Shown here: positions 1 to 64,000 of the stretch, in pieces | Layout of the letters: each line of letters opens with the position of its first letter | Position numbering within the stretch: the first letter of the stretch is position 1 | From: Leptolyngbya sp. Heron Island J | Lineage (GTDB): Bacteria > Cyanobacteriota > Cyanobacteriia > Phormidesmidales > Phormidesmidaceae | Direction: 5' to 3' | Assembly (NCBI RefSeq): GCF_000482245.1 | Contig: NZ_AWNH01000011.1 | Coordinates: forward strand, 1-64,000 | Length of the DNA stretch: 64,000 bases | Position numbers and translations under genes: made by a program | The notes under the pieces: model-generated | Told to the model about the DNA's origin: nothing | Seen by the model: the letters and a program-made list of their open reading frames with translations, nothing else | Databases searched by the model: none

Positions 1-390
1 TGGTCAGCGTATTCTCACCTCTTCATCCAGCGATAATACCAGTTGGGTCTACAGCCAAGATGGCCAGGAACTCGCCACACTCCAGGGAATTTTGCCTAGC
101 TTTAGTAATGATGGTCAGCGCATTCTCACCTATTCAGATGGCGACAATACCAGTTGGGTCTACAGTCAAGATGGTCAGGAGCTCGCCACACTCCAGGGGA
201 TTTTCCCCAGCTTTAGTAATGATGGTCAGCGCATTCTCATCTCTTCAGATAGCGATAACATTAGTTGGGTCTATAGCCGAGATGGTCAAGAACTCTTCCC
301 TCTCCAGGGGCGTGACCCCAGCTTTAGTAACGATGGCCAGCGTATTCTCACCTCTTCAGACAGCGATCGCATCACCCGACTTTACGACGT
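1..390 (+). repeat. Tandem 111-bp repeats encoding propeller blades
   Basis: The string TGGTCAGCG (or TGGCCAGCG) recurs at 1, 112, 223 and 334, an exact period of 111 bp or 37 codons. Copies are nearly identical at the nucleotide level, silent sites included, which points to recent duplication or gene conversion rather than old, diverged WD40 blades. Confidence 0.85.
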
Positions 391-622
391 CGATGGCAAG
401 CTCCTAGCCGAATATCTCGGCTACGATGCCCGGTTTATTCCTGATCAACAGCATCTAATTGTGAGGTCAGCTACAAATGACTCGTTTGAAGTTTGGCCCA
501 TCGATAATGGTCTCGACGATCTGCTAGCCAGAGGGTGTAACTGGCTCCGCCACTACTTCGTAAACTTCCCCGAGCAAAAACCTGAGGTCTGCAATATTTT
601 GGGACTTGGAGGTAAGCAATAG
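1..622 (+). CDS. WD40-type repeat protein, 3' end only
   Basis: The frame is open from base 2 to the stop at 620-622, so this is the C-terminal part of a larger protein. It has tandem repeats of 37 residues with the core FSNDGQRILT followed by a WVYSQDGQEL strand, the look of a degenerate WD40 or TolB-like beta-propeller blade. The last 60 residues (LDDLLARGCNWLRHYF, then a Cys-containing tail) match the ending commonly seen after WD40 repeats in cyanobacterial STAND-ATPase or kinase-linked WD40 proteins; this is recalled family knowledge. The effector domain would lie upstream of the window, so its function cannot be stated. A second frame open from 60 to 407 is a by-product of the repeats. 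Confidence 0.8.
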   Translation, partial: GQRILTSSSSDNTSWVYSQDGQELATLQGILPSFSNDGQRILTYSDGDNTSWVYSQDGQELATLQGIFPSFSNDGQRILISSDSDNISWVYSRDGQELFPLQGRDPSFSNDGQRILTSSDSDRITRLYDVDGKLLAEYLGYDARFIPDQQHLIVRSATNDSFEVWPIDNGLDDLLARGCNWLRHYFVNFPEQKPEVCNILGLGGKQ

Positions 623-741
623 AACGGCAGAGCTGCGGCTAAATAATGTACTCGATTAATCCGGTTTCGACTTTGCGGTTCGGCTGGGCTGAAGCGATTG
701 CACATAAATAAAATCCCAGACAAGAAATAGTTGAGCAAAAT

Positions 742-762
742 CCTCCCCTTAATAAGGGGAGG
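742..762. repeat. Palindromic repeat, 9-bp arms with 3-bp loop
   Basis: CCTCCCCTT at 742-750 pairs with AAGGGGAGG at 754-762. It is followed by a GTGCCGCAGGCGGAGGGG string. The pair resembles a widespread cyanobacterial intergenic palindrome. It may act as a terminator-like hairpin after the WD40 gene, but there is no T-run. Confidence 0.6.
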
Positions 763-840
763 TGCCGCAGGCGGAGGGGGCTGCGATCGCTAGCGCTAGA
801 TGTCGAGACCCCTCCCTGACGGTTCCCCTTGCCAAGCTAC

Positions 841-938
841 GGTGTATACATAAGTCAGAGACAATGGCTGAAAGTATTAGCACTCGAGTTGGCTCTCTCC
901 CTAAATCCCTCTCCCCCAGGGAGAGGGACTTTGACTCT
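841..938 (+). repeat. Dispersed repeat, copy A
   Basis: This copy runs from a GTATACATAAGTCAGAGACA segment, through AATGGCTGAAAGTATTAG, to a CCCTCTCCCCCAGGGAGAGGG palindrome and a TTTGACTCT end. It is closely matched by copy C at 7009-7110 in opposite orientation and partly by copy B at 2245-2313. No coding capacity. Confidence 0.7.
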
Positions 939-943
939 GGCGC

Positions 944-1171
944 TCACTCTAAATCCTTCTCCTGCGGGAAGCAGGACTTTAGCAAATGACTATCAATTGC
1001 GGTGAGTACTGTTGGTAAATCGTCCAGAACGCTGGCATTGGCAAATCGTAAAACGGTCAAGCCGTTTGCCTGCATCCAAGCATCTCTTTCTGCATCTCGC
1101 TCAACCTGAGACTGATGAATAGCCCCGTCTAGCTCAATCACTAATTGAGCCTCATGACAGTAGAAATCAGC
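944..1171 (-). pseudogene. DUF559 endonuclease-like gene remnant
   Basis: The minus-strand frame reads ADFYCHEAQLVIELDG, then ERDAERDAWMQANGLTVLRF and a short tail, which is the conserved C-terminal half of DUF559 (very short patch repair or restriction-endonuclease-like fold) proteins. In that family VDFYC..LVIELDG is preceded by about 50 residues, but here an in-frame TAA at 1172-1174 directly precedes the fragment and no upstream half is present. The 3' end runs into dispersed-repeat sequence. It is a 5'-truncated relic and is unlikely to be expressed. Confidence 0.7.
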
Positions 1172-1183
1172 TTAGGCCATTAT

Positions 1184-1265
1184 CTTTTAGATATGTATAC
1201 ACAGTAGAAGGGGGGACTTCCCTCAAAGTCCTTCTCCCTGGGGGAGAAGGATTTAGGATGAGGGC
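1184..1265. repeat. Dispersed repeat fragment with hairpin
   Basis: It begins ATATGTATACACAGTAG and continues to a hairpin (CCTTCTCCC at 1230-1238 with GGGAGAAGG at 1242-1250), then ATTTAGGATGAGGGC. The layout matches the end of copy C around 7096-7140 (GTATACACGGTAG, then GGGTGAGGGC), so it belongs to the same family. Confidence 0.55.
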
Positions 1266-1542
1266 AAATACAGCGTCTGGAGCCACTTTTCAGGCTAGAT
1301 CCCTAGATGTATGTACACGATAGCCTTGCCAAGGGGAACCAGATATCGCCAAGCTTCAAACCAGTTTCTTATTTTCATGCATATCCCTTAGCATCGGGCT
1401 ATCTCCGTGGGGAGACGCTTCGCGTTAGGCTTGCCCATGCCCACAGGGCTATACGACTCCGCTCAGCCCTCAACTGTTTGCATCACAACTGTTTAGCTGC
1501 TCGCCCTTCAACTGTTCAGACTTCACTTTTTGGCTGATAGAT

Positions 1543-1587
1543 CTGCTGGCTTCGACTGCGCTCAGCCAGCGGAGTCGAAGCCAGCAG
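1543..1587. repeat. Long palindrome, 15-bp arms
   Basis: CTGCTGGCTTCGACT at 1543-1557 is perfectly complementary to AGTCGAAGCCAGCAG at 1573-1587 across a 15-bp loop. Related CTTCGAC/GCTCAGCC palindromes occur at 7875-7929 and 16677-16714, so this is one member of a dispersed palindromic family. It lies just beyond the 3' end of the gene at 1601-1846 and could end its transcription. Confidence 0.65.
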
Positions 1588-1600
1588 CCTGTCAAATCTG

Positions 1601-1846
1601 TTAATCCACCCTGACCCGTTTGGTCATAATCGCCATCAGTTCGTTGGGTCGCCCGGTGGGCAAAGGTTTACTCCAGTCGTTGGGCTCAGCATAATTGAGC
1701 TTATGGAGCAGCGCGATGGTGTTACGGATAGCGATCAAACTGCCAAATAACGTGTGGTTCACGTTTTCGTATTGATGCTCGGGCAGCGGCAAGTTAGCAG
1801 GCGGAACATTGGACGCGCCTGCGCCCTGGCTATTGTCTTGAAACAT
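1601..1846 (-). CDS. Small cyanobacterial conserved hypothetical protein
   Basis: An 81-residue soluble protein starting at ATG 1846; an upstream TTG at 1888 would add 14 residues and is less likely. The C-terminal half (SLIAIRNTIALLHKLNYAEP, then NDWSKPLPTGRPNELMAIMT) strongly resembles a short cyanobacterial family I recall with the ending GYAEPNDWSxPLPTGRPGEVM. No function is known. The N-terminal 30 residues are polar and low in complexity. The gene stands alone in repeat-rich DNA. A fragment of open reading frame just upstream, in another frame, may be the remains of a separate gene. Confidence 0.55.
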   Translation of the reverse strand: MFQDNSQGAGASNVPPANLPLPEHQYENVNHTLFGSLIAIRNTIALLHKLNYAEPNDWSKPLPTGRPNELMAIMTKRVRVD

Positions 1847-2409
1847 GGGATCTGGTCTCCAAATAACAACGGTGGAGCCAGAACCCAATACCCAGCGGCT
1901 CCTAGAAGATTGTGCAAATCGGAGCGCTGAGCCATAATGACCAAAGCTTCCGGGATTGCTTGGAAATCCGGGAGGTTAGCTGTCAGTAGGTGTTCGCAGC
2001 ACCTGCTGGCAGTGCCAAATATTGAGTTCTGAAGTCAGGCAGCAACAGATATCACAGCCCTGAAAAGAACATACGTCCTATGGATAGTAGTCGTCAAGTA
2101 AAAGATTATTACTTGTTTTAGTCTGACGGTAAGCCTCCCCTGAGCAACCCCGATTAAAAACGGACACCCTCCTAGGGGCAATCCCTTGTGGTTGACCTGG
2201 GATAGAAGATAGAAGTGCGATCGCTAAGCAACTCACTTAGGAAGAAAGTATTAGAATTTGGGGTTGGCCCTCACCCTAAATCCCTCTCCCTCAGGGAGAG
2301 GGACTTTGACTCTGACTCCCCTTCTCCCCCCGGGAGAAGGAGCTGGGGGATGAGGGCAAAAAGCTGAACGGTAATAAATTCTGATTCCTTAGCTTCTCTC
2401 GTGTGTGGT
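1847..2409. other. Gene-poor gap with reading-frame remnant and repeat
   Basis: In minus-strand frame, about 1850-2010 reads NLPDFQAIPEALVIMAQRSD with flanking residues. It looks protein-like but has no supported start or end and overlaps the neighbouring small gene in another frame; I do not recognise it. The rest holds dispersed-repeat copy B and GAGAAGG-type palindromes. No intact gene was seen. Confidence 0.4.
2245..2313 (+). repeat. Dispersed repeat, copy B
   Basis: AAAGTATTAG at 2245-2254 is followed by GGGTTGGCCCTCACCCTAAA, then a CCCTCTCCCTCAGGGAGAGGG palindrome and TTTGACTCT. This matches copies A and C over their central and distal parts, but it lacks the GTATAC end. Confidence 0.7.
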
Positions 2410-3366
2410 TCATCCAACCGCAAAATACTCAGGCGATTGCACAAAACTACAGTAAGTTTCACCTTCTTTTTCGATCAATCCATAAATCATGCCTGACGTA
2501 GAATGCCTGGCCGCACAGTGGCCATTTTTATCAATCAGAATAATTCCCCCCAACCCATCCACTTTTTGAACCAAGTAATCAATGCCAGCACTCACAGCTG
2601 CACGGGCATCTAACCTTTGAAAGTAGATAAAGTCAGAAACCATCTTACATAGAACAGTTCGCAGAAATTGTTCACCATAGCCTGTCGCCGATACCCCGCA
2701 GGTTTCATTATCTGCAAACACTCCAGCCCCAATCACAGGGCTATCGCCCACACGGCCCCAGCGTTTGTTCACAATGCCACCGGTTGATGTGGCTGCCGCC
2801 AGGTTGCCTTGTCGGTCTCGGGCCACTGCACCGATAGTTCCTAGTTTTTTAGGGGACGTGGCATTTTCGTGGTCAAGCATCATGCCGCCTAGTTTCTGAG
2901 CCTCGCGCCACTGTTGCACCCGAGACTCAACAAAAAAATAATCGTTCGGCATCAGGGGAAATCCGTGCAGCTGGGCAAACTCACGGGCTCCTTTACCAAT
3001 GAGCATCACATGCTCGCTTTTGGTCAATACCTGGCGGGCCAATTGAATCGGATTCTTGATGGCGGTAAGACCAGCAACGGCTCCTGCATCCAGGGTGACA
3101 CCGTCCATGATGGCCGCATCCATTTCGACCTCGCCATACTCATTCAGTACCGATCCTCTGCCGGCATTGTAGAGAGGATCGTCTTCTAGCCGGATAGCGC
3201 AGTACTCCACAGCATCTAACGCCGTTCCTCCATCTGCTAGGATTTGGCGACCCCCTTCCAAAATGCTGTACACACTATCCATAATTTCTGATTCTTTTCC
3301 CTCTCGTTTAATGTGGTCTAATGCGCCAGCACCACCATGGATAATAAGAGAGAATTTTTTGTTCAT
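2410..3366 (-). CDS. Isoaspartyl peptidase / plant-type L-asparaginase
   Basis: A 318-residue protein of the Ntn-hydrolase (threonine-type) asparaginase family, which cleaves itself into two subunits and removes beta-aspartyl N-terminal residues or hydrolyses asparagine. The N-terminus has the family start IIHGGAGA (residues 8-15). The autoproteolysis site is GTIGAVA, with the catalytic Thr at 177, followed by NLAAATSTGG and GAGVFADNETCGVSATGYGE. Length is normal and the ATG at 3366 gives a standard N-terminus. In cyanobacteria such enzymes finish cyanophycin breakdown by cutting beta-Asp-Arg; that role is inferred. It is divergent from the ATP-grasp gene 180 bp away. Confidence 0.92.
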   Translation of the reverse strand: MNKKFSLIIHGGAGALDHIKREGKESEIMDSVYSILEGGRQILADGGTALDAVEYCAIRLEDDPLYNAGRGSVLNEYGEVEMDAAIMDGVTLDAGAVAGLTAIKNPIQLARQVLTKSEHVMLIGKGAREFAQLHGFPLMPNDYFFVESRVQQWREAQKLGGMMLDHENATSPKKLGTIGAVARDRQGNLAAATSTGGIVNKRWGRVGDSPVIGAGVFADNETCGVSATGYGEQFLRTVLCKMVSDFIYFQRLDARAAVSAGIDYLVQKVDGLGGIILIDKNGHCAARHSTSGMIYGLIEKEGETYCSFVQSPEYFAVG

Positions 3367-3545
3367 AACGTTAAAGACACATCGATGGGTTGGAGATCAA
3401 CGCTATCACATCACTTGTCATCACCTCATAACTTTTTGGTTAACACAATGATGGGGTAAACGTTAGTAGTCATTTAATCAGAATCAAAACAATATCAATG
3501 GGACCGTGGAATAGTCGCTTCACTCCCAACTACTGATAATTGTTC

Positions 3546-4556
3546 ATGAAACTACTGTGCATTACTGATCCCATCACTCACCCTGATTTTGATACGACGA
3601 TTGGCCTCTATCAACTGTTTGCAGCCAATCCAGCGATTGAGTTTTTCCATGCTCCCGTATCTAGTATTGATGGCTCCAGCCAGTTTCAATCCGTACCCAT
3701 TTCTGGACACCTCAGCAAAGAGGCCTTCTTCCAATTGGATAGACAGCCGCGTATTGCTCTACCTGCGTCCGAGTTAGATTTAATTTTCAACCGCGCTGAT
3801 GAGCCGGTTCCAGCTGATTTTTTTGACCATCTCAGTCAATTGGAGACAACAGTACGGTTTGTTAATCAACCTTCTCAAGTTGCTTATACCCGACGAAAAG
3901 ATTTTCTAGAATCCTATGGGCAAGCCTATTTACCGGACCATATTTTTTCCGCTGACTATGACGAGATTGAAGCCTTTTTCCAGCGGTTTAATCCCATAGT
4001 TGCCAAAATGAACGTAAGCTATGGCGGCAAGGGTGTTTACAAAATTTGGCAAGTGGGTGACACCGTTTTTACTGACAATATTCAGGAAGGGTGTTTGACG
4101 TATCCATCCCTGCGAGCGGCTATTGCCCACCTAAAACATATTGACTCCAGTAGTGACTATGAGTTTGTCCGCTTTCTGAAAAATATTGATGTAGGCGACA
4201 AACGAGTGTTGGTGGTCGATGGCGAAATCTATGGGGCGCTATTGCGTAAGGCGAAAACAGATACCTGGGTGCACAATATTACAGCTGGGGCTGCTTATTA
4301 TACGGCACCTGTTACCGAGCGTGAGCGCATGATCATTGCAGAAACCTATGATCACTATAGCCGCCGAGGCGTGTATACCTTAGGTTACGATTTTCTAATG
4401 GATGATGATGGTGAGTGGATTTTAAGCGAAGTGAATGCTGGCAATATTGGCGGCTATGACTGGCTAGAAGAGATCACAGGTGATCCGATTTTGGAACGTC
4501 TGACTCAGCGGTTGTTTCAGTTGGCTAAACAGTCAATCAGGGCTCTGAATAGCTAG
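3546..4556 (+). CDS. ATP-grasp protein, glutathione synthetase-like
   Basis: 336 residues from ATG 3546 (a TTG two codons earlier is also in frame). N-terminal MKLLCITDPITHP resembles the start of prokaryotic glutathione synthetase, and FNRADEPVPADF, VRFVNQPSQV and TRRKDFL follow the GshB layout. The ATP-grasp core shows VAKMNVSYGGKGVYKI (P-loop-like lid), DVGDKRVLVVDGEIYGALLR and a C-terminal LSEVNAGNIGGYDWLEE in place of the usual metal-binding FxEINxxSP. It is likely a carboxylate-amine ligase, possibly GshB itself or a relative with another substrate. The segment before ATG has no clear Shine-Dalgarno site. Confidence 0.8.
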   Translation: MKLLCITDPITHPDFDTTIGLYQLFAANPAIEFFHAPVSSIDGSSQFQSVPISGHLSKEAFFQLDRQPRIALPASELDLIFNRADEPVPADFFDHLSQLETTVRFVNQPSQVAYTRRKDFLESYGQAYLPDHIFSADYDEIEAFFQRFNPIVAKMNVSYGGKGVYKIWQVGDTVFTDNIQEGCLTYPSLRAAIAHLKHIDSSSDYEFVRFLKNIDVGDKRVLVVDGEIYGALLRKAKTDTWVHNITAGAAYYTAPVTERERMIIAETYDHYSRRGVYTLGYDFLMDDDGEWILSEVNAGNIGGYDWLEEITGDPILERLTQRLFQLAKQSIRALNS

Positions 4557-4590
4557 CATTTACCATCGCCGGTTGATATATGCACGTAAA

Positions 4591-5079
4591 TTATTTTATA
4601 AATGGCAGCAAATCAAACTCTTGGCGAATATCTAAAAGAGAACGGTCAAGTAACGGCTCAAATTCGAGAAATGGCAATAGTTTTTGACGCCTGCGAGTCT
4701 TAAACCAGATCGGGATTAGTTCTACGATAACCCCAGGAAGCACTCTCAAAACTGCTCCATATAACCAAAGCATTCCCTTCTCTTTGATCATGTCTTCGTA
4801 CATAACATCAACAGCAGGAGAGTTTCTCATTTTGAGATACACCTGAAACGTACACTCACTTGTCCACCAAAAGAGAGGTAGAATTTTGAGCTCATCGTAC
4901 ATTTCCGTATCGCACCCATAAATCACATGTCCTACGTCATGTGCTCGCAAGATTTTTCCGAAGTCTGAAGGTTGTGTTGACGGATCGGTGACCTGTGGAT
5001 TGAGGGCATAGTACTCCTTTAAACCCTCTTGTAGGGTCTGGATGCTGTGCTTATCCATGTAGCAAGGCTTCTGACTCAT
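4591..5079 (-). CDS. Coq4-like protein
   Basis: 162 residues from ATG 5079. The motif HDVGHVIYGCDTEMYDE fits HDxxHx11E, the zinc-ligand signature of Coq4, which decarboxylates and hydroxylates the quinone ring in ubiquinone synthesis and scaffolds the Coq complex. The C-terminal half has a hydrophobic stretch (LYGAVLRVLPGVIVELIPIW), as in membrane-associated Coq4. Cyanobacteria make plastoquinone rather than ubiquinone, so the substrate here is unknown. The frame extends to ATG 5121, but that start and ATG 5079 lie in or at the edge of the palindromic operator; ATG 5058 is also possible. Divergent from the TetR gene, which probably controls it. Confidence 0.72.
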   Translation of the reverse strand: MSQKPCYMDKHSIQTLQEGLKEYYALNPQVTDPSTQPSDFGKILRAHDVGHVIYGCDTEMYDELKILPLFWWTSECTFQVYLKMRNSPAVDVMYEDMIKEKGMLWLYGAVLRVLPGVIVELIPIWFKTRRRQKLLPFLEFEPLLDRSLLDIRQEFDLLPFIK

Positions 5080-5113
5080 ACTATTACGATACGATACTGT
5101 ATCGTAATAGTAT
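5078..5113. promoter_or_regulatory. Perfect 15-bp-arm palindrome, TetR operator candidate
   Basis: ATACTATTACGATAC at 5078-5092 is the exact reverse complement of GTATCGTAATAGTAT at 5099-5113 (6-bp spacer). A nested perfect palindrome, ACGATAC-T-GTATCGT, spans 5091-5105. It lies between the divergent Coq4-like and TetR genes and covers the likely promoters and the Coq4-like start, as expected of an autoregulating TetR repressor. Confidence 0.85.
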
Positions 5114-5123
5114 AATAGCATCT

Positions 5124-5699
5124 ATGAATAATTCTAGAAAAAAATCATCAGGAAGACCTCGTAGCGCAGAATCTCACCAGGCAATGCTGAAAGCCACACT
5201 AGAGCTTTTAGCGGAAGTTGGCTTTGAGAAGATGAGCATTGATGCGATCGCAACTCGTGGTGGAGTAGGGAAGACGACCATTTATAGGCGTTACAAGAGC
5301 AAAGATGAACTGGTTGCTGATGCTATTGAAAGTATGAGAGAAGAGGTTTTGATTCCTGATACAGGGAGCCTTTGGAGCGACATGGATGCACTGATTGAAA
5401 ATGCGGCCCAAATAACCTTCACCCCACTTGGACGGCAGGCTGTTTCAATGATTATCAGTAGTGCAGCGAGCAATCCTGGGTTTGCTCAAATTTATTGGGA
5501 GAAATATCTACAACCACGACGCCAAGCCTTCGCAGTGGTTATTGAACGAGCAAAAGCAAGACATGAAATTGCAATGAGCCTGGATGCAGGCTTAGTTTTT
5601 GATACGATGAGCGGCATTATGCTCTATGCATTGATCTTCCCACCTAAAGAATCTTGGACAAGCTATATCCGCCATGCTCTAAGTTTGCTGCTCAAATGA
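5124..5699 (+). CDS. TetR/AcrR family transcriptional regulator
   Basis: 191 residues. The N-terminal TetR helix-turn-helix is clear: ATLELLAEVGFEKMSIDAIA, then ARGGVGKTTIYRRYKSKDEL-type sequence (here TRGGVGKTTIYRRYKSKDEL). It is preceded by a basic tail (RKKSSGRPRS), as in many AcrR proteins. The C-terminal ligand domain is divergent and all-helical, so the inducer cannot be guessed. The start is 10 bp past a perfect palindrome that it probably binds, repressing both itself and the divergent Coq4-like gene. Confidence 0.9.
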   Translation: MNNSRKKSSGRPRSAESHQAMLKATLELLAEVGFEKMSIDAIATRGGVGKTTIYRRYKSKDELVADAIESMREEVLIPDTGSLWSDMDALIENAAQITFTPLGRQAVSMIISSAASNPGFAQIYWEKYLQPRRQAFAVVIERAKARHEIAMSLDAGLVFDTMSGIMLYALIFPPKESWTSYIRHALSLLLK

Positions 5700-5775
5700 G
5701 CGTTAACTAAATTATCTGATAGATAAACTATTCTCTATGGGCGTGCAAAAGTGATCAGAAGTTGTTATCAACGGC

Positions 5776-6771
5776 TTATCTAAATTGTGCGTCTGTTTGT
5801 ACTGTTGCCCCTTTTTGCTCAGCGATAAACCCTGCAACGGCCTGCAGACCTTCAATGCGAGTGTTGCCACCAACCCCATGCATATGTGGATAAGTGGCCT
5901 CGAAGTCAAAGGCGATCTGTTCAGCTTCGTCCGCGTCAAGAATATTGTCTGCAATTGCTGTCGTCACAGCAGCATCAAGATGGGTGAGGCTTGCGCGCTG
6001 TGGGGCAATAAGATCCCTCAGCATAGCCTCGCGACCGTGACCAATATAGGCAATAGTCTCAGGGGGAAAGCGGGTTGCGATCGTGTCTAGCTGGATCAGC
6101 CATGATGCCAGGCTTTCTAGCGGAGCAGGAATAAAGCCATTGTTTAGTAAATCTCCTGCAAACAGTAGGCCATGGTCGGGCAGATAAATCAGCGAGGCTG
6201 CCTCTGATTCGCTAGCACCAAGCTCAATGATTTCGATAGTGACACCGCCAATATCAAGGATATCGCCATTGGCAATCACATTGTCAGGCAGGTTGTCAGA
6301 GATAACCGCCTGGGTTGGAAAGATGTCCCCATGTCTTGCTTTCCGCGCAGCATTGAATCCTCGGCTGTCTTCATTCATCGAGCGGATAGTTGTCGCAGAT
6401 GCATAGACATCCGCCTCTGGAAAGGCGGACCGATAAACCGATAGGCCACCATAATGGTCGGTGTGAGCATGGGTGATGAAAATCGCCAGAACAGGCTGGT
6501 CAAGAGCCTGTATTTGTCGAACCGCCCGTTCTGCCTCCACGAGAGTTCGCAGTGTGTCAATGACGATGATGCCATCTGGCGCTTCGATCCAGTGGCTGTT
6601 TACAGTATCCACCAGCGCCGGTTGCGCGGCAAAAGTGTCGATTGTGATCGTAGGAGAAATCGCATCTGCTTGACGGCTATCCAGGCTAGTGTAGCCAATG
6701 AGAGCGAGTAAAGTAGCTATACAGAGAATGACGTTTGTGAGTCGGGCACGTTGTTTTTTGAGGGGGTTCAT
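5776..6771 (-). CDS. Metallo-beta-lactamase-fold hydrolase, exported
   Basis: 331 residues with an N-terminal basic stretch and a hydrophobic segment (VILCIATLLALIGYTS, residues 14-29), so it is exported or membrane-anchored. The zinc site is intact: ITHAHTDHYGG (HxHxDH), then LLFAGDLLNNG and AYIGHGREA for the later ligands. The N-terminal WIEAPDGIIVIDTLRT is the usual first strand of the fold. A C-terminal helical part (LDAAVTTAIADNILDADEAE) resembles MBL proteins annotated as class B beta-lactamase-like or quorum-quenching relatives. The substrate is unknown. There is no operon partner; it faces the TetR gene convergently. Confidence 0.85.
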   Translation of the reverse strand: MNPLKKQRARLTNVILCIATLLALIGYTSLDSRQADAISPTITIDTFAAQPALVDTVNSHWIEAPDGIIVIDTLRTLVEAERAVRQIQALDQPVLAIFITHAHTDHYGGLSVYRSAFPEADVYASATTIRSMNEDSRGFNAARKARHGDIFPTQAVISDNLPDNVIANGDILDIGGVTIEIIELGASESEAASLIYLPDHGLLFAGDLLNNGFIPAPLESLASWLIQLDTIATRFPPETIAYIGHGREAMLRDLIAPQRASLTHLDAAVTTAIADNILDADEAEQIAFDFEATYPHMHGVGGNTRIEGLQAVAGFIAEQKGATVQTDAQFR

Positions 6772-7008
6772 AGTGAAAACTCCTGAATTAGTTTCAAAAC
6801 ATTTTGGATGACGCCGCCGACTACGCGAGCAAAGGACAGACCCACTACTTCCATAAGAACAGTGTTGACATCATTGAATCTGGCTTGAGATAGAAGAGAG
6901 GTAGCGCTTGCTGTTGTCCCATGTAGTTCTCAGTGTGACGAGCTATATGATCTGTGAGCTGAATTTAACCTGAAAAAAAAATCATCGGTTAGCTCATAGC
7001 TCTCCTCG

Positions 7009-7110
7009 AGAGTCAACGTCCCTTTCCCTTAGGGAGAGGGATTTAGGGTGAGGGCCAACCCCGACTTCTAATACTTTCAGCCATTGTTTCTGACTTATGT
7101 ATACACGGTA
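7009..7110 (-). repeat. Dispersed repeat, copy C (inverted)
   Basis: Read on the minus strand it goes from CCGTGTATACATAAGTCAGA through AATGGCTGAAAGTATTAG and CACCCTAAATCCCTCTCCC to GACTCT, nearly base for base the same as copy A at 841-938. The match between sites 6 kb apart suggests a mobile or recombining sequence. Confidence 0.75.
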
Positions 7111-7589
7111 GCCCCCTGGGAGAGGACTGGGGTGAGGGCTATCCGAACATTAGCAAAGTTGAAACTGTTTGATTCCCATTCCTAAGTAGACATTTCTCAG
7201 CGGCCTCGTCGGGATGGCTACACACATTTTTCAAGATGTTGCTTCCTACACAGAGATTTTGCTCTTAGCAGAAGACGATGTGTCAGTTAGTTAGACTGTC
7301 CACTTGCCTCTTCGCAGTGAATATTAGACTGATAAAGTTACCTTCACAAAGGAACTTTTAAACAGCATCTCCAACGGACATCTTTGGTGTAGAGCATGTG
7401 TATTACACCTTGAAATTAAATACTCGCTTTAAAGTCCGAAAACCTTAAAAATAGGGTGTTCGATATTTGTATTCGTGCTGATAGGTTTTCTATCGCTCAC
7501 GTTACCAGGGTTAATCTTCCACAGGACAGGATTTGTTCCTTTATTACTGGTTTGTCTATCTTGATCCTTGCCTAGCAAAACTAGCTTAG

Positions 7590-7812
7590 CTGAGATCTTG
7601 CACCTGGCAAGGAAGCATTAACCCACCTTGGACTCAAAGTCGCAAGGCTAACTGGCTCAAAACCGCTCAAGCGGTTAAAGAAGCCCTAAAAGCTCTATAT
7701 TTGGAGCTGCTCAGCCAATCTTGTCCCTTGAGTGGACAGCCCTCAATTAGCGTTGGGTTTTGAACCCAACGTGGGTTTGAGCTTCACAACCAACCTTAGT
7801 GCAAGATCTGAG
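7590..7812. mobile_element. MITE-like element with 14-bp TIRs and TTAG duplication
   Basis: CTGAGATCTTGCAC at 7590-7603 and GTGCAAGATCTGAG at 7799-7812 are inverted repeats matching at 13 of 14 positions. Both ends are directly flanked by TTAG (7586-7589 and 7813-7816), a likely 4-bp target duplication. TTAG fits the YTAR target reported for IS701-type elements. The 223-bp interior has about 50 sense codons (PWTQSRKANWLKTAQAVKEA and onward) that could be a transposase relic, and a perfect hairpin at 7751-7771. It is too short for a transposase and would need one in trans. Confidence 0.75.
7751..7771. repeat. Perfect hairpin inside the MITE-like element
   Basis: CGTTGGGTT at 7751-7759 pairs with AACCCAACG at 7763-7771 across a 3-base loop. 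It lies in the distal quarter of the element and may be part of its subterminal structure. Confidence 0.7.
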
Positions 7813-7874
7813 TTAGGCTACCGCGCTTAAATAATTCTCCCATTACCCCATCACTCATCCACCGTAAGCGTCTC

Positions 7875-7929
7875 CTGAGCGAAGTCGAAGGGGATGCTGG
7901 CTGGCAGTGTTGACTTCGACTTCGCTCAG
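7875..7929. repeat. Long palindrome, 16-bp arms
   Basis: CTGAGCGAAGTCGAAG at 7875-7890 is the exact reverse complement of CTTCGACTTCGCTCAG at 7914-7929, with a 23-bp loop. It shares the CTTCGAC and GCTCAG words with the palindromes at 1543 and 16677. Confidence 0.7.
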
Positions 7930-8033
7930 CCAACGGTATCAGTGGGACAGTTACCATCCACCCATCTACAGCCTCAACCTGGGACTTTATTTTTGTTCAA
8001 TCTCTTTAAGTTCACCTTGGTGACATCATAAAA

Positions 8034-10196
8034 ATGGATATTGCAACAAGATTTTTAGTTGCATACTTGCTGGTTTTTATTGGCAGTATGCAAGCCGCTT
8101 TTGCCCATACTCCCCATGATGATATTCATGACGTAGAAATATCTCCAAATTACTCTCAAGATCAGACGCTATTCATTATTACTAGAGGGGTGTTATTAAA
8201 ATCGCAAGATAGCGGCCAACAATGGCATAAAATCGTTAATGGCCTCAATAATAAGCACTCGTTAACGTCTGTAGATATCTCTGGTGAGGATGCAAATATT
8301 CTTTATGTATCCTCCAGAGGAGATGGTGTGTATAAGTCAGAGGACGGTGGCACGGCATGGTCAAAAGTTAATAAGGGCTTAAAAACCCTAGAAATTGATT
8401 TTGTTGAGATCTCTGATAATGCTCCCAATGTTATTTTTGCTGCGGGTATTGAAGGGGGACTGTACAAGACAGAGAATGGAGGAGAAACCTGGCGTCAAGT
8501 GCTTGCTGCTCCTGATGCTAAGATAACTGCAATTTCTTCTTTACCTGAAAACTCAAATCATTTGATGGCTGGTGATCAAATGGGTCGAGTGTTTATTTCC
8601 AATAATGACGGAGAAGATTGGGAACAACGCTTGGATATTCCTAATGCAGGGGGAATTACTGCCATAGAATTCTCGCCATATTTCGAATCTGATAATACTG
8701 TTTTCTTGGGAACTGAAAAGCTTGGGATATTTAAAGGAGAATTTCAGAAAGGTCCTAAAAAAATAGATCCACTTGTGGGAATTAGTGATGGTCTTCCCGA
8801 ACAAGCGATTCAGTCTTTAATGCTCCATCCTGAAGATGATGGCGGCTATATGATCTTTTCATCTACGAGTAATAGTGGAGTCTTTATTTCAGAGGACTTA
8901 GGAGGAAATTGGGAAAATTACAGCCAAGGTCTCTCTAAAGACGACCAGGCAACTAAGTTTAACAGACCTCAGTTCAGCAACCTAGAGATGGCCAATTCTC
9001 TCGATACAGAGAGAAAAATTTATCTAGCTGGCTACGATGGCTTGTTTAGAACAGAGCTGCCTGAACAGAAATGGCGGCAATTAGATACTTTATCGTCAAA
9101 CATTATTACTGGGATAGCGTTATCCCCAAACTATGAAAACGATTCTACGATTGCAGTTGCCACATATGTATCAGGAGTCTACATATCTCATGATGCAGGA
9201 ACCACCTGGAAAAATGTAAGTAATGGCTTAGAAGATCTGCATAAGTACATTGCCCCAGGTAACAGCATTGCCCGTATGTTCAATATCGGTTTTTCGCCAG
9301 ACTACGTCAATGATAGACATCTATTTACTGTAACAAGACATGGATTTTGGCATTCTAATAATGATGCTGAGAAATGGCGCAAAAGCTCACTAGACTTAGA
9401 AAACTTAGATCCACTCCACATGGTAATTTCCCCAAGCTATGGGAGTGATGGTGTCCTATTTGCTGGTAATTACAAGACAGGGGAAATATTTAAATCATCC
9501 AATATGGGCGTCAGTTTTCAGCCCATCGGTAGCATAAATTCTGGAATTAAATCTTTTCAAATATCACCGAATTTTTCGTCTGATAAAACACTATATGCGG
9601 GTGGTGGTCAAACAGTCTTCAAGTCCATTGATGAGGGCCGCTCTTGGGTTTCAGTAGGTGATTTTGAAGGCAATATAACCAGTTTAGCCATTTCTACTAC
9701 TGATAAGATGCTTATTGCTGGAACGACCTCAGGTGCGTTCATATGGAAAGATCAAGGTAATAGCTGGTTAGAGTTAAATATAGATGGTGTGGATGCCCAT
9801 GCCCAAATATCAGCTGTTTCTATATCACCCAGTGATGGGGAAAATCAGCTAATAATTCTGAGCATTCATGGAAAAGGATTATACAAATCTGAAGATAGAG
9901 GTGATAGTTTTTTCCCAATAGCAGATGAGCTGATTGACGCCAACTATCAACTGTCTGATTTTAGTCCTAACTTTTTTAACACTGGACAGCCAATTGTATT
10001 TTCACCTGCTTTTACTCAGGATAAAAAAATCTATGGGTATGCTGGAGAAAACGTATTGAAGTCCCAGGATGGGGGCAATACTTGGGAAGTTATTTCCTTG
10101 CCAGAAGATAGTAAAAAAAGTAACTTCAAGCGATTTCGATTCCGCCTTAGATTCTTATCGGCTTTTCTACAAGCCCAATTAGATAAAATATTTTGA
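8034..10196 (+). CDS. Exported Asp-box (BNR) repeat beta-propeller protein
   Basis: 720 residues with a signal peptide (hydrophobic FLVAYLLVFIGS, then a likely cut after QAAFA near residue 24). About twelve Asp boxes of the form S/T-x-D/N-x-G-x-x-W follow, for example KSQDSGQQW, KSEDGGTAW, KTENGGETW, ISNNDGEDW, ISEDLGGNW, ISHDAGTTW, KSIDEGRSW, KSEDRGDSF and KSQDGGNTW. Each is separated by strands containing ISPNY or SPSYxSD. This is the sialidase/VPS10/YCF48-like propeller architecture, in the periplasm or outside the cell. The catalytic residues of sialidases are not apparent, so a binding or structural role is more likely. It is AT-richer than the efflux and cobalamin blocks. Start ATG 8034. 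Confidence 0.85.
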   Translation: MDIATRFLVAYLLVFIGSMQAAFAHTPHDDIHDVEISPNYSQDQTLFIITRGVLLKSQDSGQQWHKIVNGLNNKHSLTSVDISGEDANILYVSSRGDGVYKSEDGGTAWSKVNKGLKTLEIDFVEISDNAPNVIFAAGIEGGLYKTENGGETWRQVLAAPDAKITAISSLPENSNHLMAGDQMGRVFISNNDGEDWEQRLDIPNAGGITAIEFSPYFESDNTVFLGTEKLGIFKGEFQKGPKKIDPLVGISDGLPEQAIQSLMLHPEDDGGYMIFSSTSNSGVFISEDLGGNWENYSQGLSKDDQATKFNRPQFSNLEMANSLDTERKIYLAGYDGLFRTELPEQKWRQLDTLSSNIITGIALSPNYENDSTIAVATYVSGVYISHDAGTTWKNVSNGLEDLHKYIAPGNSIARMFNIGFSPDYVNDRHLFTVTRHGFWHSNNDAEKWRKSSLDLENLDPLHMVISPSYGSDGVLFAGNYKTGEIFKSSNMGVSFQPIGSINSGIKSFQISPNFSSDKTLYAGGGQTVFKSIDEGRSWVSVGDFEGNITSLAISTTDKMLIAGTTSGAFIWKDQGNSWLELNIDGVDAHAQISAVSISPSDGENQLIILSIHGKGLYKSEDRGDSFFPIADELIDANYQLSDFSPNFFNTGQPIVFSPAFTQDKKIYGYAGENVLKSQDGGNTWEVISLPEDSKKSNFKRFRFRLRFLSAFLQAQLDKIF

Positions 10197-10430
10197 TTGT
10201 TCAAAGCTTTCTCGTAATGAGGTTTTAGTTGGCCTGACTGGTTCCTAAAAACGTTGAGTTGTGCTGGTCTACCTATAGCCATAAATAGGCTTATTTTTTG
10301 CCATTAAGTAGGTTGACCCAATTAGTTATCAGATCTTATAGAAGATTGAGTTCAACCACTTATGAGCTTTTTAAAAATAAAGCTCACTCCTGCTCAATTG
10401 TTAATAACTGTTTGATGTGCGAGGTGTAAG

Positions 10431-11270
10431 ATGTCACTAAAAATTGATAGATTTTGTCTTATCATTGGGGCTATGAAAAGTGGAACAACCACATTATTTA
10501 GCTATCTGAATGAGCATCCTGAAATTGCTCGCAGTTATCCTAAAGAGCCAAACTTCTTTGCCAGCGATGAGAACTTTGCAAAGGGAATGACCTGGTATGA
10601 AAATCTATGGGATTTTAACCCTGAGGTACATAAATTGGCATTAGAAGGCTCAACTAACTACACTAAAGTCCCAAAATTTCCCAATGCGGCAGAAAGAATA
10701 GCCGCCATAGAAGGGGCCAGTTTTAAGTTTATTTATATCATGAGAAATCCTATCAAAAGGATAGAATCCCACTATGCCCATGTGATTTCTTCAAAAACCA
10801 CCAAGGATAACTATACATATATACCGGGTTCAATCGAGCTTCGGCCCAATATGATCGACACATCTCGATATGCTATGCAAATTGAACAATATTATCAGCA
10901 TTTTCCTAAAGATTCGATTCTATTGCTTGATTTTGAGGACTTGAAGAACAATCTGCAACAGCTCATGAATGAGGTTTGTAACTTCCTTGAAATTAATCCC
11001 GAGTTTAACTATTCATCCGTTCAGCCTGTCAACCAATCGAAAGGAAAAACGATTGACGGTCCCCTATGGAAGTATGTAGCACCTGCCGTTCACTACCTAC
11101 CACAGACTCCCAAAAAGGTGGTTAGAAAGCTATGTAGTCAATCTTTATCTGTAAAGGAGAGACTTACCGAGGGTCAAAAAGAATTTATATTGAGAGAACT
11201 AAGGGATGATTTGTTAAAGCTAAATCAGGAGTTTGGATTTGATACGTCTAAATGGGGTATCTCTTTTTAG
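10431..11270 (+). CDS. Sulfotransferase (PAPS-dependent)
   Basis: 279 residues of the bacterial sulfotransferase family, which moves sulfate from PAPS to a hydroxyl or amine. The 5'-phosphosulfate loop is GAMKSGTTTLFSYL (residues 13-26), followed by KEPNFFA. The 3'-phosphate binding region is YIMRNPIKRIESHYAH. Length is normal. GAGGTG at 10421-10426 forms a ribosome site ahead of ATG 10431. It follows the Asp-box gene by 234 bp in the same direction, with similar low GC. Its substrate is unknown; a role in polysaccharide sulfation with the locus at 24674-47253 is possible but that locus has its own sulfotransferase-like gene. Confidence 0.9.
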   Translation: MSLKIDRFCLIIGAMKSGTTTLFSYLNEHPEIARSYPKEPNFFASDENFAKGMTWYENLWDFNPEVHKLALEGSTNYTKVPKFPNAAERIAAIEGASFKFIYIMRNPIKRIESHYAHVISSKTTKDNYTYIPGSIELRPNMIDTSRYAMQIEQYYQHFPKDSILLLDFEDLKNNLQQLMNEVCNFLEINPEFNYSSVQPVNQSKGKTIDGPLWKYVAPAVHYLPQTPKKVVRKLCSQSLSVKERLTEGQKEFILRELRDDLLKLNQEFGFDTSKWGISF

Positions 11271-11508
11271 GTTGAAAGATATTTGTTTTATGGGTCAAGG
11301 ATTGCAAGGGTGTTATTTTTCAAAGACACAGATAATGACGAGATCCCATTGCTTCAATTTGGTGTTCATATGGGCTGCTCCCGGTCGAGATTTTCGGCCT
11401 CACTTCTTGTTAGGAAAATGTTCTGATCAATAGTTGCCGATACCTTTGCGGCTTACTCAATCAGATTCAGTTAATCAGCTACATCAGTTTGTTCTAAGTA
11501 CTCTATCG

Positions 11509-12543
11509 TTACTCTACAGCTAAAGCCTGCTTGATTTTAGCTTCGGCTTCATAAGCTGCTTTTCTAAGCTCCCCATGGTTTGATTGTTGTAGTCTTTCTA
11601 AAGCATTGGAAATCTCTTGATCGTCCGGATAAATCACTTGATCAAGGCTCTTGACAGTGAGAAGCTGCTGCTTAGGGGTTCCTTCACATAACTCACGCAA
11701 TACAAAATCGTGATAAACACTTAAGTAATGATTGCTAAACTCAAGCGTATCTCGACACAGCGATCGCAATATCTGCCGTTCTCGTTCTCCATCAGGGATA
11801 AGATAGTTCCAATGATTTCGGCACTGTTCATATACTTGCTCAACCAGAGCGGTCCACTTGTCATTAATTTGTGTTTTATATAGCTGAGCTGCCTTGCCCT
11901 TGCTGTCGACATACTGCTTTGTCCGATAAGCTATCAGAGCCGTTGCTATCCAGCTTACAGTCGCAACCAGCCATTTACTACTAGGACGCTCAACACCATC
12001 AGAACCAGGAATCATTTGGCGCTCATAACCATAAAACTCTGCTTGAGCATCGGGGTGTTGTAAAGGAAAGATCAAAACCTTTGCCGAGCGTATAACTCTC
12101 AGAGATTCTTGAGGTGCCTTTATTGCCCACTGTATCCAGTCATCAGCAGTAAAAGTAGGAATCTTATTACGAATATCCTCGCCATAAAGAAACTGAGTAG
12201 AGTATTTGAAATTCAAGGCAGTTCCTGCCTGTTCAGCTCGATGAAGATAATACTCTGCTCCTAATTTGATTTCCAAAAGCACGGGGCTGATTAGTGCGCA
12301 GGACCGGCTTAAGCTCGACGCGGCCATTGCTTCTTCAGGACTGTTAAAGTTTTCCTTGAAGATGACATACATATCAAGGTCGCTATTGGTCACCGTACTT
12401 TGGTTTCCAAAGCTGCCTTCTAAATAATAGCCACGAATTCGTCTCGGAAAAACCTTCTCAAAGATACCGATCACACCCTGAAGAATCCGATTAATTTTGG
12501 GGTATTCGGTAAGATAAGCAAGCGTATACAGTTCATGGCCCAT
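11509..12543 (-). CDS. Nucleotidyltransferase-domain protein
   Basis: 344 residues. The N-terminal part has the pol-beta nucleotidyltransferase signature GSFGNQSTVTNSDLDMYVIF (GS...DxD) at residues 43-62. A later charged helical region follows, and the last 45 residues (SNALERLQQSNHGELRKAAY) look like a HEAT-type helical pair. Similar architecture is found in aminoglycoside nucleotidyltransferase-like and minimal nucleotidyltransferase proteins; no acceptor can be assigned. It is a single gene, convergent with the sulfotransferase. ATG 12543 is the only reasonable start. Confidence 0.75.
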   Translation of the reverse strand: MGHELYTLAYLTEYPKINRILQGVIGIFEKVFPRRIRGYYLEGSFGNQSTVTNSDLDMYVIFKENFNSPEEAMAASSLSRSCALISPVLLEIKLGAEYYLHRAEQAGTALNFKYSTQFLYGEDIRNKIPTFTADDWIQWAIKAPQESLRVIRSAKVLIFPLQHPDAQAEFYGYERQMIPGSDGVERPSSKWLVATVSWIATALIAYRTKQYVDSKGKAAQLYKTQINDKWTALVEQVYEQCRNHWNYLIPDGERERQILRSLCRDTLEFSNHYLSVYHDFVLRELCEGTPKQQLLTVKSLDQVIYPDDQEISNALERLQQSNHGELRKAAYEAEAKIKQALAVE

Positions 12544-12677
12544 GGGACATTAATTTATTCATCTTGTTGCCCAGCCTAACCTATTGCCATTACCTCAGTA
12601 ATCCCTGCAAGCCGCACCTCAACGGCCAGCTTAAAGAAACCGTCGGCCTCGTTGTTAGATAAACATTTTCAGGCTGT

Positions 12678-13562
12678 CTATTCCGCATTTGATCCTTTGC
12701 GATATTGGGCAGGGGTTATCCCCATGTGTTTACGAAACACACGAGTGAAGTGACTTTGATCAGCAAACCCAAGTTGGTAAGCAACGTCCGAAAGCAGACT
12801 GTTGGTGGTTTTAAGCATATCGCAGGCCATCGTAATTCTCACAGACTGAACGTATTGATACGGAGTCACACCTGTCTGCGCTTTAAAGATGCGACTAAAT
12901 TTATGCGCATCTCTCCCAGCAACCTGTGCCAGAGTCGTAACTGTTAGCGGCGTCGAGATCTGCTCGCGAATAAATGATTCTAGCGTTTTCAAATTGATCG
13001 CTTCTGCCTGCACCGGCTCATGGGCAGCATCGCCAGCATATCGCACCAATAAACGCCCCAATAAAGCATCCACTAACCCCTCTGTCTGAATTTGGGTAAG
13101 GGTGTCTGGTTGCTCCAGGGCACGCCAAATACTCTTGGCATAGCTGGCACATTCTGGATCAGAAATGTAGGCTTGAGATCCCACACTCATGATATCGAAA
13201 CAATCGATACGACTCCTTTGCTGAATCACATCAAGACGAGACTTATTAATGGCTAAAACAAGAACGGTGTGAGGGTCTGGTACATCCAGGTCATATGCTT
13301 CATTGAGAGGAGAGACGCCAATATGGCCTATACGTCTGGTGTCTATTTCGCGCCATTTAGGACCGATTCGCCAGCGAGCGGCGGTTGTACCTGCTAGGGT
13401 TAGGCCCAGCACAATATCGGCGGTTGCTGGCTCAGTGAAGCAGTGACCGCTCTGGTGGGACAAAATTGCATCGACTATGCCTGCCTGGTCTTGTCGCTTT
13501 ACGCTGTAAAACTGGCTATATTCACTCGTTTCATAGAATTGAGCGTAGCGCTGCTGGTTCAT
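12678..13562 (-). CDS. AraC family transcriptional regulator
   Basis: 294 residues from ATG 13562 (the frame also runs to a TTG at 13592). The N-terminal 180 residues resemble the AraC-binding-like sensor domain (SVGSQAYISDPECASYAKSI region). The last 100 residues hold two helix-turn-helix units: LTVTTLAQVAGRDAHKFSRI, then SLLSDVAYQLGFADQSHFTR followed by VFRKHMGITPAQYRK, the classic AraC ending. The target is unknown. It is divergent from the efflux run with 260 bp between, so it may regulate that run. Confidence 0.9.
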   Translation of the reverse strand: MNQQRYAQFYETSEYSQFYSVKRQDQAGIVDAILSHQSGHCFTEPATADIVLGLTLAGTTAARWRIGPKWREIDTRRIGHIGVSPLNEAYDLDVPDPHTVLVLAINKSRLDVIQQRSRIDCFDIMSVGSQAYISDPECASYAKSIWRALEQPDTLTQIQTEGLVDALLGRLLVRYAGDAAHEPVQAEAINLKTLESFIREQISTPLTVTTLAQVAGRDAHKFSRIFKAQTGVTPYQYVQSVRITMACDMLKTTNSLLSDVAYQLGFADQSHFTRVFRKHMGITPAQYRKGSNAE

Positions 13563-13745
13563 CGCTTTTGTTCCAAAATCAAAAATGTTCAAGAATTTGG
13601 TTCATCCAGTACTGTAACGTTTCCTGGCAATAGCCTATCCACCCCCAGCAAGACAGCAACCTATTTGTATGCTTACTAGTGCCGCCCATTAGGATAAATC
13701 CTGTTGGCATCTAAACAGCTGGTGTCATCAGTCATTGACGTTTTT

Positions 13746-13775
13746 TTGACAAAAACGATACGTACCGTCTATAAA
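13746..13775 (+). promoter_or_regulatory. Sigma-70-type promoter of the efflux run
   Basis: TTGACA at 13746-13751 and TATAAA at 13770-13775 have 18-bp spacing and lie 48 bp upstream of the ATG at 13823. The -10 lies in the centre of the palindrome described next. Confidence 0.6.
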
Positions 13776-13795
13776 TTATATGAGACGCATCGTTT
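13753..13795. promoter_or_regulatory. Inverted-repeat operator over the efflux promoter
   Basis: AAACGATACGT at 13753-13763 and ACGCATCGTTT at 13785-13795 are inverted repeats with a single mismatch in 11. They straddle the -10. A dimeric repressor binding here would block the promoter. The ACGATAC core is shared with the palindrome at 5078-5113. Confidence 0.65.
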
Positions 13796-13822
13796 CGTTA
13801 TTTGAGTCATGTAAGTAGCGTT

Positions 13823-14509
13823 ATGCAACCCCACATTCTTTTAATTAATATCCGGGCTGACCTTGTTCGTTCTCTAGACACCCAACTCTCTGCGCAGGGA
13901 TATCGCGTCAGCCAGCTAGAGGACATTCCCGCTCCAGCTGTGGTGCAGCAGCTGCGTCCTGATCTGCTGGTGATGGTTTTACCGGAGGACAATAATCCTA
14001 ATTTGGCTCCCTGTCGTCGTCTATCTCTTTCCCTCAACCAGATACCAATTATGTTGTTGGGAAAAGATAATCATAGCGATCGCATCGCCAGTCTAAACGT
14101 CTGCGCCAATGATTATTTGCCCATGCCCTTTGCCATGGAAGAATTTATGGCGCGGGTGCGAGCGAAACTGCGGCGAATTTCCTGGAAAAAAACAGACGAA
14201 TTGTTTATTCTTGCTAATTTACATGTAGATGCCCGCGTCAGGGAAGTTCGTTATGGCGAACATGCGATTGATCTAACGGCTAAAGAGTTTGACCTGCTTA
14301 GGTATTTGATAGCTCATCCCCGACAAGTGATGACTGTTCAACAAATTTTGGATGAAATTTGGCCCGATTCTGTATTGAGCGATAGCAGAAATATTGTCCA
14401 AGTTTATGTAGGATCTCTACGTCGGAAACTTGGTAATGCAGCAGACCTACTGCAGACAGTGCGAGGCGTGGGCTATGTGTTAAAAGATCCGGCTACCGTC
14501 CAGGGTTAG
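13823..14509 (+). CDS. OmpR-like regulator with degenerate receiver
   Basis: 228 residues from ATG 13823 (a TTG at 13802 is in frame). The C-terminal winged helix is intact: IDLTAKEFDLLRYLIAHPRQ, WPDS and VYVGSLRRKLG, ending QTVRGVGYVL. The N-terminal domain keeps the receiver fold but loses its chemistry. The acidic pair after strand 1 reads NI (HILLINIRAD). The phosphoacceptor Asp is replaced by Val (DLLVMVLPED). The Thr/Ser position is Leu (IMLLGK). The conserved Lys is Met (YLPMPF). It must act without canonical phosphorylation. It is the first gene of the efflux run and probably its regulator. Confidence 0.85.
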   Translation: MQPHILLINIRADLVRSLDTQLSAQGYRVSQLEDIPAPAVVQQLRPDLLVMVLPEDNNPNLAPCRRLSLSLNQIPIMLLGKDNHSDRIASLNVCANDYLPMPFAMEEFMARVRAKLRRISWKKTDELFILANLHVDARVREVRYGEHAIDLTAKEFDLLRYLIAHPRQVMTVQQILDEIWPDSVLSDSRNIVQVYVGSLRRKLGNAADLLQTVRGVGYVLKDPATVQG

Positions 14510-14603
14510 CAAGCATACCTGGCTATGGCACGAGTCGTCACCTGTTTTTTTGTCATAACAAAATTCTTGTAATACCACACACGAGACCAGGACAAATACA
14601 GCC

Positions 14604-15911
14604 ATGGAAACACAATCTGCCATCCCCCCTACCGAGTCTCCTATCCTGTCCCCGGCTCCTACGCGGCCTCGGTGGTGGCTCTGGCTGTTAGCGGGCTTTC
14701 TAGGGGTAGTGGGAGGCTGGTTTATTTGGAGTCGATTGCAGCAAGATCCGACACCTGTTGCGATCGCAGCCCAGGCCACTGCGGTTGAAACTGAAACAGC
14801 TCGCTCTGCTCCGGTAAGAGAGTTTTCAGAATTTGTTGGAGCCTTAGAAGCTCAGGAACGGGTGATGCTACGGCCCGAGGTCGAGGGACGAATCACCCAG
14901 GTGTTGGTGTCAGCAGGCGACCGGGTGGCAGCGGGTACTCCGATTATTCAGCTCAGCCCGGAGCGGCCCCAGGCCATAGTTAGCAGTGCTGTTGCCGATA
15001 TTGAAGTGGCGCGGGCTGCCCGTAGTGCCGCCCAGGCAGAAATCTTGGAGGCCGAGGCCGAGCGAGATAGCGCCATTGCTGAGCGAGAGCTGCAAAATAG
15101 CGAATATACCCGCACGCAATCTCTGGTGGCGGCGGGAGCCCTGGCTGAACAGTCGCTAGATCAAGTGGGGCGTAATCAGGATGTTGCGATCGCGGCCCTA
15201 ACCGCAGCCGAACGGCGGATTCAAACCGCCCGCGCCAACCTGGCCGAAGCAAATGCCGCCCTGCAGCGGGCAGAATCCAATGCTGCTGTCGCCAGTGAAG
15301 ACCTATCCGACTACCAGGTTGTTGCCCCTATCGACGGAGTGGTAGGTGATCTGCCAGTCGAAGTTGGTGACTATATCCGAGCCGGAGAAATGATCACCGC
15401 CCTGACTAGCAATCAAGCCATGGACCTACGTCTATCAATTCCTGTGGAACGCAGCAATGAGTTACGACCAGGGCTACCGGTAGAACTTCGCACCCAGGCC
15501 AGTGGTGCTCCCCTGGTCACCGGTCGCATTAGCTTTGTTGCTGAACGGGTGGAAGCAGGAGCACAGTCAATTCTGGCTAAAGCCTCCTTTCCCAATCCCA
15601 ACGGACAGCTACGGGATGAACAGTTTGTCCGCGCTAACGTTGTCTGGACAGAGACCCCTGGCGTCATGGTTCCCACTACTGCCATCTCCCGCGTTGGCGG
15701 TCAGAGTTTTGCATTTGTTATGGAACCCTCCCCAGAAACTGACAGTGAATTTGTCGCTGTTCAACGTCCCGTACAGCTTGGCATAATTGAAAATAACCGC
15801 TATCACGTTATCAGCGGCATCGACACCGGAGAAACCATTATCACCGCCGGTATTTTACGCCTGGCCGACGGAGCCCCCGTTGTCCCAGATGATGCCGTCA
15901 CCCCAAATTAA
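14604..15911 (+). CDS. RND efflux periplasmic adaptor (HlyD/AcrA type)
   Basis: 435 residues. A Pro-rich cytoplasmic tail precedes one membrane segment (WWLWLLAGFLGVVGGWFIW, about residues 24-42). Then come the split lipoyl halves (LRPEVEGRITQVLVSAGDRV and YQVVAPIDGVVGDLPVEVGD), a long coiled-coil hairpin between them rich in AEAE/ERELQ, and a beta-barrel and membrane-proximal domain (LRDEQFVRANVVW, ISGIDTGETIITAG). It bridges the inner-membrane pump to an outer-membrane channel; no TolC-like gene is in the window. It is an anchored protein, not a lipoprotein. It lies 94 bp after the regulator and 14 bp before the GUN4 gene. Confidence 0.93.
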   Translation: METQSAIPPTESPILSPAPTRPRWWLWLLAGFLGVVGGWFIWSRLQQDPTPVAIAAQATAVETETARSAPVREFSEFVGALEAQERVMLRPEVEGRITQVLVSAGDRVAAGTPIIQLSPERPQAIVSSAVADIEVARAARSAAQAEILEAEAERDSAIAERELQNSEYTRTQSLVAAGALAEQSLDQVGRNQDVAIAALTAAERRIQTARANLAEANAALQRAESNAAVASEDLSDYQVVAPIDGVVGDLPVEVGDYIRAGEMITALTSNQAMDLRLSIPVERSNELRPGLPVELRTQASGAPLVTGRISFVAERVEAGAQSILAKASFPNPNGQLRDEQFVRANVVWTETPGVMVPTTAISRVGGQSFAFVMEPSPETDSEFVAVQRPVQLGIIENNRYHVISGIDTGETIITAGILRLADGAPVVPDDAVTPN

Positions 15912-15925
15912 AGACAGAAAATACT

Positions 15926-16603
15926 ATGACCTCCCCCAACTCTCAATCAGACCCTACAGCTCAAAATCCTGACTCCACTGAAAACTCCCCCAGCCCAGAA
16001 CTGCTTGCTATCCAACAGATGATGGGAGAACTCTCTGCCCTACGGCAAGAAGTCAGTCAGCTAGCTGCACTCCCCCAGCAGGTCCGCCAGATCGAACGCC
16101 GTCTGATGGTGGTGGGCGACCTCTATCGATATGAGACATTACACGAGCAGCTAGCCAATCAACAATGGTTTGCCGCCGACAAAGAAACCGTCAGGCTAAT
16201 TGCCGATATTGCTGGAGTGTCTGACCTGGAAGATCTCAGCCCCCGTGAGATTCGCAGCTTTTCCTGTGGTGAGCTCCAGGTAATCGACCGGCTATGGACC
16301 ACCTATAGTGAAGGTCGATTTGGCTTTAGCATCCAGCTAAAAATCTATCAGGACCTCGGCGGTAGCTTAGAAAGCACCATCGGAGAAGACCTGCAGCTCA
16401 CCCAACGCTGGGGTGCGGCCCTGGGCTGGCGCGAAGGTGTTACCGATCAACAACCCGAAGGCAACCGCTGGCGCAAATGCGACGGGCTGGATTTCTCCCT
16501 TAATGCCCCTAAAGGCTGTCACCCCTCCCGCTGGTGGAACTCTCCTTATGGCTCTCGCATGACCAACTATTTTCTCAATCGTCTGATTACCTGTGAGATG
16601 TAG
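15926..16603 (+). CDS. GUN4 domain protein
   Basis: 225 residues. The first 75 are polar and then coiled-coil-like (LRQEVSQLAALPQQVRQIER). The GUN4 domain follows from about residue 75: LANQQWFAADKETVRLI, SPREIRSFSCGELQVIDRLW, TTYSEGRFGFSIQLKIYQDL, LGWREG and a C-terminal aromatic stretch. GUN4 proteins bind protoporphyrin IX and Mg-protoporphyrin; the stand-alone cyanobacterial Gun4 helps Mg-chelatase. This one is longer at the N-terminus and sits inside an efflux operon, so it is a paralogue, possibly a tetrapyrrole sensor or delivery factor for the pump (inference). No membrane segment. Confidence 0.85.
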   Translation: MTSPNSQSDPTAQNPDSTENSPSPELLAIQQMMGELSALRQEVSQLAALPQQVRQIERRLMVVGDLYRYETLHEQLANQQWFAADKETVRLIADIAGVSDLEDLSPREIRSFSCGELQVIDRLWTTYSEGRFGFSIQLKIYQDLGGSLESTIGEDLQLTQRWGAALGWREGVTDQQPEGNRWRKCDGLDFSLNAPKGCHPSRWWNSPYGSRMTNYFLNRLITCEM

Positions 16604-16676
16604 AAAAAAGATCTTTACATAATTTCGCCATAGCGGGGCAGGACGTCAGCGTGAGGCTTCGATAGTGAGGCTTCGA

Positions 16677-16714
16677 CTGAGCGGTTCGACAGTGAGCTCA
16701 GCCGAACCGCTCAG
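16677..16714. repeat. Palindrome with 12-bp arms before the pump gene
   Basis: CTGAGCGGTTCG at 16677-16688 pairs with CGAACCGCTCAG at 16703-16714 across 14 bases. A pyrimidine-rich tract (about 16755-16808) follows up to the pump start. It could attenuate transcription between the GUN4 and pump genes, or be an inserted palindromic repeat of the family at 1543 and 7875. Confidence 0.6.
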
Positions 16715-16811
16715 CCGAACGCACAAGACACCGCCCCTAGGAGATTTTTCCCGCCTTCGTTCTCCATCCTCCGTCTCTATCCTCCCCCTCTCGCCCCCTC
16801 CCCCTCTCACA

Positions 16812-19800
16812 ATGTTCGTCGAAACCTTTATCCGCCGCCCTGTCCTCACCATGGTGCTCTCCATCATCATCTTTATGGTGGGGCTGATCGTGATTCCAAC
16901 GCTGCCCGTGGAACAGTACCCTGACATCAGCCCGGTACAGGTGGTGGTCAGCGCTAACTATATTGGTGCTAGTTCGGAAGTGGTGGAAGAAACCGTAACC
17001 ACCGTGCTAGAGCGAGAGATTAATGGCGTTAACGGTATGCGCTATATGAACTCCACCAGCAGTGACGATGGTACCAGTTCCATTACTGTGACCTTTCGCC
17101 AGGGGTACAACCTGGATATTGCTGCCGTCGATGTGCTGAATCGGGTATCGATTGTCACCCCACAGCTGCCCCAGGAAGTACAGCGTACAGGGGTGACGGT
17201 GCGTAAACAATCCAGCAGTGTGGTCGTGGGCATGGCTATTTACAGCGAAGAAGAAGGGCTGTACGACGACAACTTTATTAGTAACTATGCCGACCTCTAT
17301 GTGCTGGATGCCCTGCGCCGGATTCCGGGGGTAGCCCAGATTCAGCCTTTTGGTGAGCGTCGCTATGCCATGCGCCTCTGGCTTGACCCGGTCAGGATGG
17401 CGGCTCGGGAGATTACCACTGAGGACTTAGTAGAGGTGATTCAGGAACAAAATCTGCAGGTGGGGGCAGGCAGCATTGGTCAGCCGCCGACAGAAGACGG
17501 GCTGACCTACCAGCTCACCCTGCGCACCCAGGGGCGCTTAGAGGATGTCAGCGAATTTGAAAACCTGGTGATTAAAGCTGAAGCAGACGGCAATCTGGTT
17601 TACTTTCGGGATATTGGTCGTGCAGAACTCGGGGCCGAAAGCTACGGTACTTTTGCCCGCTATCGACAACAGGGAGCCATTGGCTATCGGATTGTGCAAA
17701 CGCCAGGCACCAATGCCCTGGAAGCGGCAAACGCCGTTAAAGAAACCATGGCCAGACTGTCAGCAGACTTTCCGCCAGGGCTAACCTATGCCATTCCCTA
17801 CGACCCCACCTTATTCGTGGTGGAGTCCCGTAAGGAAGTGGTCAATACCCTGCTACAGGCGGTGGCGCTGGTGGTTTTAGTCTTGTTTTTGTTTCTGCAA
17901 AACTGGCGCGCCACAATTGTGCCTGCGGTGGTGATTCCGGTGGCGCTGATCGGCACCTTTGCCTTTATTAAGGCGTTTAATTTTTCCATCAATAGTCTCA
18001 CCCTGTTTGGTTTGATTCTGGCCACAGGCATGGTTGTAGACGATGCCATCGTCGTGGTTGAAGACATTGCTGGCAAAATTCAGGAAAAGGGAATGCGGCC
18101 TCACCTGGCAGCCATTGAAGCCATGCGGGAGCTAACGGGGGCGGTGATTGCCACCTCGCTGGTGCTGTTGGCCGTATTTATTCCAGTGGCCTTTTTCCCC
18201 GGTACGACGGGCCAACTTTATCGACAGTTTGCCCTGACCATTGCCTTTGCCATTACGATTTCCACCTTTAATGCCCTCAGTTTGACCCCGGCTCTCTCGG
18301 CGCTGTTGATTCGCTCAGGGCAACAGCCCGGTGGTTGGCCGGGACGCTTTTTTGCCTGGGTCAATCGCGGTATTGATGCCACCCGCCGGGGCTATCAGTC
18401 GAGCCTGGGACGACTGACCCGCTTAAAGACAACCGTGCTGATTTTGTTTGTGGCGGCCCTGGGTACGGCTGCCTGGCTCTATACCACGGTGCCCACGGCG
18501 TTTCTGCCAGAAGAAGATCAGGGGTATTTAATCAGCCTGATTCAGGGGCCAGAAGGGTCGTCAGTGGACTATACCAGCGACATTATTGACCAGGTGGACC
18601 AGACTTATTTGGATATTTCCGAAGTAGAAGGGACGTTTTCTTTAGGAGGGTTTGGCTTTAGCGGCAATATCCCCAATAACGGCGTCATCTTCTCTCCCCT
18701 GATTCCCTGGGGTGATCGTCCTAGAGAAAACCAGTCAGCACAGGCCGTACTCAATCAGGTTTGGCCGCAGTTTGGCCAGATTAAAGAAGCCAATGTGATT
18801 GCTTTTAATCCTCCAACAATTCAGGGTTTGGGCAGCATCAGCGGGTTTGTCTTTCAGCTACAGGACCAGGGCAATAACGATCTGCAAACGTTTTTGCAGG
18901 CTAAGGATGAACTGGTGGCTGCCGCTAATGCAGCCCCAGAACTGCAAAATGTTTTTACCACCTATACGGCCAATGCACCCCAGCTAGAGGTGGATATTGA
19001 TCGCAGTCTGGCAAAAGCCATGGGGGTGAATATCGATGAGATTCTCAATACGCTGCAGGGCTTTTTGGGCTCCCGCTATGTGAATGATTTTAATGCCTTT
19101 GGCCGGACCTATCGGGTTTACATTCAGGCCGATGCGCAATTTCGTTCTAATCCTAATGATATTGGTAATCTCTATGTCCGTTCTGAGACGGGTGAGATGA
19201 TCCCCCTGGATACCCTGGTGAGCATTTCACCCACTACAGGTCCCCAAACCATTAACCACTACAATCTATTTCGCTCGATTGAAATCAACGGTTCTCCAGC
19301 CTCCGGCTACAGTTCTGGACAAGCGATCGCAGCGATGGAACGGGTTGCCAATGAAGTCCTGCCCAACTCCATGGCCTTTGAATGGTCCGGTATTTCCCTA
19401 GAAGAACTAGAATCCGGCGGTCAGGCTCCAATTATCTTTGGTTTGGGAATTATCTTTGTCTTTTTGGTACTGGCGGCCCAGTATGAAAACTTTGTTGACC
19501 CGGTGATTATTCTGCTGGCGGTGCCGCTGGCTATGTTAGGAGCCCTGCTGGCAGTTTCTCTACGGAGTTTGCCCAACGATGTGTACTGTCAGGTGGGGCT
19601 GGTGATGCTGATCGGCTTGGCCAGTAAAAACGCCATTTTGATTGTGGAATTTGCCAATCAGCTGCGGGATGAAGGGCTATCTATTGTACGAGCTGCCGTA
19701 GAAGCATCCCAACAGCGACTGCGACCGATTATTATGACGGCTATTTCCACCCTATTGGGGATTTTCCCTCTGGTGATTGCGACAGGGGCCGGTTCCGCCA

Positions 19801-20000
19801 GCCGTCAGTCTCTGGGCACCGCCGTTTTTGGGGGCATGATTGTTTCCACGGTGTTGAGCTTGTTTGTTGTCCCTGTCCTCTATATCGTCATTGTCAGCTT
19901 TTTCTGCCGGTTTAAAGATAACTGTCGCGATCTCTCTCCGATTCCACCGGAAATGCCTGCAGAGGTCACTCCTGAAATGGCACTTTCTAGTCACAAGTAG
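16812..20000 (+). CDS. RND efflux pump, HAE1/AcrB type
   Basis: 1062 residues from ATG 16812; the frame is open 49 codons further upstream, but only this start gives the standard MFVETFIRRPVLTMVLSI N-terminus and it excludes the palindrome. Typical features are PVEQYPDISP, NGMRYMNSTSS, the proton-relay motif ATGMVVDDAIVVVEDI in transmembrane helix 4, and GLASKNAILIVEFANQLRD with the relay Lys. Twelve membrane helices are expected, with large periplasmic loops. It exports hydrophobic or amphipathic compounds with the adaptor encoded upstream. Close spacing (31 bp) to the kinase gene. Confidence 0.95.
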   Translation: MFVETFIRRPVLTMVLSIIIFMVGLIVIPTLPVEQYPDISPVQVVVSANYIGASSEVVEETVTTVLEREINGVNGMRYMNSTSSDDGTSSITVTFRQGYNLDIAAVDVLNRVSIVTPQLPQEVQRTGVTVRKQSSSVVVGMAIYSEEEGLYDDNFISNYADLYVLDALRRIPGVAQIQPFGERRYAMRLWLDPVRMAAREITTEDLVEVIQEQNLQVGAGSIGQPPTEDGLTYQLTLRTQGRLEDVSEFENLVIKAEADGNLVYFRDIGRAELGAESYGTFARYRQQGAIGYRIVQTPGTNALEAANAVKETMARLSADFPPGLTYAIPYDPTLFVVESRKEVVNTLLQAVALVVLVLFLFLQNWRATIVPAVVIPVALIGTFAFIKAFNFSINSLTLFGLILATGMVVDDAIVVVEDIAGKIQEKGMRPHLAAIEAMRELTGAVIATSLVLLAVFIPVAFFPGTTGQLYRQFALTIAFAITISTFNALSLTPALSALLIRSGQQPGGWPGRFFAWVNRGIDATRRGYQSSLGRLTRLKTTVLILFVAALGTAAWLYTTVPTAFLPEEDQGYLISLIQGPEGSSVDYTSDIIDQVDQTYLDISEVEGTFSLGGFGFSGNIPNNGVIFSPLIPWGDRPRENQSAQAVLNQVWPQFGQIKEANVIAFNPPTIQGLGSISGFVFQLQDQGNNDLQTFLQAKDELVAAANAAPELQNVFTTYTANAPQLEVDIDRSLAKAMGVNIDEILNTLQGFLGSRYVNDFNAFGRTYRVYIQADAQFRSNPNDIGNLYVRSETGEMIPLDTLVSISPTTGPQTINHYNLFRSIEINGSPASGYSSGQAIAAMERVANEVLPNSMAFEWSGISLEELESGGQAPIIFGLGIIFVFLVLAAQYENFVDPVIILLAVPLAMLGALLAVSLRSLPNDVYCQVGLVMLIGLASKNAILIVEFANQLRDEGLSIVRAAVEASQQRLRPIIMTAISTLLGIFPLVIATGAGSASRQSLGTAVFGGMIVSTVLSLFVVPVLYIVIVSFFCRFKDNCRDLSPIPPEMPAEVTPEMALSSHK

Positions 20001-20031
20001 ATGGGAAGAGTTGTAAGGGGCGACAAGATAT

Positions 20032-21456
20032 ATGTCTTCTTTGATGGGTACCAGGGTAATCGCTATGGCCGATCTACACGCAATCCTGAAGCAGGTTTCA
20101 GTCTTTTCGAAACTGCCCCCTGAACAGATTCAATGGCTCATTGCCCAAGGTCAACAAACCTGGTTAGAATCTGGAGAGATTCTTCGTCACGCCGGTGATG
20201 AGGCGGACAGTGTATTTGTCTTGCTCAACGGTCAGCTGCGGGTTTACCAAGATATGGAAAGCCATGAACTGGTGCTGGCTACCTATGAAACCCTCGATTT
20301 TTTTGGTGAACTGCCTATTTTGACTGGGGAAGAGCATTTTTGGGCCAGCGGTCGTGCGATTACTCCCTGTCATATTTTTGAGCTACCCAAAGCAGACTTT
20401 TGGCAGCTGCTGTCCCAGTGTCCCTCTGTCACCATGGGGGTGCTTAGCACTATGGCCCAGCGGATGCAGGATGTGCAAACTCTCTATAAACAACAGGAAA
20501 AACTGACGGCCCTGGGAACTCTGGCTGCAGGGCTGGCCCACGAGATGAATAATCCAGCTACAGCTGCTCTACGAAGTGCCCGAGAACTCCGGCAGCTCTT
20601 ACCTACACTAACAGCCTATGGTGTACAGTCTCCTGCCCGAACACCAAACCAACAACAACAGCTGGCTATACTGCACCAGGGGGTGATTCAGAATACGAGT
20701 TCTACAGTCCTTGATCCGCTCACCCGCAGCGATCGCGAAGATGAACTGGTGGCCTGGCTGGAGCAACATGCGATCGCAAATCCCTGGACTCTTGCTCCCG
20801 CCCTAGTTTCCGCAGGGCTCAAGCCCGAAAAACTGGACTATCTTGCTAGTCACATCCCCTCCGACACTTTGGATACTGTGCTGCAGTGGCTGACCCACTC
20901 ATTGACCAGCTTTGAATTACTCCACACGATTCACACCAGTGTCGATCGAGTGTGTGAGCTAGTAGCTGCCATTAAAGACTATTCCTTTATGGATCAGGCT
21001 CCCCTACAAACTATTGACATTCACCACGGGTTAGAAAGCACCCTGACTATTCTCACCTATCGCCTCAAACAAGCCGACATCACGATTCAGCGTCACTACG
21101 ACTGCACCCTAACCCCGATTCAAGCCTACGGCAGTGAATTAAACCAGGTTTGGACCTATCTGATTGATAATGCCATTGATATCCTTATTAACTGCCCATC
21201 TCCCACCATTGAGCTACGGACTAGCCGGGAAGGCAATCACCTGCTGGTAGAAATCTCCGATAACGGTCCCGGCATTCCCCTAGAGATTCAACCGCGAATT
21301 TTTGAACCCTTTTTCACTACCAAGGAAGTGGGTAAGGGCACCGGGTTAGGTCTGGACATGGCTTATCGTATTGTCAAAAAACACAGCGGAGACATCTATT
21401 TCAATTCATCTCCTGGAGAAACTCGTTTTTATGTGAGGCTACCCATTTCTGAGTAG
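20032..21456 (+). CDS. Histidine kinase with cNMP-binding-like sensor
   Basis: 474 residues, no membrane segment. Residues about 15-140 form a cyclic-nucleotide-binding fold: LRHAGDEADSVFVLLNGQLR, then FFGELPILTGEEHFWASGRA. The phosphate-binding cassette keeps GELP but lacks the PRTA/S arginine, so canonical cAMP binding is doubtful. The kinase has TLAAGLAHEMNNPATAALR (H box), LNQVWTYLIDNAIDI (N box), ISDNGPGIP (G1) and GKGTGLGLDMAYRIV (G2). The NNPA H-box resembles kinases that dispense with a classic DHp. A GGGGC site precedes ATG 20032; ATG 20065 is an alternative. Its partner is not the adjacent regulator, which lacks the Asp. Confidence 0.88.
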   Translation: MSSLMGTRVIAMADLHAILKQVSVFSKLPPEQIQWLIAQGQQTWLESGEILRHAGDEADSVFVLLNGQLRVYQDMESHELVLATYETLDFFGELPILTGEEHFWASGRAITPCHIFELPKADFWQLLSQCPSVTMGVLSTMAQRMQDVQTLYKQQEKLTALGTLAAGLAHEMNNPATAALRSARELRQLLPTLTAYGVQSPARTPNQQQQLAILHQGVIQNTSSTVLDPLTRSDREDELVAWLEQHAIANPWTLAPALVSAGLKPEKLDYLASHIPSDTLDTVLQWLTHSLTSFELLHTIHTSVDRVCELVAAIKDYSFMDQAPLQTIDIHHGLESTLTILTYRLKQADITIQRHYDCTLTPIQAYGSELNQVWTYLIDNAIDILINCPSPTIELRTSREGNHLLVEISDNGPGIPLEIQPRIFEPFFTTKEVGKGTGLGLDMAYRIVKKHSGDIYFNSSPGETRFYVRLPISE

Positions 21457-21480
21457 CACGCCCAACCATAAAATTTTCCC

Positions 21481-21511
21481 TTGACTTAGAGTCCACTCTA
21501 ACTCCTAACCT
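21481..21511 (+). promoter_or_regulatory. MerR-type promoter with dyad
   Basis: TTGACT at 21481-21486 and TAACCT at 21506-21511 are separated by 19 bp, the long spacing of MerR-controlled promoters. The dyad TTAGAGT-CC-ACTCTAA (21486-21501) fills the spacer. The first ATG follows immediately at 21512, so the mRNA would have little or no leader. Confidence 0.75.
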
Positions 21512-21910
21512 ATGGTTATGGAACAGGAACTCACTATCCAACAAGTCGCCCAAGCCACCGGTCTGAGCACTCACACCCTGCGCTACTACGAGCGCTGTGA
21601 CCTGATTGCCCCGATTCATCGGGCCAGCAATGGTCATCGTCGTTACTCAGCGCCAGATATTCGCTGGATACAGTTCCTCACCAAACTGCGCATGACTGGC
21701 ATGCCCATTCGTCAGATTCAGAAATATGCCACTCTACTACGCCAACAGCCCGACGCCGTCCAAGCCCGTCGAGCCCTGTTAGAAGACCATCGACAAAATG
21801 TTGTTCAGCACTTGCAGGAGCTACAGGAAAATCTCGCTGTCATTGACTGGAAAATTCAGCATTACAAAGAGATTGAAGAAAACTTGTCCAAGACTGTTGT
21901 ACCCCAATAA
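21512..21910 (+). CDS. MerR family transcriptional regulator
   Basis: 132 residues. The winged helix is [20 protein letters not shown] followed by [20 protein letters not shown], and then [21 protein letters not shown] long dimerisation helix ([20 protein letters not shown]) follows, with no Cys cluster, so it is a small-molecule or redox-type MerR rather than a metal sensor. It autoregulates from the promoter directly upstream, and that promoter also likely drives the decarboxylase-like, reductase and MATE genes. ATG 21512 or 21518 may be used. Confidence 0.93.
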
Positions 21911-21924
21911 ATCCAGAAGACACC

Positions 21925-22338
21925 ATGAATTCCATGACTCAGTCTGCCCGCTCTGAGCGTTACCAGCAGGGCTGGCAAATGCTCAAAATCATTGACGGCA
22001 AAGCCGGTGAGAACGTGATCGACAGCTTGCAGCCCATTGCTCCCGATCTGGCCCGCTACGTGATCGAATTTCCCTTTGGCGATATCTACACACGCCCCGG
22101 TCTAGACCTAAAATCTAGAGAGATCGCTACACTGGCTGCACTAACCGCATTAGGTAACGCCCAACCCCAGCTTAAAGTTCACATCCATGCCGCTCTCAAT
22201 GTCGGCTGTACTGCCCAGGAAATTGTTGAAGTTGTGATGCAAATGGCCGTTTATGCCGGATTTCCCGCCGCGCTAAATGGCATGACCGCCGTTAAACAAG
22301 TATTCGCAGAACGTAATATCCACCTGACTGGAGAATAA
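21925..22338 (+). CDS. Carboxymuconolactone decarboxylase-like (AhpD fold) protein
   Basis: 137 residues, all-helical. The family signature is visible: [20 protein letters not shown], then [20 protein letters not shown] and [18 protein letters not shown]. The proton-relay CxxC of AhpD is absent, so thiol peroxidase-type activity is unlikely; a lactone or oxidised aromatic decarboxylase-like role is possible. Such genes often sit with MerR regulators and aldo/keto reductases. It is 14 bp after merR and 4 bp before the reductase, so they are cotranscribed. Confidence 0.9.
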
Positions 22339-22342
22339 ACCC

Positions 22343-23320
<978 letters not shown>

Positions 23321-23322
23321 TT

Positions 23323-24684
23323 ATGGCGCGTAACTTGACCGCAGGCCCAGTGGGTCCCCAGTTGGTAAAACTAACCCTGCCGATGGTGTGGGGTTTATTT
23401 GCCCTGATCGCGTTTAATCTAGTGGATACCTACTTTGTCGGACAGCTGGGCACTGCTCAACTAGCCGCCATGAGCTTTACCTTTCCGGTGGTGCTAACCC
23501 TGGGCAATCTGGCCTTTGGGTTAGGCGTTGGTACGACTTCGGTGATTGCGCGCGCCATCGGCGAAGGGGATATCCGTCGGGTGCAACGATTTACCACCAA
23601 CAGCCTTACCCTGGCCTTAACAGCAGTGTTTCTCTTTGCCAGTATCGGATTGTTTACCATCGATCCGCTGTTTAAGGCGCTGGGGGCAGGACCCGATATT
23701 CTGCCTTTTATCCGTGAGTATATGCAGATTTGGTACTTTGGCATTGTCTTTTTGGTAGTGCCGATGGTGGGTAATAGCGCCATTCGCGGCGCGGGCAATA
23801 CCCTAACGCCCAGTATCATCATGACGGTGGCAGCGGGCACCAATATTCTGTTAGATCCGCTACTGATCAATGGGGCCTTAGGGTTTCCCCGATTAGAGCT
23901 ACAGGGAGCCGCTCTGGCCACCGTGATCGCCCGAGCTGTCTCACTGGTAGCGGCTTTGCTGGTGTTACGCTTCAAAGAGAATCTGCTATCCACCCAAATC
24001 CCTGACATTCGGGAGACCCTCTGGTGTTGGCGCGATATTTTGACAGTGGGGTTACCGGCAGCGGCAGCGAGTATGATCACTCCGATTTCAATTGGGGTGA
24101 TCACGAGCTTTCTGGCCAGCCACGGAGCCACTGCGGTAGCGGCATTTGGGTTGGCATCCAGGGTGGAGTCGTTAGCCTTGATTGCCGTGATGGCGCTGGC
24201 TGCCAGCATGGGACCGTTTGTTGGCCAGAACTGGGGGGCGCAACAAATCGGTCGGGTGCGACAGGCACTGAGTCAGGGATATCGCTTTTGCTTTGGTTGG
24301 GGGTTGTTGATGGCGGTGTTGCTGGGGTTAGGGGCGCAATCCCTGGCGGCTATTTTTAACCCCGATCCAATGGTGATTGCGATCGCATCGCGATATCTGT
24401 GGCTGGTTCCCGTCAGCTATGGGGCCGCAGGCATACTGCAGGTCACCAGTTCTGCCTTTAATGCCATGGGTAAACCTATGCCGTCAATTATTATCACGGC
24501 CACCCATATGGTCGGGTGCTATATTCCTCTGGCTTATCTGGGGGGGCGCATTGCTGGGCCGACGGGCATTTTTGTGGCCGCTGCGATCGCAAATCTCTGC
24601 GTCGGTTTTGGAGCTTATGGCTGGAGTCGAAAAACCTGTTTGCAGCAAATGAAAACGGTCTCAGCCGAGGCGGTTAGATCTTAG
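23323..24684 (+). CDS. MATE family efflux transporter
   Basis: 453 residues with about 12 membrane segments. The N-terminus is LVKLTLPMVWGLFALIAFNL with VDTYFVGQLGTAQLAAMSF, and the second half repeats as ASRVESLALIAVMALAASM with GPFVGQNWGA, the MATE signatures. It exchanges cationic drugs or metabolites for Na+ or H+. It is last in the MerR unit. Its 3' end overlaps the convergent glycosyltransferase by 11 bp, so the two transcripts terminate into one another. Confidence 0.94.
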   Translation: MARNLTAGPVGPQLVKLTLPMVWGLFALIAFNLVDTYFVGQLGTAQLAAMSFTFPVVLTLGNLAFGLGVGTTSVIARAIGEGDIRRVQRFTTNSLTLALTAVFLFASIGLFTIDPLFKALGAGPDILPFIREYMQIWYFGIVFLVVPMVGNSAIRGAGNTLTPSIIMTVAAGTNILLDPLLINGALGFPRLELQGAALATVIARAVSLVAALLVLRFKENLLSTQIPDIRETLWCWRDILTVGLPAAAASMITPISIGVITSFLASHGATAVAAFGLASRVESLALIAVMALAASMGPFVGQNWGAQQIGRVRQALSQGYRFCFGWGLLMAVLLGLGAQSLAAIFNPDPMVIAIASRYLWLVPVSYGAAGILQVTSSAFNAMGKPMPSIIITATHMVGCYIPLAYLGGRIAGPTGIFVAAAIANLCVGFGAYGWSRKTCLQQMKTVSAEAVRS

Positions 24685-25843
24685 CCGTGACTGATCTATT
24701 TGCTATTCCTTGCAGTAACTGGGCAATTTTCAAATTTGTAGCATCTAAATTAAACCGTTCTTGAGCCAGGGTTTGTGCTTTTTGCACCATCCTTTGTGAT
24801 TGGCTCGCTTCACCCTGGCAAGTCTTGATGATCTCGGCTAGTTTTTTAGCATCTCCTGGGGGCGTTAGCCAGCCTGTCTGACCATGGTCAATCAGCTCCA
24901 TGGCCCCGCCAGCTGCTGCTGCTACCACTGGCGTGCCACACAACATCGCTTCCACAATGACACGACCAAAGGGTTCAGGTGCGATGGATGTGTGGGCCAC
25001 TAAATCACAGGTCGCCATCAGTTGAGGAATATCTGAGCGAAACCCGAGAAATTTAACGCGATGCTCTAGATTTAGGGTTTGAATCTGTTGATGCAGCTGT
25101 TGGACATAGTCTTGCTCACCAAATAAGGCATCCCCAACCAAAACAGCGATTACATTCTCCGGACAATATTGTAGTGCTTCAATCAACACGTGCTGCCCTT
25201 TCCATGGCGACAGCCGACTAAACTGTCCGACCAAAAAAGTCGATGATGTGGGCTCAGCCAGTAGCCCAGGCCGCAGCTGCTCGCGAGCATCGGCACAGTT
25301 GCTATAGGTCTTTAGAGAAAAGCCGTTGTACACAACATGGACTCGCTCCGCCTGGCCACCGGCTTGAATAAAAGCATCCCGACTGGCTTGGGAGTTGGCA
25401 ATCACCAAAGCAGCCCGATTTGCCAGGGTGGTAATGATCCGACGATTTAGAGGACTAAAGTGGTCTGGAGAGACAATATCGTGGAGGTGATACACCAGGG
25501 GGCGACGGCTCAGTATGCTGGCCAGCGCCCCCACAACCAAAGCCTTTTGGGTATTGGCATAAATCAGATCATAGTGCCGACTGAGTTTAGCGACCTGAGT
25601 CACTAAGGGAATTAGCCGGTTTAGATTGTTTAACCCGGCCAGTAAACCACTGTCTTTTTGTACCTGCAGGGGCTGGTCTGCCAACACTTTAACGGGAATA
25701 TCGACCTGGCGTAAATACTCTGGAAATGTACCTTCTGTAAACACCCCTACCAGGCTAGTTGACTGAAACGGCTGTGCGATATCCGCCAAACACAGTTCAG
25801 CTCCTCCCAGCTTACCGCTCTGGTCTAGAAACAGAATTTTCAT
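24674..25843 (-). CDS. Glycosyltransferase family 4
   Basis: 389 residues of the GT-B fold. N-terminal FLDQSGKLGGAELCLADIA is the acceptor-side glycine-rich start, and the donor site is PEPFGRVIVEAMLCGTPVVA. It transfers a sugar from a nucleotide sugar during repeat-unit synthesis. It overlaps the upstream acyltransferase gene by 4 bp, so they are translationally coupled. The 3' end overlaps the MATE gene on the other strand. Confidence 0.92.
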   Translation of the reverse strand: MKILFLDQSGKLGGAELCLADIAQPFQSTSLVGVFTEGTFPEYLRQVDIPVKVLADQPLQVQKDSGLLAGLNNLNRLIPLVTQVAKLSRHYDLIYANTQKALVVGALASILSRRPLVYHLHDIVSPDHFSPLNRRIITTLANRAALVIANSQASRDAFIQAGGQAERVHVVYNGFSLKTYSNCADAREQLRPGLLAEPTSSTFLVGQFSRLSPWKGQHVLIEALQYCPENVIAVLVGDALFGEQDYVQQLHQQIQTLNLEHRVKFLGFRSDIPQLMATCDLVAHTSIAPEPFGRVIVEAMLCGTPVVAAAAGGAMELIDHGQTGWLTPPGDAKKLAEIIKTCQGEASQSQRMVQKAQTLAQERFNLDATNLKIAQLLQGIANRSVTAKI

Positions 25844-26958
25844 GCTCTTTTATAGGTTAGACGAGTGCTAAATAGTGAAACGATCCTCTTCTCAACAACA
25901 AAATGAACGCCACAGCCAATCGCCACAGCCACAACACAAGCCAATAGCATACTCAATGAGCGTAATCCTAGGCTGCTAATGCCTAAAGTCTCGATAATTT
26001 TTGTCAGGACCGACAAGATCGGATAGTGGGTCAGGTAAATAGAAAACGAGGCTGCACCCAACAATACAAATCCCTGATGAATCGCCAGTCTGGAACTCTT
26101 TTCTAAAAAAGCAGCCCCTGCTACAATTAGCAGTGAACAGACCCCATAGGTAACAAATTCATAGTAGTGGGCAATACCCGAGGTTTGCGAACTTGTTTGC
26201 AGCCCATAGACGTCTAACAGGGCAGCAACAATAAAGCCAAAACAACCGGTCAGCAGCAGCCAACAGCTTACATTTCTTTTTAACTGCAGGCGTTTAAAGA
26301 GCACCCCCAGCAGACAGCCTCCAGCAAATTCAAGGTTATAGTATGAGAATATAAAATCAAATAGAAAATGGGCATTTTCGCGCAGCTGGAATCCGGAGAT
26401 GACATCAGCCAACATAAAAAATACTGAGACTGAGAGCCCAGATAATACCAGCTTAGATCCAACTCCAGGCCGCACAATCACGGCGGTAAATACTATATAG
26501 AAGAAAACTAAATGACTTAGAAACCAGGCGACTGAGAGAATGGGGGCATGGGACTGGGGAATTAACAACAGTGATTTGATCATGACCCCCGTATCCGTTT
26601 CATACCCTTTCCCAAAGGAGGGGATTAAAAAGTAAATAGGAATAATACAAAGACTGACAGCCCAATAAAATGGATAGATGCGCACACAGCGCTTTAATAA
26701 AAAATCCTTGGCTCTATTCTGTTGCCCGATGTACTTAAAACTTGATAAGGCCAGAAAAAATCCACTGAGGACAAAAAAGAAATCAACCCCTGCATCTCCA
26801 AACTCAAAGAAGGAGAGTAAAAAGGGTTGATTAAATTTGAGGCTGAATAGATCCGTAGCATGAAATGCGACGATCAGTAGGGCAGCTACCCCCCTCAAGC
26901 TTTCTAAAAGTTTCAGCTTTTGTAAGGGCTGTTTTATCTGTTTACGGGTGTATGTCAT
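25840..26958 (-). CDS. Acyltransferase 3 family (OafA-like), membrane
   Basis: 372 residues with ten or so membrane helices. The family start is LESLRGVAALLIVAFHATDL (RGxAxxxVxxxH) and FEFGDAGVDFFFVLSGFFLA, followed by RVYPFYW-type RIYPFYW. It O-acetylates or acylates glycan units on the membrane. It probably decorates the exopolysaccharide. Start ATG 26958. It overlaps the following glycosyltransferase gene by 4 bp. Confidence 0.93.
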   Translation of the reverse strand: MTYTRKQIKQPLQKLKLLESLRGVAALLIVAFHATDLFSLKFNQPFLLSFFEFGDAGVDFFFVLSGFFLALSSFKYIGQQNRAKDFLLKRCVRIYPFYWAVSLCIIPIYFLIPSFGKGYETDTGVMIKSLLLIPQSHAPILSVAWFLSHLVFFYIVFTAVIVRPGVGSKLVLSGLSVSVFFMLADVISGFQLRENAHFLFDFIFSYYNLEFAGGCLLGVLFKRLQLKRNVSCWLLLTGCFGFIVAALLDVYGLQTSSQTSGIAHYYEFVTYGVCSLLIVAGAAFLEKSSRLAIHQGFVLLGAASFSIYLTHYPILSVLTKIIETLGISSLGLRSLSMLLACVVAVAIGCGVHFVVEKRIVSLFSTRLTYKRA

Positions 26959-27079
26959 ACAGGTTTAGGGGCTAACAGCTCAATAAAATACCAACGTGAA
27001 ACTATGCTGTTTAGCTAGACATTAGCACTAACAATAGAGGATGGGCATAGATCGCAAAGAAGAGAGTGATTAACCTCAG

Positions 27080-28141
27080 TCAATTAGATTTTAGTTCGCC
27101 ATAAACCCCCAATGTTTCAGTGGCAACACGGGTCACATTAAGCCAGTCAAGATTCTTTTGTGCCTGGATTTTCCAGTAGTTTAATTGAGTAGAATTTTTG
27201 AGCAAATCGGCAATGGTTGTCGCTAAGGCTTGACTATCTCCTGGTGGTACCAACAATCCGGCTTTACCATGCTCCAGGACTTCGGGAATGCCATCTACCC
27301 GGCTGGCCACAATGGCACAGCCGACTTCCCGCGCTTCTGAAATGGCTAGACCAAAGGGTTCTCGATAAGAGGCTAAGACAAACACATCTGTGGATAATAA
27401 ATAGGCTCGTGGATCGGACTGAAAGCCTTCAAAATGGATGCGATCGGCTACATGGGTCTGGCTGGCCTGGGCCTGAAATTGTTCTTTTTCTGGGCCATGG
27501 CCGACTAAATACAAATGAGCATCTGGAAAATCTCGGGCGACTCGCTCAAACGCCGTAATTAGCTCTGCAATGCCTTTGCGGGAGTTCATGCCCGCCACGG
27601 TTGTAATGGCTGGACGATGGAGCTCTGCTGGTGAACAGTCTGTCAGTGCGCCAACACGGGGACTCTTTAGGGTACCGTTGGTGACAACCCGCAACTTGCG
27701 GGTGGGAATTCCTCGCTGTTGCATAGACTGGGAAACGGCCTGACTGACGGCAATGACGCGATCCGCCAAGCCCATGAATTTGGCACTTTCTTGGAACTCG
27801 TTGTGTACGGTGGCCACTAACCCGTAGCGACTCCATAGCTTCAGGGCCCGTGCTAACACAGCCCCGGTCATCATGTGGGCATGGACAATATCTGGCTTTA
27901 CTTGCTGGACAATCCTACGATATTGGGAGGCGGCCCGTGCTAAGTTACCCCAGGTGCGGGTTTGATTGAGCCGAAAATGCTTCACCTTATACTGGGATAA
28001 CAGGCTCTCGTATTCGCCACCGCCAGAGATAACGCTCACGTCATACCCGGCCTGGGCCTGAAGACAGGCTAAATCTACTGCAACATTGACAATCCCATTC
28101 CCGACTTTCTGAATGTGATTGAGGATGTGTAGGACTCGCAT
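27080..28141 (-). CDS. Glycosyltransferase family 4
   Basis: 353 residues from ATG 28141; the frame extends 25 codons upstream into the preceding gene, but MRVLHILNHIQKVGNGIV is the standard start. The donor site is REPFGLAISEAREVGCAIVA and the acceptor-side text is VHAHMMTGAVLARAL. It overlaps the stop of the upstream glycosyltransferase by one base (TAATG), a sign of coupled translation. Confidence 0.92.
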   Translation of the reverse strand: MRVLHILNHIQKVGNGIVNVAVDLACLQAQAGYDVSVISGGGEYESLLSQYKVKHFRLNQTRTWGNLARAASQYRRIVQQVKPDIVHAHMMTGAVLARALKLWSRYGLVATVHNEFQESAKFMGLADRVIAVSQAVSQSMQQRGIPTRKLRVVTNGTLKSPRVGALTDCSPAELHRPAITTVAGMNSRKGIAELITAFERVARDFPDAHLYLVGHGPEKEQFQAQASQTHVADRIHFEGFQSDPRAYLLSTDVFVLASYREPFGLAISEAREVGCAIVASRVDGIPEVLEHGKAGLLVPPGDSQALATTIADLLKNSTQLNYWKIQAQKNLDWLNVTRVATETLGVYGELKSN

Positions 28142-29298
28142 TATATGGCTCCGGCGGTTGGACGTTGAATTGCCTGTAATCCGTTCAACACGTCTAGGTA
28201 CTGACGCACAATGCAATCAATGGTGAAGGCTTGCGATCGCGCCTGTAACACCTGAATATCCGTGGGCTGATTCAGGGTTGCCAAAATGGCATTGGCCATG
28301 GCCTCATGGTCCCCCACCGGCACCAGTTCACCATACTGGCCCTTGTTGAGAATCTCCGCTGGACCACTTTCACAGTCAGTAGAGACCACCGGGGTACCCG
28401 CTGCGATCGCTTCCGCGACAACATTGCCAAACCCTTCATAGATAGATGACAACACAAAGACGCTGGACTGGGCCATGTAGGCATAGGGATTTTCCACAAA
28501 CCCTAGAAACAAAACATCGTCTTGCAAGCCAAACTTCTCAATCAAGGCCTCCAGCTCAGGTTTGACACTAGGTTCACGGGCATCCACATCCCCCAAAATC
28601 ATCAGCCGAGCCGGATAACGCTGGCGCACAAGGGCAAAAGCCCGAATCAGGGTGGCAAAACTCTTTTGTTTAACAATTCGACCCACCCCCAATAAAACAG
28701 GCGGTTGATCCGCCTTAAACCAGGGATGAGCCACGGTTTCCTGAGCTTTTTGGGTGAAATCAGGTGTCACAACTGGATTGTAGATCACCGTCATCTGTTC
28801 CATTGAAATTTTGGCATTTTGCTCTAGGTCACGAGCTACCCCTTCCGATGCGGTCACAATGGCATCGGCCCAGGGATAAAAACGCTTGACTACAGACCAC
28901 TTCAGCTTCTGAATCACCATGGCATGGCGATCCTGAAATTGTTGGGAAAGGTTCGTCTGGACACACATCACCACGCGGGTGTTCACCCCTGCCAATCGCT
29001 TGGCCCAGGTGGCGGAGCTAAATATATCCAGCGTCGAGAGTAAGAAAGCAGGCTGTTCTTGCTGCAAATATTGTTTGAGGGCCAGCGTCTTAAATAACAA
29101 AACTGGTGACTTGGCATCTAGGTTAACCAGTCGTATAGTTTCTGGAATCTTGGATAAATAAGCTCCCGCTGCCTGGGCAACCACCAGATCAACGGCAAAT
29201 CCACGGGCGGCAAATCCTTCAGCCAGGTGCAACATGACTCGCTCGGCCCCACCGCCATCAAGATTGGGAATAAATAAACTAATAAATGGTTTCGCCAT
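28141..29298 (-). CDS. Glycosyltransferase family 4
   Basis: 385 residues. It begins FISLFIPNLDGGGAERVMLH, and the donor region is YEGFGNVVAEAIAAGTPVVS followed by DCESGPAEIL, the subgroup often acting as an N-acetylgalactosamine or related hexosyl transferase. It sits between the glycoside hydrolase and the next transferase. Confidence 0.92.
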   Translation of the reverse strand: MAKPFISLFIPNLDGGGAERVMLHLAEGFAARGFAVDLVVAQAAGAYLSKIPETIRLVNLDAKSPVLLFKTLALKQYLQQEQPAFLLSTLDIFSSATWAKRLAGVNTRVVMCVQTNLSQQFQDRHAMVIQKLKWSVVKRFYPWADAIVTASEGVARDLEQNAKISMEQMTVIYNPVVTPDFTQKAQETVAHPWFKADQPPVLLGVGRIVKQKSFATLIRAFALVRQRYPARLMILGDVDAREPSVKPELEALIEKFGLQDDVLFLGFVENPYAYMAQSSVFVLSSIYEGFGNVVAEAIAAGTPVVSTDCESGPAEILNKGQYGELVPVGDHEAMANAILATLNQPTDIQVLQARSQAFTIDCIVRQYLDVLNGLQAIQRPTAGAI

Positions 29299-29383
29299 TG
29301 TTTACTCCTTAGGTTCAGTCTTAAAAATCACTGGCACAGAACGCAACATGTTGGATAAAAAACGCAACTCAACAAACTCACGC

Positions 29384-30676
29384 TTACGCCGGAGAAAGCT
29401 CCATCATCAGGGGAGCATCGCTGACATTTAAGACAATCGAGCGGGGATTGTTATATTGGGCAGTAGCGGTGGTTGACTGTAGGGGCTGGTAGAGCTTGGC
29501 CGATGTGATCGCCGTATCTAAAGAAACTGTCACGGTTTGGTAAGGCACTGCAATATCGCGCTCGTTGACTAAGTCAAAACTGGGGACTTCCTGCCAAAGA
29601 ATGAGATAAAATCGTCCGTCTTTTTTTTGTAGTAAGGTGTGATGAACATCGGCCAGTTCTCCAGCCATGGTGTAGTTGAGCGTGCCTGGAGAAAATCCGC
29701 CTGGACTATCTTGAAGTAAGGCAATGAGGTTCTGAACAGCAGTAAAGGCCGGTTTGGGGGTACCATCCCGGTGCAGCAAACCAAAATTACCTTCTTTGTC
29801 ATCGGTTTCCCATTTGTCAATGAGCTCATTGAGGTAAACGCGCTGAATGTCTCGGTTAAAATATTCTAGCCACAGACGGGGGACATAGTTACCAGCGGCA
29901 GCTTCGGACACACCCGGCTGGCCCGATTCGGCCGCCACTGCATTGTGCCAGCCCGACTCAGTGGCAATAATCGGCTTGGCGGGACAAATCTGTCTGGTAG
30001 ATGGAATCCAATGCCAGTCCAGACCAGCCGTAGGAGGTTCGCCTCCGGGATAGCTATGCATGGCTCCATAATCACAGGCAACCGCACCCAGCTTGCTGGC
30101 GTTGAGCCAGAGCGCTACCGTTGGACTCAGGACATCCAGACCGGCTGTAACTGGATCTGTTTTAATCGCATTATAGAGTTCAGCTTGAAACCTCCTCACC
30201 CCGTCGGGAAATGGCTGTCCCTTATAGTTTAAATCCTCCCAGACATCCCACTCATTTGGCCCTTCAACGCCTTCAATGGCGGTGGGTAATGCTTTGACAA
30301 TATCGACGGCAACTGACGCATCGGCCTGATCCCTGGGGTCCATCACCAGCATTGATTTGATACCCAGGGTAGCGAGATCGGTAAATTTTTGCTGAGTCAC
30401 CTGATCGTTCAACTTAACTCCGTCTCGAATATGGCGAACTCCCAATTGTTGCAGTCGTGGCTTAATAATTGACTCAAAGTCATTGTAGGCACTGTTAGTG
30501 CGATTGAGGTGGACAACAACACCCACAGAATCAATAAAAGAATCAGCAGAACGAGCTGTTTCAGATAGGCTTTGGGACTGGCCAGGTAACGCAGTACTAC
30601 AGGCAACAATAGTACTGACTAAAAGCATAAGCCAATACTGACGACGCCGAATCCAAGGAGACAACAAAGATTTCAT
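29384..30676 (-). CDS. Exported glycoside hydrolase, clan GH-A (PslG-like)
   Basis: 430 residues. The N-terminus is a signal with a possible lipobox (TIVAC near residue 26), so it may be a lipoprotein. The TIM-barrel retaining-glycosidase features are VEGPNEWDV (acid/base Glu) and IIATESGWHNA (nucleophile Glu), with SVGVVVHLNR and RHIRDGV at the start and a beta-rich C-terminal domain. It resembles GH39-type PslG, a periplasmic hydrolase encoded in the Psl exopolysaccharide operon. It likely trims or releases the polymer made by this locus. Confidence 0.85.
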   Translation of the reverse strand: MKSLLSPWIRRRQYWLMLLVSTIVACSTALPGQSQSLSETARSADSFIDSVGVVVHLNRTNSAYNDFESIIKPRLQQLGVRHIRDGVKLNDQVTQQKFTDLATLGIKSMLVMDPRDQADASVAVDIVKALPTAIEGVEGPNEWDVWEDLNYKGQPFPDGVRRFQAELYNAIKTDPVTAGLDVLSPTVALWLNASKLGAVACDYGAMHSYPGGEPPTAGLDWHWIPSTRQICPAKPIIATESGWHNAVAAESGQPGVSEAAAGNYVPRLWLEYFNRDIQRVYLNELIDKWETDDKEGNFGLLHRDGTPKPAFTAVQNLIALLQDSPGGFSPGTLNYTMAGELADVHHTLLQKKDGRFYLILWQEVPSFDLVNERDIAVPYQTVTVSLDTAITSAKLYQPLQSTTATAQYNNPRSIVLNVSDAPLMMELSPA

Positions 30677-30680
30677 GGGT

Positions 30681-31466
30681 TTAGATTGCTAAAAATCGCT
30701 GGTAGATTAAATTGGCAGTGGTTAAGAGGGGATGTTTGTCGAGTTCTTGAAGCACGTCTTGTTTGATCCGAGCTTTAGCTGCGGTGGGAATGGCCACCAG
30801 GTGTTCAGGCTGTTTCAGGGTTTTTTGGGTTTCCTTAAGCTGGCTAAAAATAGTGTCTTTTACTTCAGGCGTAATCGGCTCCATCTGAAATGAAGTCCCG
30901 TAGCGCTGGTTTACTCTGGCAACAACTTGGTGCGGGTACTGGGTGGTCTCTTTAAAGTCTGAAACAACTACATCGGCATGAACGGGCCAAACTCGTTCGT
31001 AGAAATTAATATAACTTTGAATTGCAAACCGTGTCGAGAGGGTGCGGTCGACCACTAAAACTGAGGCAATGGCATCGATGGGATTGCGAATCAGGACAAC
31101 ACAGGGAATGCCGTATTCTATTGCTTTGGTCACCTGCAACGGCGCATGCATATGATGCGCCGCTTTAGCAGTGGGGTTATACAGTCGAAATGCTTTAGAA
31201 AAAAAGGAGTTGGCTGACCTGGGGAATCCTTCTATGCAAATGTCCTTATCGGGAGATATTTTTTTCCATCGGTTCTTCTCAGAAAAGGGCAGCATTTGAA
31301 ACAAAATCTCATGGCGTCCCATGATGTGCCCGGTTCGATATTTTGTGTTTTTGATCAGTCTTCTGGCAATCATAGGTTTTAAGCATTTAAAAATAGAATT
31401 GAATGGATTCTCTGCTGGGAAAACACAATTTTTTTGGCATTCATGCTCAAGCACTGCGATGGGCAT
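30681..31466 (-). CDS. Sulfotransferase-like protein
   Basis: 261 residues if ATG 31466 is used; that start overlaps the polymerase gene by 20 bp, and ATG 31373 is an alternative. A PAPS-binding loop analogue is IEGFPRSANSFFSKAFRLY, and the 3'-phosphate site is CVVLIRNPIDAIASVLVV. Overall it is shorter than the usual 280-300 residues and divergent, so the donor has not been proven. In this locus a sulfated polysaccharide is a natural reading; cyanobacterial extracellular polymers often carry sulfate. Confidence 0.7.
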   Translation of the reverse strand: MPIAVLEHECQKNCVFPAENPFNSIFKCLKPMIARRLIKNTKYRTGHIMGRHEILFQMLPFSEKNRWKKISPDKDICIEGFPRSANSFFSKAFRLYNPTAKAAHHMHAPLQVTKAIEYGIPCVVLIRNPIDAIASVLVVDRTLSTRFAIQSYINFYERVWPVHADVVVSDFKETTQYPHQVVARVNQRYGTSFQMEPITPEVKDTIFSQLKETQKTLKQPEHLVAIPTAAKARIKQDVLQELDKHPLLTTANLIYQRFLAI

Positions 31467-32865
31467 AATAGCGAGATGCGGCTAACCCGACGCCCAGGAA
31501 TCCCCAGAGCACCATCCCCACAACGCCAACCATAGAAACATTGAGGCCAATCTGGGCAAAAATGCCAAATGCGATCGCACGAGCCGCACTAGCAAAGGTA
31601 TCAAACCGCGCTTCGGCACCCTGAAACAGCTGAAAGAAGATCAAAAACATTCCTGTTGCATAAGGAATGGTTCCCATCCAGCCCAAAGAAAATAGCATGG
31701 TTAAAATACCACTATCATGGCTACCTAAATATTCACTTTCCACCACTACCCCGAGACCTCGACCAATCCCTTCCGTAAAGGCCTCCCCCAGTAGCTCGTT
31801 ATAGCCCTCTAAGCGAGCCTGATAGCTACCATCTTCCTGGGTATTGGAGAGGGATTCCAAACGGGGAGCAATCTCACTGGCCAGGGGCTCCATTGACGCC
31901 AGCGGTACTACCACCAGCGCCATACTCATCAGGGTAATTAGCAGTCGTACTTGCAGGTGTGATTTGAGCGAAGGCATATACAGCATGAGACCAGCCACCC
32001 AGCTCAGCCAGCCTGATCGGGCCAAGGACAGTAAAAAAGAGAGATAACCAACGCCAGTAGCGGCAAACTTTAAACTTTCGCGATTGCTTAAAAGCAAAAT
32101 CAGCCCAGCCATCATGACCGCAGCAAAGGGCTGTGGCGAATTCATCGTACTCCACACCCGAATCCCCAGGGGTTCGGCATAGCCAAACACATTAGTATCC
32201 ACGGCATTGGTTAACCAAAAGCGATCCCAATCTGGGGCCACCAGATACTGCCACACGCCATACCCACCCATCACCAGCACACCCCAGAGAAATGTACGCT
32301 GAATCGTGTAGCGATAAACAGGATACTGTTGCCAATGGGCAAATAAATGAAAGCCAAACAATAACGGCGGCAGCCAGTTGAGTAGGGCCACAATGGTACC
32401 CGCCAGAGAGTTTTGCACCAGCCCAATTAAAAAGCCATAAAAAACACTGCTAAAGCAGAGAATAAACGGTAATCCTCCCTGCCGATGGGCTCCTGGCAAA
32501 TGACGGATCAAAGTAACTGCTGAAATTAGAGTCACCAGCGGCGGCGCTAGCAACACCAGGCTAGGATCTTGCCAACCGCTCTGTTGATCAATCAGACGAC
32601 GTACCAGGGGAGTCAGAAACCAAATCCACCAGGTAAAACCAATGTAGAGTAAGGGATATCGCAGATATAACAGCAAACCAACAGCCGTCACTCCCGCCGG
32701 ATAAAGCAAACGCAACAGGCTACCGACACCGGCCAGAATCGCCAGGGCAACAATTAAAACCAGACCGAGAATACTGGTCCAGGCTAAGGCAGGACGAAAT
32801 CTCAGCCAGGCAAATGACCCTTGGTTATCCCCATAGGAGACTCGCTGTTGTTCGTTTAGTAGCAT
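31447..32865 (-). CDS. O-antigen polymerase/ligase (Wzy-type)
   Basis: 472 residues with ten or more membrane segments and a longer periplasmic loop around GIGRGLGVVVESEYLGSHDS, with RLESLSNTQEDGSYQARLEG before it. This is the WaaL/Wzy layout (Wzy_C). It joins lipid-linked repeat units at the periplasmic face. Sequence conservation of this family is low, so polymerase against ligase cannot be settled; the context of a Wzx and a Wzc-like gene favours polymerase. Confidence 0.85.
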   Translation of the reverse strand: MLLNEQQRVSYGDNQGSFAWLRFRPALAWTSILGLVLIVALAILAGVGSLLRLLYPAGVTAVGLLLYLRYPLLYIGFTWWIWFLTPLVRRLIDQQSGWQDPSLVLLAPPLVTLISAVTLIRHLPGAHRQGGLPFILCFSSVFYGFLIGLVQNSLAGTIVALLNWLPPLLFGFHLFAHWQQYPVYRYTIQRTFLWGVLVMGGYGVWQYLVAPDWDRFWLTNAVDTNVFGYAEPLGIRVWSTMNSPQPFAAVMMAGLILLLSNRESLKFAATGVGYLSFLLSLARSGWLSWVAGLMLYMPSLKSHLQVRLLITLMSMALVVVPLASMEPLASEIAPRLESLSNTQEDGSYQARLEGYNELLGEAFTEGIGRGLGVVVESEYLGSHDSGILTMLFSLGWMGTIPYATGMFLIFFQLFQGAEARFDTFASAARAIAFGIFAQIGLNVSMVGVVGMVLWGFLGVGLAASRYYAHRSA

Positions 32866-32919
32866 CCGATTGGTTACAGGGATGGAGATAAATTTCGGTT
32901 GGTTAGCGGGTACCAGCTG

Positions 32920-33945
32920 TTATCGCAGTCTGACAAATAAGCCAGGATTACGGATGTGAGCTAATGAGTTTGCCATGGACTGCGGCAGGTAGCTGACGCT
33001 CAATGCCACCAGCGTACGTAAATTAATTTTCTGGAGTTGGAGGGCGCGATACAGATAGTTGCGGGCTTCTAAAGGTTGTTCCAGCCTGAGAAAACCAATG
33101 CCTAAGGTAGTGTTAGCATGGGCCAGCTCCTGCTGAAAATAGGAGCGATGGGCCTGGAGATTTTCATCTTCCATAAAGCGCTTGTGGCAAAATGTCGCCG
33201 CTTTACCCTTACGGATTTTGGCTTGAATGTTGCGATTGCCACTCATCATATTTTCAGATTGAGCATGGACGCGGTAGTAGGACAATCGCTCAGGACAATA
33301 GTAAGCTCCTTTGCCGGAGCGACAGGCTAAATAGGCAATGTAATAGTCCCAAAACACACCGGCTTCAAACAGTTTATCCCAGGTTACTGCATCTCTCCGG
33401 ATGAGTGCGGCGGAGGCGGTAAACACGGCTTGATCAACCAGACCGATCTTCCAAAAAGGCTGATAAATTCCTTCCTGTAGCTGGTGACGTTTTTCTTTTT
33501 TGGTTTGTTTTTGAGTGGCTGCCCAGTTAACGCCACCATGGTCATCCATCACATAGTAATCACAAAAAGCCAATACTAAATTTGGATCTATTTCCAGGGG
33601 ATATACTAATCTTTCTAAGAAGCGTTCGTCCCATTTGTCGTCATCATTAAGGCTGGCAACGTATTTACCATTAGATTCAACAAAAGCATAGGTGGTATTT
33701 AAGCCAACTCCAATGTTTCTAGCATTGCGTCGCAGCCGTAGTCGTGGATCTTGAAATGCTTCAATAATGGACTCAGGGCTCTCAAGACTACAGTCATCCG
33801 AAACAATGACTTCAATGTTGGTATAGGTTTGGTTGAGTACACTGGCGATCGCTTCTTTTAAATAAGCCGGGCGATTATAGGTGGGAATAATCACACTAAT
33901 CAGCGGTGGATCTGAGTTCAGAGATATTTCCAGAGGGATGTCCAT
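32920..33945 (-). CDS. Glycosyltransferase family 2
   Basis: 341 residues, GT-A fold. It starts LISVIIPTYNRPAYLKEAIA and SVLNQTYTNIEVIVSDD, with the DxD region NDDDKWDERFLE. The C-terminal third (RLEQPLEARNYLYRALQ) looks like a TPR-like helical add-on. Cytoplasmic; likely adds one sugar to the repeat unit. Confidence 0.93.
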   Translation of the reverse strand: MDIPLEISLNSDPPLISVIIPTYNRPAYLKEAIASVLNQTYTNIEVIVSDDCSLESPESIIEAFQDPRLRLRRNARNIGVGLNTTYAFVESNGKYVASLNDDDKWDERFLERLVYPLEIDPNLVLAFCDYYVMDDHGGVNWAATQKQTKKEKRHQLQEGIYQPFWKIGLVDQAVFTASAALIRRDAVTWDKLFEAGVFWDYYIAYLACRSGKGAYYCPERLSYYRVHAQSENMMSGNRNIQAKIRKGKAATFCHKRFMEDENLQAHRSYFQQELAHANTTLGIGFLRLEQPLEARNYLYRALQLQKINLRTLVALSVSYLPQSMANSLAHIRNPGLFVRLR

Positions 33946-33963
33946 AATTAAGAAAACGGTGAA

Positions 33964-35223
33964 TTAAGAAGTGGCCAATGAATGCACATTAACTGTTGAA
34001 TCTTGCTCAAAAGCATCCCTTACGTGGGTCTGAATCTGCTGAATGACATGGGCGCGGTCGTATTGTTGCGTCGCTTTACGGTGGGCAGCTGCCCCTAATC
34101 GCTGACAGAGGCTCTCATTACTCAACAAATCCAAACAGGCTTGGGCAATCTCATCAGCCGATTTTCTAATCAACACATCCTCTCCATCCTGCAGAGAGAG
34201 TCCTTCGGCCCCAATGGGAGTCGCAACAATGGGTTTACCATAGGCGGCAGCTTCTATGATTTTGACGCGGGTGCCCCCACCTGAGCGGATGGGACAGCAC
34301 ACAATGCGGGTGCGGGCATACAGCTCATCTAGGTGATCTACAAAACCGGTAAATTCCACCCCTGGAATCTTGTCCCCATAGGTGCGAATATTTTCAGGAT
34401 GGGTGCCAGCAATCATCAGCTTGGCATCCGGTCTCACCTTTTGGATACGAGGCCAGACCTGCTCAATTAAAAAGTTGGCCGCATTCAAATTAGGAAAATA
34501 ATAATAGCCACCCAGAAACATCAAGGTCGGTTCACCACAGGGGGGTGACATTGCCGGCACTGAAACAGCATTGGGAACGCTGACCACTCCCTTAAGTCGT
34601 TGCTGTGTTAGATAATTCTGATCCAGTTGAGAGCAAACAAACGTACGCAGGGCAGTTTGTACACTCCGCCGCTCTCCCCACCAAAGGGCTGGAATTTGTA
34701 AGTAGTAGAGCTTGGTGATTAAGCGTGTAGGTGGCTGACGAATCTGACGGGCAAAGGAGATATGTTCAATGTCGTCGAGATCAAAGAAAACCGGAGGCAG
34801 CGGACGCTGGATCTTTAAAATGGGTGTCATCGACTCTAGACGATGACAGAAAATGGCGTCTGGCTGCCGCTCTAGACAGGCTGCAAAGGCCTCTGTCTGT
34901 TGGTTAGCACTGGTGGTGACAAAGTTTCCCTGGGCACGAAAGTTAAAAATAGGTGCAACCTGCTGCTGCCATTTAGATCCCGTGCTGGTGGTTGTATGTT
35001 GGGGGCACAAAAACAGATTGATCGGGGTGTCCCAGTGTTCTGATAAGGCTTTTTGGTGGGCTGCGATCGCATCACAGTCCACATCAGCAGGCACATAAAA
35101 CAAAACATCAAGCTGCGCCATCGCCTTAAAGGCGTCCAGAAATAAATTAAACCGCCGAAACGTTCCCTGAACATCCTTTTGTAAATCGGTGGGAAACCGA
35201 CAGGAAATTAATAATATTCTCAT
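33964..35223 (-). CDS. Glycosyltransferase family 4
   Basis: 419 residues. It begins MRILLISCRFPTD and has GTHPENIRTYGDKIPGVEF and the donor site SGGGTRVKIIEAAAYGKPIV. The stretch FFDLDDIEHISFARQI is typical of the TuaH/WcaI-like group of bacterial GT4 proteins. It ends 4 bp after the start of no other gene, and the next gene upstream stops 4 bp before it starts. Confidence 0.9.
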   Translation of the reverse strand: MRILLISCRFPTDLQKDVQGTFRRFNLFLDAFKAMAQLDVLFYVPADVDCDAIAAHQKALSEHWDTPINLFLCPQHTTTSTGSKWQQQVAPIFNFRAQGNFVTTSANQQTEAFAACLERQPDAIFCHRLESMTPILKIQRPLPPVFFDLDDIEHISFARQIRQPPTRLITKLYYLQIPALWWGERRSVQTALRTFVCSQLDQNYLTQQRLKGVVSVPNAVSVPAMSPPCGEPTLMFLGGYYYFPNLNAANFLIEQVWPRIQKVRPDAKLMIAGTHPENIRTYGDKIPGVEFTGFVDHLDELYARTRIVCCPIRSGGGTRVKIIEAAAYGKPIVATPIGAEGLSLQDGEDVLIRKSADEIAQACLDLLSNESLCQRLGAAAHRKATQQYDRAHVIQQIQTHVRDAFEQDSTVNVHSLATS

Positions 35224-35227
35224 AGGG

Positions 35228-36457
35228 TTACGCCCGATCTGTATTTAACAACGGAAAAATTTTCTGGGGCACTTGCCGAGAGCCTTGATAAAGATGCTGC
35301 CACACCTCAATATAATTTTGAATCATTTTCTCTTCAGTAAAGTCCTGAGCCCGCTCATAGGCCTGGTGTGCCATAGTTCTCATGTCGTCAGGATGCTTCA
35401 GCGCCCAACGCATAGACTCCAGCAAGTCGCAGCTATCCCCCGTGCGAAATACAAGGCCATGAAGCTGATGAAGAATCACCTCCGGAATCCCACTGGCATC
35501 TGAGGTAATAATTGGTAAGCCAGAGGCCATGGCCTCTGCGATCGCAAATGATTGTCCCCCTTCAAAGTGGGTTGGAAATACAAATAGATCAGATGCTTGC
35601 AGCAGTCGGGACACATCTGAACGATAGCCTAAAAGAAAAACATTATCTGTAACTTGATACTCATTTAGTTGATTCTCTAGAGTCTCCCGCAAATCGCCAT
35701 CACCAACCCAAATGAATCGCACATCCGGAAAATCTCGAATAATATGGGGAATCGCTGGAATTAAGTCACAATGGCCCTTCTGAAAATTCAATCGACCAAC
35801 AGTAATGAGTAACTTGGCCGTATCAGGCAATTTTAGCTCGTCGAGAATTTGCTGGCGACATGTTTGCTGTTGAGTGGTGCTGAGAGTCTGAGAAGCGTCT
35901 GATTTGGCACCATTATAGATACAAGTAAGCTCACTTTCAGGAATTTGAAACAGGTTAGACAATAGACGTCGATTGTTTTGCGAAATCACCACCCACCGTT
36001 GCTGGCGCGTTCTCACCCAGTTATAAAGCTTAACTCGCCACTGATTAACCGGTATCTCCAGTGGTAAAACCAGTCCAAATCGTACAACCGTTGGAATCTT
36101 CAACAGTCCACAGGCAAGGATACTCGCAAAACAATATTCCGGAGCAGGCAAGGTAATTTGCACAACATCAGGCTTAAGCGTTATTAACAACCGTAGTGTT
36201 CGAAAAAAACGCGGCACATGTCGAGCAATGCCTGGCAGCCAGTTCCTGTCTTCAGCGATAGCGAGTGGGTGATAGGTTACTCCACTTTCCAAAAAATCTT
36301 GAACTAGTGAAGCTGTCCCATCCACATTAGGAAACGCAGCATGGACATCCCATCCATGCTTTACAGCCCCTCCGGAAACAGTGAGGTTATATTGCTCCAC
36401 ACCCCCACGTAATGTGGACGGGAAAATCATGAGTAGCTTCTTAGAACTAGATTCCAT
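35228..36457 (-). CDS. Glycosyltransferase family 4
   Basis: 409 residues. It has IFPSTLRGGVEQYNLTVSGG at the start, VGDGDLRETLENQLNEYQV in the middle and the donor motif FEGGQSFAIAEAMASGLPII. Probably acts on the undecaprenyl-linked oligosaccharide. It is 4 bp from the downstream transferase. Confidence 0.92.
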   Translation of the reverse strand: MESSSKKLLMIFPSTLRGGVEQYNLTVSGGAVKHGWDVHAAFPNVDGTASLVQDFLESGVTYHPLAIAEDRNWLPGIARHVPRFFRTLRLLITLKPDVVQITLPAPEYCFASILACGLLKIPTVVRFGLVLPLEIPVNQWRVKLYNWVRTRQQRWVVISQNNRRLLSNLFQIPESELTCIYNGAKSDASQTLSTTQQQTCRQQILDELKLPDTAKLLITVGRLNFQKGHCDLIPAIPHIIRDFPDVRFIWVGDGDLRETLENQLNEYQVTDNVFLLGYRSDVSRLLQASDLFVFPTHFEGGQSFAIAEAMASGLPIITSDASGIPEVILHQLHGLVFRTGDSCDLLESMRWALKHPDDMRTMAHQAYERAQDFTEEKMIQNYIEVWQHLYQGSRQVPQKIFPLLNTDRA

Positions 36458-36508
36458 CGATGCAATAATACTCCTAAGTAATTCTCTAACCCACGCCTGG
36501 TAAAAGAT

Positions 36509-37924
36509 TCATCTCTGTCCAGAAATTTTTGTCGTCCCCATTATTAGCGTTCCTGTAAAGGACTTGCCATCATCTGCCTGGTTTAAAACATCAAGAATTA
36601 GCGTGGTCAGTTCATCTCCTCGCTTAGAATAACTAATCTTTTTTTGTGTCTCGACCCTATCTACTACCAAGGTTTCACCCGCCATATGCTTAATAGCCAG
36701 CTGCTCAATCACCCGCGCCATGGCCTCAATATCAAAGGGGTTCACCAAATAAACACCCGGTTTCTCACGCAAATAGTTTTGATTCTCCCCAGGAGGTACA
36801 GCCGCTAAAATGGGTCTGTCTGTCATCAAATACTCATAGGTCTTAAGCGATATCCGATCACCAGGAGTCCCATCAAGACGGTCTGGTAACGGCATAAATA
36901 GCAAATTTGCTGTTTGCAGTTTCTGTAGCGCATCAAAATATGGAATCGGTCCAGTTACGCTCACGACATCAGATAGATTCTGGTTTTCTAGAACTGTTGC
37001 TGCTGACTCAAACTGATTACCATAGAGCTTTAGTTTAATTTTGCCGCTCCACCTAGGATGCTGAGCAATCACCTGTTTAATAGCACGACCGATAAAGATA
37101 GGACTTGAACTAGCCGGATTTACATTGACATTAAAATACCGGCCCCAGTTCATCCATGCATGACGTAGCCTTTTGACAAAGCCCTGCTTCGGCAGCTCTA
37201 AAAACTCTTCCCAGCCCGTCATACCGCCTGTGAAAACAATTTCAAAATCATCTGAGACAGTGTTACCGCTAATCATCCCTTGAAAATCTTGAGGGTCGGC
37301 TCCACCACGGATAAGATGAAATTTAGAATATTGATCTTTAGCCTGTCTAGAGCGTACTAGTTCTAGACTCAGCTGAGAGACATAAATAATAGCATCGGAC
37401 TGTCTAACATAAATGTCTTCTAGCCAACGACTGAGATAGTAGTGAAATTTAGTTGGAAAAACCCCATAGAGATCATCACAGGTTGAGGGTTCACAAACAT
37501 TAATGACCAGTGGTTTACCCGTAAGCCATTTCAGCAAGATGCCGATGATGCCTGCAGAATAAGGCTTGAGAAAAACAATAATCAGATCAATATCATAGGT
37601 TTTAATGATATTGACGCCTTTGAAAACAGCAGGCAACAGCCAGAAAATATCTTCATCCGGCCAAACGAGCCAGTCTAAGAGCTTACCAAACTTAATGCCC
37701 CGAATGAACCTAAGTAGTTTGCCTGGATACCAAGAACGAGCAAAATGAATATGCGCTTGTTCTAAGCTAGCTTCCTGATTGCCAGACAACACATGAATTT
37801 GCCAATCTTTTGGCAGATATTTGAGTGTTTTGCTAGAGCGAATTGCGGTTGGATTTGTTTCTGGTGGAACTTTTTGAGATATCGACAACACAGTTCTGGA
37901 TTTACTGCTCATAGCTAAACTCAC
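36509..37924 (-). CDS. Glycosyltransferase, GT4-like
   Basis: 471 residues, longer than the neighbours. GT-B features are visible (FKGVNIIKTYDIDLIIVFLK, INVCEPSTC, FTGGMTGWEEF, GDRISLKTYEYLMTDRPILA), but the sequence is divergent and an extra 40-residue insertion follows GMTGWEE. Donor and acceptor are unknown. It belongs to the AT-richer central part of the locus (about 36.5-40 kb), which often marks the strain-specific region of such gene clusters. Confidence 0.8.
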   Translation of the reverse strand: MSLAMSSKSRTVLSISQKVPPETNPTAIRSSKTLKYLPKDWQIHVLSGNQEASLEQAHIHFARSWYPGKLLRFIRGIKFGKLLDWLVWPDEDIFWLLPAVFKGVNIIKTYDIDLIIVFLKPYSAGIIGILLKWLTGKPLVINVCEPSTCDDLYGVFPTKFHYYLSRWLEDIYVRQSDAIIYVSQLSLELVRSRQAKDQYSKFHLIRGGADPQDFQGMISGNTVSDDFEIVFTGGMTGWEEFLELPKQGFVKRLRHAWMNWGRYFNVNVNPASSSPIFIGRAIKQVIAQHPRWSGKIKLKLYGNQFESAATVLENQNLSDVVSVTGPIPYFDALQKLQTANLLFMPLPDRLDGTPGDRISLKTYEYLMTDRPILAAVPPGENQNYLREKPGVYLVNPFDIEAMARVIEQLAIKHMAGETLVVDRVETQKKISYSKRGDELTTLILDVLNQADDGKSFTGTLIMGTTKISGQR

Positions 37925-38000
37925 AATTGATTATGGATACAAAATCAAAGTCGGTTTTGAAGAATCCTTCGACATCAACACCACTTAATCACTTAAGGTT

Positions 38001-39191
38001 TTAGCCAGCCATCATTTGCGCAAGTAGATTCTGGCCTAAAAGCTCCCTATTTTTACGATATCTTTCAATTTTCTCTTTAATAGGATTCATCTCATCAACC
38101 AGTCTATTAAGCTTCATAACTTGAGCTGAATCACTATGAATATCTAAAACCAGTGATGATAATTCAGCATCTAGGAAAATACCGGTGACTTTACTTTGTC
38201 TGTTGCTATCAATAACAGCAAGCGGCAATGACCCTGCCATAATGGTAAATAGAAGCACATGTAATCGATTGCTAAATACCATCAGTGCATTGGAATATAA
38301 TTCAAGTGCAGCTTGAACATTGAGTTTTTGATCAACAAACTCAACATCATAAGGCCCAACATATCTCTGTACTAATCGCTGACAAAAATCAGAATCACGA
38401 TCAACTTGATAAGCCACAACTAGTCTTTTTGACCATTGTCTACAAACCAAATCTACAACCCTATCTAATACAACAATAAGATTTTCTTGATAGGCATTGG
38501 AAGTATCACAAGCATGGGCAGACTCTCTAAAACTGAAAACAATATATTCTCCATCCATAGAAGGCTTTATGGCTGTTTGGAAGCCAGACCGAAACAACCA
38601 AGCCAGATCGGGAAAATGTTGTATCTGGCACATCTTCATTTGGTGGGCCAGGCTTTCAGAAATACTATCTCGAACCCCATAGAAATATGAAAAACGTGAA
38701 ACCCATTTCACGATTTTTTGATTATGATCTGATAATTCACCAATAGAAAATCCTAATCGACAAAGTCGAACTCCTAATATACGAAGCAATAGAAAATATA
38801 ATATCCATTTTCTTGAGCCTAAATATCGACTGTTATCAGAAAGATGTCCTGGCCCCAAAAACAGATATGTTTTTGGGGATTTCAACTGAAATAACGATTT
38901 TAACTTTGATTTGATTATCAAACGACTAAATCCGTTTTCATAAAAACTTGCTCGCTCATCTAATTCAATTCCTAGCTCTTGGCAATACCAATCGGGAACC
39001 CCATGATCATTGATTACTACTTGGCCATAGCCTCTTAACCTTTCTAAGAGAGTTTTATTAATAATCAGATCCCCTAAATTTCCATATTGTGTGCGGGCTT
39101 CATAGAAGATATGTATGTCCTGTCGGTCTAAGTCATGATTCTTTTTACTTTGCTCTTTAAGTGTGGGCATAGATTTTGAGGTAAACATCAT
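38001..39191 (-). CDS. Polysaccharide pyruvyl transferase family
   Basis: 396 residues. The family outline is FYEARTQYGNLGDLIINKTL, YLFLGPGHLSD, RDSISESLA and the C-terminal SNRLHVLLFTIMAGSLPLAV. It transfers a pyruvate ketal from PEP to a sugar, giving the polymer negative charge. It may use MMFTSKS or the internal Met at residue 8 as start. Cytoplasmic. A high density of A/T sets this and the next gene apart. Confidence 0.88.
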   Translation of the reverse strand: MMFTSKSMPTLKEQSKKNHDLDRQDIHIFYEARTQYGNLGDLIINKTLLERLRGYGQVVINDHGVPDWYCQELGIELDERASFYENGFSRLIIKSKLKSLFQLKSPKTYLFLGPGHLSDNSRYLGSRKWILYFLLLRILGVRLCRLGFSIGELSDHNQKIVKWVSRFSYFYGVRDSISESLAHQMKMCQIQHFPDLAWLFRSGFQTAIKPSMDGEYIVFSFRESAHACDTSNAYQENLIVVLDRVVDLVCRQWSKRLVVAYQVDRDSDFCQRLVQRYVGPYDVEFVDQKLNVQAALELYSNALMVFSNRLHVLLFTIMAGSLPLAVIDSNRQSKVTGIFLDAELSSLVLDIHSDSAQVMKLNRLVDEMNPIKEKIERYRKNRELLGQNLLAQMMAG

Positions 39192-39323
39192 TTTTAATTC
39201 CGAAAGTCTCTTTGAATATCAAACTATATTCACAAAATCTAGAAAATATATTTTTACTTGAAGAATTGAATTAAGATAAAAATATTGCAATTCCCCATAA
39301 AATTTACTCTTTACTTTTTCAAT

Positions 39324-39902
39324 TCATATTGGCTTACCTTTTGCACCTGAATATGCTTTGGCATTATCAAGGCATCGGTAGTGTGTTTGATCTCTGAACT
39401 TAATAACTCTTCCCGGTTGGTTACCAAAAACAGCAAACGACGGCACATCTTGGGTGACAACAGCACCCGCACCAATGATTGCTCCTTCACCAATGCTTAC
39501 ACCTGGAACTACAACTACATTTGTTCCAATCCATACGTTTCGCTCGATGGTGATTGGCTTAAATTCATAGGTTTCATCATAGGGAAGGTAATCTCCTTCA
39601 TATCTATGATTGGCAGAGTGTACTACAAAATTACGACTGATATGGGTATTTTCATCAATAACAATACCTCCACGAGCATCAATATATGCATTGTCACCAA
39701 TATGAACATTGTCATGAATTTCTAGTTTTTGGGGCTGCACTATAGCAATACGACCATTAAGCCTAACTGCCTTTCCACAATATTTGATTTGAGCAATTGT
39801 ACGTCGATTGTTCTCTTCTAAAATAGCTGGTTCAGCCCAAAATACAAGCTTAACAATCTCTTTCCCTAATGCGAATTTTATTCTCTTAATTAATTCAAAC
39901 AT
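39324..39902 (-). CDS. Hexapeptide-repeat O-acetyltransferase (WbbJ-like)
   Basis: 192 residues. The left-handed beta-helix repeats are clear (IVQPQKLEIHDNVHIGDNAY, WIGTNVVVVPGVSIGEGAII, GAGAVVTQDVPSFAVFGN), with an acetyl-CoA binding loop at NHRYEGDYLPYDE. It acetylates a sugar of the polymer. It follows the flippase gene with a 23-bp gap. Confidence 0.93.
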   Translation of the reverse strand: MFELIKRIKFALGKEIVKLVFWAEPAILEENNRRTIAQIKYCGKAVRLNGRIAIVQPQKLEIHDNVHIGDNAYIDARGGIVIDENTHISRNFVVHSANHRYEGDYLPYDETYEFKPITIERNVWIGTNVVVVPGVSIGEGAIIGAGAVVTQDVPSFAVFGNQPGRVIKFRDQTHYRCLDNAKAYSGAKGKPI

Positions 39903-39925
39903 ATTACTATGCTCAATATGAATGC

Positions 39926-41389
39926 TTACTTTCTCTTTTGCAATGAATTTGGCAAAGAAGATAATGTGAGACGGTATGTCTGACTAAGCAAATTTGGTGA
40001 TAAAAGCATGACTCCAAACAAGTAAGCGAATGTTCCTATCACCATGTATGTAATTAAGGTTATGTATGCATTATTCCAGTCATAAAATATTCGCTTTGCA
40101 CCTAGGATGAATGCCATCATTAGTAGACTGCTTAGCAATGGAGTTATGTATTGGGAGAAATATTTTCTAAAGTCTATATCGATAAGTTTTTTTATCAAAA
40201 CTAAGAATACAGGAGAAAATACATATACACAGATGACATAAGATGCGGCAACTGCGTTGATTCCCCAGCGTACAGCTATGAAAAAGCCAATAACATTACA
40301 CACCGTAATCATGAAGATTACTCGAAGTCTCCACAGGGGTTTATTCATCGCTAAAAGTACTGTCCCAGAGAAATACTGCACTGATTGTAGAATGCCAATT
40401 AATGCCAATATCTGCATGACTGACACACTAGGTAACCACTCAGCACCAAACAAAGTTTGGATAAGTTCTGGAGCAAGCACTGCCATCCCTAAAAAAGCAG
40501 GAAACGAAATAAAGCTTGTATATCGAGTGACTCGATAAAAAGCATTTCTCATTCTCTCTGGTTCTTTTTGAAGTCGAGAAAATGTAGGTAATGCAACTTG
40601 AGCTGTGACATTTGTTAGGAGTTTAATCATGATTAACAGCAATCGATAGGCCACATTGTAATAGCCTAAAGCAACTGTTCCTAAGAAGTAGCCAATTAAC
40701 AAGTCATCGGAACGGCGGTTCAAAAAGTTTAGAAAGTTAAAGCCAATGATATTGATGCCAAACGAGAAGAGTTCTCTAAAATGTTGAGGAGAAAACCTAA
40801 ATCCTGGTCGCCAATCGCTCGAACTCCACAGCATCAAGGCACTTGTTGAACCAAAGACTATTTCCTTAATGACTAGGCTCCAGACGCCCAAACCCATCAA
40901 GGCAGCCCCAATTCCGGCTACCCCACAGGTGGCTGTTGCCACTAAAGAACGTGCTGCAAAAACCTTGAACTGCATATTGCGTTGCAAGATTGCAGCCTGC
41001 ACACTACTTAGTCCCGCAAACAGAAAGCTGATGGACATCCATCGAATAATCGGCGCTAGCTCTGGCTCACTATAGAAATTTGCAACAGTTCCAGCTCCAG
41101 TTAAAACAGCTAAAAGGAACAATGCACCCATCAATACACTGGTCCAAAAAGCTGTGTCCAGATGTTCCGGCTCCAGCCTATCCTTCTGGATAATGGCTTG
41201 GGCAAATCCTTGATCTAAAAAGATTTGCATAAAGTACATGAACACATTGGCCAGCGCCACCAGGCCAAACGCTTCGGCACCAAGCAATCGAGCCAGCAAT
41301 AAAAAGATTGCCGTTGAGACAAGCTGAGCACCCCATTTTTCTATGGCGGACCACATTGCTCCTCGAATTGCCTGCTGCCGTAAACTCAT
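39926..41389 (-). CDS. Wzx-type polysaccharide flippase (MOP superfamily)
   Basis: 487 residues and about 14 membrane segments. The start RQQAIRGAMWSAIEKWGAQL and LLARLLGAEAFGLVALANVF match the Wzx/RfbX (PST) branch, as does LNFLNRRSDDLLIGYFLGTV. It moves lipid-linked repeat units to the outer side of the inner membrane. Confidence 0.94.
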   Translation of the reverse strand: MSLRQQAIRGAMWSAIEKWGAQLVSTAIFLLLARLLGAEAFGLVALANVFMYFMQIFLDQGFAQAIIQKDRLEPEHLDTAFWTSVLMGALFLLAVLTGAGTVANFYSEPELAPIIRWMSISFLFAGLSSVQAAILQRNMQFKVFAARSLVATATCGVAGIGAALMGLGVWSLVIKEIVFGSTSALMLWSSSDWRPGFRFSPQHFRELFSFGINIIGFNFLNFLNRRSDDLLIGYFLGTVALGYYNVAYRLLLIMIKLLTNVTAQVALPTFSRLQKEPERMRNAFYRVTRYTSFISFPAFLGMAVLAPELIQTLFGAEWLPSVSVMQILALIGILQSVQYFSGTVLLAMNKPLWRLRVIFMITVCNVIGFFIAVRWGINAVAASYVICVYVFSPVFLVLIKKLIDIDFRKYFSQYITPLLSSLLMMAFILGAKRIFYDWNNAYITLITYMVIGTFAYLFGVMLLSPNLLSQTYRLTLSSLPNSLQKRK

Positions 41390-41465
41390 AAAGAATCACT
41401 CACATCTTCAAAAGGACAATTTTATGACTCACTAATCCTGCGGCACTGGCTGACCACACGGCGGT

Positions 41466-42398
41466 TTAGTATGCACCAAATCCAGTAACCACTTTAGGCA
41501 GTGTCAACAGCAACAGTTTTAGATCTTCCCGAAAGGTCCACTGTCGCAGGTAGTCTAAATCCATCCGATTGACAGAGGTTAAATCACACCCTTGGGATCT
41601 TGTGGTCACCTGCCACATGCCGGTTATGCCAGGTAATGCACTTAGACGTCGTCGCAATACCGGTTCAATCCGGACTGCATCATACAGAGCCCAGGGTCTA
41701 GGCCCCACTAAGGTCATTTCTCCTCTGAGTACATTTAACAGCTGAGGTAGCTCATCCAAACTGAATTTACGTAGCCAGCGTCCTGCTCGGGTGACTCGCG
41801 GATCTTGTTCAAGCTTATGTAAACCAGTCTGGTTTCCCATTACCCTATGATGCTGAAACTCGGCATCCGTTTCCATACTACGAAATTTACAGATCTGAAA
41901 TAGTCTGCCTTGATAGCCCACTCGCCACTGTCGAAATAGAATCGGTCCGCGTGAGTCCAACCGCACCCACAGAGCTAGCAGAGCCATTAAAGGACTGAGC
42001 ACAGTGAGTAATATGCAGGCAGCCATCCAGTCAGCCAGTCGCTTCACTCGCCAGAGTTTGGGCTGGCGTAGCTGAGGAAGGTCAGGAGCCGCAGGTACGC
42101 TCAGATATACCTGTTTGTTGCTAGCACTGCAGATATCTGCCCAGGCCTTAAACTTTGACGGTGCTAACTTGGGATCAAGATATACCCGCTTCACAGGGGA
42201 GTGCCGTAAACAATCACTCAACCATTTTTTGTTTTGAAGAGCGGGCATCTCAGGCTCCATTTTTGAAGAGCGGGATTTTACGATCAATGCATCTTGTTCC
42301 CAAATTAGCGTGCAATTTTCGAATGGAGAAAGCTCACGCTGTGCAGAAGGTACTTGAAATAGGATGGGAGCTTTTAACAAAACTGTGGATGCTGTCAT
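41466..42398 (-). CDS. Priming sugar transferase (undecaprenyl-phosphate type)
   Basis: 310 residues. A polar N-terminal 120-residue domain (unlike the usual CoA-binding-like part) is followed by one reentrant hydrophobic segment (ADWMAACILLTVLSPLMALL) and the bacterial sugar transferase domain: FRQWRVGYQGRLFQICKFRS, LRKFSLDELPQLLNVLRGEM, LVGPRP and ITGMWQVTTRS. It makes the first phosphosugar bond on undecaprenyl phosphate. It lacks the four extra membrane helices of WcaJ. Confidence 0.94.
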   Translation of the reverse strand: MTASTVLLKAPILFQVPSAQRELSPFENCTLIWEQDALIVKSRSSKMEPEMPALQNKKWLSDCLRHSPVKRVYLDPKLAPSKFKAWADICSASNKQVYLSVPAAPDLPQLRQPKLWRVKRLADWMAACILLTVLSPLMALLALWVRLDSRGPILFRQWRVGYQGRLFQICKFRSMETDAEFQHHRVMGNQTGLHKLEQDPRVTRAGRWLRKFSLDELPQLLNVLRGEMTLVGPRPWALYDAVRIEPVLRRRLSALPGITGMWQVTTRSQGCDLTSVNRMDLDYLRQWTFREDLKLLLLTLPKVVTGFGAY

Positions 42399-42555
42399 AG
42401 GTCTGTGGAGTCTCTGAATAGAAAGCCTGATACAAGTTAAGTCTGTTGCCTGAGATTAAAACTTGTCTTAGATAGATTTATAACAAATAAATCTGTTAAT
42501 GGGTGTCCAATTGGCTACAATTATGCAAATTATTTTTTTGCTTAAGGGACACACC

Positions 42556-44832
42556 CTAGCTACGCCAAAGCATTGCCGGTTCTTTAGAGATTTTTGAAGA
42601 ACCGTTGCGTTCATAGAGTCTCATGGAACGATGATTCTCTCGATGTCCATTGGCGACAATTCCAATTGTATTCACCTGATCAAGCATAGCCATAGTATGG
42701 GTTAAATCAGTTTGGGTAATTCGATCTAAACGACTCACCAGAATTGAGGCATCACACATGGATGCCAGCTGGAGACCATCAGCTAAACCTGAAATAGCCG
42801 GAGCGTCAACAATGACTAGATCATAGGTCTTCTCAGCTTTTTCTAGCACTTGTCGCATTTGCCGGGAACTGAGCAAACTCATGGGGTCTTCAGGCACTGC
42901 TCCAGCCAATAGAACATCTACACTGGTGCCTGAATAAGATAAGGAAACTGGAGAAATTTTTGTTTTGTTCCATTGGGAAAGATTAGGGTGTAGCTGCGTT
43001 GATAATCCCTGAATATTTAAGAGTCCTAAATATTGGTGCAGGGATGGATTACGGAAGTTAGCGTCAATTAATAGAACCCGTTGATGCGATCTCGCCGCAC
43101 TTAATGCCAAGCCAATAGACAATGTTGTTTTTCCTTCCTCAACCAGGGCTGATGTCACCAAGAGCGAAGACAGGGGTTGAGAGTGGGTGAGTTGGATTGT
43201 CTTATAGATCAAGTCGACAGCATCTCGGAAGGGCTGGCTTTGACTAATCGATAGAGAGTCATTAGGGACACGCTCACTATCCAACATAGACAGCAGGGCA
43301 TCGGCTTTGCGGGTGGGGATTTCTGGAATCACACCCAGCAGCGGTAATGCCACCTGTTTCTTTAACTCATCCGACGTACGCACCACCGTATCTATCGCTT
43401 CTCGCCCAAAGGCGAGCGCGCCGCCGAGAAACACCCCGGCTACCACCCCTAACATAATATTTTGTTTGGGCTGAGGAGAGATTTTCTCACCTAGCTGAGA
43501 GGGTTCAACAATATCCCAGCTAAAGCCCCCTTGGGCCAATTCGTTACTTAACTCCTGACGTAGCTGCAAGAGTTGTTCTAGGGACTGTTGCTGGATTTGG
43601 GCCTCAGGTTGAATCCGATCATACTCTGCAATTAGACTGGGATACTTGGCAAGTTCAGTTCTCAACTGATTGGCCGCTTGGTCTAGGCCACTTCTGCGGG
43701 CGCGAATGCTTTGTAAATCGACCGTAGCCTGGACAAGATTACTGACCAATCCCAGCTCAATTTCACTGAGTTGACCTTCGGTCAGCAACGCGGTTTCATC
43801 TAAGTCGACCTGAGCAGGCACATCCCCTAACACTCGTTCCACTTCTGCCTGTAAGAGGGATACATTTCCCTGTCGCTGACTCAGTAAATCTTGCACGCCC
43901 GGATCAGCTTCGGCATAAAGCGATCGCCGCTGTTCCAGGGCCAGCTCTGTTTCTTGCAAGGCGTTTAAGAGCTGTTGATAGCGCGATGACTGACTTAAAC
44001 GTGAGGCAATCATTGCTGATTGGGGATCGGCTGACAGCTGTTCTTGCAAGGCAGTATACTCAGCCTGCACATCCAGATATTGAGTTTCCACCTCTACTTT
44101 AGACTGCTCAATTTGTCTGAGCGAGTCAGCAACGGTGAGTGATTGCTGCTCTGGATCGATCAAGTTTTCTGATTCACGAAAATCTTTTAAGGCTTGACGA
44201 GATACAGCAAGACTCTCTTGTACACTGTCTATCTGTTGATTTACCAGGGCTAGACCCCGCTTAAGTCGTTGTTCTTGCTGCTCCTGGTTATAGCTTAAGT
44301 AAACATCCCCCAGGTTTTCTAGAAATGACTGCACAATTTCTGGATCTTCTCCTTTAAATGTTGCTTTGAAGATTCCTGTTTTGGCATCCCCTTCACTCAC
44401 CTGGGAAAGGGTCAAGGCGTTTTGAAAACTATTAGCACAGTCCGCTAAAGGTTCGGATGGATCACACACCTCTGGGTAGTCACCCTGCAGCTGTTCAACC
44501 GTTTGTTCAACAAATGATTTACTCCGCATTAAATTTAATTGAGTGGCGTAGTCCGTTTGAGACGACGATGAGCGGCGTCCTTGTTGTTGTCCATTGGTGA
44601 TATCAACAGTTTGACGATAGTTTGGTTCAACCAATAACTGCATTGAACTTTGATAGACAGGATCTTCTCTGAGGGTGAGTGCGATCGCAATTCCCACGGT
44701 GCCCACAATAGCGCCACCAAACCAGACAAAGCGTCTTAAAAGAATATTCAGCAGCTGCCCATATCCAATCTCTGATTTTTCTTCACTCGGTGAAAGTTGT
44801 GTTGTCCGCATATGTGTATCCTTGTTCACCAT
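42556..44832 (-). CDS. Wzc-like copolymerase with BY-kinase domain
   Basis: 758 residues from ATG 44832 (GTG 44850 and ATG 44811 also possible). It has a Wzz domain flanked by two membrane helices and long periplasmic coiled coils (LRQIEQSKVEVETQYLDVQA). The cytoplasmic BY-kinase has Walker A SALVEEGKTTLSIGLALS, Walker A' VLLIDANFRNP and Walker B LVIVDAPAISG. The C-terminus ends without the usual Tyr cluster (only one Tyr, MRLYERNG), so autophosphorylation control differs from E. coli Wzc. It regulates chain length with the export protein. Confidence 0.93.
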   Translation of the reverse strand: MVNKDTHMRTTQLSPSEEKSEIGYGQLLNILLRRFVWFGGAIVGTVGIAIALTLREDPVYQSSMQLLVEPNYRQTVDITNGQQQGRRSSSSQTDYATQLNLMRSKSFVEQTVEQLQGDYPEVCDPSEPLADCANSFQNALTLSQVSEGDAKTGIFKATFKGEDPEIVQSFLENLGDVYLSYNQEQQEQRLKRGLALVNQQIDSVQESLAVSRQALKDFRESENLIDPEQQSLTVADSLRQIEQSKVEVETQYLDVQAEYTALQEQLSADPQSAMIASRLSQSSRYQQLLNALQETELALEQRRSLYAEADPGVQDLLSQRQGNVSLLQAEVERVLGDVPAQVDLDETALLTEGQLSEIELGLVSNLVQATVDLQSIRARRSGLDQAANQLRTELAKYPSLIAEYDRIQPEAQIQQQSLEQLLQLRQELSNELAQGGFSWDIVEPSQLGEKISPQPKQNIMLGVVAGVFLGGALAFGREAIDTVVRTSDELKKQVALPLLGVIPEIPTRKADALLSMLDSERVPNDSLSISQSQPFRDAVDLIYKTIQLTHSQPLSSLLVTSALVEEGKTTLSIGLALSAARSHQRVLLIDANFRNPSLHQYLGLLNIQGLSTQLHPNLSQWNKTKISPVSLSYSGTSVDVLLAGAVPEDPMSLLSSRQMRQVLEKAEKTYDLVIVDAPAISGLADGLQLASMCDASILVSRLDRITQTDLTHTMAMLDQVNTIGIVANGHRENHRSMRLYERNGSSKISKEPAMLWRS

Positions 44833-44865
44833 CAGTTTATCTAGACGCACTCATGGCCTTAGCCA

Positions 44866-45981
44866 CTATGCGGGAGAGCGTACAGCGCAGCTCTTATGCT
44901 TCTCATAAGCCTCTCCAATAATGTTAAAAACTCTCTCAAAGAAAACATCCTCTGTAAAATTCTTCAGAACATGTTCCCGGATTTGACGATAGTTCCACTG
45001 GGTTGAGTTAGCCTCAATCAGGGCGCGATGGACGGCTTCTGGAGATTGGCGGCAAAAGAAAACACCCGTCTTCCCAGGAACTTGCGTATCCAGTACTCCC
45101 CCAGCACCATAGGCAACCACAGGAGTACCGCTGACATTAGCCTCAATCGGCACTAGCCCATAATCTTCTAACGCCGCCACCACCACTGCTTTTGCCCGCG
45201 ACATTAAATTCTTGCGCTGTTCATCACTAACATGGCCAAGGAATGAGATATTTGGCAGTGCAGCTAACTCCAATCGTTCTCTCTCTGGTCCATCTCCAGT
45301 AACAATGAGGGGCCACCCTAACCAGTTAAAGGCTTCTACCACAATGTCTACACGTTTATACCCGAGTAAACGCGATGAAACCAGATAAAAATCATCCTTT
45401 TGGTCCGAAAACTCAAACTGACTCGTATCGATTGGATAATTAACGGTAATCGCCGGTTGTTGATAGGTTTGCTCAATACGTTCAGTCACAATGGTCGAGT
45501 TTGAAATATACAAATCTGGTTTCTGCGCATGGACAAAATCGACTTGTCTGAGCTTGTCAAAGATTGGTTCAATAACTGGGAGCAACGCCTTATAGTTTTT
45601 GTACTGATCAATATAGGTACGCGTATCCCAAAGAAAACGGGTGATATTGTGACAAAAACAAATGTGGTAGGCATCAGGTCTCTTGATGACTGACTTGGCA
45701 AAACTAGTTGTGCTGCTAATAATCAGATCGTATTTTTGCAAGTCTAATGCTTCAAAAGCTGGGAAGTATAGCGGTGCCAGTAGCCTAAAATTTTTGCTCG
45801 CCCCTGGAATCGCTTGTAGTTTAGTGGTATGAACGGGCCGATCACCAATATCAATTGTATCGCTTGGGCTATACAATGACGTATAAATATCAGCCTCTGG
45901 AAATTGTCTGCAAAGCAGTTCAAATACCCGCTCCGCTCCACCTTTCTGCGTCAGGTAGTCATGCACCAAAGCAATTTTCAT
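44866..45981 (-). CDS. Glycosyltransferase family 4
   Basis: 371 residues. The start is MKIALVHDYLTQKGGAERVF, the middle is SSRLLGYKRVDIVVEAFNWL and the donor site is LEDYGLVPIEANVSGTPVVA. This group (WbaZ-like mannosyltransferases) often uses GDP-mannose; here that is only an inference. It lies between the export and copolymerase genes. Confidence 0.91.
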   Translation of the reverse strand: MKIALVHDYLTQKGGAERVFELLCRQFPEADIYTSLYSPSDTIDIGDRPVHTTKLQAIPGASKNFRLLAPLYFPAFEALDLQKYDLIISSTTSFAKSVIKRPDAYHICFCHNITRFLWDTRTYIDQYKNYKALLPVIEPIFDKLRQVDFVHAQKPDLYISNSTIVTERIEQTYQQPAITVNYPIDTSQFEFSDQKDDFYLVSSRLLGYKRVDIVVEAFNWLGWPLIVTGDGPERERLELAALPNISFLGHVSDEQRKNLMSRAKAVVVAALEDYGLVPIEANVSGTPVVAYGAGGVLDTQVPGKTGVFFCRQSPEAVHRALIEANSTQWNYRQIREHVLKNFTEDVFFERVFNIIGEAYEKHKSCAVRSPA

Positions 45982-46110
45982 TTCACATGCTCTCTAGAAA
46001 GGACAACAAAGTAAAATTAGTAACAATCTAGAGGGAACAGAATAAGGTCTTTTTATTAGCCCTATTCAAACTATTGAAGATCATTCTTCCAAATAAAAAA
46101 CCAACGGTTC

Positions 46111-47253
46111 TTAGATGCCAAACAAACGGAAAATGAAATTCAAGGGTGAAAAAACAGCACCAAATGTGTCATTCGCCCGTGCCAAACCCGAACGTTTAAC
46201 CACAACGGTGTCGTTAGGGCGTAACGATGGATTAGTTTCTTCGTTAATACCTTGGGAAAAATCGACTTCAATATCTCGTTGGGATACTGTCCCATTGAGA
46301 TTGAGGCGCACCAGGCTAACCGTTCCTTGTCTGGCTCGATTATTAAAGCCGCCAGCCGCCAAAATCGCCTGGTTCATGGGGGTATTAGGCGGAACCCGAA
46401 TATTACCCGGCGATTCTACCTCGCCCACAACATTCACAGAAATCTCGTCTGGAGAAAAACTAGCGGTCGCTAATTCGGCAATCTCATCCGCATTTAGACT
46501 GGTAGCAGTAGGAATAATAATGCGATCGCCATCCTGCAGCTGCAAATCTTCACTCAAGTCGCCTGCTTTCAGCAACTCCCATAAATTAACGGCAACTACT
46601 TGAGATTTATTTTCCTTATTGCGTCCATCCGCCAATGGCGTGCGTGGCAAACGACGTTGCACTTCAATCTGCCGAATGTCTGCCAGCTGAGTGATCCCCC
46701 CCGCCAGTTCAATGGCCTGAGTCAGGGTGGGAATGTCGGTTGCTGCACCATTGGCAGCTTCATCGGTAGAGATGCGATAAGAACCGGGCCGATTGACCTC
46801 ACCGGATACGGCAATTTGAATTGGGCGGGCTTCGAGCAGACTAAGGGTGACCACAGGACGCTGCACATAGGGTTCAAGGAATCTCTCAAGCTGGGCTGTT
46901 GCCTGTTGCAGAGATAACCCTTCAATGTTGATAGCCCCCACAATGGGCATATTTAAATGCCCATCAGACAAGACGCGAAACTCACCACTGTAATCGGGAA
47001 TGTTGAAGACATCCACTCGCAAATAATCACCAGTCCCCAGAATATAGGAGTCTCCCCCTAGAGGCTCAACCCCTGCCGGTGAGGGGGTTGGATCAGATTG
47101 AGTAGACACCGATGGAAGCGATGCATCAACGGCGTCCGTCGACTGAGCGATCGCATCCCTGGCTTCTCCTAACACCAGAAAAATCAACGCCAGTTTAACT
47201 AAAAATACCCCTTTAGATGCATCCATAAAGACAGTTAAAAAATGCTTTTTCAT
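46111..47253 (-). CDS. Polysaccharide export protein (Wza-like)
   Basis: 380 residues from ATG 47253; an upstream start would add 8. There is a signal peptide (VFLVKLALIFLVLGEARDAI, then AQ), but no lipobox Cys, unlike E. coli Wza. Then the export domain LGTGDYLRVDVFNIPDYSGE and two SLBB-type segments (VSGEVNRPGSYRIS, VVGEVESPGNIRVPPNTPMN). It forms the outer-membrane or periplasmic exit for the polymer. It is the first gene of the locus and is preceded by a long regulatory region. Confidence 0.93.
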   Translation of the reverse strand: MKKHFLTVFMDASKGVFLVKLALIFLVLGEARDAIAQSTDAVDASLPSVSTQSDPTPSPAGVEPLGGDSYILGTGDYLRVDVFNIPDYSGEFRVLSDGHLNMPIVGAINIEGLSLQQATAQLERFLEPYVQRPVVTLSLLEARPIQIAVSGEVNRPGSYRISTDEAANGAATDIPTLTQAIELAGGITQLADIRQIEVQRRLPRTPLADGRNKENKSQVVAVNLWELLKAGDLSEDLQLQDGDRIIIPTATSLNADEIAELATASFSPDEISVNVVGEVESPGNIRVPPNTPMNQAILAAGGFNNRARQGTVSLVRLNLNGTVSQRDIEVDFSQGINEETNPSLRPNDTVVVKRSGLARANDTFGAVFSPLNFIFRLFGI

Positions 47254-47644
47254 AATTACTGCCAACCAGAAATACAAACATCTGAACCACTTAAGCGATT
47301 GAAAAATTACTCGCTACAGATGTAAAACCACATACAGACTCGCTCCTAACAGGAGCAAGAGCCTTTAGGCAGTGAGAAATATAAACTTGAGAAAGCCACC
47401 AAGAACCTTACCCTGGCATCGGCCAGAGCTAGCCTATCTATAAACAGTTCATCACTAGTTAGCTAGAACGTTGCCATCTAGTACGATGCTCAATTTTCTA
47501 TGGGTTACACACTATAGATATAGGTCGAGGTCTTTCACAAACTTAAATACAGGGCACAAATAATATCTAGCCTTATCTAACCGTCCAGGAAACTATGACT
47601 CAAATCAGCACATGGGGACACGTGCTTAAACAGGGAAACTAGTA

Positions 47645-47683
47645 TAGCTAACGTAAAGTTAATATTAGCCAATGTAAAGATAA
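47645..47683. promoter_or_regulatory. Pair of 18-bp direct repeats, 21 bp apart
   Basis: TAGCTAACGTAAAGTTAA at 47645-47662 and TAGCCAATGTAAAGATAA at 47666-47683 match at 15 of 18 positions. The 21-bp step equals two helical turns, which suits a regulator binding one face of the DNA. Confidence 0.6.
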
Positions 47684-47696
47684 TACTAAATTGTCC

Positions 47697-47752
47697 CTTA
47701 GTCAAAGTTTCATCGTTGACTACAACTTATAATTCCTACTTAGGTCAAAGTT
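47697..47752. promoter_or_regulatory. Pair of TCAAAGTT direct repeats, about 43 bp apart
   Basis: CTTAGTCAAAGTT at 47697-47709 and CTTAGGTCAAAGTT at 47739-47752 are nearly identical. The step between the GTCAAAG cores is 43 bp, or four turns. They sit next to the 21-bp pair and may bind the same or a partner regulator. Confidence 0.55.
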
Positions 47753-48595
47753 ATACAATGTAAGCCTTCACAAGCTTGCCTATAGAGTAAGGTTATCCCT
47801 CTATACTCAACTGTTCAGGCATCCACAACTAATCGACTCAAAACGTGGAGACCTGCAACAGGCTACATCTAACGTAATTGGGAAAACTCTTAGCTTAAAA
47901 GTAGGATTACCAACCATACCTGAGAATAAATGTATGGGACAAAGATTCTTAGGGAGTCTTAGAAGTCAGAGTAGATGAATGATCTGAAGCACTAAGCGTT
48001 AGTAATAAACCGTATGTGTGTCCAACATAGCCCAAATTTTAAAAATGGACCACACTATCTTTATGTTATTCCGGCATAGTTTCTGTAAAGGACGGGGATA
48101 ATACGACGCTATTACACTCAGTCCCTATCTTTTAATCGTCGGACTGTTCCTATTTTTTTATTGGCCCCGTCCACATGTGCAACCACGGGATCGCTATGAG
48201 ATGTTGTTACTATCTTACGTTCCCACTCTTATATGTTCTCGCTGTAGACCCCAATCAACAGGTTTGTTACCTACAGTCCTCTTGATACTGAACAAAGATG
48301 TAGGTAGGGTGATTTAACCATTAAAAACTATAAGACTCTTTATTTCATTGATAGAAATAAAACTCATCAAAAAGTTTTTATTAAGAAGCCACTGAATCAA
48401 TGAAGTTAGCAGGAATAATGCTATGAGCACATGCTTCATAGGATTTTTTCGTGCCCATAGATCGCATCCAGGTTGCAACTCGACGCTTGATTTTCAAGTG
48501 CTAAAGTTCAGCCCGGAAAAGCTTCTATGCAAAAGGTCTTGAAGTGCCTGGGGGATTTCCATCATTGCCGTTTCTTTAGTCCATACGACTTGACT

Positions 48596-49084
48596 ATGGT
48601 ATTCGTTAGCACCAAACCCACCTTGCCACGCTGGCTCTGCGAAAACATTTTGATTGGGACACTCCCCTGGCACCATGGCAAATGTCAGCCCTTCAGTCAT
48701 TTCAGCGAAGTTTACACACTGCATGATGCCTATCTCTTAGGTACTTATCAAAGTGCAGACAGCCATGGCGAAACTGTTCTCTGCTTTTTATGGGATGCGC
48801 TGTGGTTACCCAAATCTATTACCGGTCAGGCACATGCAAATGAACCCATCTTTTTGTTGATTAAAGCTACCAACACTTTGGGTCTTTCTCTATCGACAGG
48901 AACCTTGCCCCAACCCGATCAGCAACCTCGCCGTATTTTAAATGCAGAGCATGTTGTCCTTGATAATCAAACCGCTGTAGTCATTGACGACACCAAGGGA
49001 AATGCACTGACGCTCGTATTTTCAGGCCAGCTGCACTATCTCGCTATCGATAACAGGCAGCGACTTTTGAATCTAGGTTTCTAG
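48596..49084 (+). CDS. Conserved cyanobacterial hypothetical protein (YTLHD family)
   Basis: 162 residues from ATG 48596; the frame is open to 48527, but this start gives a similar beginning to the relative at 62457. The recognisable core is PRWLCENILIGTLPWHHG, FSHFSEVYTLHD and then a beta-rich half ending NALTLVFSGQLHYLAIDNRQ. I recall a small cyanobacterial family with this outline, of unknown function. No membrane segment. It lies upstream of crtD in the same direction, with 47 bp between, so they may be cotranscribed. Confidence 0.65.
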   Translation: MVFVSTKPTLPRWLCENILIGTLPWHHGKCQPFSHFSEVYTLHDAYLLGTYQSADSHGETVLCFLWDALWLPKSITGQAHANEPIFLLIKATNTLGLSLSTGTLPQPDQQPRRILNAEHVVLDNQTAVVIDDTKGNALTLVFSGQLHYLAIDNRQRLLNLGF

Positions 49085-49131
49085 CAAAAGGCACAGACCG
49101 CTACACTAGGGTCAGGTTAACAAATGTAAAC

Positions 49132-50658
49132 ATGGCCCCATTGATCCGATCCCGCCGCTCCCAAACTCAACCCAAGGTGCTTGTCATCGGAGCGGGTATT
49201 GGCGGGCTGACCGCTGCGGCACTGCTGGCCAAACGCGGGTATCGTGTTTGTGTCTTTGAGCAGGCTCTGGTACCCGGTGGCTGTGCATCAACCTTTCGAC
49301 GGCAGGGATTTACCTTTGATGTGGGTGCTACTCAGGTTGCTGGGTTGGAGCCTGGAGGTATCCATCATCACATTTTTTCAGAATTAGGTCTGGAGCTACC
49401 TGCAGCTGAGGAGTGCGACCCAGCCTGTGCGGTCTTTTTACCTGGAGAAACGACACCAATTAATGTTTGGCGCGATCCTCAGCAATGGCAATCCGAACGT
49501 CAGCAACAGTTTCCAGGCAGTGAACCCTTTTGGCAAAAGCTGAGTGAGTTGTTTAACTACAGCTGGCGGTTTCAGGCCAGACAGCCGGTATTGCCGCCAC
49601 GTAATCTTTGGGATGGCTGGCAGCTGGGTAATTCGTTGCGGCCTGATACGCTGCTGACCGTACCTTACACGTTTTCAACTGTGGGTCAACTGCTGAAGGG
49701 ATACGGTCTCTATGGCAATCGGCGGCTGAAAACGTTTTTGGATTTGCAGCTGAAGCTCTACTCTCAGGTAGGTGCCGATGAAACGGCTCTATTATATGCG
49801 GCGACTGCTTTGGGTGTGTCCCAAGCACCCCAGGGATTGTTTCATCTGCAGGGTAGTATGCAGGTCCTCAGTAATACCCTGGTTAAAGCGATTAAACAGT
49901 TTGGCGGTCAAGTTTTTTTAGGACATACCGTTGAGCAGATTCAGATGGAGGACAACCGGCCTCGGTTTGTGCAGGTTCGCCATCGAAAAACCGATGAAAC
50001 CTGGTTAGAGCCAGCGGATCATGTGGTAGCCAATGTGACTGTGCAAAATTTAACAGCGCTGCTAGGTGAGCAAACGCCTGCAGGTTATCAGCGGCGGGTG
50101 GATAAACTGATACCGTCATCAGGAGCCTTTGTGGTGTATATCGGTGTGGATCAAGCGGCGATTCCTGAGGACTGTCCGCCCCACCTGCAGTTTCTCTATG
50201 ACTATGAGGGACCGATTGGGGAAAATAACTCGCTGTTTGTGTCGGTTAGTCGCCCTGGAGATGGTCGGGCACCAGCGGGTAAGGCAACAATTGTGGCATC
50301 GTCATTTACAGATGTGCAGGCGTGGCAAAAGTGTGATGATTATGGGGCTTTAAAGGCTGAATATGAGCGGGATGCGATCGCAAAACTCAATCAATATTTC
50401 AACCTGGACCCACAGCACATTATCCATGTAGAGTCCGGCACGCCCCGCACCTTTGCACGTTACACAGCCCGACACCAGGGCATGGTAGGCGGCATCGGTC
50501 AGCGGCTATCCACCTTTGGCCCCTTTGGGTTTGCAACCCGCACCCCGATGCCCAAACTATGGCTGGTGGGAGATTGCGTGCATCCGGGAGAAGGTACAGC
50601 CGGAGTCAGCTATGGGGCATTGACAGCAGTGAGGCAGATTGATGCCATGGAAAAGTAG
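49132..50658 (+). CDS. crtD: C-3',4' carotenoid desaturase (CrtD-like)
   Basis: 508 residues. The FAD Rossmann site is VLVIGAGIGGLTAAALLAKR near residue 16, followed by PGGCASTFRRQGFTFDVGAT and QVAGLEPGGIHHHIF, a stretch characteristic of cyanobacterial CrtD. The C-terminal dinucleotide motif is LWLVGDCVHPGEGTAGVSYG. It introduces the 3',4' double bond in myxoxanthophyll synthesis (known of the family). The close relative CruA/CrtH-type enzymes cannot be fully excluded from sequence alone. Confidence 0.85.
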   Translation: MAPLIRSRRSQTQPKVLVIGAGIGGLTAAALLAKRGYRVCVFEQALVPGGCASTFRRQGFTFDVGATQVAGLEPGGIHHHIFSELGLELPAAEECDPACAVFLPGETTPINVWRDPQQWQSERQQQFPGSEPFWQKLSELFNYSWRFQARQPVLPPRNLWDGWQLGNSLRPDTLLTVPYTFSTVGQLLKGYGLYGNRRLKTFLDLQLKLYSQVGADETALLYAATALGVSQAPQGLFHLQGSMQVLSNTLVKAIKQFGGQVFLGHTVEQIQMEDNRPRFVQVRHRKTDETWLEPADHVVANVTVQNLTALLGEQTPAGYQRRVDKLIPSSGAFVVYIGVDQAAIPEDCPPHLQFLYDYEGPIGENNSLFVSVSRPGDGRAPAGKATIVASSFTDVQAWQKCDDYGALKAEYERDAIAKLNQYFNLDPQHIIHVESGTPRTFARYTARHQGMVGGIGQRLSTFGPFGFATRTPMPKLWLVGDCVHPGEGTAGVSYGALTAVRQIDAMEK

Positions 50659-50680
50659 ATGGTGCATCAGAGGTGCGCGC

Positions 50681-51385
50681 TCATACTACACCGCTCAAAT
50701 ATTGTTGCCGTTCTTGTTTGGGAAATTTTTCGATGGCATAACGCAGCATGGTGCGAGGCATTGTTTGGTAATGGGTCTTTAAGAAAGCTTTTGCAGTAGC
50801 TACATCTTGTTTACCAACTTCTCGCAGCATCCAGCCCACAGCTTTGTGGATTAAATCTTCTGTATCGTTTAGCAATAGCTCTGATAGCTGCAGCGTATCG
50901 TCAAACTGCTGGTTGCGAATAAAATGAAACGTGGCCATAATGGCAATTCGTCTCTCCCAAAGGCTTTTAGCATGGGCTAATTGATATAGAACCTGCCGAT
51001 CTCTTGTTTCCAGATAAGCACCCACGATTTGATAGGCTGAACTATCAACTAAATCCCAGTTGTTGATATATTGAGTGTTGTCCAGATATAGCTGATAAAC
51101 CGTTGTTTTCTCTTCGTCGTCACCTTTACTAAATTTACGCACCAAGAGTAACAACGCCAATAAGCGTTCTTCATGAAAAGGTGACTTTAACAGTTCTTGA
51201 ACTTCTGACAGTGGTGTTGCCTGATAATGTCTGACCTGTTTTCTGAGAACAGGAACGCGAATACCGAGAAATTGATCGCCTTCACCATATTCTCCTTTGC
51301 CTGTCTTAAAGAAGCGTTGTGAGTGCTCTGCTATGGCAGGATCAGCCAGGTCTCTAAGAGTTTTACTAATTTGATCGGCTGTCAT
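50681..51385 (-). CDS. DNA alkylation repair protein (AlkD-like)
   Basis: 234 residues, made of HEAT-like helical repeats. It begins LRDLADPAIAEHSQRFFKTG and EGDQFLGIRVPVLRKQVRHY, then WDLVDSSAYQIVGAYL, LWERRIAIMATFHFI and ILxKAVGWMLREVG-type AVGWMLREVGKQDV, the AlkD signatures. It removes alkylated bases (3-methyladenine, 7-methylguanine). Convergent with crtD. Confidence 0.93.
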   Translation of the reverse strand: MTADQISKTLRDLADPAIAEHSQRFFKTGKGEYGEGDQFLGIRVPVLRKQVRHYQATPLSEVQELLKSPFHEERLLALLLLVRKFSKGDDEEKTTVYQLYLDNTQYINNWDLVDSSAYQIVGAYLETRDRQVLYQLAHAKSLWERRIAIMATFHFIRNQQFDDTLQLSELLLNDTEDLIHKAVGWMLREVGKQDVATAKAFLKTHYQTMPRTMLRYAIEKFPKQERQQYLSGVV

Positions 51386-51584
51386 TTTATTCTGCTACTG
51401 GCATCCCGATAAATTTTAATACTTTTCCTTTGTTTAGAAGCAAGTATTGTACTTAGATAACGGTACAGAGCAACGGCGGCAAGTGATTTTAGACGAGCGT
51501 CCCCCAAAGCAGGCATGGATGATTTACCTCCTTTTCAGGGAAACTGTGAACATAGATAAATTGCGGAGCATCAGTTAGCTGGGT

Positions 51585-52277
51585 ATGCGTGTATTAGTTG
51601 TGGAAGATGATGTGGGGATTTCCAGGTTTATCCATCAGGGGTTGAACGAAGCAGGGTATGCCGTAGATCTTGCTGCCGATGGTAGTGAAGGCATCAACTA
51701 TGCGATCGCTGCTGATTACGACGTGATCGTGCTAGATGTCTTGCTCCCCAAAGTGGATGGGCTGAGCGTATTGAAAGATTTGCGTCAACGAGGCTTGCAG
51801 ACCCCGGTGCTGCTGTTAACCGCACTGGACACGGTACAGGATCGGGTATTAGGGCTGGATGCAGGAGCAGATGATTACCTGATTAAACCATTCGACTTCA
51901 CAGAACTACTGGCTCGGTTGCGGGCCTTGTTGAGGCGTCCTCCCCTCCAGAGCGATGTCTTGCTCCAGGTCGGGAATCTGGAGATGGATACTGTTCAACG
52001 CTTGGTAAAGCGGGGCGATCGCTCCATTGAACTCAGCCCCCGCGAGTTTTCCCTGCTAGAATACTTGATGCGTCATCCCAACCAGGTTCTCAGTCGGACT
52101 CAAATTGCTCAACATGTCTGGAGTTTTGATTTTTACGGGGATTTCAAAGTGATTGATGTGTATATCGGATACCTCCGGCGCAAAATCGATCGGAATACCC
52201 CTTCCTCCTTGATCCAAACAGTAAGGGGGGTAGGGTACCGGCTCAGTGCAGACGGTGAGAGTTCCATGGCTGATTAG
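51585..52277 (+). CDS. OmpR/PhoB family response regulator
   Basis: 230 residues. The receiver is complete: VLVVEDDVG, the phosphoacceptor in VIVLDVLLPKVDG, LLLTALD and DDYLIKPFDF. The winged helix follows (IELSPREFSLLEYLMRHPNQ, QTVRGVGYRL). It is similar to the CusR/RppA/NrsR group of cyanobacterial regulators. Its kinase gene starts 19 bp after its stop, so the two are an operon and a cognate pair. Confidence 0.95.
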   Translation: MRVLVVEDDVGISRFIHQGLNEAGYAVDLAADGSEGINYAIAADYDVIVLDVLLPKVDGLSVLKDLRQRGLQTPVLLLTALDTVQDRVLGLDAGADDYLIKPFDFTELLARLRALLRRPPLQSDVLLQVGNLEMDTVQRLVKRGDRSIELSPREFSLLEYLMRHPNQVLSRTQIAQHVWSFDFYGDFKVIDVYIGYLRRKIDRNTPSSLIQTVRGVGYRLSADGESSMAD

Positions 52278-52296
52278 TCTCTTTTTCTCTTTAACG

Positions 52297-53700
52297 ATGA
52301 AGTACCGGAAACCCTGGTATAACTTGCGATTACGCCTAGTTGCCTGGTATAGCTTGCTGGCAGGGCTTTCCATGCTCGTGTCCGATGGCTTTATGTATCT
52401 TAGGTTTCGTCAGACACTATTTGATCAGATTGACAATGCGCTAGAAGTGACCACTATTCAAGCATTGAAAAATCTCGATGATGAAGTTGATGCTCTGATG
52501 TTTGATCCTCGTCAGGAAGCCCCAGCTCTTGCCTCATTGTTGAACGATGCCGGCGTCGAGATTTATTTGCTGGCACAGGATGGCTCTTTAAAAGAATACT
52601 TTGGGGATTCACTCACGTTACCGACTCAGCAAGGTTTGCAGCCCGGTTTTAAAACACTTGTGACCGAGAATGGACGGTGGCGACTGTATACGCAGGAAAT
52701 ACTGCCCCGCGCAGACAGACCCCCCGGATGGTTAACAGTGGCTCGCTCTCTGCAACCTGTTGATATCACCTTACAAAACCTGTTAAATCAACATCTGCTG
52801 AAGGTGCCGCTACTCCTCGGGATGGTGGGTTTAGGAGGGTTGTTTCTGGCTAACCGTGCCCTGAAACCGATTGGTCAAATCACTCGAATTGCAGAGCAAG
52901 TGAGCGTCAGTGGCGATCTGACTCAGCGCATTCGTTATCAAGGCACTACGGATGATGAGTTAGAGCGACTGGCAACGATGTTTGATGAGATGCTGGATTC
53001 ATTACAGGCAACATTTGAGCATAAAAAGCGATTTACGGCTGATGCGTCCCATGAACTTCGAACTCCCTTAACTACGCTGAAGGGGCGATTGCATGTGGCA
53101 CTGAGTCAACCCCGTACCGCAGAGATATATCAGGAAACCCTGCAAGGGATTGAACAGGAAGTGGATCGGTTGATTCGTCTCAGTAGCGATCTGTTACTCC
53201 TCTCTCGGCTGGAGCAACAGCATCAGGATATGCATCTGGAACTTATCGATCTGAGTGATTTATTAGCTGCGATCGCAGAACAAATCCAACCGCTAGCCGA
53301 TCTTCAGCAGCTTCAGTTCTCGACTCATATTCCGTCCGACCTTCAGATTCAGGGTAGCCCGGATCATCTGATTCGTCTGTTCCTGAATCTGTTGGATAAT
53401 GCCGTCAAACATACGTCTGCTCAGGGTAAGGTTCAGTTAAGGGCAATGGTGCAAGGGCACTGCATTCAGATCAACGTGAGTGACACCGGCATCGGTATCT
53501 CACCGAAACATTTGCCCCATTTATTTGAACGGTTTTATCGCGTGGAAAAGTCGCGTTCTCGCACCATAGGCGGCACGGGTTTGGGATTGGCGATCGCCCA
53601 GGAAATTGTCCATCGTCATCACGGGGCGATCGCAGTCCAAAGCCAGCCTGGACATGGCACAACCTTTACAGTTACCTTTCCCAAATACAACCATCGTTAG
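52297..53700 (+). CDS. Sensor histidine kinase, membrane-bound
   Basis: 467 residues from ATG 52297; a GTG at 52246 overlapping the regulator is less likely. Two membrane helices (LRLVAWYSLLAGLSMLVSDG and LLLGMVGLGGLFLANRALKP) flank a periplasmic domain of about 140 residues, followed by HAMP. The kinase has FTADASHELRTPLTTLKGRL (H), LNLLDNAVKHTS (N), VSDTGIGIS (G1), LFERFYRVEKSR (F) and GGTGLGLAIAQE (G2). It likely senses envelope or metal stress, going by the RppB/NrsS-like architecture (inference). Confidence 0.93.
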   Translation: MKYRKPWYNLRLRLVAWYSLLAGLSMLVSDGFMYLRFRQTLFDQIDNALEVTTIQALKNLDDEVDALMFDPRQEAPALASLLNDAGVEIYLLAQDGSLKEYFGDSLTLPTQQGLQPGFKTLVTENGRWRLYTQEILPRADRPPGWLTVARSLQPVDITLQNLLNQHLLKVPLLLGMVGLGGLFLANRALKPIGQITRIAEQVSVSGDLTQRIRYQGTTDDELERLATMFDEMLDSLQATFEHKKRFTADASHELRTPLTTLKGRLHVALSQPRTAEIYQETLQGIEQEVDRLIRLSSDLLLLSRLEQQHQDMHLELIDLSDLLAAIAEQIQPLADLQQLQFSTHIPSDLQIQGSPDHLIRLFLNLLDNAVKHTSAQGKVQLRAMVQGHCIQINVSDTGIGISPKHLPHLFERFYRVEKSRSRTIGGTGLGLAIAQEIVHRHHGAIAVQSQPGHGTTFTVTFPKYNHR

Positions 53701-53760
53701 ATTGGCTAAGACGACAGCATACAAGCAGTGCGAAGCTCCATCAATGACATCGTAAGAGCT

Positions 53761-53793
53761 TTCTTACCGTTTTCCTACTATTCTCTTACCACT
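53761..53793. promoter_or_regulatory. Three tandem 11-bp repeats
   Basis: TTCTTACCGTT, TTCCTACTATT and CTCTTACCACT lie head to tail from 53761 to 53793. An 11-bp step is the arrangement of OmpR/PhoB half-sites, and 8-bp repeats with 3-bp spacers describe cyanobacterial Pho boxes. It lies 60 bp after the kinase gene and 150 bp before the exported protein gene, so the adjacent response regulator is a candidate binder. Confidence 0.55.
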
Positions 53794-53942
53794 CGACTTC
53801 TAGACTGAGTTCAGTTCGCCAGTACAGGCTGAACAGACGGATGGAACAGTTGGCTATCTCCAGGCATTGCCTTGATGCCAGGCTGTCAGGAAAGTTGTTT
53901 CATTCTCAACGCAGTAGACCCAGTCAATGGAGGATTATCCTA

Positions 53943-54530
53943 ATGAAATTATCAACAGCAGCATTAATGACTGTCAGTAGTTTAGCTGTCGTGAGTGTGG
54001 TATTCGATGCTCACGCGCAGCAAAGCGACTCCTTCACCGGAACAGTGCAACGGGTGTGGGAAGATGGCTTTCGATTGGATACAGGCGATCGCTCTCTACG
54101 GGTCGATTCCTGGGATCTCTATGGTGACTCCACGGCCAGCTATATCATGGTTGGCGACCAGATCACCGTCAATGGTGAGTTTGCTGGTCGTGAATTCGAT
54201 GCTTTTTCGATTACCGATAGCGATGGCAATGCTCAAGTAATTCCTGATGCTCCTAGCGATGGCAATGCTCAAGTAGTCCCTGCTGCTCCTCAGGCAGCAG
54301 GCACTGCATTTACTGGAACCGTAGAGCGGGTGTGGGAAGATGGTTTGCAGTTGAATACAGGCGATCGCAACCTCCGGGTCGATGCCTGGGAGCTTTGCGG
54401 TGACTTTATGGCCAGCCATGTTAGTGTGGGCGATCGCCTGATGGTCACAGGCGAATTTGACGCGGGTGAATTTGATGCCTTTTCCATCACCAATCCTGAT
54501 GGTGGGGCAGTTTGCCGTCAAAGGAACTGA
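53943..54530 (+). CDS. Exported protein with two duplicated OB-like domains
   Basis: 195 residues from ATG 53943, chosen because GGAGGA at 53929-53934 precedes it by 8 bp; the frame is open upstream to 53841. A signal peptide (ALMTVSSLAVVSVVFDAHAQ) is followed by two copies of a ~58-residue unit: FTGTVQRVWEDGFRLDTGDR and FTGTVERVWEDGLQLNTGDR, each ending GEF...EFDAFSIT. Each unit looks like a small beta-barrel (OB or BOF type). The link is a duplicated DGNAQV segment. Function unknown; a periplasmic binding role is a guess. It is probably under the upstream two-component system. Confidence 0.75.
   Translation: MKLSTAALMTVSSLAVVSVVFDAHAQQSDSFTGTVQRVWEDGFRLDTGDRSLRVDSWDLYGDSTASYIMVGDQITVNGEFAGREFDAFSITDSDGNAQVIPDAPSDGNAQVVPAAPQAAGTAFTGTVERVWEDGLQLNTGDRNLRVDAWELCGDFMASHVSVGDRLMVTGEFDAGEFDAFSITNPDGGAVCRQRN
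54219..54275 (+). repeat. 36-bp-period duplication in the domain linker
   Basis: AGCGATGGCAATGCTCAAGTA occurs at 54219-54239 and again, identical, at 54255-54275. It encodes the SDGNAQV part of the linker twice. The identity suggests recent slippage. Confidence 0.85.
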
Positions 54531-54896
54531 TAACGCTTTCAGGAAGGCATCTAGCCCTGGAATAGTATTGCTGAATTGAGCAGAATGATATTGCTGAATT
54601 CAGCAACGAATTACCCCTCATCCCCACTCTCTCTCTTTCACCTCTGTAGAGGGTGGTAGAGGGTGCGATCGCCTCTCCCAGTAAATCTTCCCGCCATCCT
54701 ACCCAAAAACTTTCCCGATGCCTTGACGACGTTACCGATGGCTCACAGCCCTAAGGCAAAGACTCAACGCGGAGCTAGTTAACGCCGGGTTTCAGTGGCC
54801 GCGTACATGGACATCAAAAGATAATAACAACTCTAGGGATTGCCTTTCCACTGGTTTTGACTCAACTCCAGCAGCAGAGAGACTTTCAGAGAGCTA
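54531..54896. other. 366-bp gap with palindrome and simple repeats
   Basis: TTGCTGAATTCAGCAA, a perfect 16-bp palindrome, spans 54591-54606 and overlaps a near copy of itself (TTGCTGAATTGAGCAG) about 22 bp upstream. TAGAGGGTGGTAGAGGGTG lies nearby. No gene was seen. Confidence 0.55.
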
Positions 54897-55301
54897 TTAT
54901 GTTCTTTGCTGTAAATAGTAAATAAGAAGTACGAACATGAGAAAGCCAAACAATGCCATAAGAAGAAACAGCCCTAGGAGAAACCATGCAAGATAGCTTA
55001 AATACCACCTACGAAGCAGAAAAGTATCTCGTGCAATGATTTCTTGATTGATGGTGATAGAGCATTTAGTACGTGGCAAGAACCAGATTGGCGCTAGTGT
55101 TCGAACTACACCACTAACGCGTGAACCATCTCGTCGCTCAATTTCAAAATTCGTATGGGTTGTGAACCCAACATAATCAACTGTGGGTAAGAATCTGCGT
55201 TGATCTACCCATACTTCTATACCATATGCTAGCCATAGAAAAGCGCCAAAAGGACGTAATTCTACTTTTATTAAACTCTCATTCCATTGATAGCTTCGCA
55301 T
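54897..55301 (-). CDS. Small membrane protein of unknown function
   Basis: 134 residues. The first 95 are soluble, with a beta-rich stretch (LWLAYGIEVWVDQRRFLPTV). The C-terminus ends in a strong hydrophobic segment (WYLSYLAWFLLGLFLLMALF, then a second run) that would anchor it. I do not recognise the family. It lies downstream of an Imm7-type immunity gene on the same strand, so it may belong to the same cassette. Confidence 0.5.
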   Translation of the reverse strand: MRSYQWNESLIKVELRPFGAFLWLAYGIEVWVDQRRFLPTVDYVGFTTHTNFEIERRDGSRVSGVVRTLAPIWFLPRTKCSITINQEIIARDTFLLRRWYLSYLAWFLLGLFLLMALFGFLMFVLLIYYLQQRT

Positions 55302-55349
55302 ATAAATCTGAATATCTGTTTTACAGTTGAGATAATGGGGGTGGAAAAC

Positions 55350-55420
55350 GTCCGGTTAGACCGAGCGAAGCGAGCAGGACACAATGTTTTCTGCTCTGGT
55401 GTATCGCTTTGTTATGCGGC
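55350..55420. repeat. Imperfect stem-loop between the immunity and membrane genes
   Basis: AGCGA (55364-55368) and GAGCAG (55372-55377) pair with CTGCTC (55391-55396) and TCGCT (55404-55408), with an internal bulge. It is bounded by ACGTCCGGTTAG on the left and TTTGTTATGC on the right. The two-box, bulged-stem pattern is reminiscent of integron attC sites, though the core triplets do not match GTTRRRY well. Confidence 0.4.
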
Positions 55421-55443
55421 CATGAAGGTCCAGACGGTAGTTG

Positions 55444-55845
55444 CTAAGGTTCAAGTGGTTTTTCAATTGTTGGTATGCATGGAGAAAGCAATTGGTCGTG
55501 ATGTTCGGACAGTTGTCCGGAGGCAAGTCGCTGCACCACAAAATGGTTGTCGTGGTCACTGTCGAAAGTATAGAGCAGTCCGTAGGAGTTGGGGAAGTTG
55601 TCGGCAATCCATTGGAAGATATTGTTAATTTGCAAAAATGCATGGTTACGCAAGCCATGGGCGAGGAAAACAATCAGCCGATTGCTCGTTCTCCGTAAGT
55701 CGAAGTGCGAAAAATTGTCCGTGTTCATGTCAATAACATTTTGCAGTCTTTCGATAGCGCGGTCCTCGCGTTCAGCGAGGACATCCATCCTTGGGTCGTC
55801 GTCGTCATTGATGCGGATAGTCGCCCACGCGTGAAATTCGAACAT
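55444..55845 (-). CDS. Imm7-type immunity protein
   Basis: 133 residues. The start MFEFHAWATIRIND and the end LLSPCIPTIEKPLEP match the Imm7 family of polymorphic-toxin immunity proteins as I recall it, with a central helical part (LQNVIDMNTDNFSHFD) and YTFDSDHDNHFVVQRLASGQ. Such proteins neutralise a partner toxin. No toxin or secretion gene is nearby, so it is an orphan that probably protects against toxins from neighbours. Start ATG 55845. Confidence 0.75.
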   Translation of the reverse strand: MFEFHAWATIRINDDDDPRMDVLAEREDRAIERLQNVIDMNTDNFSHFDLRRTSNRLIVFLAHGLRNHAFLQINNIFQWIADNFPNSYGLLYTFDSDHDNHFVVQRLASGQLSEHHDQLLSPCIPTIEKPLEP

Positions 55846-55877
55846 AGACTCAACCTCCTGTTCTTATCTACGACCCA

Positions 55878-57800
55878 CTATCCGGGCTTAACCTTGGATG
55901 TAGTACTAACCTGATACCCCCTGGGCGTAATCATGTGGTCCTGATGCAAAAATGTGCGGGAATTGCCGATCAGCACTACGGTGAGCATATCAATGGTGGT
56001 GACATCCACTGTTGCCAGGGTAAGACAGTGGACTGATTCGCCTGAACGGTAGAGAGAACGAGCGATCGCAACTGGAGTATCTGGCGATCGATGCCGTCCC
56101 AGGATCTCCAGGGCAATTTTGATTCCCTGAGTGCGGGTTTGCGATCGCGGATTATATAATGCCACCACAAAGTCTCCTTGAGCAGCTGCCTCCAACCGGT
56201 TTTCAATCACCTGCCAAGGGGTCAGCAAATCAGATAGAGAAATGGCGCAAAAATCATGCATCAGGGGAGCTCCCACCCGTGCCGCCACCGCCTGAAGGGC
56301 TGTAATTCCTGGCAGGACAGAAACACCGGGCGTTTGACCATCCCAACCTCCCTGGGCCAAACATTCCAACACCAGTCCCCCCATGCCGTAAATGCCGCAG
56401 TCACCGGAGGAAACCATCCCGACAGTTAATCCCTGCTGAGCCAGGGTAACGGCCCGCTCTGCTCGCTGTACTTCCTGGGTGATTTTGCTGGTTTCAATCA
56501 CCTGGTTGGGGTGAAACAAGGGTCGCAACAATTCTAGATATAGACCATAGCCAATCACTACATCGCAGTCTAAAAGGGCTGTACGGGCTGCTGCGGTGAG
56601 CTGGGCCAAGGACCCCGGACCCGAGCCAATGAGATACAGATGACCCGGTCGAGCATTGTATGCTTGGGTGGCACGGGCCACGGCCACGGTGCAGGCTCCC
56701 TGATCGCTCTTAAATACCTGTTTAGTGACCAACAACTCCTGGCTTTGGGCGGATAACAAGGCGGCGGCTTCAGCGACAGAGGGGGTACCCACCGCCTGGG
56801 CTACCACATCCGATGGGTTAGGTACAGCAAGAGCTGCCAGTTGAGCGGCGCTGAAACAACGTAGGGGCCATTGGTACTGCTCTGCCAGGGTTTGGAAGGC
56901 GACTTCATCTTGTTTTAGATCAATGGAGGCGATGCCAGCGATGGATGACCAGGCCAGGTTGCGATCGCGCAACACCTGCTCCATACTCGTCTCAATTAAC
57001 TCTGCTGAGGTGCCTCGCTCACAGCCCAGACCCAGCCACAGGGTACGTGGATGCCAGCAGACTTGAAGAGATTTTTCTGAGCTCTGCTCAGGGGGCAGCT
57101 GATCTGAAATCCACAGCTTAGGAGATAGCTCCAATCCAGCTTCTGTGCTGGCAGTCTCTTGATCTAAAAAATGAAAAGGAGCATCTGCCGACAACAGCTG
57201 TCGCCACAGGTGCCCGCCGCAGGTTTGGTACACAACGATCGGCCGTTGTTGTGTCAGGGCAGCGGCCACCTCAGTCCAGTCTCCTGCTCCGCGCTGCCAG
57301 CCATAGGGAAGTCCCAATAGATCTAGAGCTGGCAACTGTTGGCCTGCCGATGCCGACGTAATCACCGGCTCAGCCCCTAATAGAGCTGCACATTGCCGGG
57401 TGAGAGCATCGGCTCCCCCCTGGTGTCCGCCGCTAACGCTGACCACAAACTGCCCCGTGTCATCAATGGCCACTACTCCGGGGTCTTGGGCCTTATGCTG
57501 TAGCAAGGGCGCAATCAGCCGCACCACCGCCCCCACCGGCAAGAAAAACACCAGCTGGGTGGCTCTCCCCCAACAGTTTGCAACCACAGGAGCCAGGGAA
57601 CCGCTGTAGCCCTGGATAACAAGATCTGTAGCAGTCTCCACAGCAGCCTCCACAGTGGTCAGGGTGTCTGCTCGCGTCCACAGTTCCAGGGGATGTAAAC
57701 CATCCCAAAGCTGTACCCCTTGATGACAGCCTGCCAGGGTGGGAGCAATGAGCACGATCCTGGATTTCTGCTGTGAAGCAGCCTTAAAAGCGATAGTCAT
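55878..57800 (-). CDS. cobJ: CbiG-CobJ fusion (precorrin-3B C17-methyltransferase)
   Basis: 640 residues from ATG 57800; a start 4 codons upstream is less likely. Residues about 1-360 are CbiG, the cobalt-precorrin-5A hydrolase (VVSVSGGHQGGADALTRQCA and LGLGCERGTSAELIETSMEQ). Residues about 375-640 are CobJ/CbiH (LYLIGSGPGSLAQLTAAART, SSGDCGIYGMGGLVLE, LMHDFCAISLSDLLTPWQVI, VALYNPRSQTRT). The pair performs successive steps of corrin ring contraction. It overlaps the end of cobI by 17 bp. Last gene of the minus-strand cobalamin operon. Confidence 0.93.
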   Translation of the reverse strand: MTIAFKAASQQKSRIVLIAPTLAGCHQGVQLWDGLHPLELWTRADTLTTVEAAVETATDLVIQGYSGSLAPVVANCWGRATQLVFFLPVGAVVRLIAPLLQHKAQDPGVVAIDDTGQFVVSVSGGHQGGADALTRQCAALLGAEPVITSASAGQQLPALDLLGLPYGWQRGAGDWTEVAAALTQQRPIVVYQTCGGHLWRQLLSADAPFHFLDQETASTEAGLELSPKLWISDQLPPEQSSEKSLQVCWHPRTLWLGLGCERGTSAELIETSMEQVLRDRNLAWSSIAGIASIDLKQDEVAFQTLAEQYQWPLRCFSAAQLAALAVPNPSDVVAQAVGTPSVAEAAALLSAQSQELLVTKQVFKSDQGACTVAVARATQAYNARPGHLYLIGSGPGSLAQLTAAARTALLDCDVVIGYGLYLELLRPLFHPNQVIETSKITQEVQRAERAVTLAQQGLTVGMVSSGDCGIYGMGGLVLECLAQGGWDGQTPGVSVLPGITALQAVAARVGAPLMHDFCAISLSDLLTPWQVIENRLEAAAQGDFVVALYNPRSQTRTQGIKIALEILGRHRSPDTPVAIARSLYRSGESVHCLTLATVDVTTIDMLTVVLIGNSRTFLHQDHMITPRGYQVSTTSKVKPG

Positions 57801-58530
57801 GGCGACGCACAATCAAAATAGAAAAATAGGGGGGGGTATAGTCAGCCAGGTCCACCAGGCTGGGATATTGTTTTTCCTGGGATGAGCCCACCCATTCCAC
57901 CAGGCTGGCCTGTTCCAGCAGTTCCAGGTCGTGCAAGGTTTGCCACACCTGGCCAAATACCGAAGCCACTTTCATCAAAACTACCACCTCGGACCATTCC
58001 AGGGCATGGGTCAGTTCGGACACATCGTACAGGGCGGGCAGAATAGCGATTTTCTCGCCCCCTAGAGATAGGGGCCTATTGAGGGCGGCCATGGCGGCCA
58101 GGGGAGAACATACACCGGGCACGGTGGTAATATCCACGGTGGGAGCCAGGTGATGCACGGTTTGGGCCACATAGCTAAAGGTGCTATATAGGCTGGCGTC
58201 GCCCTCGGTGATAAACACCACATCTTGACCCTGGGCCAACCGGGTCACCAGTGTCTCTCCTGCTGCTGTCCAGGCTTGCTGCAGCTGCACCGGATCGCGG
58301 ACAAAAGGTAGATCCAGGGGTAAGATTGTTTGCTCGGGCCGCAGATGGGATTTAACAATGCCATAGGCCATGCCGGGCTCTCCATCCCTGTTTTGCGGGC
58401 AGGCCACCACATCCGCCGCTTGCAAAATCTGCAGTCCTTTTAGGGTAAGCCATTCGCTATCCCCCGGCCCCACACTGACGCCCCACAACTTACCCCAGAC
58501 GGACGCTGCTGACGGCAATTCCCTAGACAT
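57784..58530 (-). CDS. cobI: Precorrin-2 C20-methyltransferase
   Basis: 248 residues from ATG 58530 (overlapping the cobL stop by 8 bp); ATG 58563 is possible. The tetrapyrrole methylase signature is clear: LWGVSVGPGDSEWLTLKGLQ, VVACPQNRDG, VVFITEGDASLYSTFSYVAQ and TVPGVCSPLAAMAALNRPLS. It methylates C20 using SAM. Cytoplasmic; cotranscribed with the neighbours. Confidence 0.94.
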   Translation of the reverse strand: MSRELPSAASVWGKLWGVSVGPGDSEWLTLKGLQILQAADVVACPQNRDGEPGMAYGIVKSHLRPEQTILPLDLPFVRDPVQLQQAWTAAGETLVTRLAQGQDVVFITEGDASLYSTFSYVAQTVHHLAPTVDITTVPGVCSPLAAMAALNRPLSLGGEKIAILPALYDVSELTHALEWSEVVVLMKVASVFGQVWQTLHDLELLEQASLVEWVGSSQEKQYPSLVDLADYTPPYFSILIVRRHDYRF

Positions 58531-59821
58531 GGTGACTCGCTCCTGAGGCTGGGGCAACGGCATCTGTTGAGGGCAAGGGTCGAGAGGCTTGTAACAGAAT
58601 GACCGGATTTAAGGGAACAAAGCGGGTGGCGGTGGCCAGGGTAGCGGAGCGGGCAAGATTAACCTGCAACAGTTGCACAATCCAGCCTTGGGTCTGTAGC
58701 TGTTGTTTGGCCAGGACACAGGTTTCTAGTGTGGCAAAATTGGCAACAATGACTCCGTCGGCTTGGATGCGATCGCAACACACCTCCAGAATCTCCGGCA
58801 TGGCCTTGCCACCACCACCAATCACAACTCGATCCGGGGCAGGCAAAGAGGCCAGTGCCGCCGGAGCCACGCCTCGGACTGGAGATACCTGAGTCGTGCC
58901 AAAGCGACGGCAGTTTTTTTCAATCAAGGTTAACCCGGCGGCAGTCTTCTCAAGGGCATAGATCCGAGCATCGGGCACCAGGCGAGCTATCTCAATAGAG
59001 ATGGAGCCGGTCCCTGCCCCTACATCCCACACTGTGATATTTGGACGTAATCGTAGCAGCGACAGAGATAGCCCGCGTACTTCCTGCTTGGTGATCAACC
59101 CAGGCTGATCGGGAAAGGTATGAAAGTCTCCATCAGCAATGCCAAAGAGGGGCAGAGGGAGCTCTGCAGTCAGAGGTTCTGTCTCTAGCACAACAACGTT
59201 GGGACTGGGGAACGACCTATCTATGGCCGCGGCTATGGATACTGGCTGAATACTCTCCTGGGCAGCCCCAAGATGACTACATACCGTCATGCGATATTGG
59301 ATGGGCGGACACAGATCTCGAATCAAACGGGCAATTTCCCCAGGAGTATGGACAAAATCAGTCAGAACAGCTAGAGGAGATTTTCCCTGTTTAAGTGCTT
59401 GTTCCAGGCGATCGGGCTGACGACCGTGGACACTGACAACGGTGGCAGACTGCCAGGGAATACCAAGACGGTTAAAGGCCAGCTGTACGGAGCTGACCTG
59501 GGGATAGAACCGAAGACAGTGGCGGTCGAACCGCTCTGTTAGGAGACGACCCAAACCATAGAACAGCGGATCGCCACTGGCCAGGACCACAACAGATTGC
59601 TGTTGCAAGAGCGCCGCTATTTCCTCAATCCAGGCAACAATATCGCCGCCCAGGGGCAACTTGCGGGCTGGATAAGCAGCCACCGTTTGCAGCTGGGCTT
59701 TGCTACCGGCAATGATCTCAGCGTCCGCTAGACAAGTCTGGGCCTGCAAACTGAGACCCTGGAGACCATCCAGACCCAGACCAATCACATGGAGCACATG
59801 GGCAGAACAGGCTTGACTCAC
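58523..59821 (-). CDS. cobL: Precorrin-6Y C5,15-methyltransferase / decarboxylase (CbiET)
   Basis: 432 residues from GTG 59821. This start lies directly after the cbiX stop (TAA-G-GTG). The frame is open a further 62 codons, but these are Thr/Pro-rich and overlap the cbiX His-rich tail in another frame. Residues 1-200 are CbiE (LHVIGLGLDGLQGLSLQAQT, VVLASGDPLFYGLGRLLTER, TVVSVHGRQPDRLEQALKQG). Residues about 215-432 are CbiT, with the SAM site ITVWDVGAGTGSISIEIARL and RVVIGGGGKAMPEILE. The bifunctional length is typical of aerobic CobL. Confidence 0.93.
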   Translation of the reverse strand: MSQACSAHVLHVIGLGLDGLQGLSLQAQTCLADAEIIAGSKAQLQTVAAYPARKLPLGGDIVAWIEEIAALLQQQSVVVLASGDPLFYGLGRLLTERFDRHCLRFYPQVSSVQLAFNRLGIPWQSATVVSVHGRQPDRLEQALKQGKSPLAVLTDFVHTPGEIARLIRDLCPPIQYRMTVCSHLGAAQESIQPVSIAAAIDRSFPSPNVVVLETEPLTAELPLPLFGIADGDFHTFPDQPGLITKQEVRGLSLSLLRLRPNITVWDVGAGTGSISIEIARLVPDARIYALEKTAAGLTLIEKNCRRFGTTQVSPVRGVAPAALASLPAPDRVVIGGGGKAMPEILEVCCDRIQADGVIVANFATLETCVLAKQQLQTQGWIVQLLQVNLARSATLATATRFVPLNPVILLQASRPLPSTDAVAPASGASHHV

Positions 59822-59822
59822 C

Positions 59823-60821
59823 TTAGGGTACCTGCCAGGCCCGTTCGTGGTAGTCATCCACGGCGGGGTAGAGGTCGGGAATACCGTGATATAGGGTTTG
59901 GCCGTCAGGATGACTGTGTCCGTGGGTGGGCCCGTGACTGTGGCCAGGGTCATGATTGTGAGCCGGGTCGTGCCCATGGTGGTGGTGGTCATGGTGGTGG
60001 TGCCCATGGCCCTGGGCGCTCACGGCTTGTCGAAACTTGCAGGTGTAGCAGTTCATTGAGACCTGGCCAGCCTGGGCTTCTTGCTCGCGATCGCGAATTA
60101 GTTCAAACAAAATTGGATCGGCCCCAATCACTGACAAACTTTGCACCTCGATCTCAGGATAAGCAGCCTGTTCCTGTTCAACAATCGTTTGAATTCGCTT
60201 TGCTAGCACCCCATCAAATAGCAGGTGTGGAATCACAATAATTCGCTGCGGCTGCCAGGCCCTGGCGCGCTCAAATCCCCGTTCCATTCGTGGGTGAGTA
60301 ATGCCTGTAAAACACACCTCCAGATCGTGATAGCCGCTACCTTCCCACAGCATCCGGGCCAGCTTATAGACATCCCCGTTGGCATCCGGATCAGAGGCAC
60401 CGCGACCGACAAACAGCAGCACCGTTTTTTCACGGGGTACCGAACTCTCTTGATCCGCCTGCTCCAACCGGTTTTGCCACAGGTCCAACCACCGTAGAGA
60501 CACCCCAAAATGGCGACCATAGTTGAGGCTGAGCTGAGGATGACGCTGGATGGCACGATCCAGCTCATTGGTGACGTCAAACTTGCTATGACGGGCGGCA
60601 AATAGCAGCACTGGCAACACAGTCAGCTGCCGATAGCCCTGCTCAACACAGCGATCAATACCGGCTTGAATCAACGGATCGCTTAGCTCTAAGAAGCAGG
60701 GAACAACGGGGCGGCTGGGATCATAGGATTGAAACTGATGGGCAAAATCGAGAAAGGCCTGACGTCCATTTGGATCACGAGTGCCATGGCCCAAAAGTAA
60801 AAGCGGGTTAGATTGACTCAT
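59823..60821 (-). CDS. cbiX: Sirohydrochlorin cobaltochelatase with His-rich tail
   Basis: 332 residues from ATG 60821 ([20 protein letters not shown]). The two CbiX/SirB halves are clear: [40 protein letters not shown] and later [20 protein letters not shown] and [23 protein letters not shown] near residue 255 is the Cys motif of the Fe-S cluster seen in long CbiX proteins. A tail of about 18 His in 45 residues follows ([14 protein letters not shown] and onward), a cobalt or nickel store. First gene of the minus-strand operon. Confidence 0.95.
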
Positions 60822-61080
60822 GTTGTTATCATGGCCTCTGGGCAATCCAGAGAGGTAGAGAGCAGTGGATAAATTAACACTTGATGCAGACACTGAAAGA
60901 TATAGAACATCCTCCCTTAGCGAGATATAGCAAGATAGCTTACCTCTTTTACCTCACTCGCTTTTTGACAGCTTCTAAACTCTCACATTTTGCCAAAGCC
61001 TGATACCCCATGCCGATATGACAGGTTAGGTGAAATGTTATTTAACTAAAGGTCCTTCACTTTTAAAGAATTTCTATAGA
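60822..61080. promoter_or_regulatory. Divergent promoter region of the cobalamin genes
   Basis: A 259-bp gap divides cbiX (minus) and cobB (plus) and must hold both promoters. I looked for a cobalamin riboswitch (the GCCACTG B12 box and its pseudoknot partner) and saw none, so control is probably at the transcription-initiation level or by a less typical leader. No -10/-35 pair was convincing. Confidence 0.4.
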
Positions 61081-62580
61081 ATGCCCATTCCCACCCTTGT
61101 TATTGCTGGAACCCACAGTGGTGTGGGTAAAACGTCCATCGCCATTGGCCTGATGCGAGCTTTTGCCAATCAGGGACTGCAAGTTCAGGCCTTTAAGGCT
61201 GGCCCCGACTTTATTGACCCCAGTCATCATCAACGGGCGACCGGTCGGGTGTCCCATAATTTAGACGGCTGGATGTTGAGTCAACGTCAAAATCTTGAGC
61301 TGTTTAATCAGGCTTGTCAGGGGGCCGATCTGGCTATTGTTGAAGGGGTGATGGGTCTGTTTGATGGCTATGGGGCCGAGTCTGAGGCCGGAAGTACCGC
61401 TGAGATGGCCAAGTGGCTGGGGGCCCCTGTCATTCTTGTGATTAATGCTGGCGCGTTAGGTCGCAGTGCAGCAGCCCTGATCTCCGGGTATCACCACTTT
61501 GATCCAGATCTGACAGTAGCAGGGGTAATCTGCAACCAAATTGGCAGCAAATCTCACCTGGAGCGCATTGATTTAGCCGTCAGCCAAACTGTTCAGGTGC
61601 CGATTTTAGGTGGCATTCCCCGTACTAAGCCAGTGAAAATTCCCGAACGTCATCTCGGTCTGTGGCAAGCCCATGAGGAGGCGTTAGCTGAGACCAACTA
61701 CCTGGATACTCTGGCCCAGCTGGTAACAGACCATCTAGATTTGGAAGAATTAATTAATATTGCACAATCAGGGTCGGAGCAACCAATCATATCCACCCGT
61801 CTGGACGCAAAAACAGATGTTGCAAAAGGGGTGTCAAACCGCTTGCCGCATGCTCCCAGAGTGCGCATTGGTATTGCCCAGGATCAGGCATTTTGTTTCT
61901 ACTATGCTGCTAATCTAAGCTTGCTGGAACAAGCTGGAGCTGAACTAGTCCCATTTTCTCCTATCCAGGATGCGCTGCCTGAGAATTTAGCGGGTCTCTA
62001 TATCGGCGGGGGCTATCCTGAACTGTATGCAGAACAACTATCTGAGAATAGGGAGATGTGTGCTGCGATAGCAACCTTCTGCCAATCAGGACAGCCGGTC
62101 TATGGAGAATGCGGTGGGCTGATGTATCTCTCCCAGGGATTGTTGGGGGCTGAGCCACAGCGCTATCCTTTTGTCGGCATTCTGCCCTTTTGGACTCAAA
62201 TGGGCAAACGCGTTAAACTGGGCTATCGCCAAGTAGACATGCTCGGACCCTATAGGGGGTTTCCAAACCAGGGTAAAATTCGCGGTCATCGGTTCCATTA
62301 TTCAGACATTGTTGATGCCCAAGGTAATCTACTGGACATTAACCCCACCGCTTATGAGCTGAGTCAAAAAGACCGATTACAGTTTAATTACAAACTGCAA
62401 GGCTGGCACCACCAGCAAACTTGGGAAGGCTATCAGGTCCACAATGTCTTAGCCAGCTATGTACATCTGCACTTTGGCAGTAATCCCACCTTTGCCCAAC
62501 AGTTTGTGCAGTTCTGCTCATACGCGACCTTAAAAAAAGCACCAATCCAGTCAGAATCATGCAGCGTATACGACCGATAA
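61081..62580 (+). CDS. cobB: Cobyrinate a,c-diamide synthase
   Basis: 499 residues from ATG 61081; the frame is open 17 codons further to a GTG. N-terminal dethiobiotin-synthetase-like domain: VIAGTHSGVGKTSIAIGLMR (Walker A) and KAGPDFIDPSHH. The C-terminal type 1 glutamine amidotransferase has VYGECGGLMYLSQGL with the nucleophile Cys. It amidates the a and c side chains. In cyanobacteria this may be named cbiA. Its last 124 bp overlap an antisense truncated gene. Confidence 0.94.
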   Translation: MPIPTLVIAGTHSGVGKTSIAIGLMRAFANQGLQVQAFKAGPDFIDPSHHQRATGRVSHNLDGWMLSQRQNLELFNQACQGADLAIVEGVMGLFDGYGAESEAGSTAEMAKWLGAPVILVINAGALGRSAAALISGYHHFDPDLTVAGVICNQIGSKSHLERIDLAVSQTVQVPILGGIPRTKPVKIPERHLGLWQAHEEALAETNYLDTLAQLVTDHLDLEELINIAQSGSEQPIISTRLDAKTDVAKGVSNRLPHAPRVRIGIAQDQAFCFYYAANLSLLEQAGAELVPFSPIQDALPENLAGLYIGGGYPELYAEQLSENREMCAAIATFCQSGQPVYGECGGLMYLSQGLLGAEPQRYPFVGILPFWTQMGKRVKLGYRQVDMLGPYRGFPNQGKIRGHRFHYSDIVDAQGNLLDINPTAYELSQKDRLQFNYKLQGWHHQQTWEGYQVHNVLASYVHLHFGSNPTFAQQFVQFCSYATLKKAPIQSESCSVYDR

Positions 62581-62675
62581 AACTCACCAAAGCTCATCGG
62601 CACACCCTGTTCCCAATGGAAAGTATCTTCAATCAAATCTTGGTAAAACCAACTTGGATGCGCCGACTCAATCAA
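62457..62675 (-). pseudogene. Truncated relative of the YTLHD family protein
   Basis: The minus-strand frame, open from 62696, reads IESAHPSWFYQDLIEDTF and HWEQGVPMSFGEFYRSYTLHD and stops after about 70 residues. It aligns without gaps to the 48596 protein (P-x-W-x10-T-x2-W-x2-G-x4-F-x2-F-x3-YTLHD), but the beta-rich second half is absent. The 3' end runs antisense into the cobB gene and the tail (CTNCWAKVGL and on) is just the reverse of cobB. It has no proper start codon (TTG at best) and sits directly after the VOC gene, so it is a gene fragment left by a deletion or recombination. Confidence 0.6.
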
Positions 62676-62689
62676 AGTGATGCGCCGAG

Positions 62690-63058
62690 TTATTCCTCAA
62701 GGTCTTGACCGACCATGATTCGATGTCCATCGATAGTTTTCATCCCAAACTCTCGCATTCCCCATGGCTCACTCTTGATAGGCTTGATGACTTCCACACC
62801 CTTTGATGTGACCATGCCATAGTAATCATCAACATCATCGACAACAAAATATCCGAAATAGGAATGATCACCAAGTTCACTAGGTTGAATAGCATCAGGA
62901 CAATGCCCAGCCATGATTCGACAATTATCTCTTACAAACATTCGCCAGCCTGGATCACCTATCTCGTGGATAGTGAAACCTAATATATCGCCATAAAAGC
63001 CAATGGTTTTTTCAAGATCTGGCACTGCTAAAACATAGATGGTTCGTTGAATTACCAT
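62690..63058 (-). CDS. VOC family (glyoxalase/bleomycin-resistance-like) protein
   Basis: 122 residues, a single VOC domain. The two beta-alpha-beta halves are visible: IYVLAVPDLEKTIGFYGDIL and FTIHEIGDPGWRMFVRDN, then SYFGYFVVDDVDDYYGMVTS and FGMKTIDGHRIMVGQD. Metal-binding candidates are the Glu/His at strand ends. The family binds small compounds or isomerises them; the substrate here cannot be named. It is unrelated to the cobalamin genes on either side. Confidence 0.85.
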   Translation of the reverse strand: MVIQRTIYVLAVPDLEKTIGFYGDILGFTIHEIGDPGWRMFVRDNCRIMAGHCPDAIQPSELGDHSYFGYFVVDDVDDYYGMVTSKGVEVIKPIKSEPWGMREFGMKTIDGHRIMVGQDLEE

Positions 63059-63431
63059 GTTTGATTAATTGAGCTAGAACTTCTCTATAGAGCTGGATAT
63101 TCACCCACCGATTATATCCAGCCAATTACTGAAAGTGTTTGTGTTCAAACATCACTACTTCAGAGCAGAAATTGGACACCTTCTATAAATCCTACTGGTA
63201 ACCATCAGGGCTGTCACCGCTATTAATCACTCTTTGTACTATGCAGAGGCCCTAACTCACCACAACCACGAGGTGCCAATGGCTTTCATGGTGCCCCGAT
63301 CATTCAAAATATTGAGATGGTTTGACAATTGATCAGGAGAAACCGATTCTAGCTATACCTTGAGGACAATAAAACTCCTACTGCTGCATCAAAAATTAGC
63401 CTCGAAGACCTACATTGATGTTTTTTAGCCT
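63059..63431. other. 373-bp gap before cobM
   Basis: No gene was seen. The leftmost 60 bp should hold the VOC promoter on the minus strand, the right end the cobM promoter. No B12 riboswitch features and no clear repeats were identified. Confidence 0.5.
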
Positions 63432-64000
63432 ATGAGCCAGCCCATTACCCCATCCAGCCAATTTCCACCAGTTCATATTATTGGGGCCGGTCCCGGTGCC
63501 CCAGACCTGATTACCGTGCGTGGTCAGACTCTCCTGGCGGCGGCAGACACTGTTTTTTATACCGGGTCCCTGGTCCCTGAGCAGATGCTGCAATGGTGTC
63601 GTGCTGATGTGGAAACAATCGATACCCGGTCCCATACCTTAGAAACCTGGTTACCGCTGCTGCAAAAACGGGTAAGCCAGGGACAGCGGGTGGTGCGGTT
63701 GCAAGATGGCGATCCTTGCCTCTATGGAGCGCTCCATGAACTCACTACCTTTTTGCTTAAGCACCAGATCAGTTTTGAAATTGTGCCAGGGGTGAGTGCC
63801 TTTCAACTGGCGGCAGCGCGTTTAGAAGTGGAGCTAACCGTCCCCCAGCTGGTGCAAAGCATTATCCTGACCCGAGTGCAGGGGCGCACCGATGTGCCGG
63901 GAGAAGAGGATCTAGCGTCCCTGGCATCCCACCAAGCTTCTCTTTGTCTTTACCTCAGCGCTCGCCATGCCGCAGCGGCCCAATCTAAACTCATGGCCCA
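63432..64000 (+). CDS. cobM: Precorrin-4 C11-methyltransferase, 3' end outside window
   Basis: The first 189 residues from ATG 63432 are present. CobM/CbiF features are strong: VHIIGAGPGAPDLITVRGQT, LVPEQMLQW, RLQDGDPCLYGALHELTTFL and IVPGVSAFQLAAARLEVELT, with QSIILTRVQGRTDVP and EDLASLASHQASLCLYLSAR. It methylates C11 of precorrin-4 with SAM. The stop lies past 64000. Confidence 0.92.
   Translation, partial: MSQPITPSSQFPPVHIIGAGPGAPDLITVRGQTLLAAADTVFYTGSLVPEQMLQWCRADVETIDTRSHTLETWLPLLQKRVSQGQRVVRLQDGDPCLYGALHELTTFLLKHQISFEIVPGVSAFQLAAARLEVELTVPQLVQSIILTRVQGRTDVPGEEDLASLASHQASLCLYLSARHAAAAQSKLMA

Follow-up and report, generated by a model that had tools for sequence, protein, structure and literature searches.

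The window analysed here, a 64,000-nucleotide stretch of DNA from Leptolyngbya sp. Heron Island J, raises the question of what a GUN4 protein does within an RND efflux locus. The preliminary description had placed a 225-residue GUN4 protein between an HlyD-type adaptor and an AcrB-type pump, 14 bp after the adaptor gene, and this arrangement was confirmed by Pfam (Table 1).

Table 1. Features of the RND locus, in window coordinates, with supporting model matches and remarks
Feature	Position	Strand	Evidence or remark
OmpR/PhoB-type response regulator	13823..14509 (alternative start 13802)	+	receiver scores below Pfam cut-off
RND periplasmic adaptor (membrane fusion protein)	14604..15911	+	Pfam HlyD_D23, HlyD_3; RND_mfp family model TIGR01730 204.6 bits vs cut-off 94.9
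Short GUN4 protein, 225 aa	15926..16603	+	Pfam GUN4 (PF05419) 124.4 bits vs cut-off 29.2
Predicted 12-bp stem-loop, GUN4-pump gap	16679..16712	+	one genome copy at <=3 mismatches
HAE1/AcrB-type RND pump	16812..20000	+	ACR_tran 1180 bits, match from residue 51
Cyclic-nucleotide-binding-domain histidine kinase	20032..21456	+	starts 31 bp after pump

The reading frame of the pump is open from a GTG at 16665 (ORF 16665-20000), and translation probably begins with the ATG at 16812 (MFVETFIRRP). The GUN4 gene is then separated from the pump by 208 bp holding the predicted stem-loop; together, gap and stem-loop may weaken co-transcription of the two genes at this locus. The stem-loop, possibly an RNA-processing or differential-expression element, was rejected as a dispersed repeat on its copy number and as an intrinsic terminator because a T-run was absent by eye.

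The pump passed the NCBIfam models TIGR00915 (1316.5 against a cut-off of 940) and NF000282 (1291.6 against 1250); a heavy-metal RND identity was rejected on its score with the CusA/CzcA metal model (408 against 701). The three other linked pumps that were scored (L049, L144, and L121) exceeded the TIGR00915 cut-off (1145-1155) and fell under that of NF000282 (1164-1177). No outer-membrane factor was found among the eight window proteins scanned with Pfam. Adaptor and pump belong to the same families as those of AcrAB-type HAE1 RND systems, from which the window system differs by its additional GUN4 gene. Escherichia coli AcrZ, a small accessory protein modulating AcrB, is a different kind of protein.

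Distribution and phylogeny of short GUN4 genes

The gene is a member of a distinct group, here termed short GUN4, that recurs in many cyanobacteria. The 59 related genomes contained 14 short GUN4 genes, and 11 of these lay no more than 400 bp from an HAE1-like pump (for one of the 11, G012, only part of the pump is present where the contig ends). The number expected by chance was about 0.015, an estimate that ignores relatedness and took 57 HAE1-like pumps; in the pump table, 59 rows scored higher than 880 bits. Among 386 evenly sampled cyanobacteria, 6 of 29 genes were pump-linked. In a third sample both pump and adaptor were present at 27 of 48 loci; this sample was gathered by short peptides, including CHPSRWWN, so that its linkage and the conservation of that motif reflect selection, and the other two counts are less biased. 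A pump or adaptor was near none of 25 canonical GUN4 loci, unlike short GUN4, and near none of 23 other GUN4 loci. A GUN4-RND linkage unique to this strain would have refuted the preliminary description; since the arrangement recurs across other genomes in all three samples, a strain-specific accident was rejected. No GUN4/RND pump pairing was found among the papers listed by the literature searches (GUN4 with RND, HlyD, AcrB, or efflux), in which subscription journals were thinly covered.

The linkage is far from universal. The 79 distinct short GUN4 rows comprised 34 linked, 34 unlinked, and 11 assignable to neither state, and 19 of the 29 genes of the phylum-wide sample formed one clade without a linked member (18 unlinked and one on a short contig). 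Two close relatives of the window protein, G028/L140 (77% identical) and G014/L141 (75%), had no adjacent pump, nor was any pump more than 66% identical to that of the window found elsewhere in their genomes; coupling is therefore not obligatory. Linked loci had the orders adaptor-GUN4-pump, adaptor-pump-GUN4, and GUN4-adaptor-pump, as well as a convergent one (L026), and at L139 the GUN4 gene separated pump from adaptor and was read from the other strand. Gaps were often below 150 bp, and others measured between 200 and about 1000 bp. In an Acaryochloris system carried by a plasmid that was typed as conjugative, the adaptor and GUN4 genes overlapped and the pump followed 8 bp later.

On the GUN4 tree the linked and unlinked states required at least 11 changes, of which well-supported branches forced three, counting linked against unlinked rows alone. 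This was a quick tree with long branches, in which short-branch relatives counted as separate rows, three duplicate rows were dropped, and L047 and L146 were set by hand as linked and unassignable, respectively. Linked pumps occupied three regions of the pump tree apart from one another (three changes); the tree was built with FastTree, and its 26 unlinked pumps had been picked by similarity to that of the window. One locus labelled unlinked (L165) may belong with L058, as the second half of a locus split between contigs; the count stayed at three without L165. Short and canonical GUN4 proteins were split by a well-supported branch. The Leptolyngbya genome contains four GUN4 loci, namely the canonical one (contig C64), that of the window, a 983-aa open frame (C115), and a 255-aa protein (C61). 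Relocation of the canonical gene beside the pump was rejected, because the canonical copy is on another contig and on a separate side of the tree.

Fold and ligand loop

Judged from its predicted model, the window protein is of the GUN4 fold, with Z scores of 17.0-18.8 to eight GUN4 entries and a match to 4xkc at Z 18.8 and an rmsd of 2.1 Å over 140 residues. From residue 71 on, pLDDT was at least 85 in 10-residue blocks, except for 201-210 (the WW loop) at 77; the modelled N-terminal helices (residues 24-60) were of low confidence. No signal peptide or membrane segment was seen by eye in the window protein, and short GUN4 proteins are probably cytoplasmic. A search of NCBIfam gave no match to the window protein at E 0.001.

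With canonical GUN4, the Mg-chelatase cofactor (Synechocystis sll0558, Arabidopsis GUN4), the short proteins have in common the fold and Trp, Phe, Gln, and Gly core positions. They differ in a loop, of pattern xWWxSP[Y/F]GxK, that is remodelled where canonical GUN4 binds tetrapyrrole (window residues 197-212: GCHPSRWWNSPYGSRM). Published porphyrin and bilin determinants were taken from the available parts of PMC8967248 and PMC10156173, the former reporting that the Arabidopsis substitutions F191A, R211A, and R211E raise the porphyrin Kd 2- to 12-fold. The arginine (Sy-R214/At-R211) was Tyr or Phe in all 79 short proteins and the phenylalanine (Sy-F196/At-F191) was replaced in 78, the window protein having Tyr208 and Leu188 and so neither porphyrin-affinity residue. 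None of the 79 had an intact bilin motif LxNxLR, which was disrupted after an insertion of two residues (WW); the four positions of the motif in the window protein read S201, N205, P207, and Y208, the Asn alone being kept. An Asn stood at that aligned column in 51 of the 79, the window protein included, and the Sy-R217 column was Lys or Arg throughout (Arg in the window protein). A lack of all porphyrin-binding residues, which would have refuted the preliminary description, thus held for most of them (F191, R211, and most of LxNxLR) and failed for the Asn and Sy-R217.

Two other GUN4 groups offer comparisons. The paralogue clade with sll1380 described by Rockwell & Lagarias 2023 (PMC10156173), the only paper on sll1380 found in our literature search, likewise is without the full bilin motif; according to the available part of that paper, none of its members keeps the critical Asn, in contrast to many short GUN4 proteins. 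According to the available part of PMC7159879, cyanobacteria have GUN4 as a sensor domain in fusions with kinases, caspases, trypsin, and TIR, with a proposed use as an allosteric sensor module that resembles the one considered below for short GUN4. Short GUN4 proteins differ from these fusions in being free-standing (about 183-255 aa), with the partner pump encoded separately.

Candidate functions of the short GUN4 protein

The model taken from the preliminary description has the protein bind tetrapyrroles, with a porphyrin or bilin as the compound that leaves through the pump or gates it. The GUN4 fold, the retained Asn, and the basic residue at Sy-R217 agree with this, as do a haem-binding HTHP gene that immediately precedes the Acaryochloris plasmid system (linked locus L005) and the export of protoporphyrin by a tripartite pump, E. 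coli MacAB-TolC, reported in the available part of PMC4263509, although MacAB-TolC is an ABC pump. A tetrapyrrole as ligand or pump substrate was nevertheless not supported, and we regard it as distinctly improbable: mutating the arginine or the phenylalanine, lost in nearly all short proteins, lowers the porphyrin affinity of Arabidopsis GUN4, LxNxLR is broken throughout, and a search around the 35 linked loci (34 and the window) for genes of haem oxygenase, ferrochelatase, and bilin reductase found none. With most known porphyrin-holding residues lost, the protein probably serves the pump as a dedicated sensor or helper and is not part of a porphyrin exporter.

A somewhat unlikely alternative makes short GUN4 a stress protein in its own right (a ligand scavenger or oxidoreductase partner) that answers the same stress as the pump and shares its regulon without contact. 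This would account for the many unlinked members, for the two close relatives with the gene and without the pump, and for unlinked loci where an ABM monooxygenase, a response-regulator/thioredoxin-reductase fusion, or cyclic-nucleotide-domain kinases are found instead, but it sits poorly with a gene that several lineages place within the adaptor-pump pair or right beside it, often at the short gaps given above. A thiol or metal switch, in which cysteines 114, 185, 198, and 223 with His199 would form a redox- or metal-responsive regulator and no small molecule would be bound, seems very improbable. C114, C185, and C223, outside the search peptides, were invariant in a 42-row alignment, thioredoxin-reductase fusions adjoin some unlinked loci, and a metal-sensitive repressor occurs in one linked group; across the 79 proteins Cys was present at position 114 in 71, at 198 in 71, and at 223 in 78, but at 185 in only 48, the pump falls outside the CusA metal type, and the invariance of C198-H199 was partly selected, since this pair lies inside a search peptide. 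In the alignment used above to compare short with canonical GUN4, the canonical sequences had been chosen by the string GHLPL (22 of 25 loci; L204, L209, and L212 out) and the subclade of the window by CHPS and WWNSP, so these columns are conserved by selection.

The explanation we prefer, to which we give about an even chance, is that short GUN4, a free-standing GUN4-fold protein with a remodelled pocket, acts as a sensor or accessory dedicated to HAE1-type RND efflux systems or to the regulon of the pump. It builds on the recurrent linkage to adaptor and pump across varied gene orders and pump lineages, on the fold of the predicted model, on the altered loop, and on the published fusions of GUN4 sensor domains; the many unlinked genes, the two close relatives without the pump, and the gap with its stem-loop at this locus speak against it. 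The pocket would bind a small amphipathic or planar molecule (a toxic metabolite, a photo-oxidised pigment product, or a xenobiotic), or else the conserved cysteines would sense redox state; the bound or oxidised form would either stimulate the pump at the membrane or, via neighbouring regulators, raise expression, and the pump would then remove the compound. RND pumps draw their substrates from the periplasm or the outer leaflet; direct substrate hand-over by a cytoplasmic protein is thereby impossible, which counts against this explanation. Neighbours at linked loci include AraC, TetR, and MerR regulators, a metal-sensitive repressor, a nitroreductase, and aldo-keto and short-chain reductases, which fit a xenobiotic or redox response. 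The regulator types vary, so that no one regulator is common to the linked loci, and a Pfam scan of 30 neighbours, mostly at unlinked loci, found no shared partner. The OmpR/PhoB-type regulator of the window, possibly a local regulator, had a strong relative at one of the 34 other linked loci (L008) and weaker ones at L007 and L012; relatives of the histidine kinase were near short GUN4 at linked loci L008 and L014 and at unlinked loci L015, L027, and L114.

A more specific reading, which we consider unlikely, is that RND pumps of some cyanobacteria have a fourth, cytoplasmic GUN4-fold subunit that gates or licenses tripartite efflux according to thiol state or to a ligand within the cell (a photosensitising product of tetrapyrrole breakdown or other planar toxin), via the new ligand loop. 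If true, photosynthetic status would be linked to drug-type efflux. RND systems are usually described as a pump, an adaptor, and an outer channel; a partner of GUN4 fold, recurring beside pumps of several lineages, would add a new kind of accessory to these systems. One group among the GUN4 paralogues, many of which are uncharacterised, would thereby gain a testable function, and there would be a way into GUN4-fold sensing beyond chlorophyll synthesis.

Pump linkage of short GUN4 genes

The preliminary description had placed a GUN4 gene between an RND adaptor and its pump, and the gene coordinates confirm this (see table). The adaptor and GUN4 genes are separated by 14 bp, and the GUN4 gene and the likely pump ATG by 208 bp; a longer pump frame, from GTG 16665, spans the stem-loop predicted in the latter gap. 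The genome also carries a canonical GUN4 gene on a different contig and two more GUN4-domain genes.

Features of the GUN4-RND cluster in the window
Feature	Position	Strand	Remark
OmpR-type response regulator	13823-14509	+
RND adaptor	14604-15911	+
GUN4-domain protein	15926-16603	+	225 aa
Predicted 12-bp stem-loop, GUN4-pump gap	16679-16712		single copy, without T-run
HAE1/AcrB pump	16812-20000	+	start = likely ATG
Cyclic-nucleotide-domain histidine kinase	20032-21456	+

A peptide-pattern scan of a species-genome collection yielded 46 loci (L-handles) with relatives, and when the window and an Acaryochloris plasmid were added, both adaptor and pump adjoined the GUN4 gene at 27 of 48 loci. This set was biased by one motif, and two further samples were therefore used. 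Among 59 related genomes (G-handles), 14 short (free-standing) GUN4 genes scored above 100 bits; an HAE1-like pump lies within 400 bp of 11 of them, G012 being counted via a partial pump gene where its contig ends, while G010 has the adaptor alone and G028 and G014 have neither. A 42-row profile, searched against an even sample of 386 genomes across the phylum, retrieved 29 genes from 27 genomes at 170 bits or more, clear of the rest at 131 bits or less. Six of these have a linked pump. A single clade accounts for 19 more (18 unlinked, one on a short contig), and the remaining four comprise three unlinked genes and one truncated by a contig end.

For the 59 genomes, the probability that a gene falls no more than about 1 kb from an HAE1-like pump was estimated, with relatedness ignored, at approximately 0.0011, so that 0.015 of 14 genes would be expected near a pump, against 11 observed. 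As controls, flanks of about 1.5 kb were examined at 25 canonical and 23 other GUN4 loci, and none contained a pump or adaptor; a pump was present in such flanks at 16 of 40 short-GUN4 loci, a set that includes second copies of the window and G046 loci and shares several loci with the set of 48. The linkage recurs beyond one strain in all three samples, and these adjacency counts carry the main weight of the case for it. The pairing was not found in literature searches on GUN4 with RND or efflux and cyanobacteria.

Fold, ligand pocket and neighbouring genes

An AlphaFold model was built from the window protein and 40 fetched rows. Mean pLDDT was 80.8, with values below 50 for residues 1-20 and of at least 85 in blocks from residue 71 on, except for the replacement loop (201-210), which at 77 is the lowest-confidence stretch of the modelled domain. 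Structural comparison, for which Foldseek was also run, placed eight GUN4 entries at Z 17.0-18.8 and the next row at Z 4.3, the best match being 4xkc (Z 18.8, rmsd 2.1 Å, 140 residues).

Published binding residues were mapped using PDB alignments, profile comparison and an alignment that combined 22 canonical with 79 short proteins. The Sy-F196/At-F191 column (Synechocystis/Arabidopsis numbering, equivalence counted on the PDB alignment) holds Phe in all 22 canonical proteins and in one of the 79 short ones, where Leu (53) and Trp (19) occur; the Sy-R214/At-R211 column holds Arg in 22/22 and Tyr or Phe in 79/79, respectively. The Arabidopsis substitutions F191A and R211A/E are described as weakening porphyrin binding approximately 2- to 12-fold (PMC8967248). 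The last three positions of the bilin motif, given as LxNxLR (PMC10156173), are intact in 22/22 canonical and 0/79 short proteins. The latter have a two-residue insertion ahead of the motif Asn column (WW in 77/79), Asn itself in 51 (48 of them in a subclade defined by a string that itself contains Asn), and Lys or Arg at the Sy-R217 column in all 79. On the basis of this mapping and the model match, short GUN4 proteins keep the fold and part of the pocket, with most known tetrapyrrole-binding residues swapped for a different conserved loop.

Searches by tblastn (E 0.001) with two haem oxygenases, two ferrochelatase-family proteins and four bilin reductases from the same genome covered the window, 34 linked loci (544 kb in all) and 33 unlinked loci. 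None of the three families matched in the linked loci or the window; a bilin reductase lies about 4 kb away at two of the 33 unlinked loci (L135 and L138, one genus). Linked neighbours include AraC regulators (window and five other loci), TetR (L142-L145), MerR with CMD (window, L006, L007), a metal-sensitive repressor (L118 group), short-chain reductases (L028), and a nitroreductase with a haem-binding HTHP gene (L005), and no single regulator was common to the linked loci examined. These neighbourhoods look more like a toxic-compound or redox response than pigment synthesis. The pump had been proposed to export, or be gated by, a tetrapyrrole; the HTHP gene at L005 counts in favour of haem, but with most of the known binding residues replaced and none of the three tetrapyrrole gene families found at the linked loci, the porphyrin part of that proposal is unproven and less likely, and it is the recurrent linkage that stands.

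Other genomic contexts

Linked loci L118 and L121 have a CemA-family gene beside GUN4, and at L118 and L124 XisH/XisI genes separate GUN4 from the pump (Pfam assignments for both from L118 alone). A second recurrent context, with no pump seen, comprises L015, L017, L027, L030 and L114: GUN4 precedes an ABM monooxygenase gene (L017 and L030), a response-regulator/thioredoxin-reductase fusion gene, or both (Pfam from the L030 copies alone), and cyclic-nucleotide-domain kinases are close by at L015, L027 and L114. Genus g58 (L120, L122, L125, L127, L128, L129) has GUN4 adjoining ChpXY (CO2 hydration) and DUF1823 genes (Pfam, L129 alone). Two short GUN4 genes flank a 226-aa protein without a Pfam family at L116 (8069-9918), a relative of which is also beside GUN4 at L137. 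At L013 (Hydrococcus) the neighbour is a ribonucleotide reductase large subunit (3937-7272) with LAGLIDADG and intein-splicing matches, and the same order occurs at L016, from a Candidatus Gracilibacteria MAG that is probably mis-binned. At L010/L140 GUN4 is downstream of a glucose/sorbosone dehydrogenase gene, relatives of which directly follow the pump at L006 and L007; it looks as though L010/L140 had lost its adaptor and pump.

Evolutionary history and possible role

In a tree of 96 rows, 79 short GUN4 and 17 other GUN4 domains were split by a well-supported branch. Linked (34) and unlinked (34) states require at least 11 changes on the GUN4 tree, three of them forced by well-supported branches alone. 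Linked pumps occupy three distinct regions of a pump tree that includes 26 unlinked pumps; several are 47-55% identical to the window pump, and the unlinked pump G054 is nearer to it (67%). The order adaptor-GUN4-pump is found in the window, L005-L009, L014 and L021, adaptor-pump-GUN4 in the Calothrix group and L142-L145, and GUN4-adaptor-pump in the Scytonema group; pump and GUN4 are convergent at L026, and at L139 GUN4 lies between pump and adaptor on the opposite strand. The differing pumps and gene orders point to a functional tie, in whose absence they would be difficult to account for, but a single gain followed by several losses and rearrangements may also have produced the linkage pattern. 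The plasmid that carries the L005 copy (Acaryochloris marina MBIC10699) was typed as conjugative, and this system may therefore move between strains.

The tie need not be that of a strict pump subunit, against which stand the unlinked members, including two relatives 75-77% identical to the window protein (G028 and G014, whose genomes' pumps are all 66% or less identical to the window's), and the loci at which the gene is instead accompanied by a monooxygenase and a response-regulator/thioredoxin-reductase fusion. Genomic association and, by modelling, the fold are what is demonstrated for short GUN4 proteins. Neither signal peptide nor membrane helix was found by eye in the window protein, which suggests a cytoplasmic location. 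In fusions with kinases, caspases, trypsin and TIR, GUN4 has been proposed earlier as a sensor module (PMC7159879). Short GUN4 proteins may be sensors of thiol state or of a small molecule, and would act at the cytoplasmic side of the pump or via local regulators.
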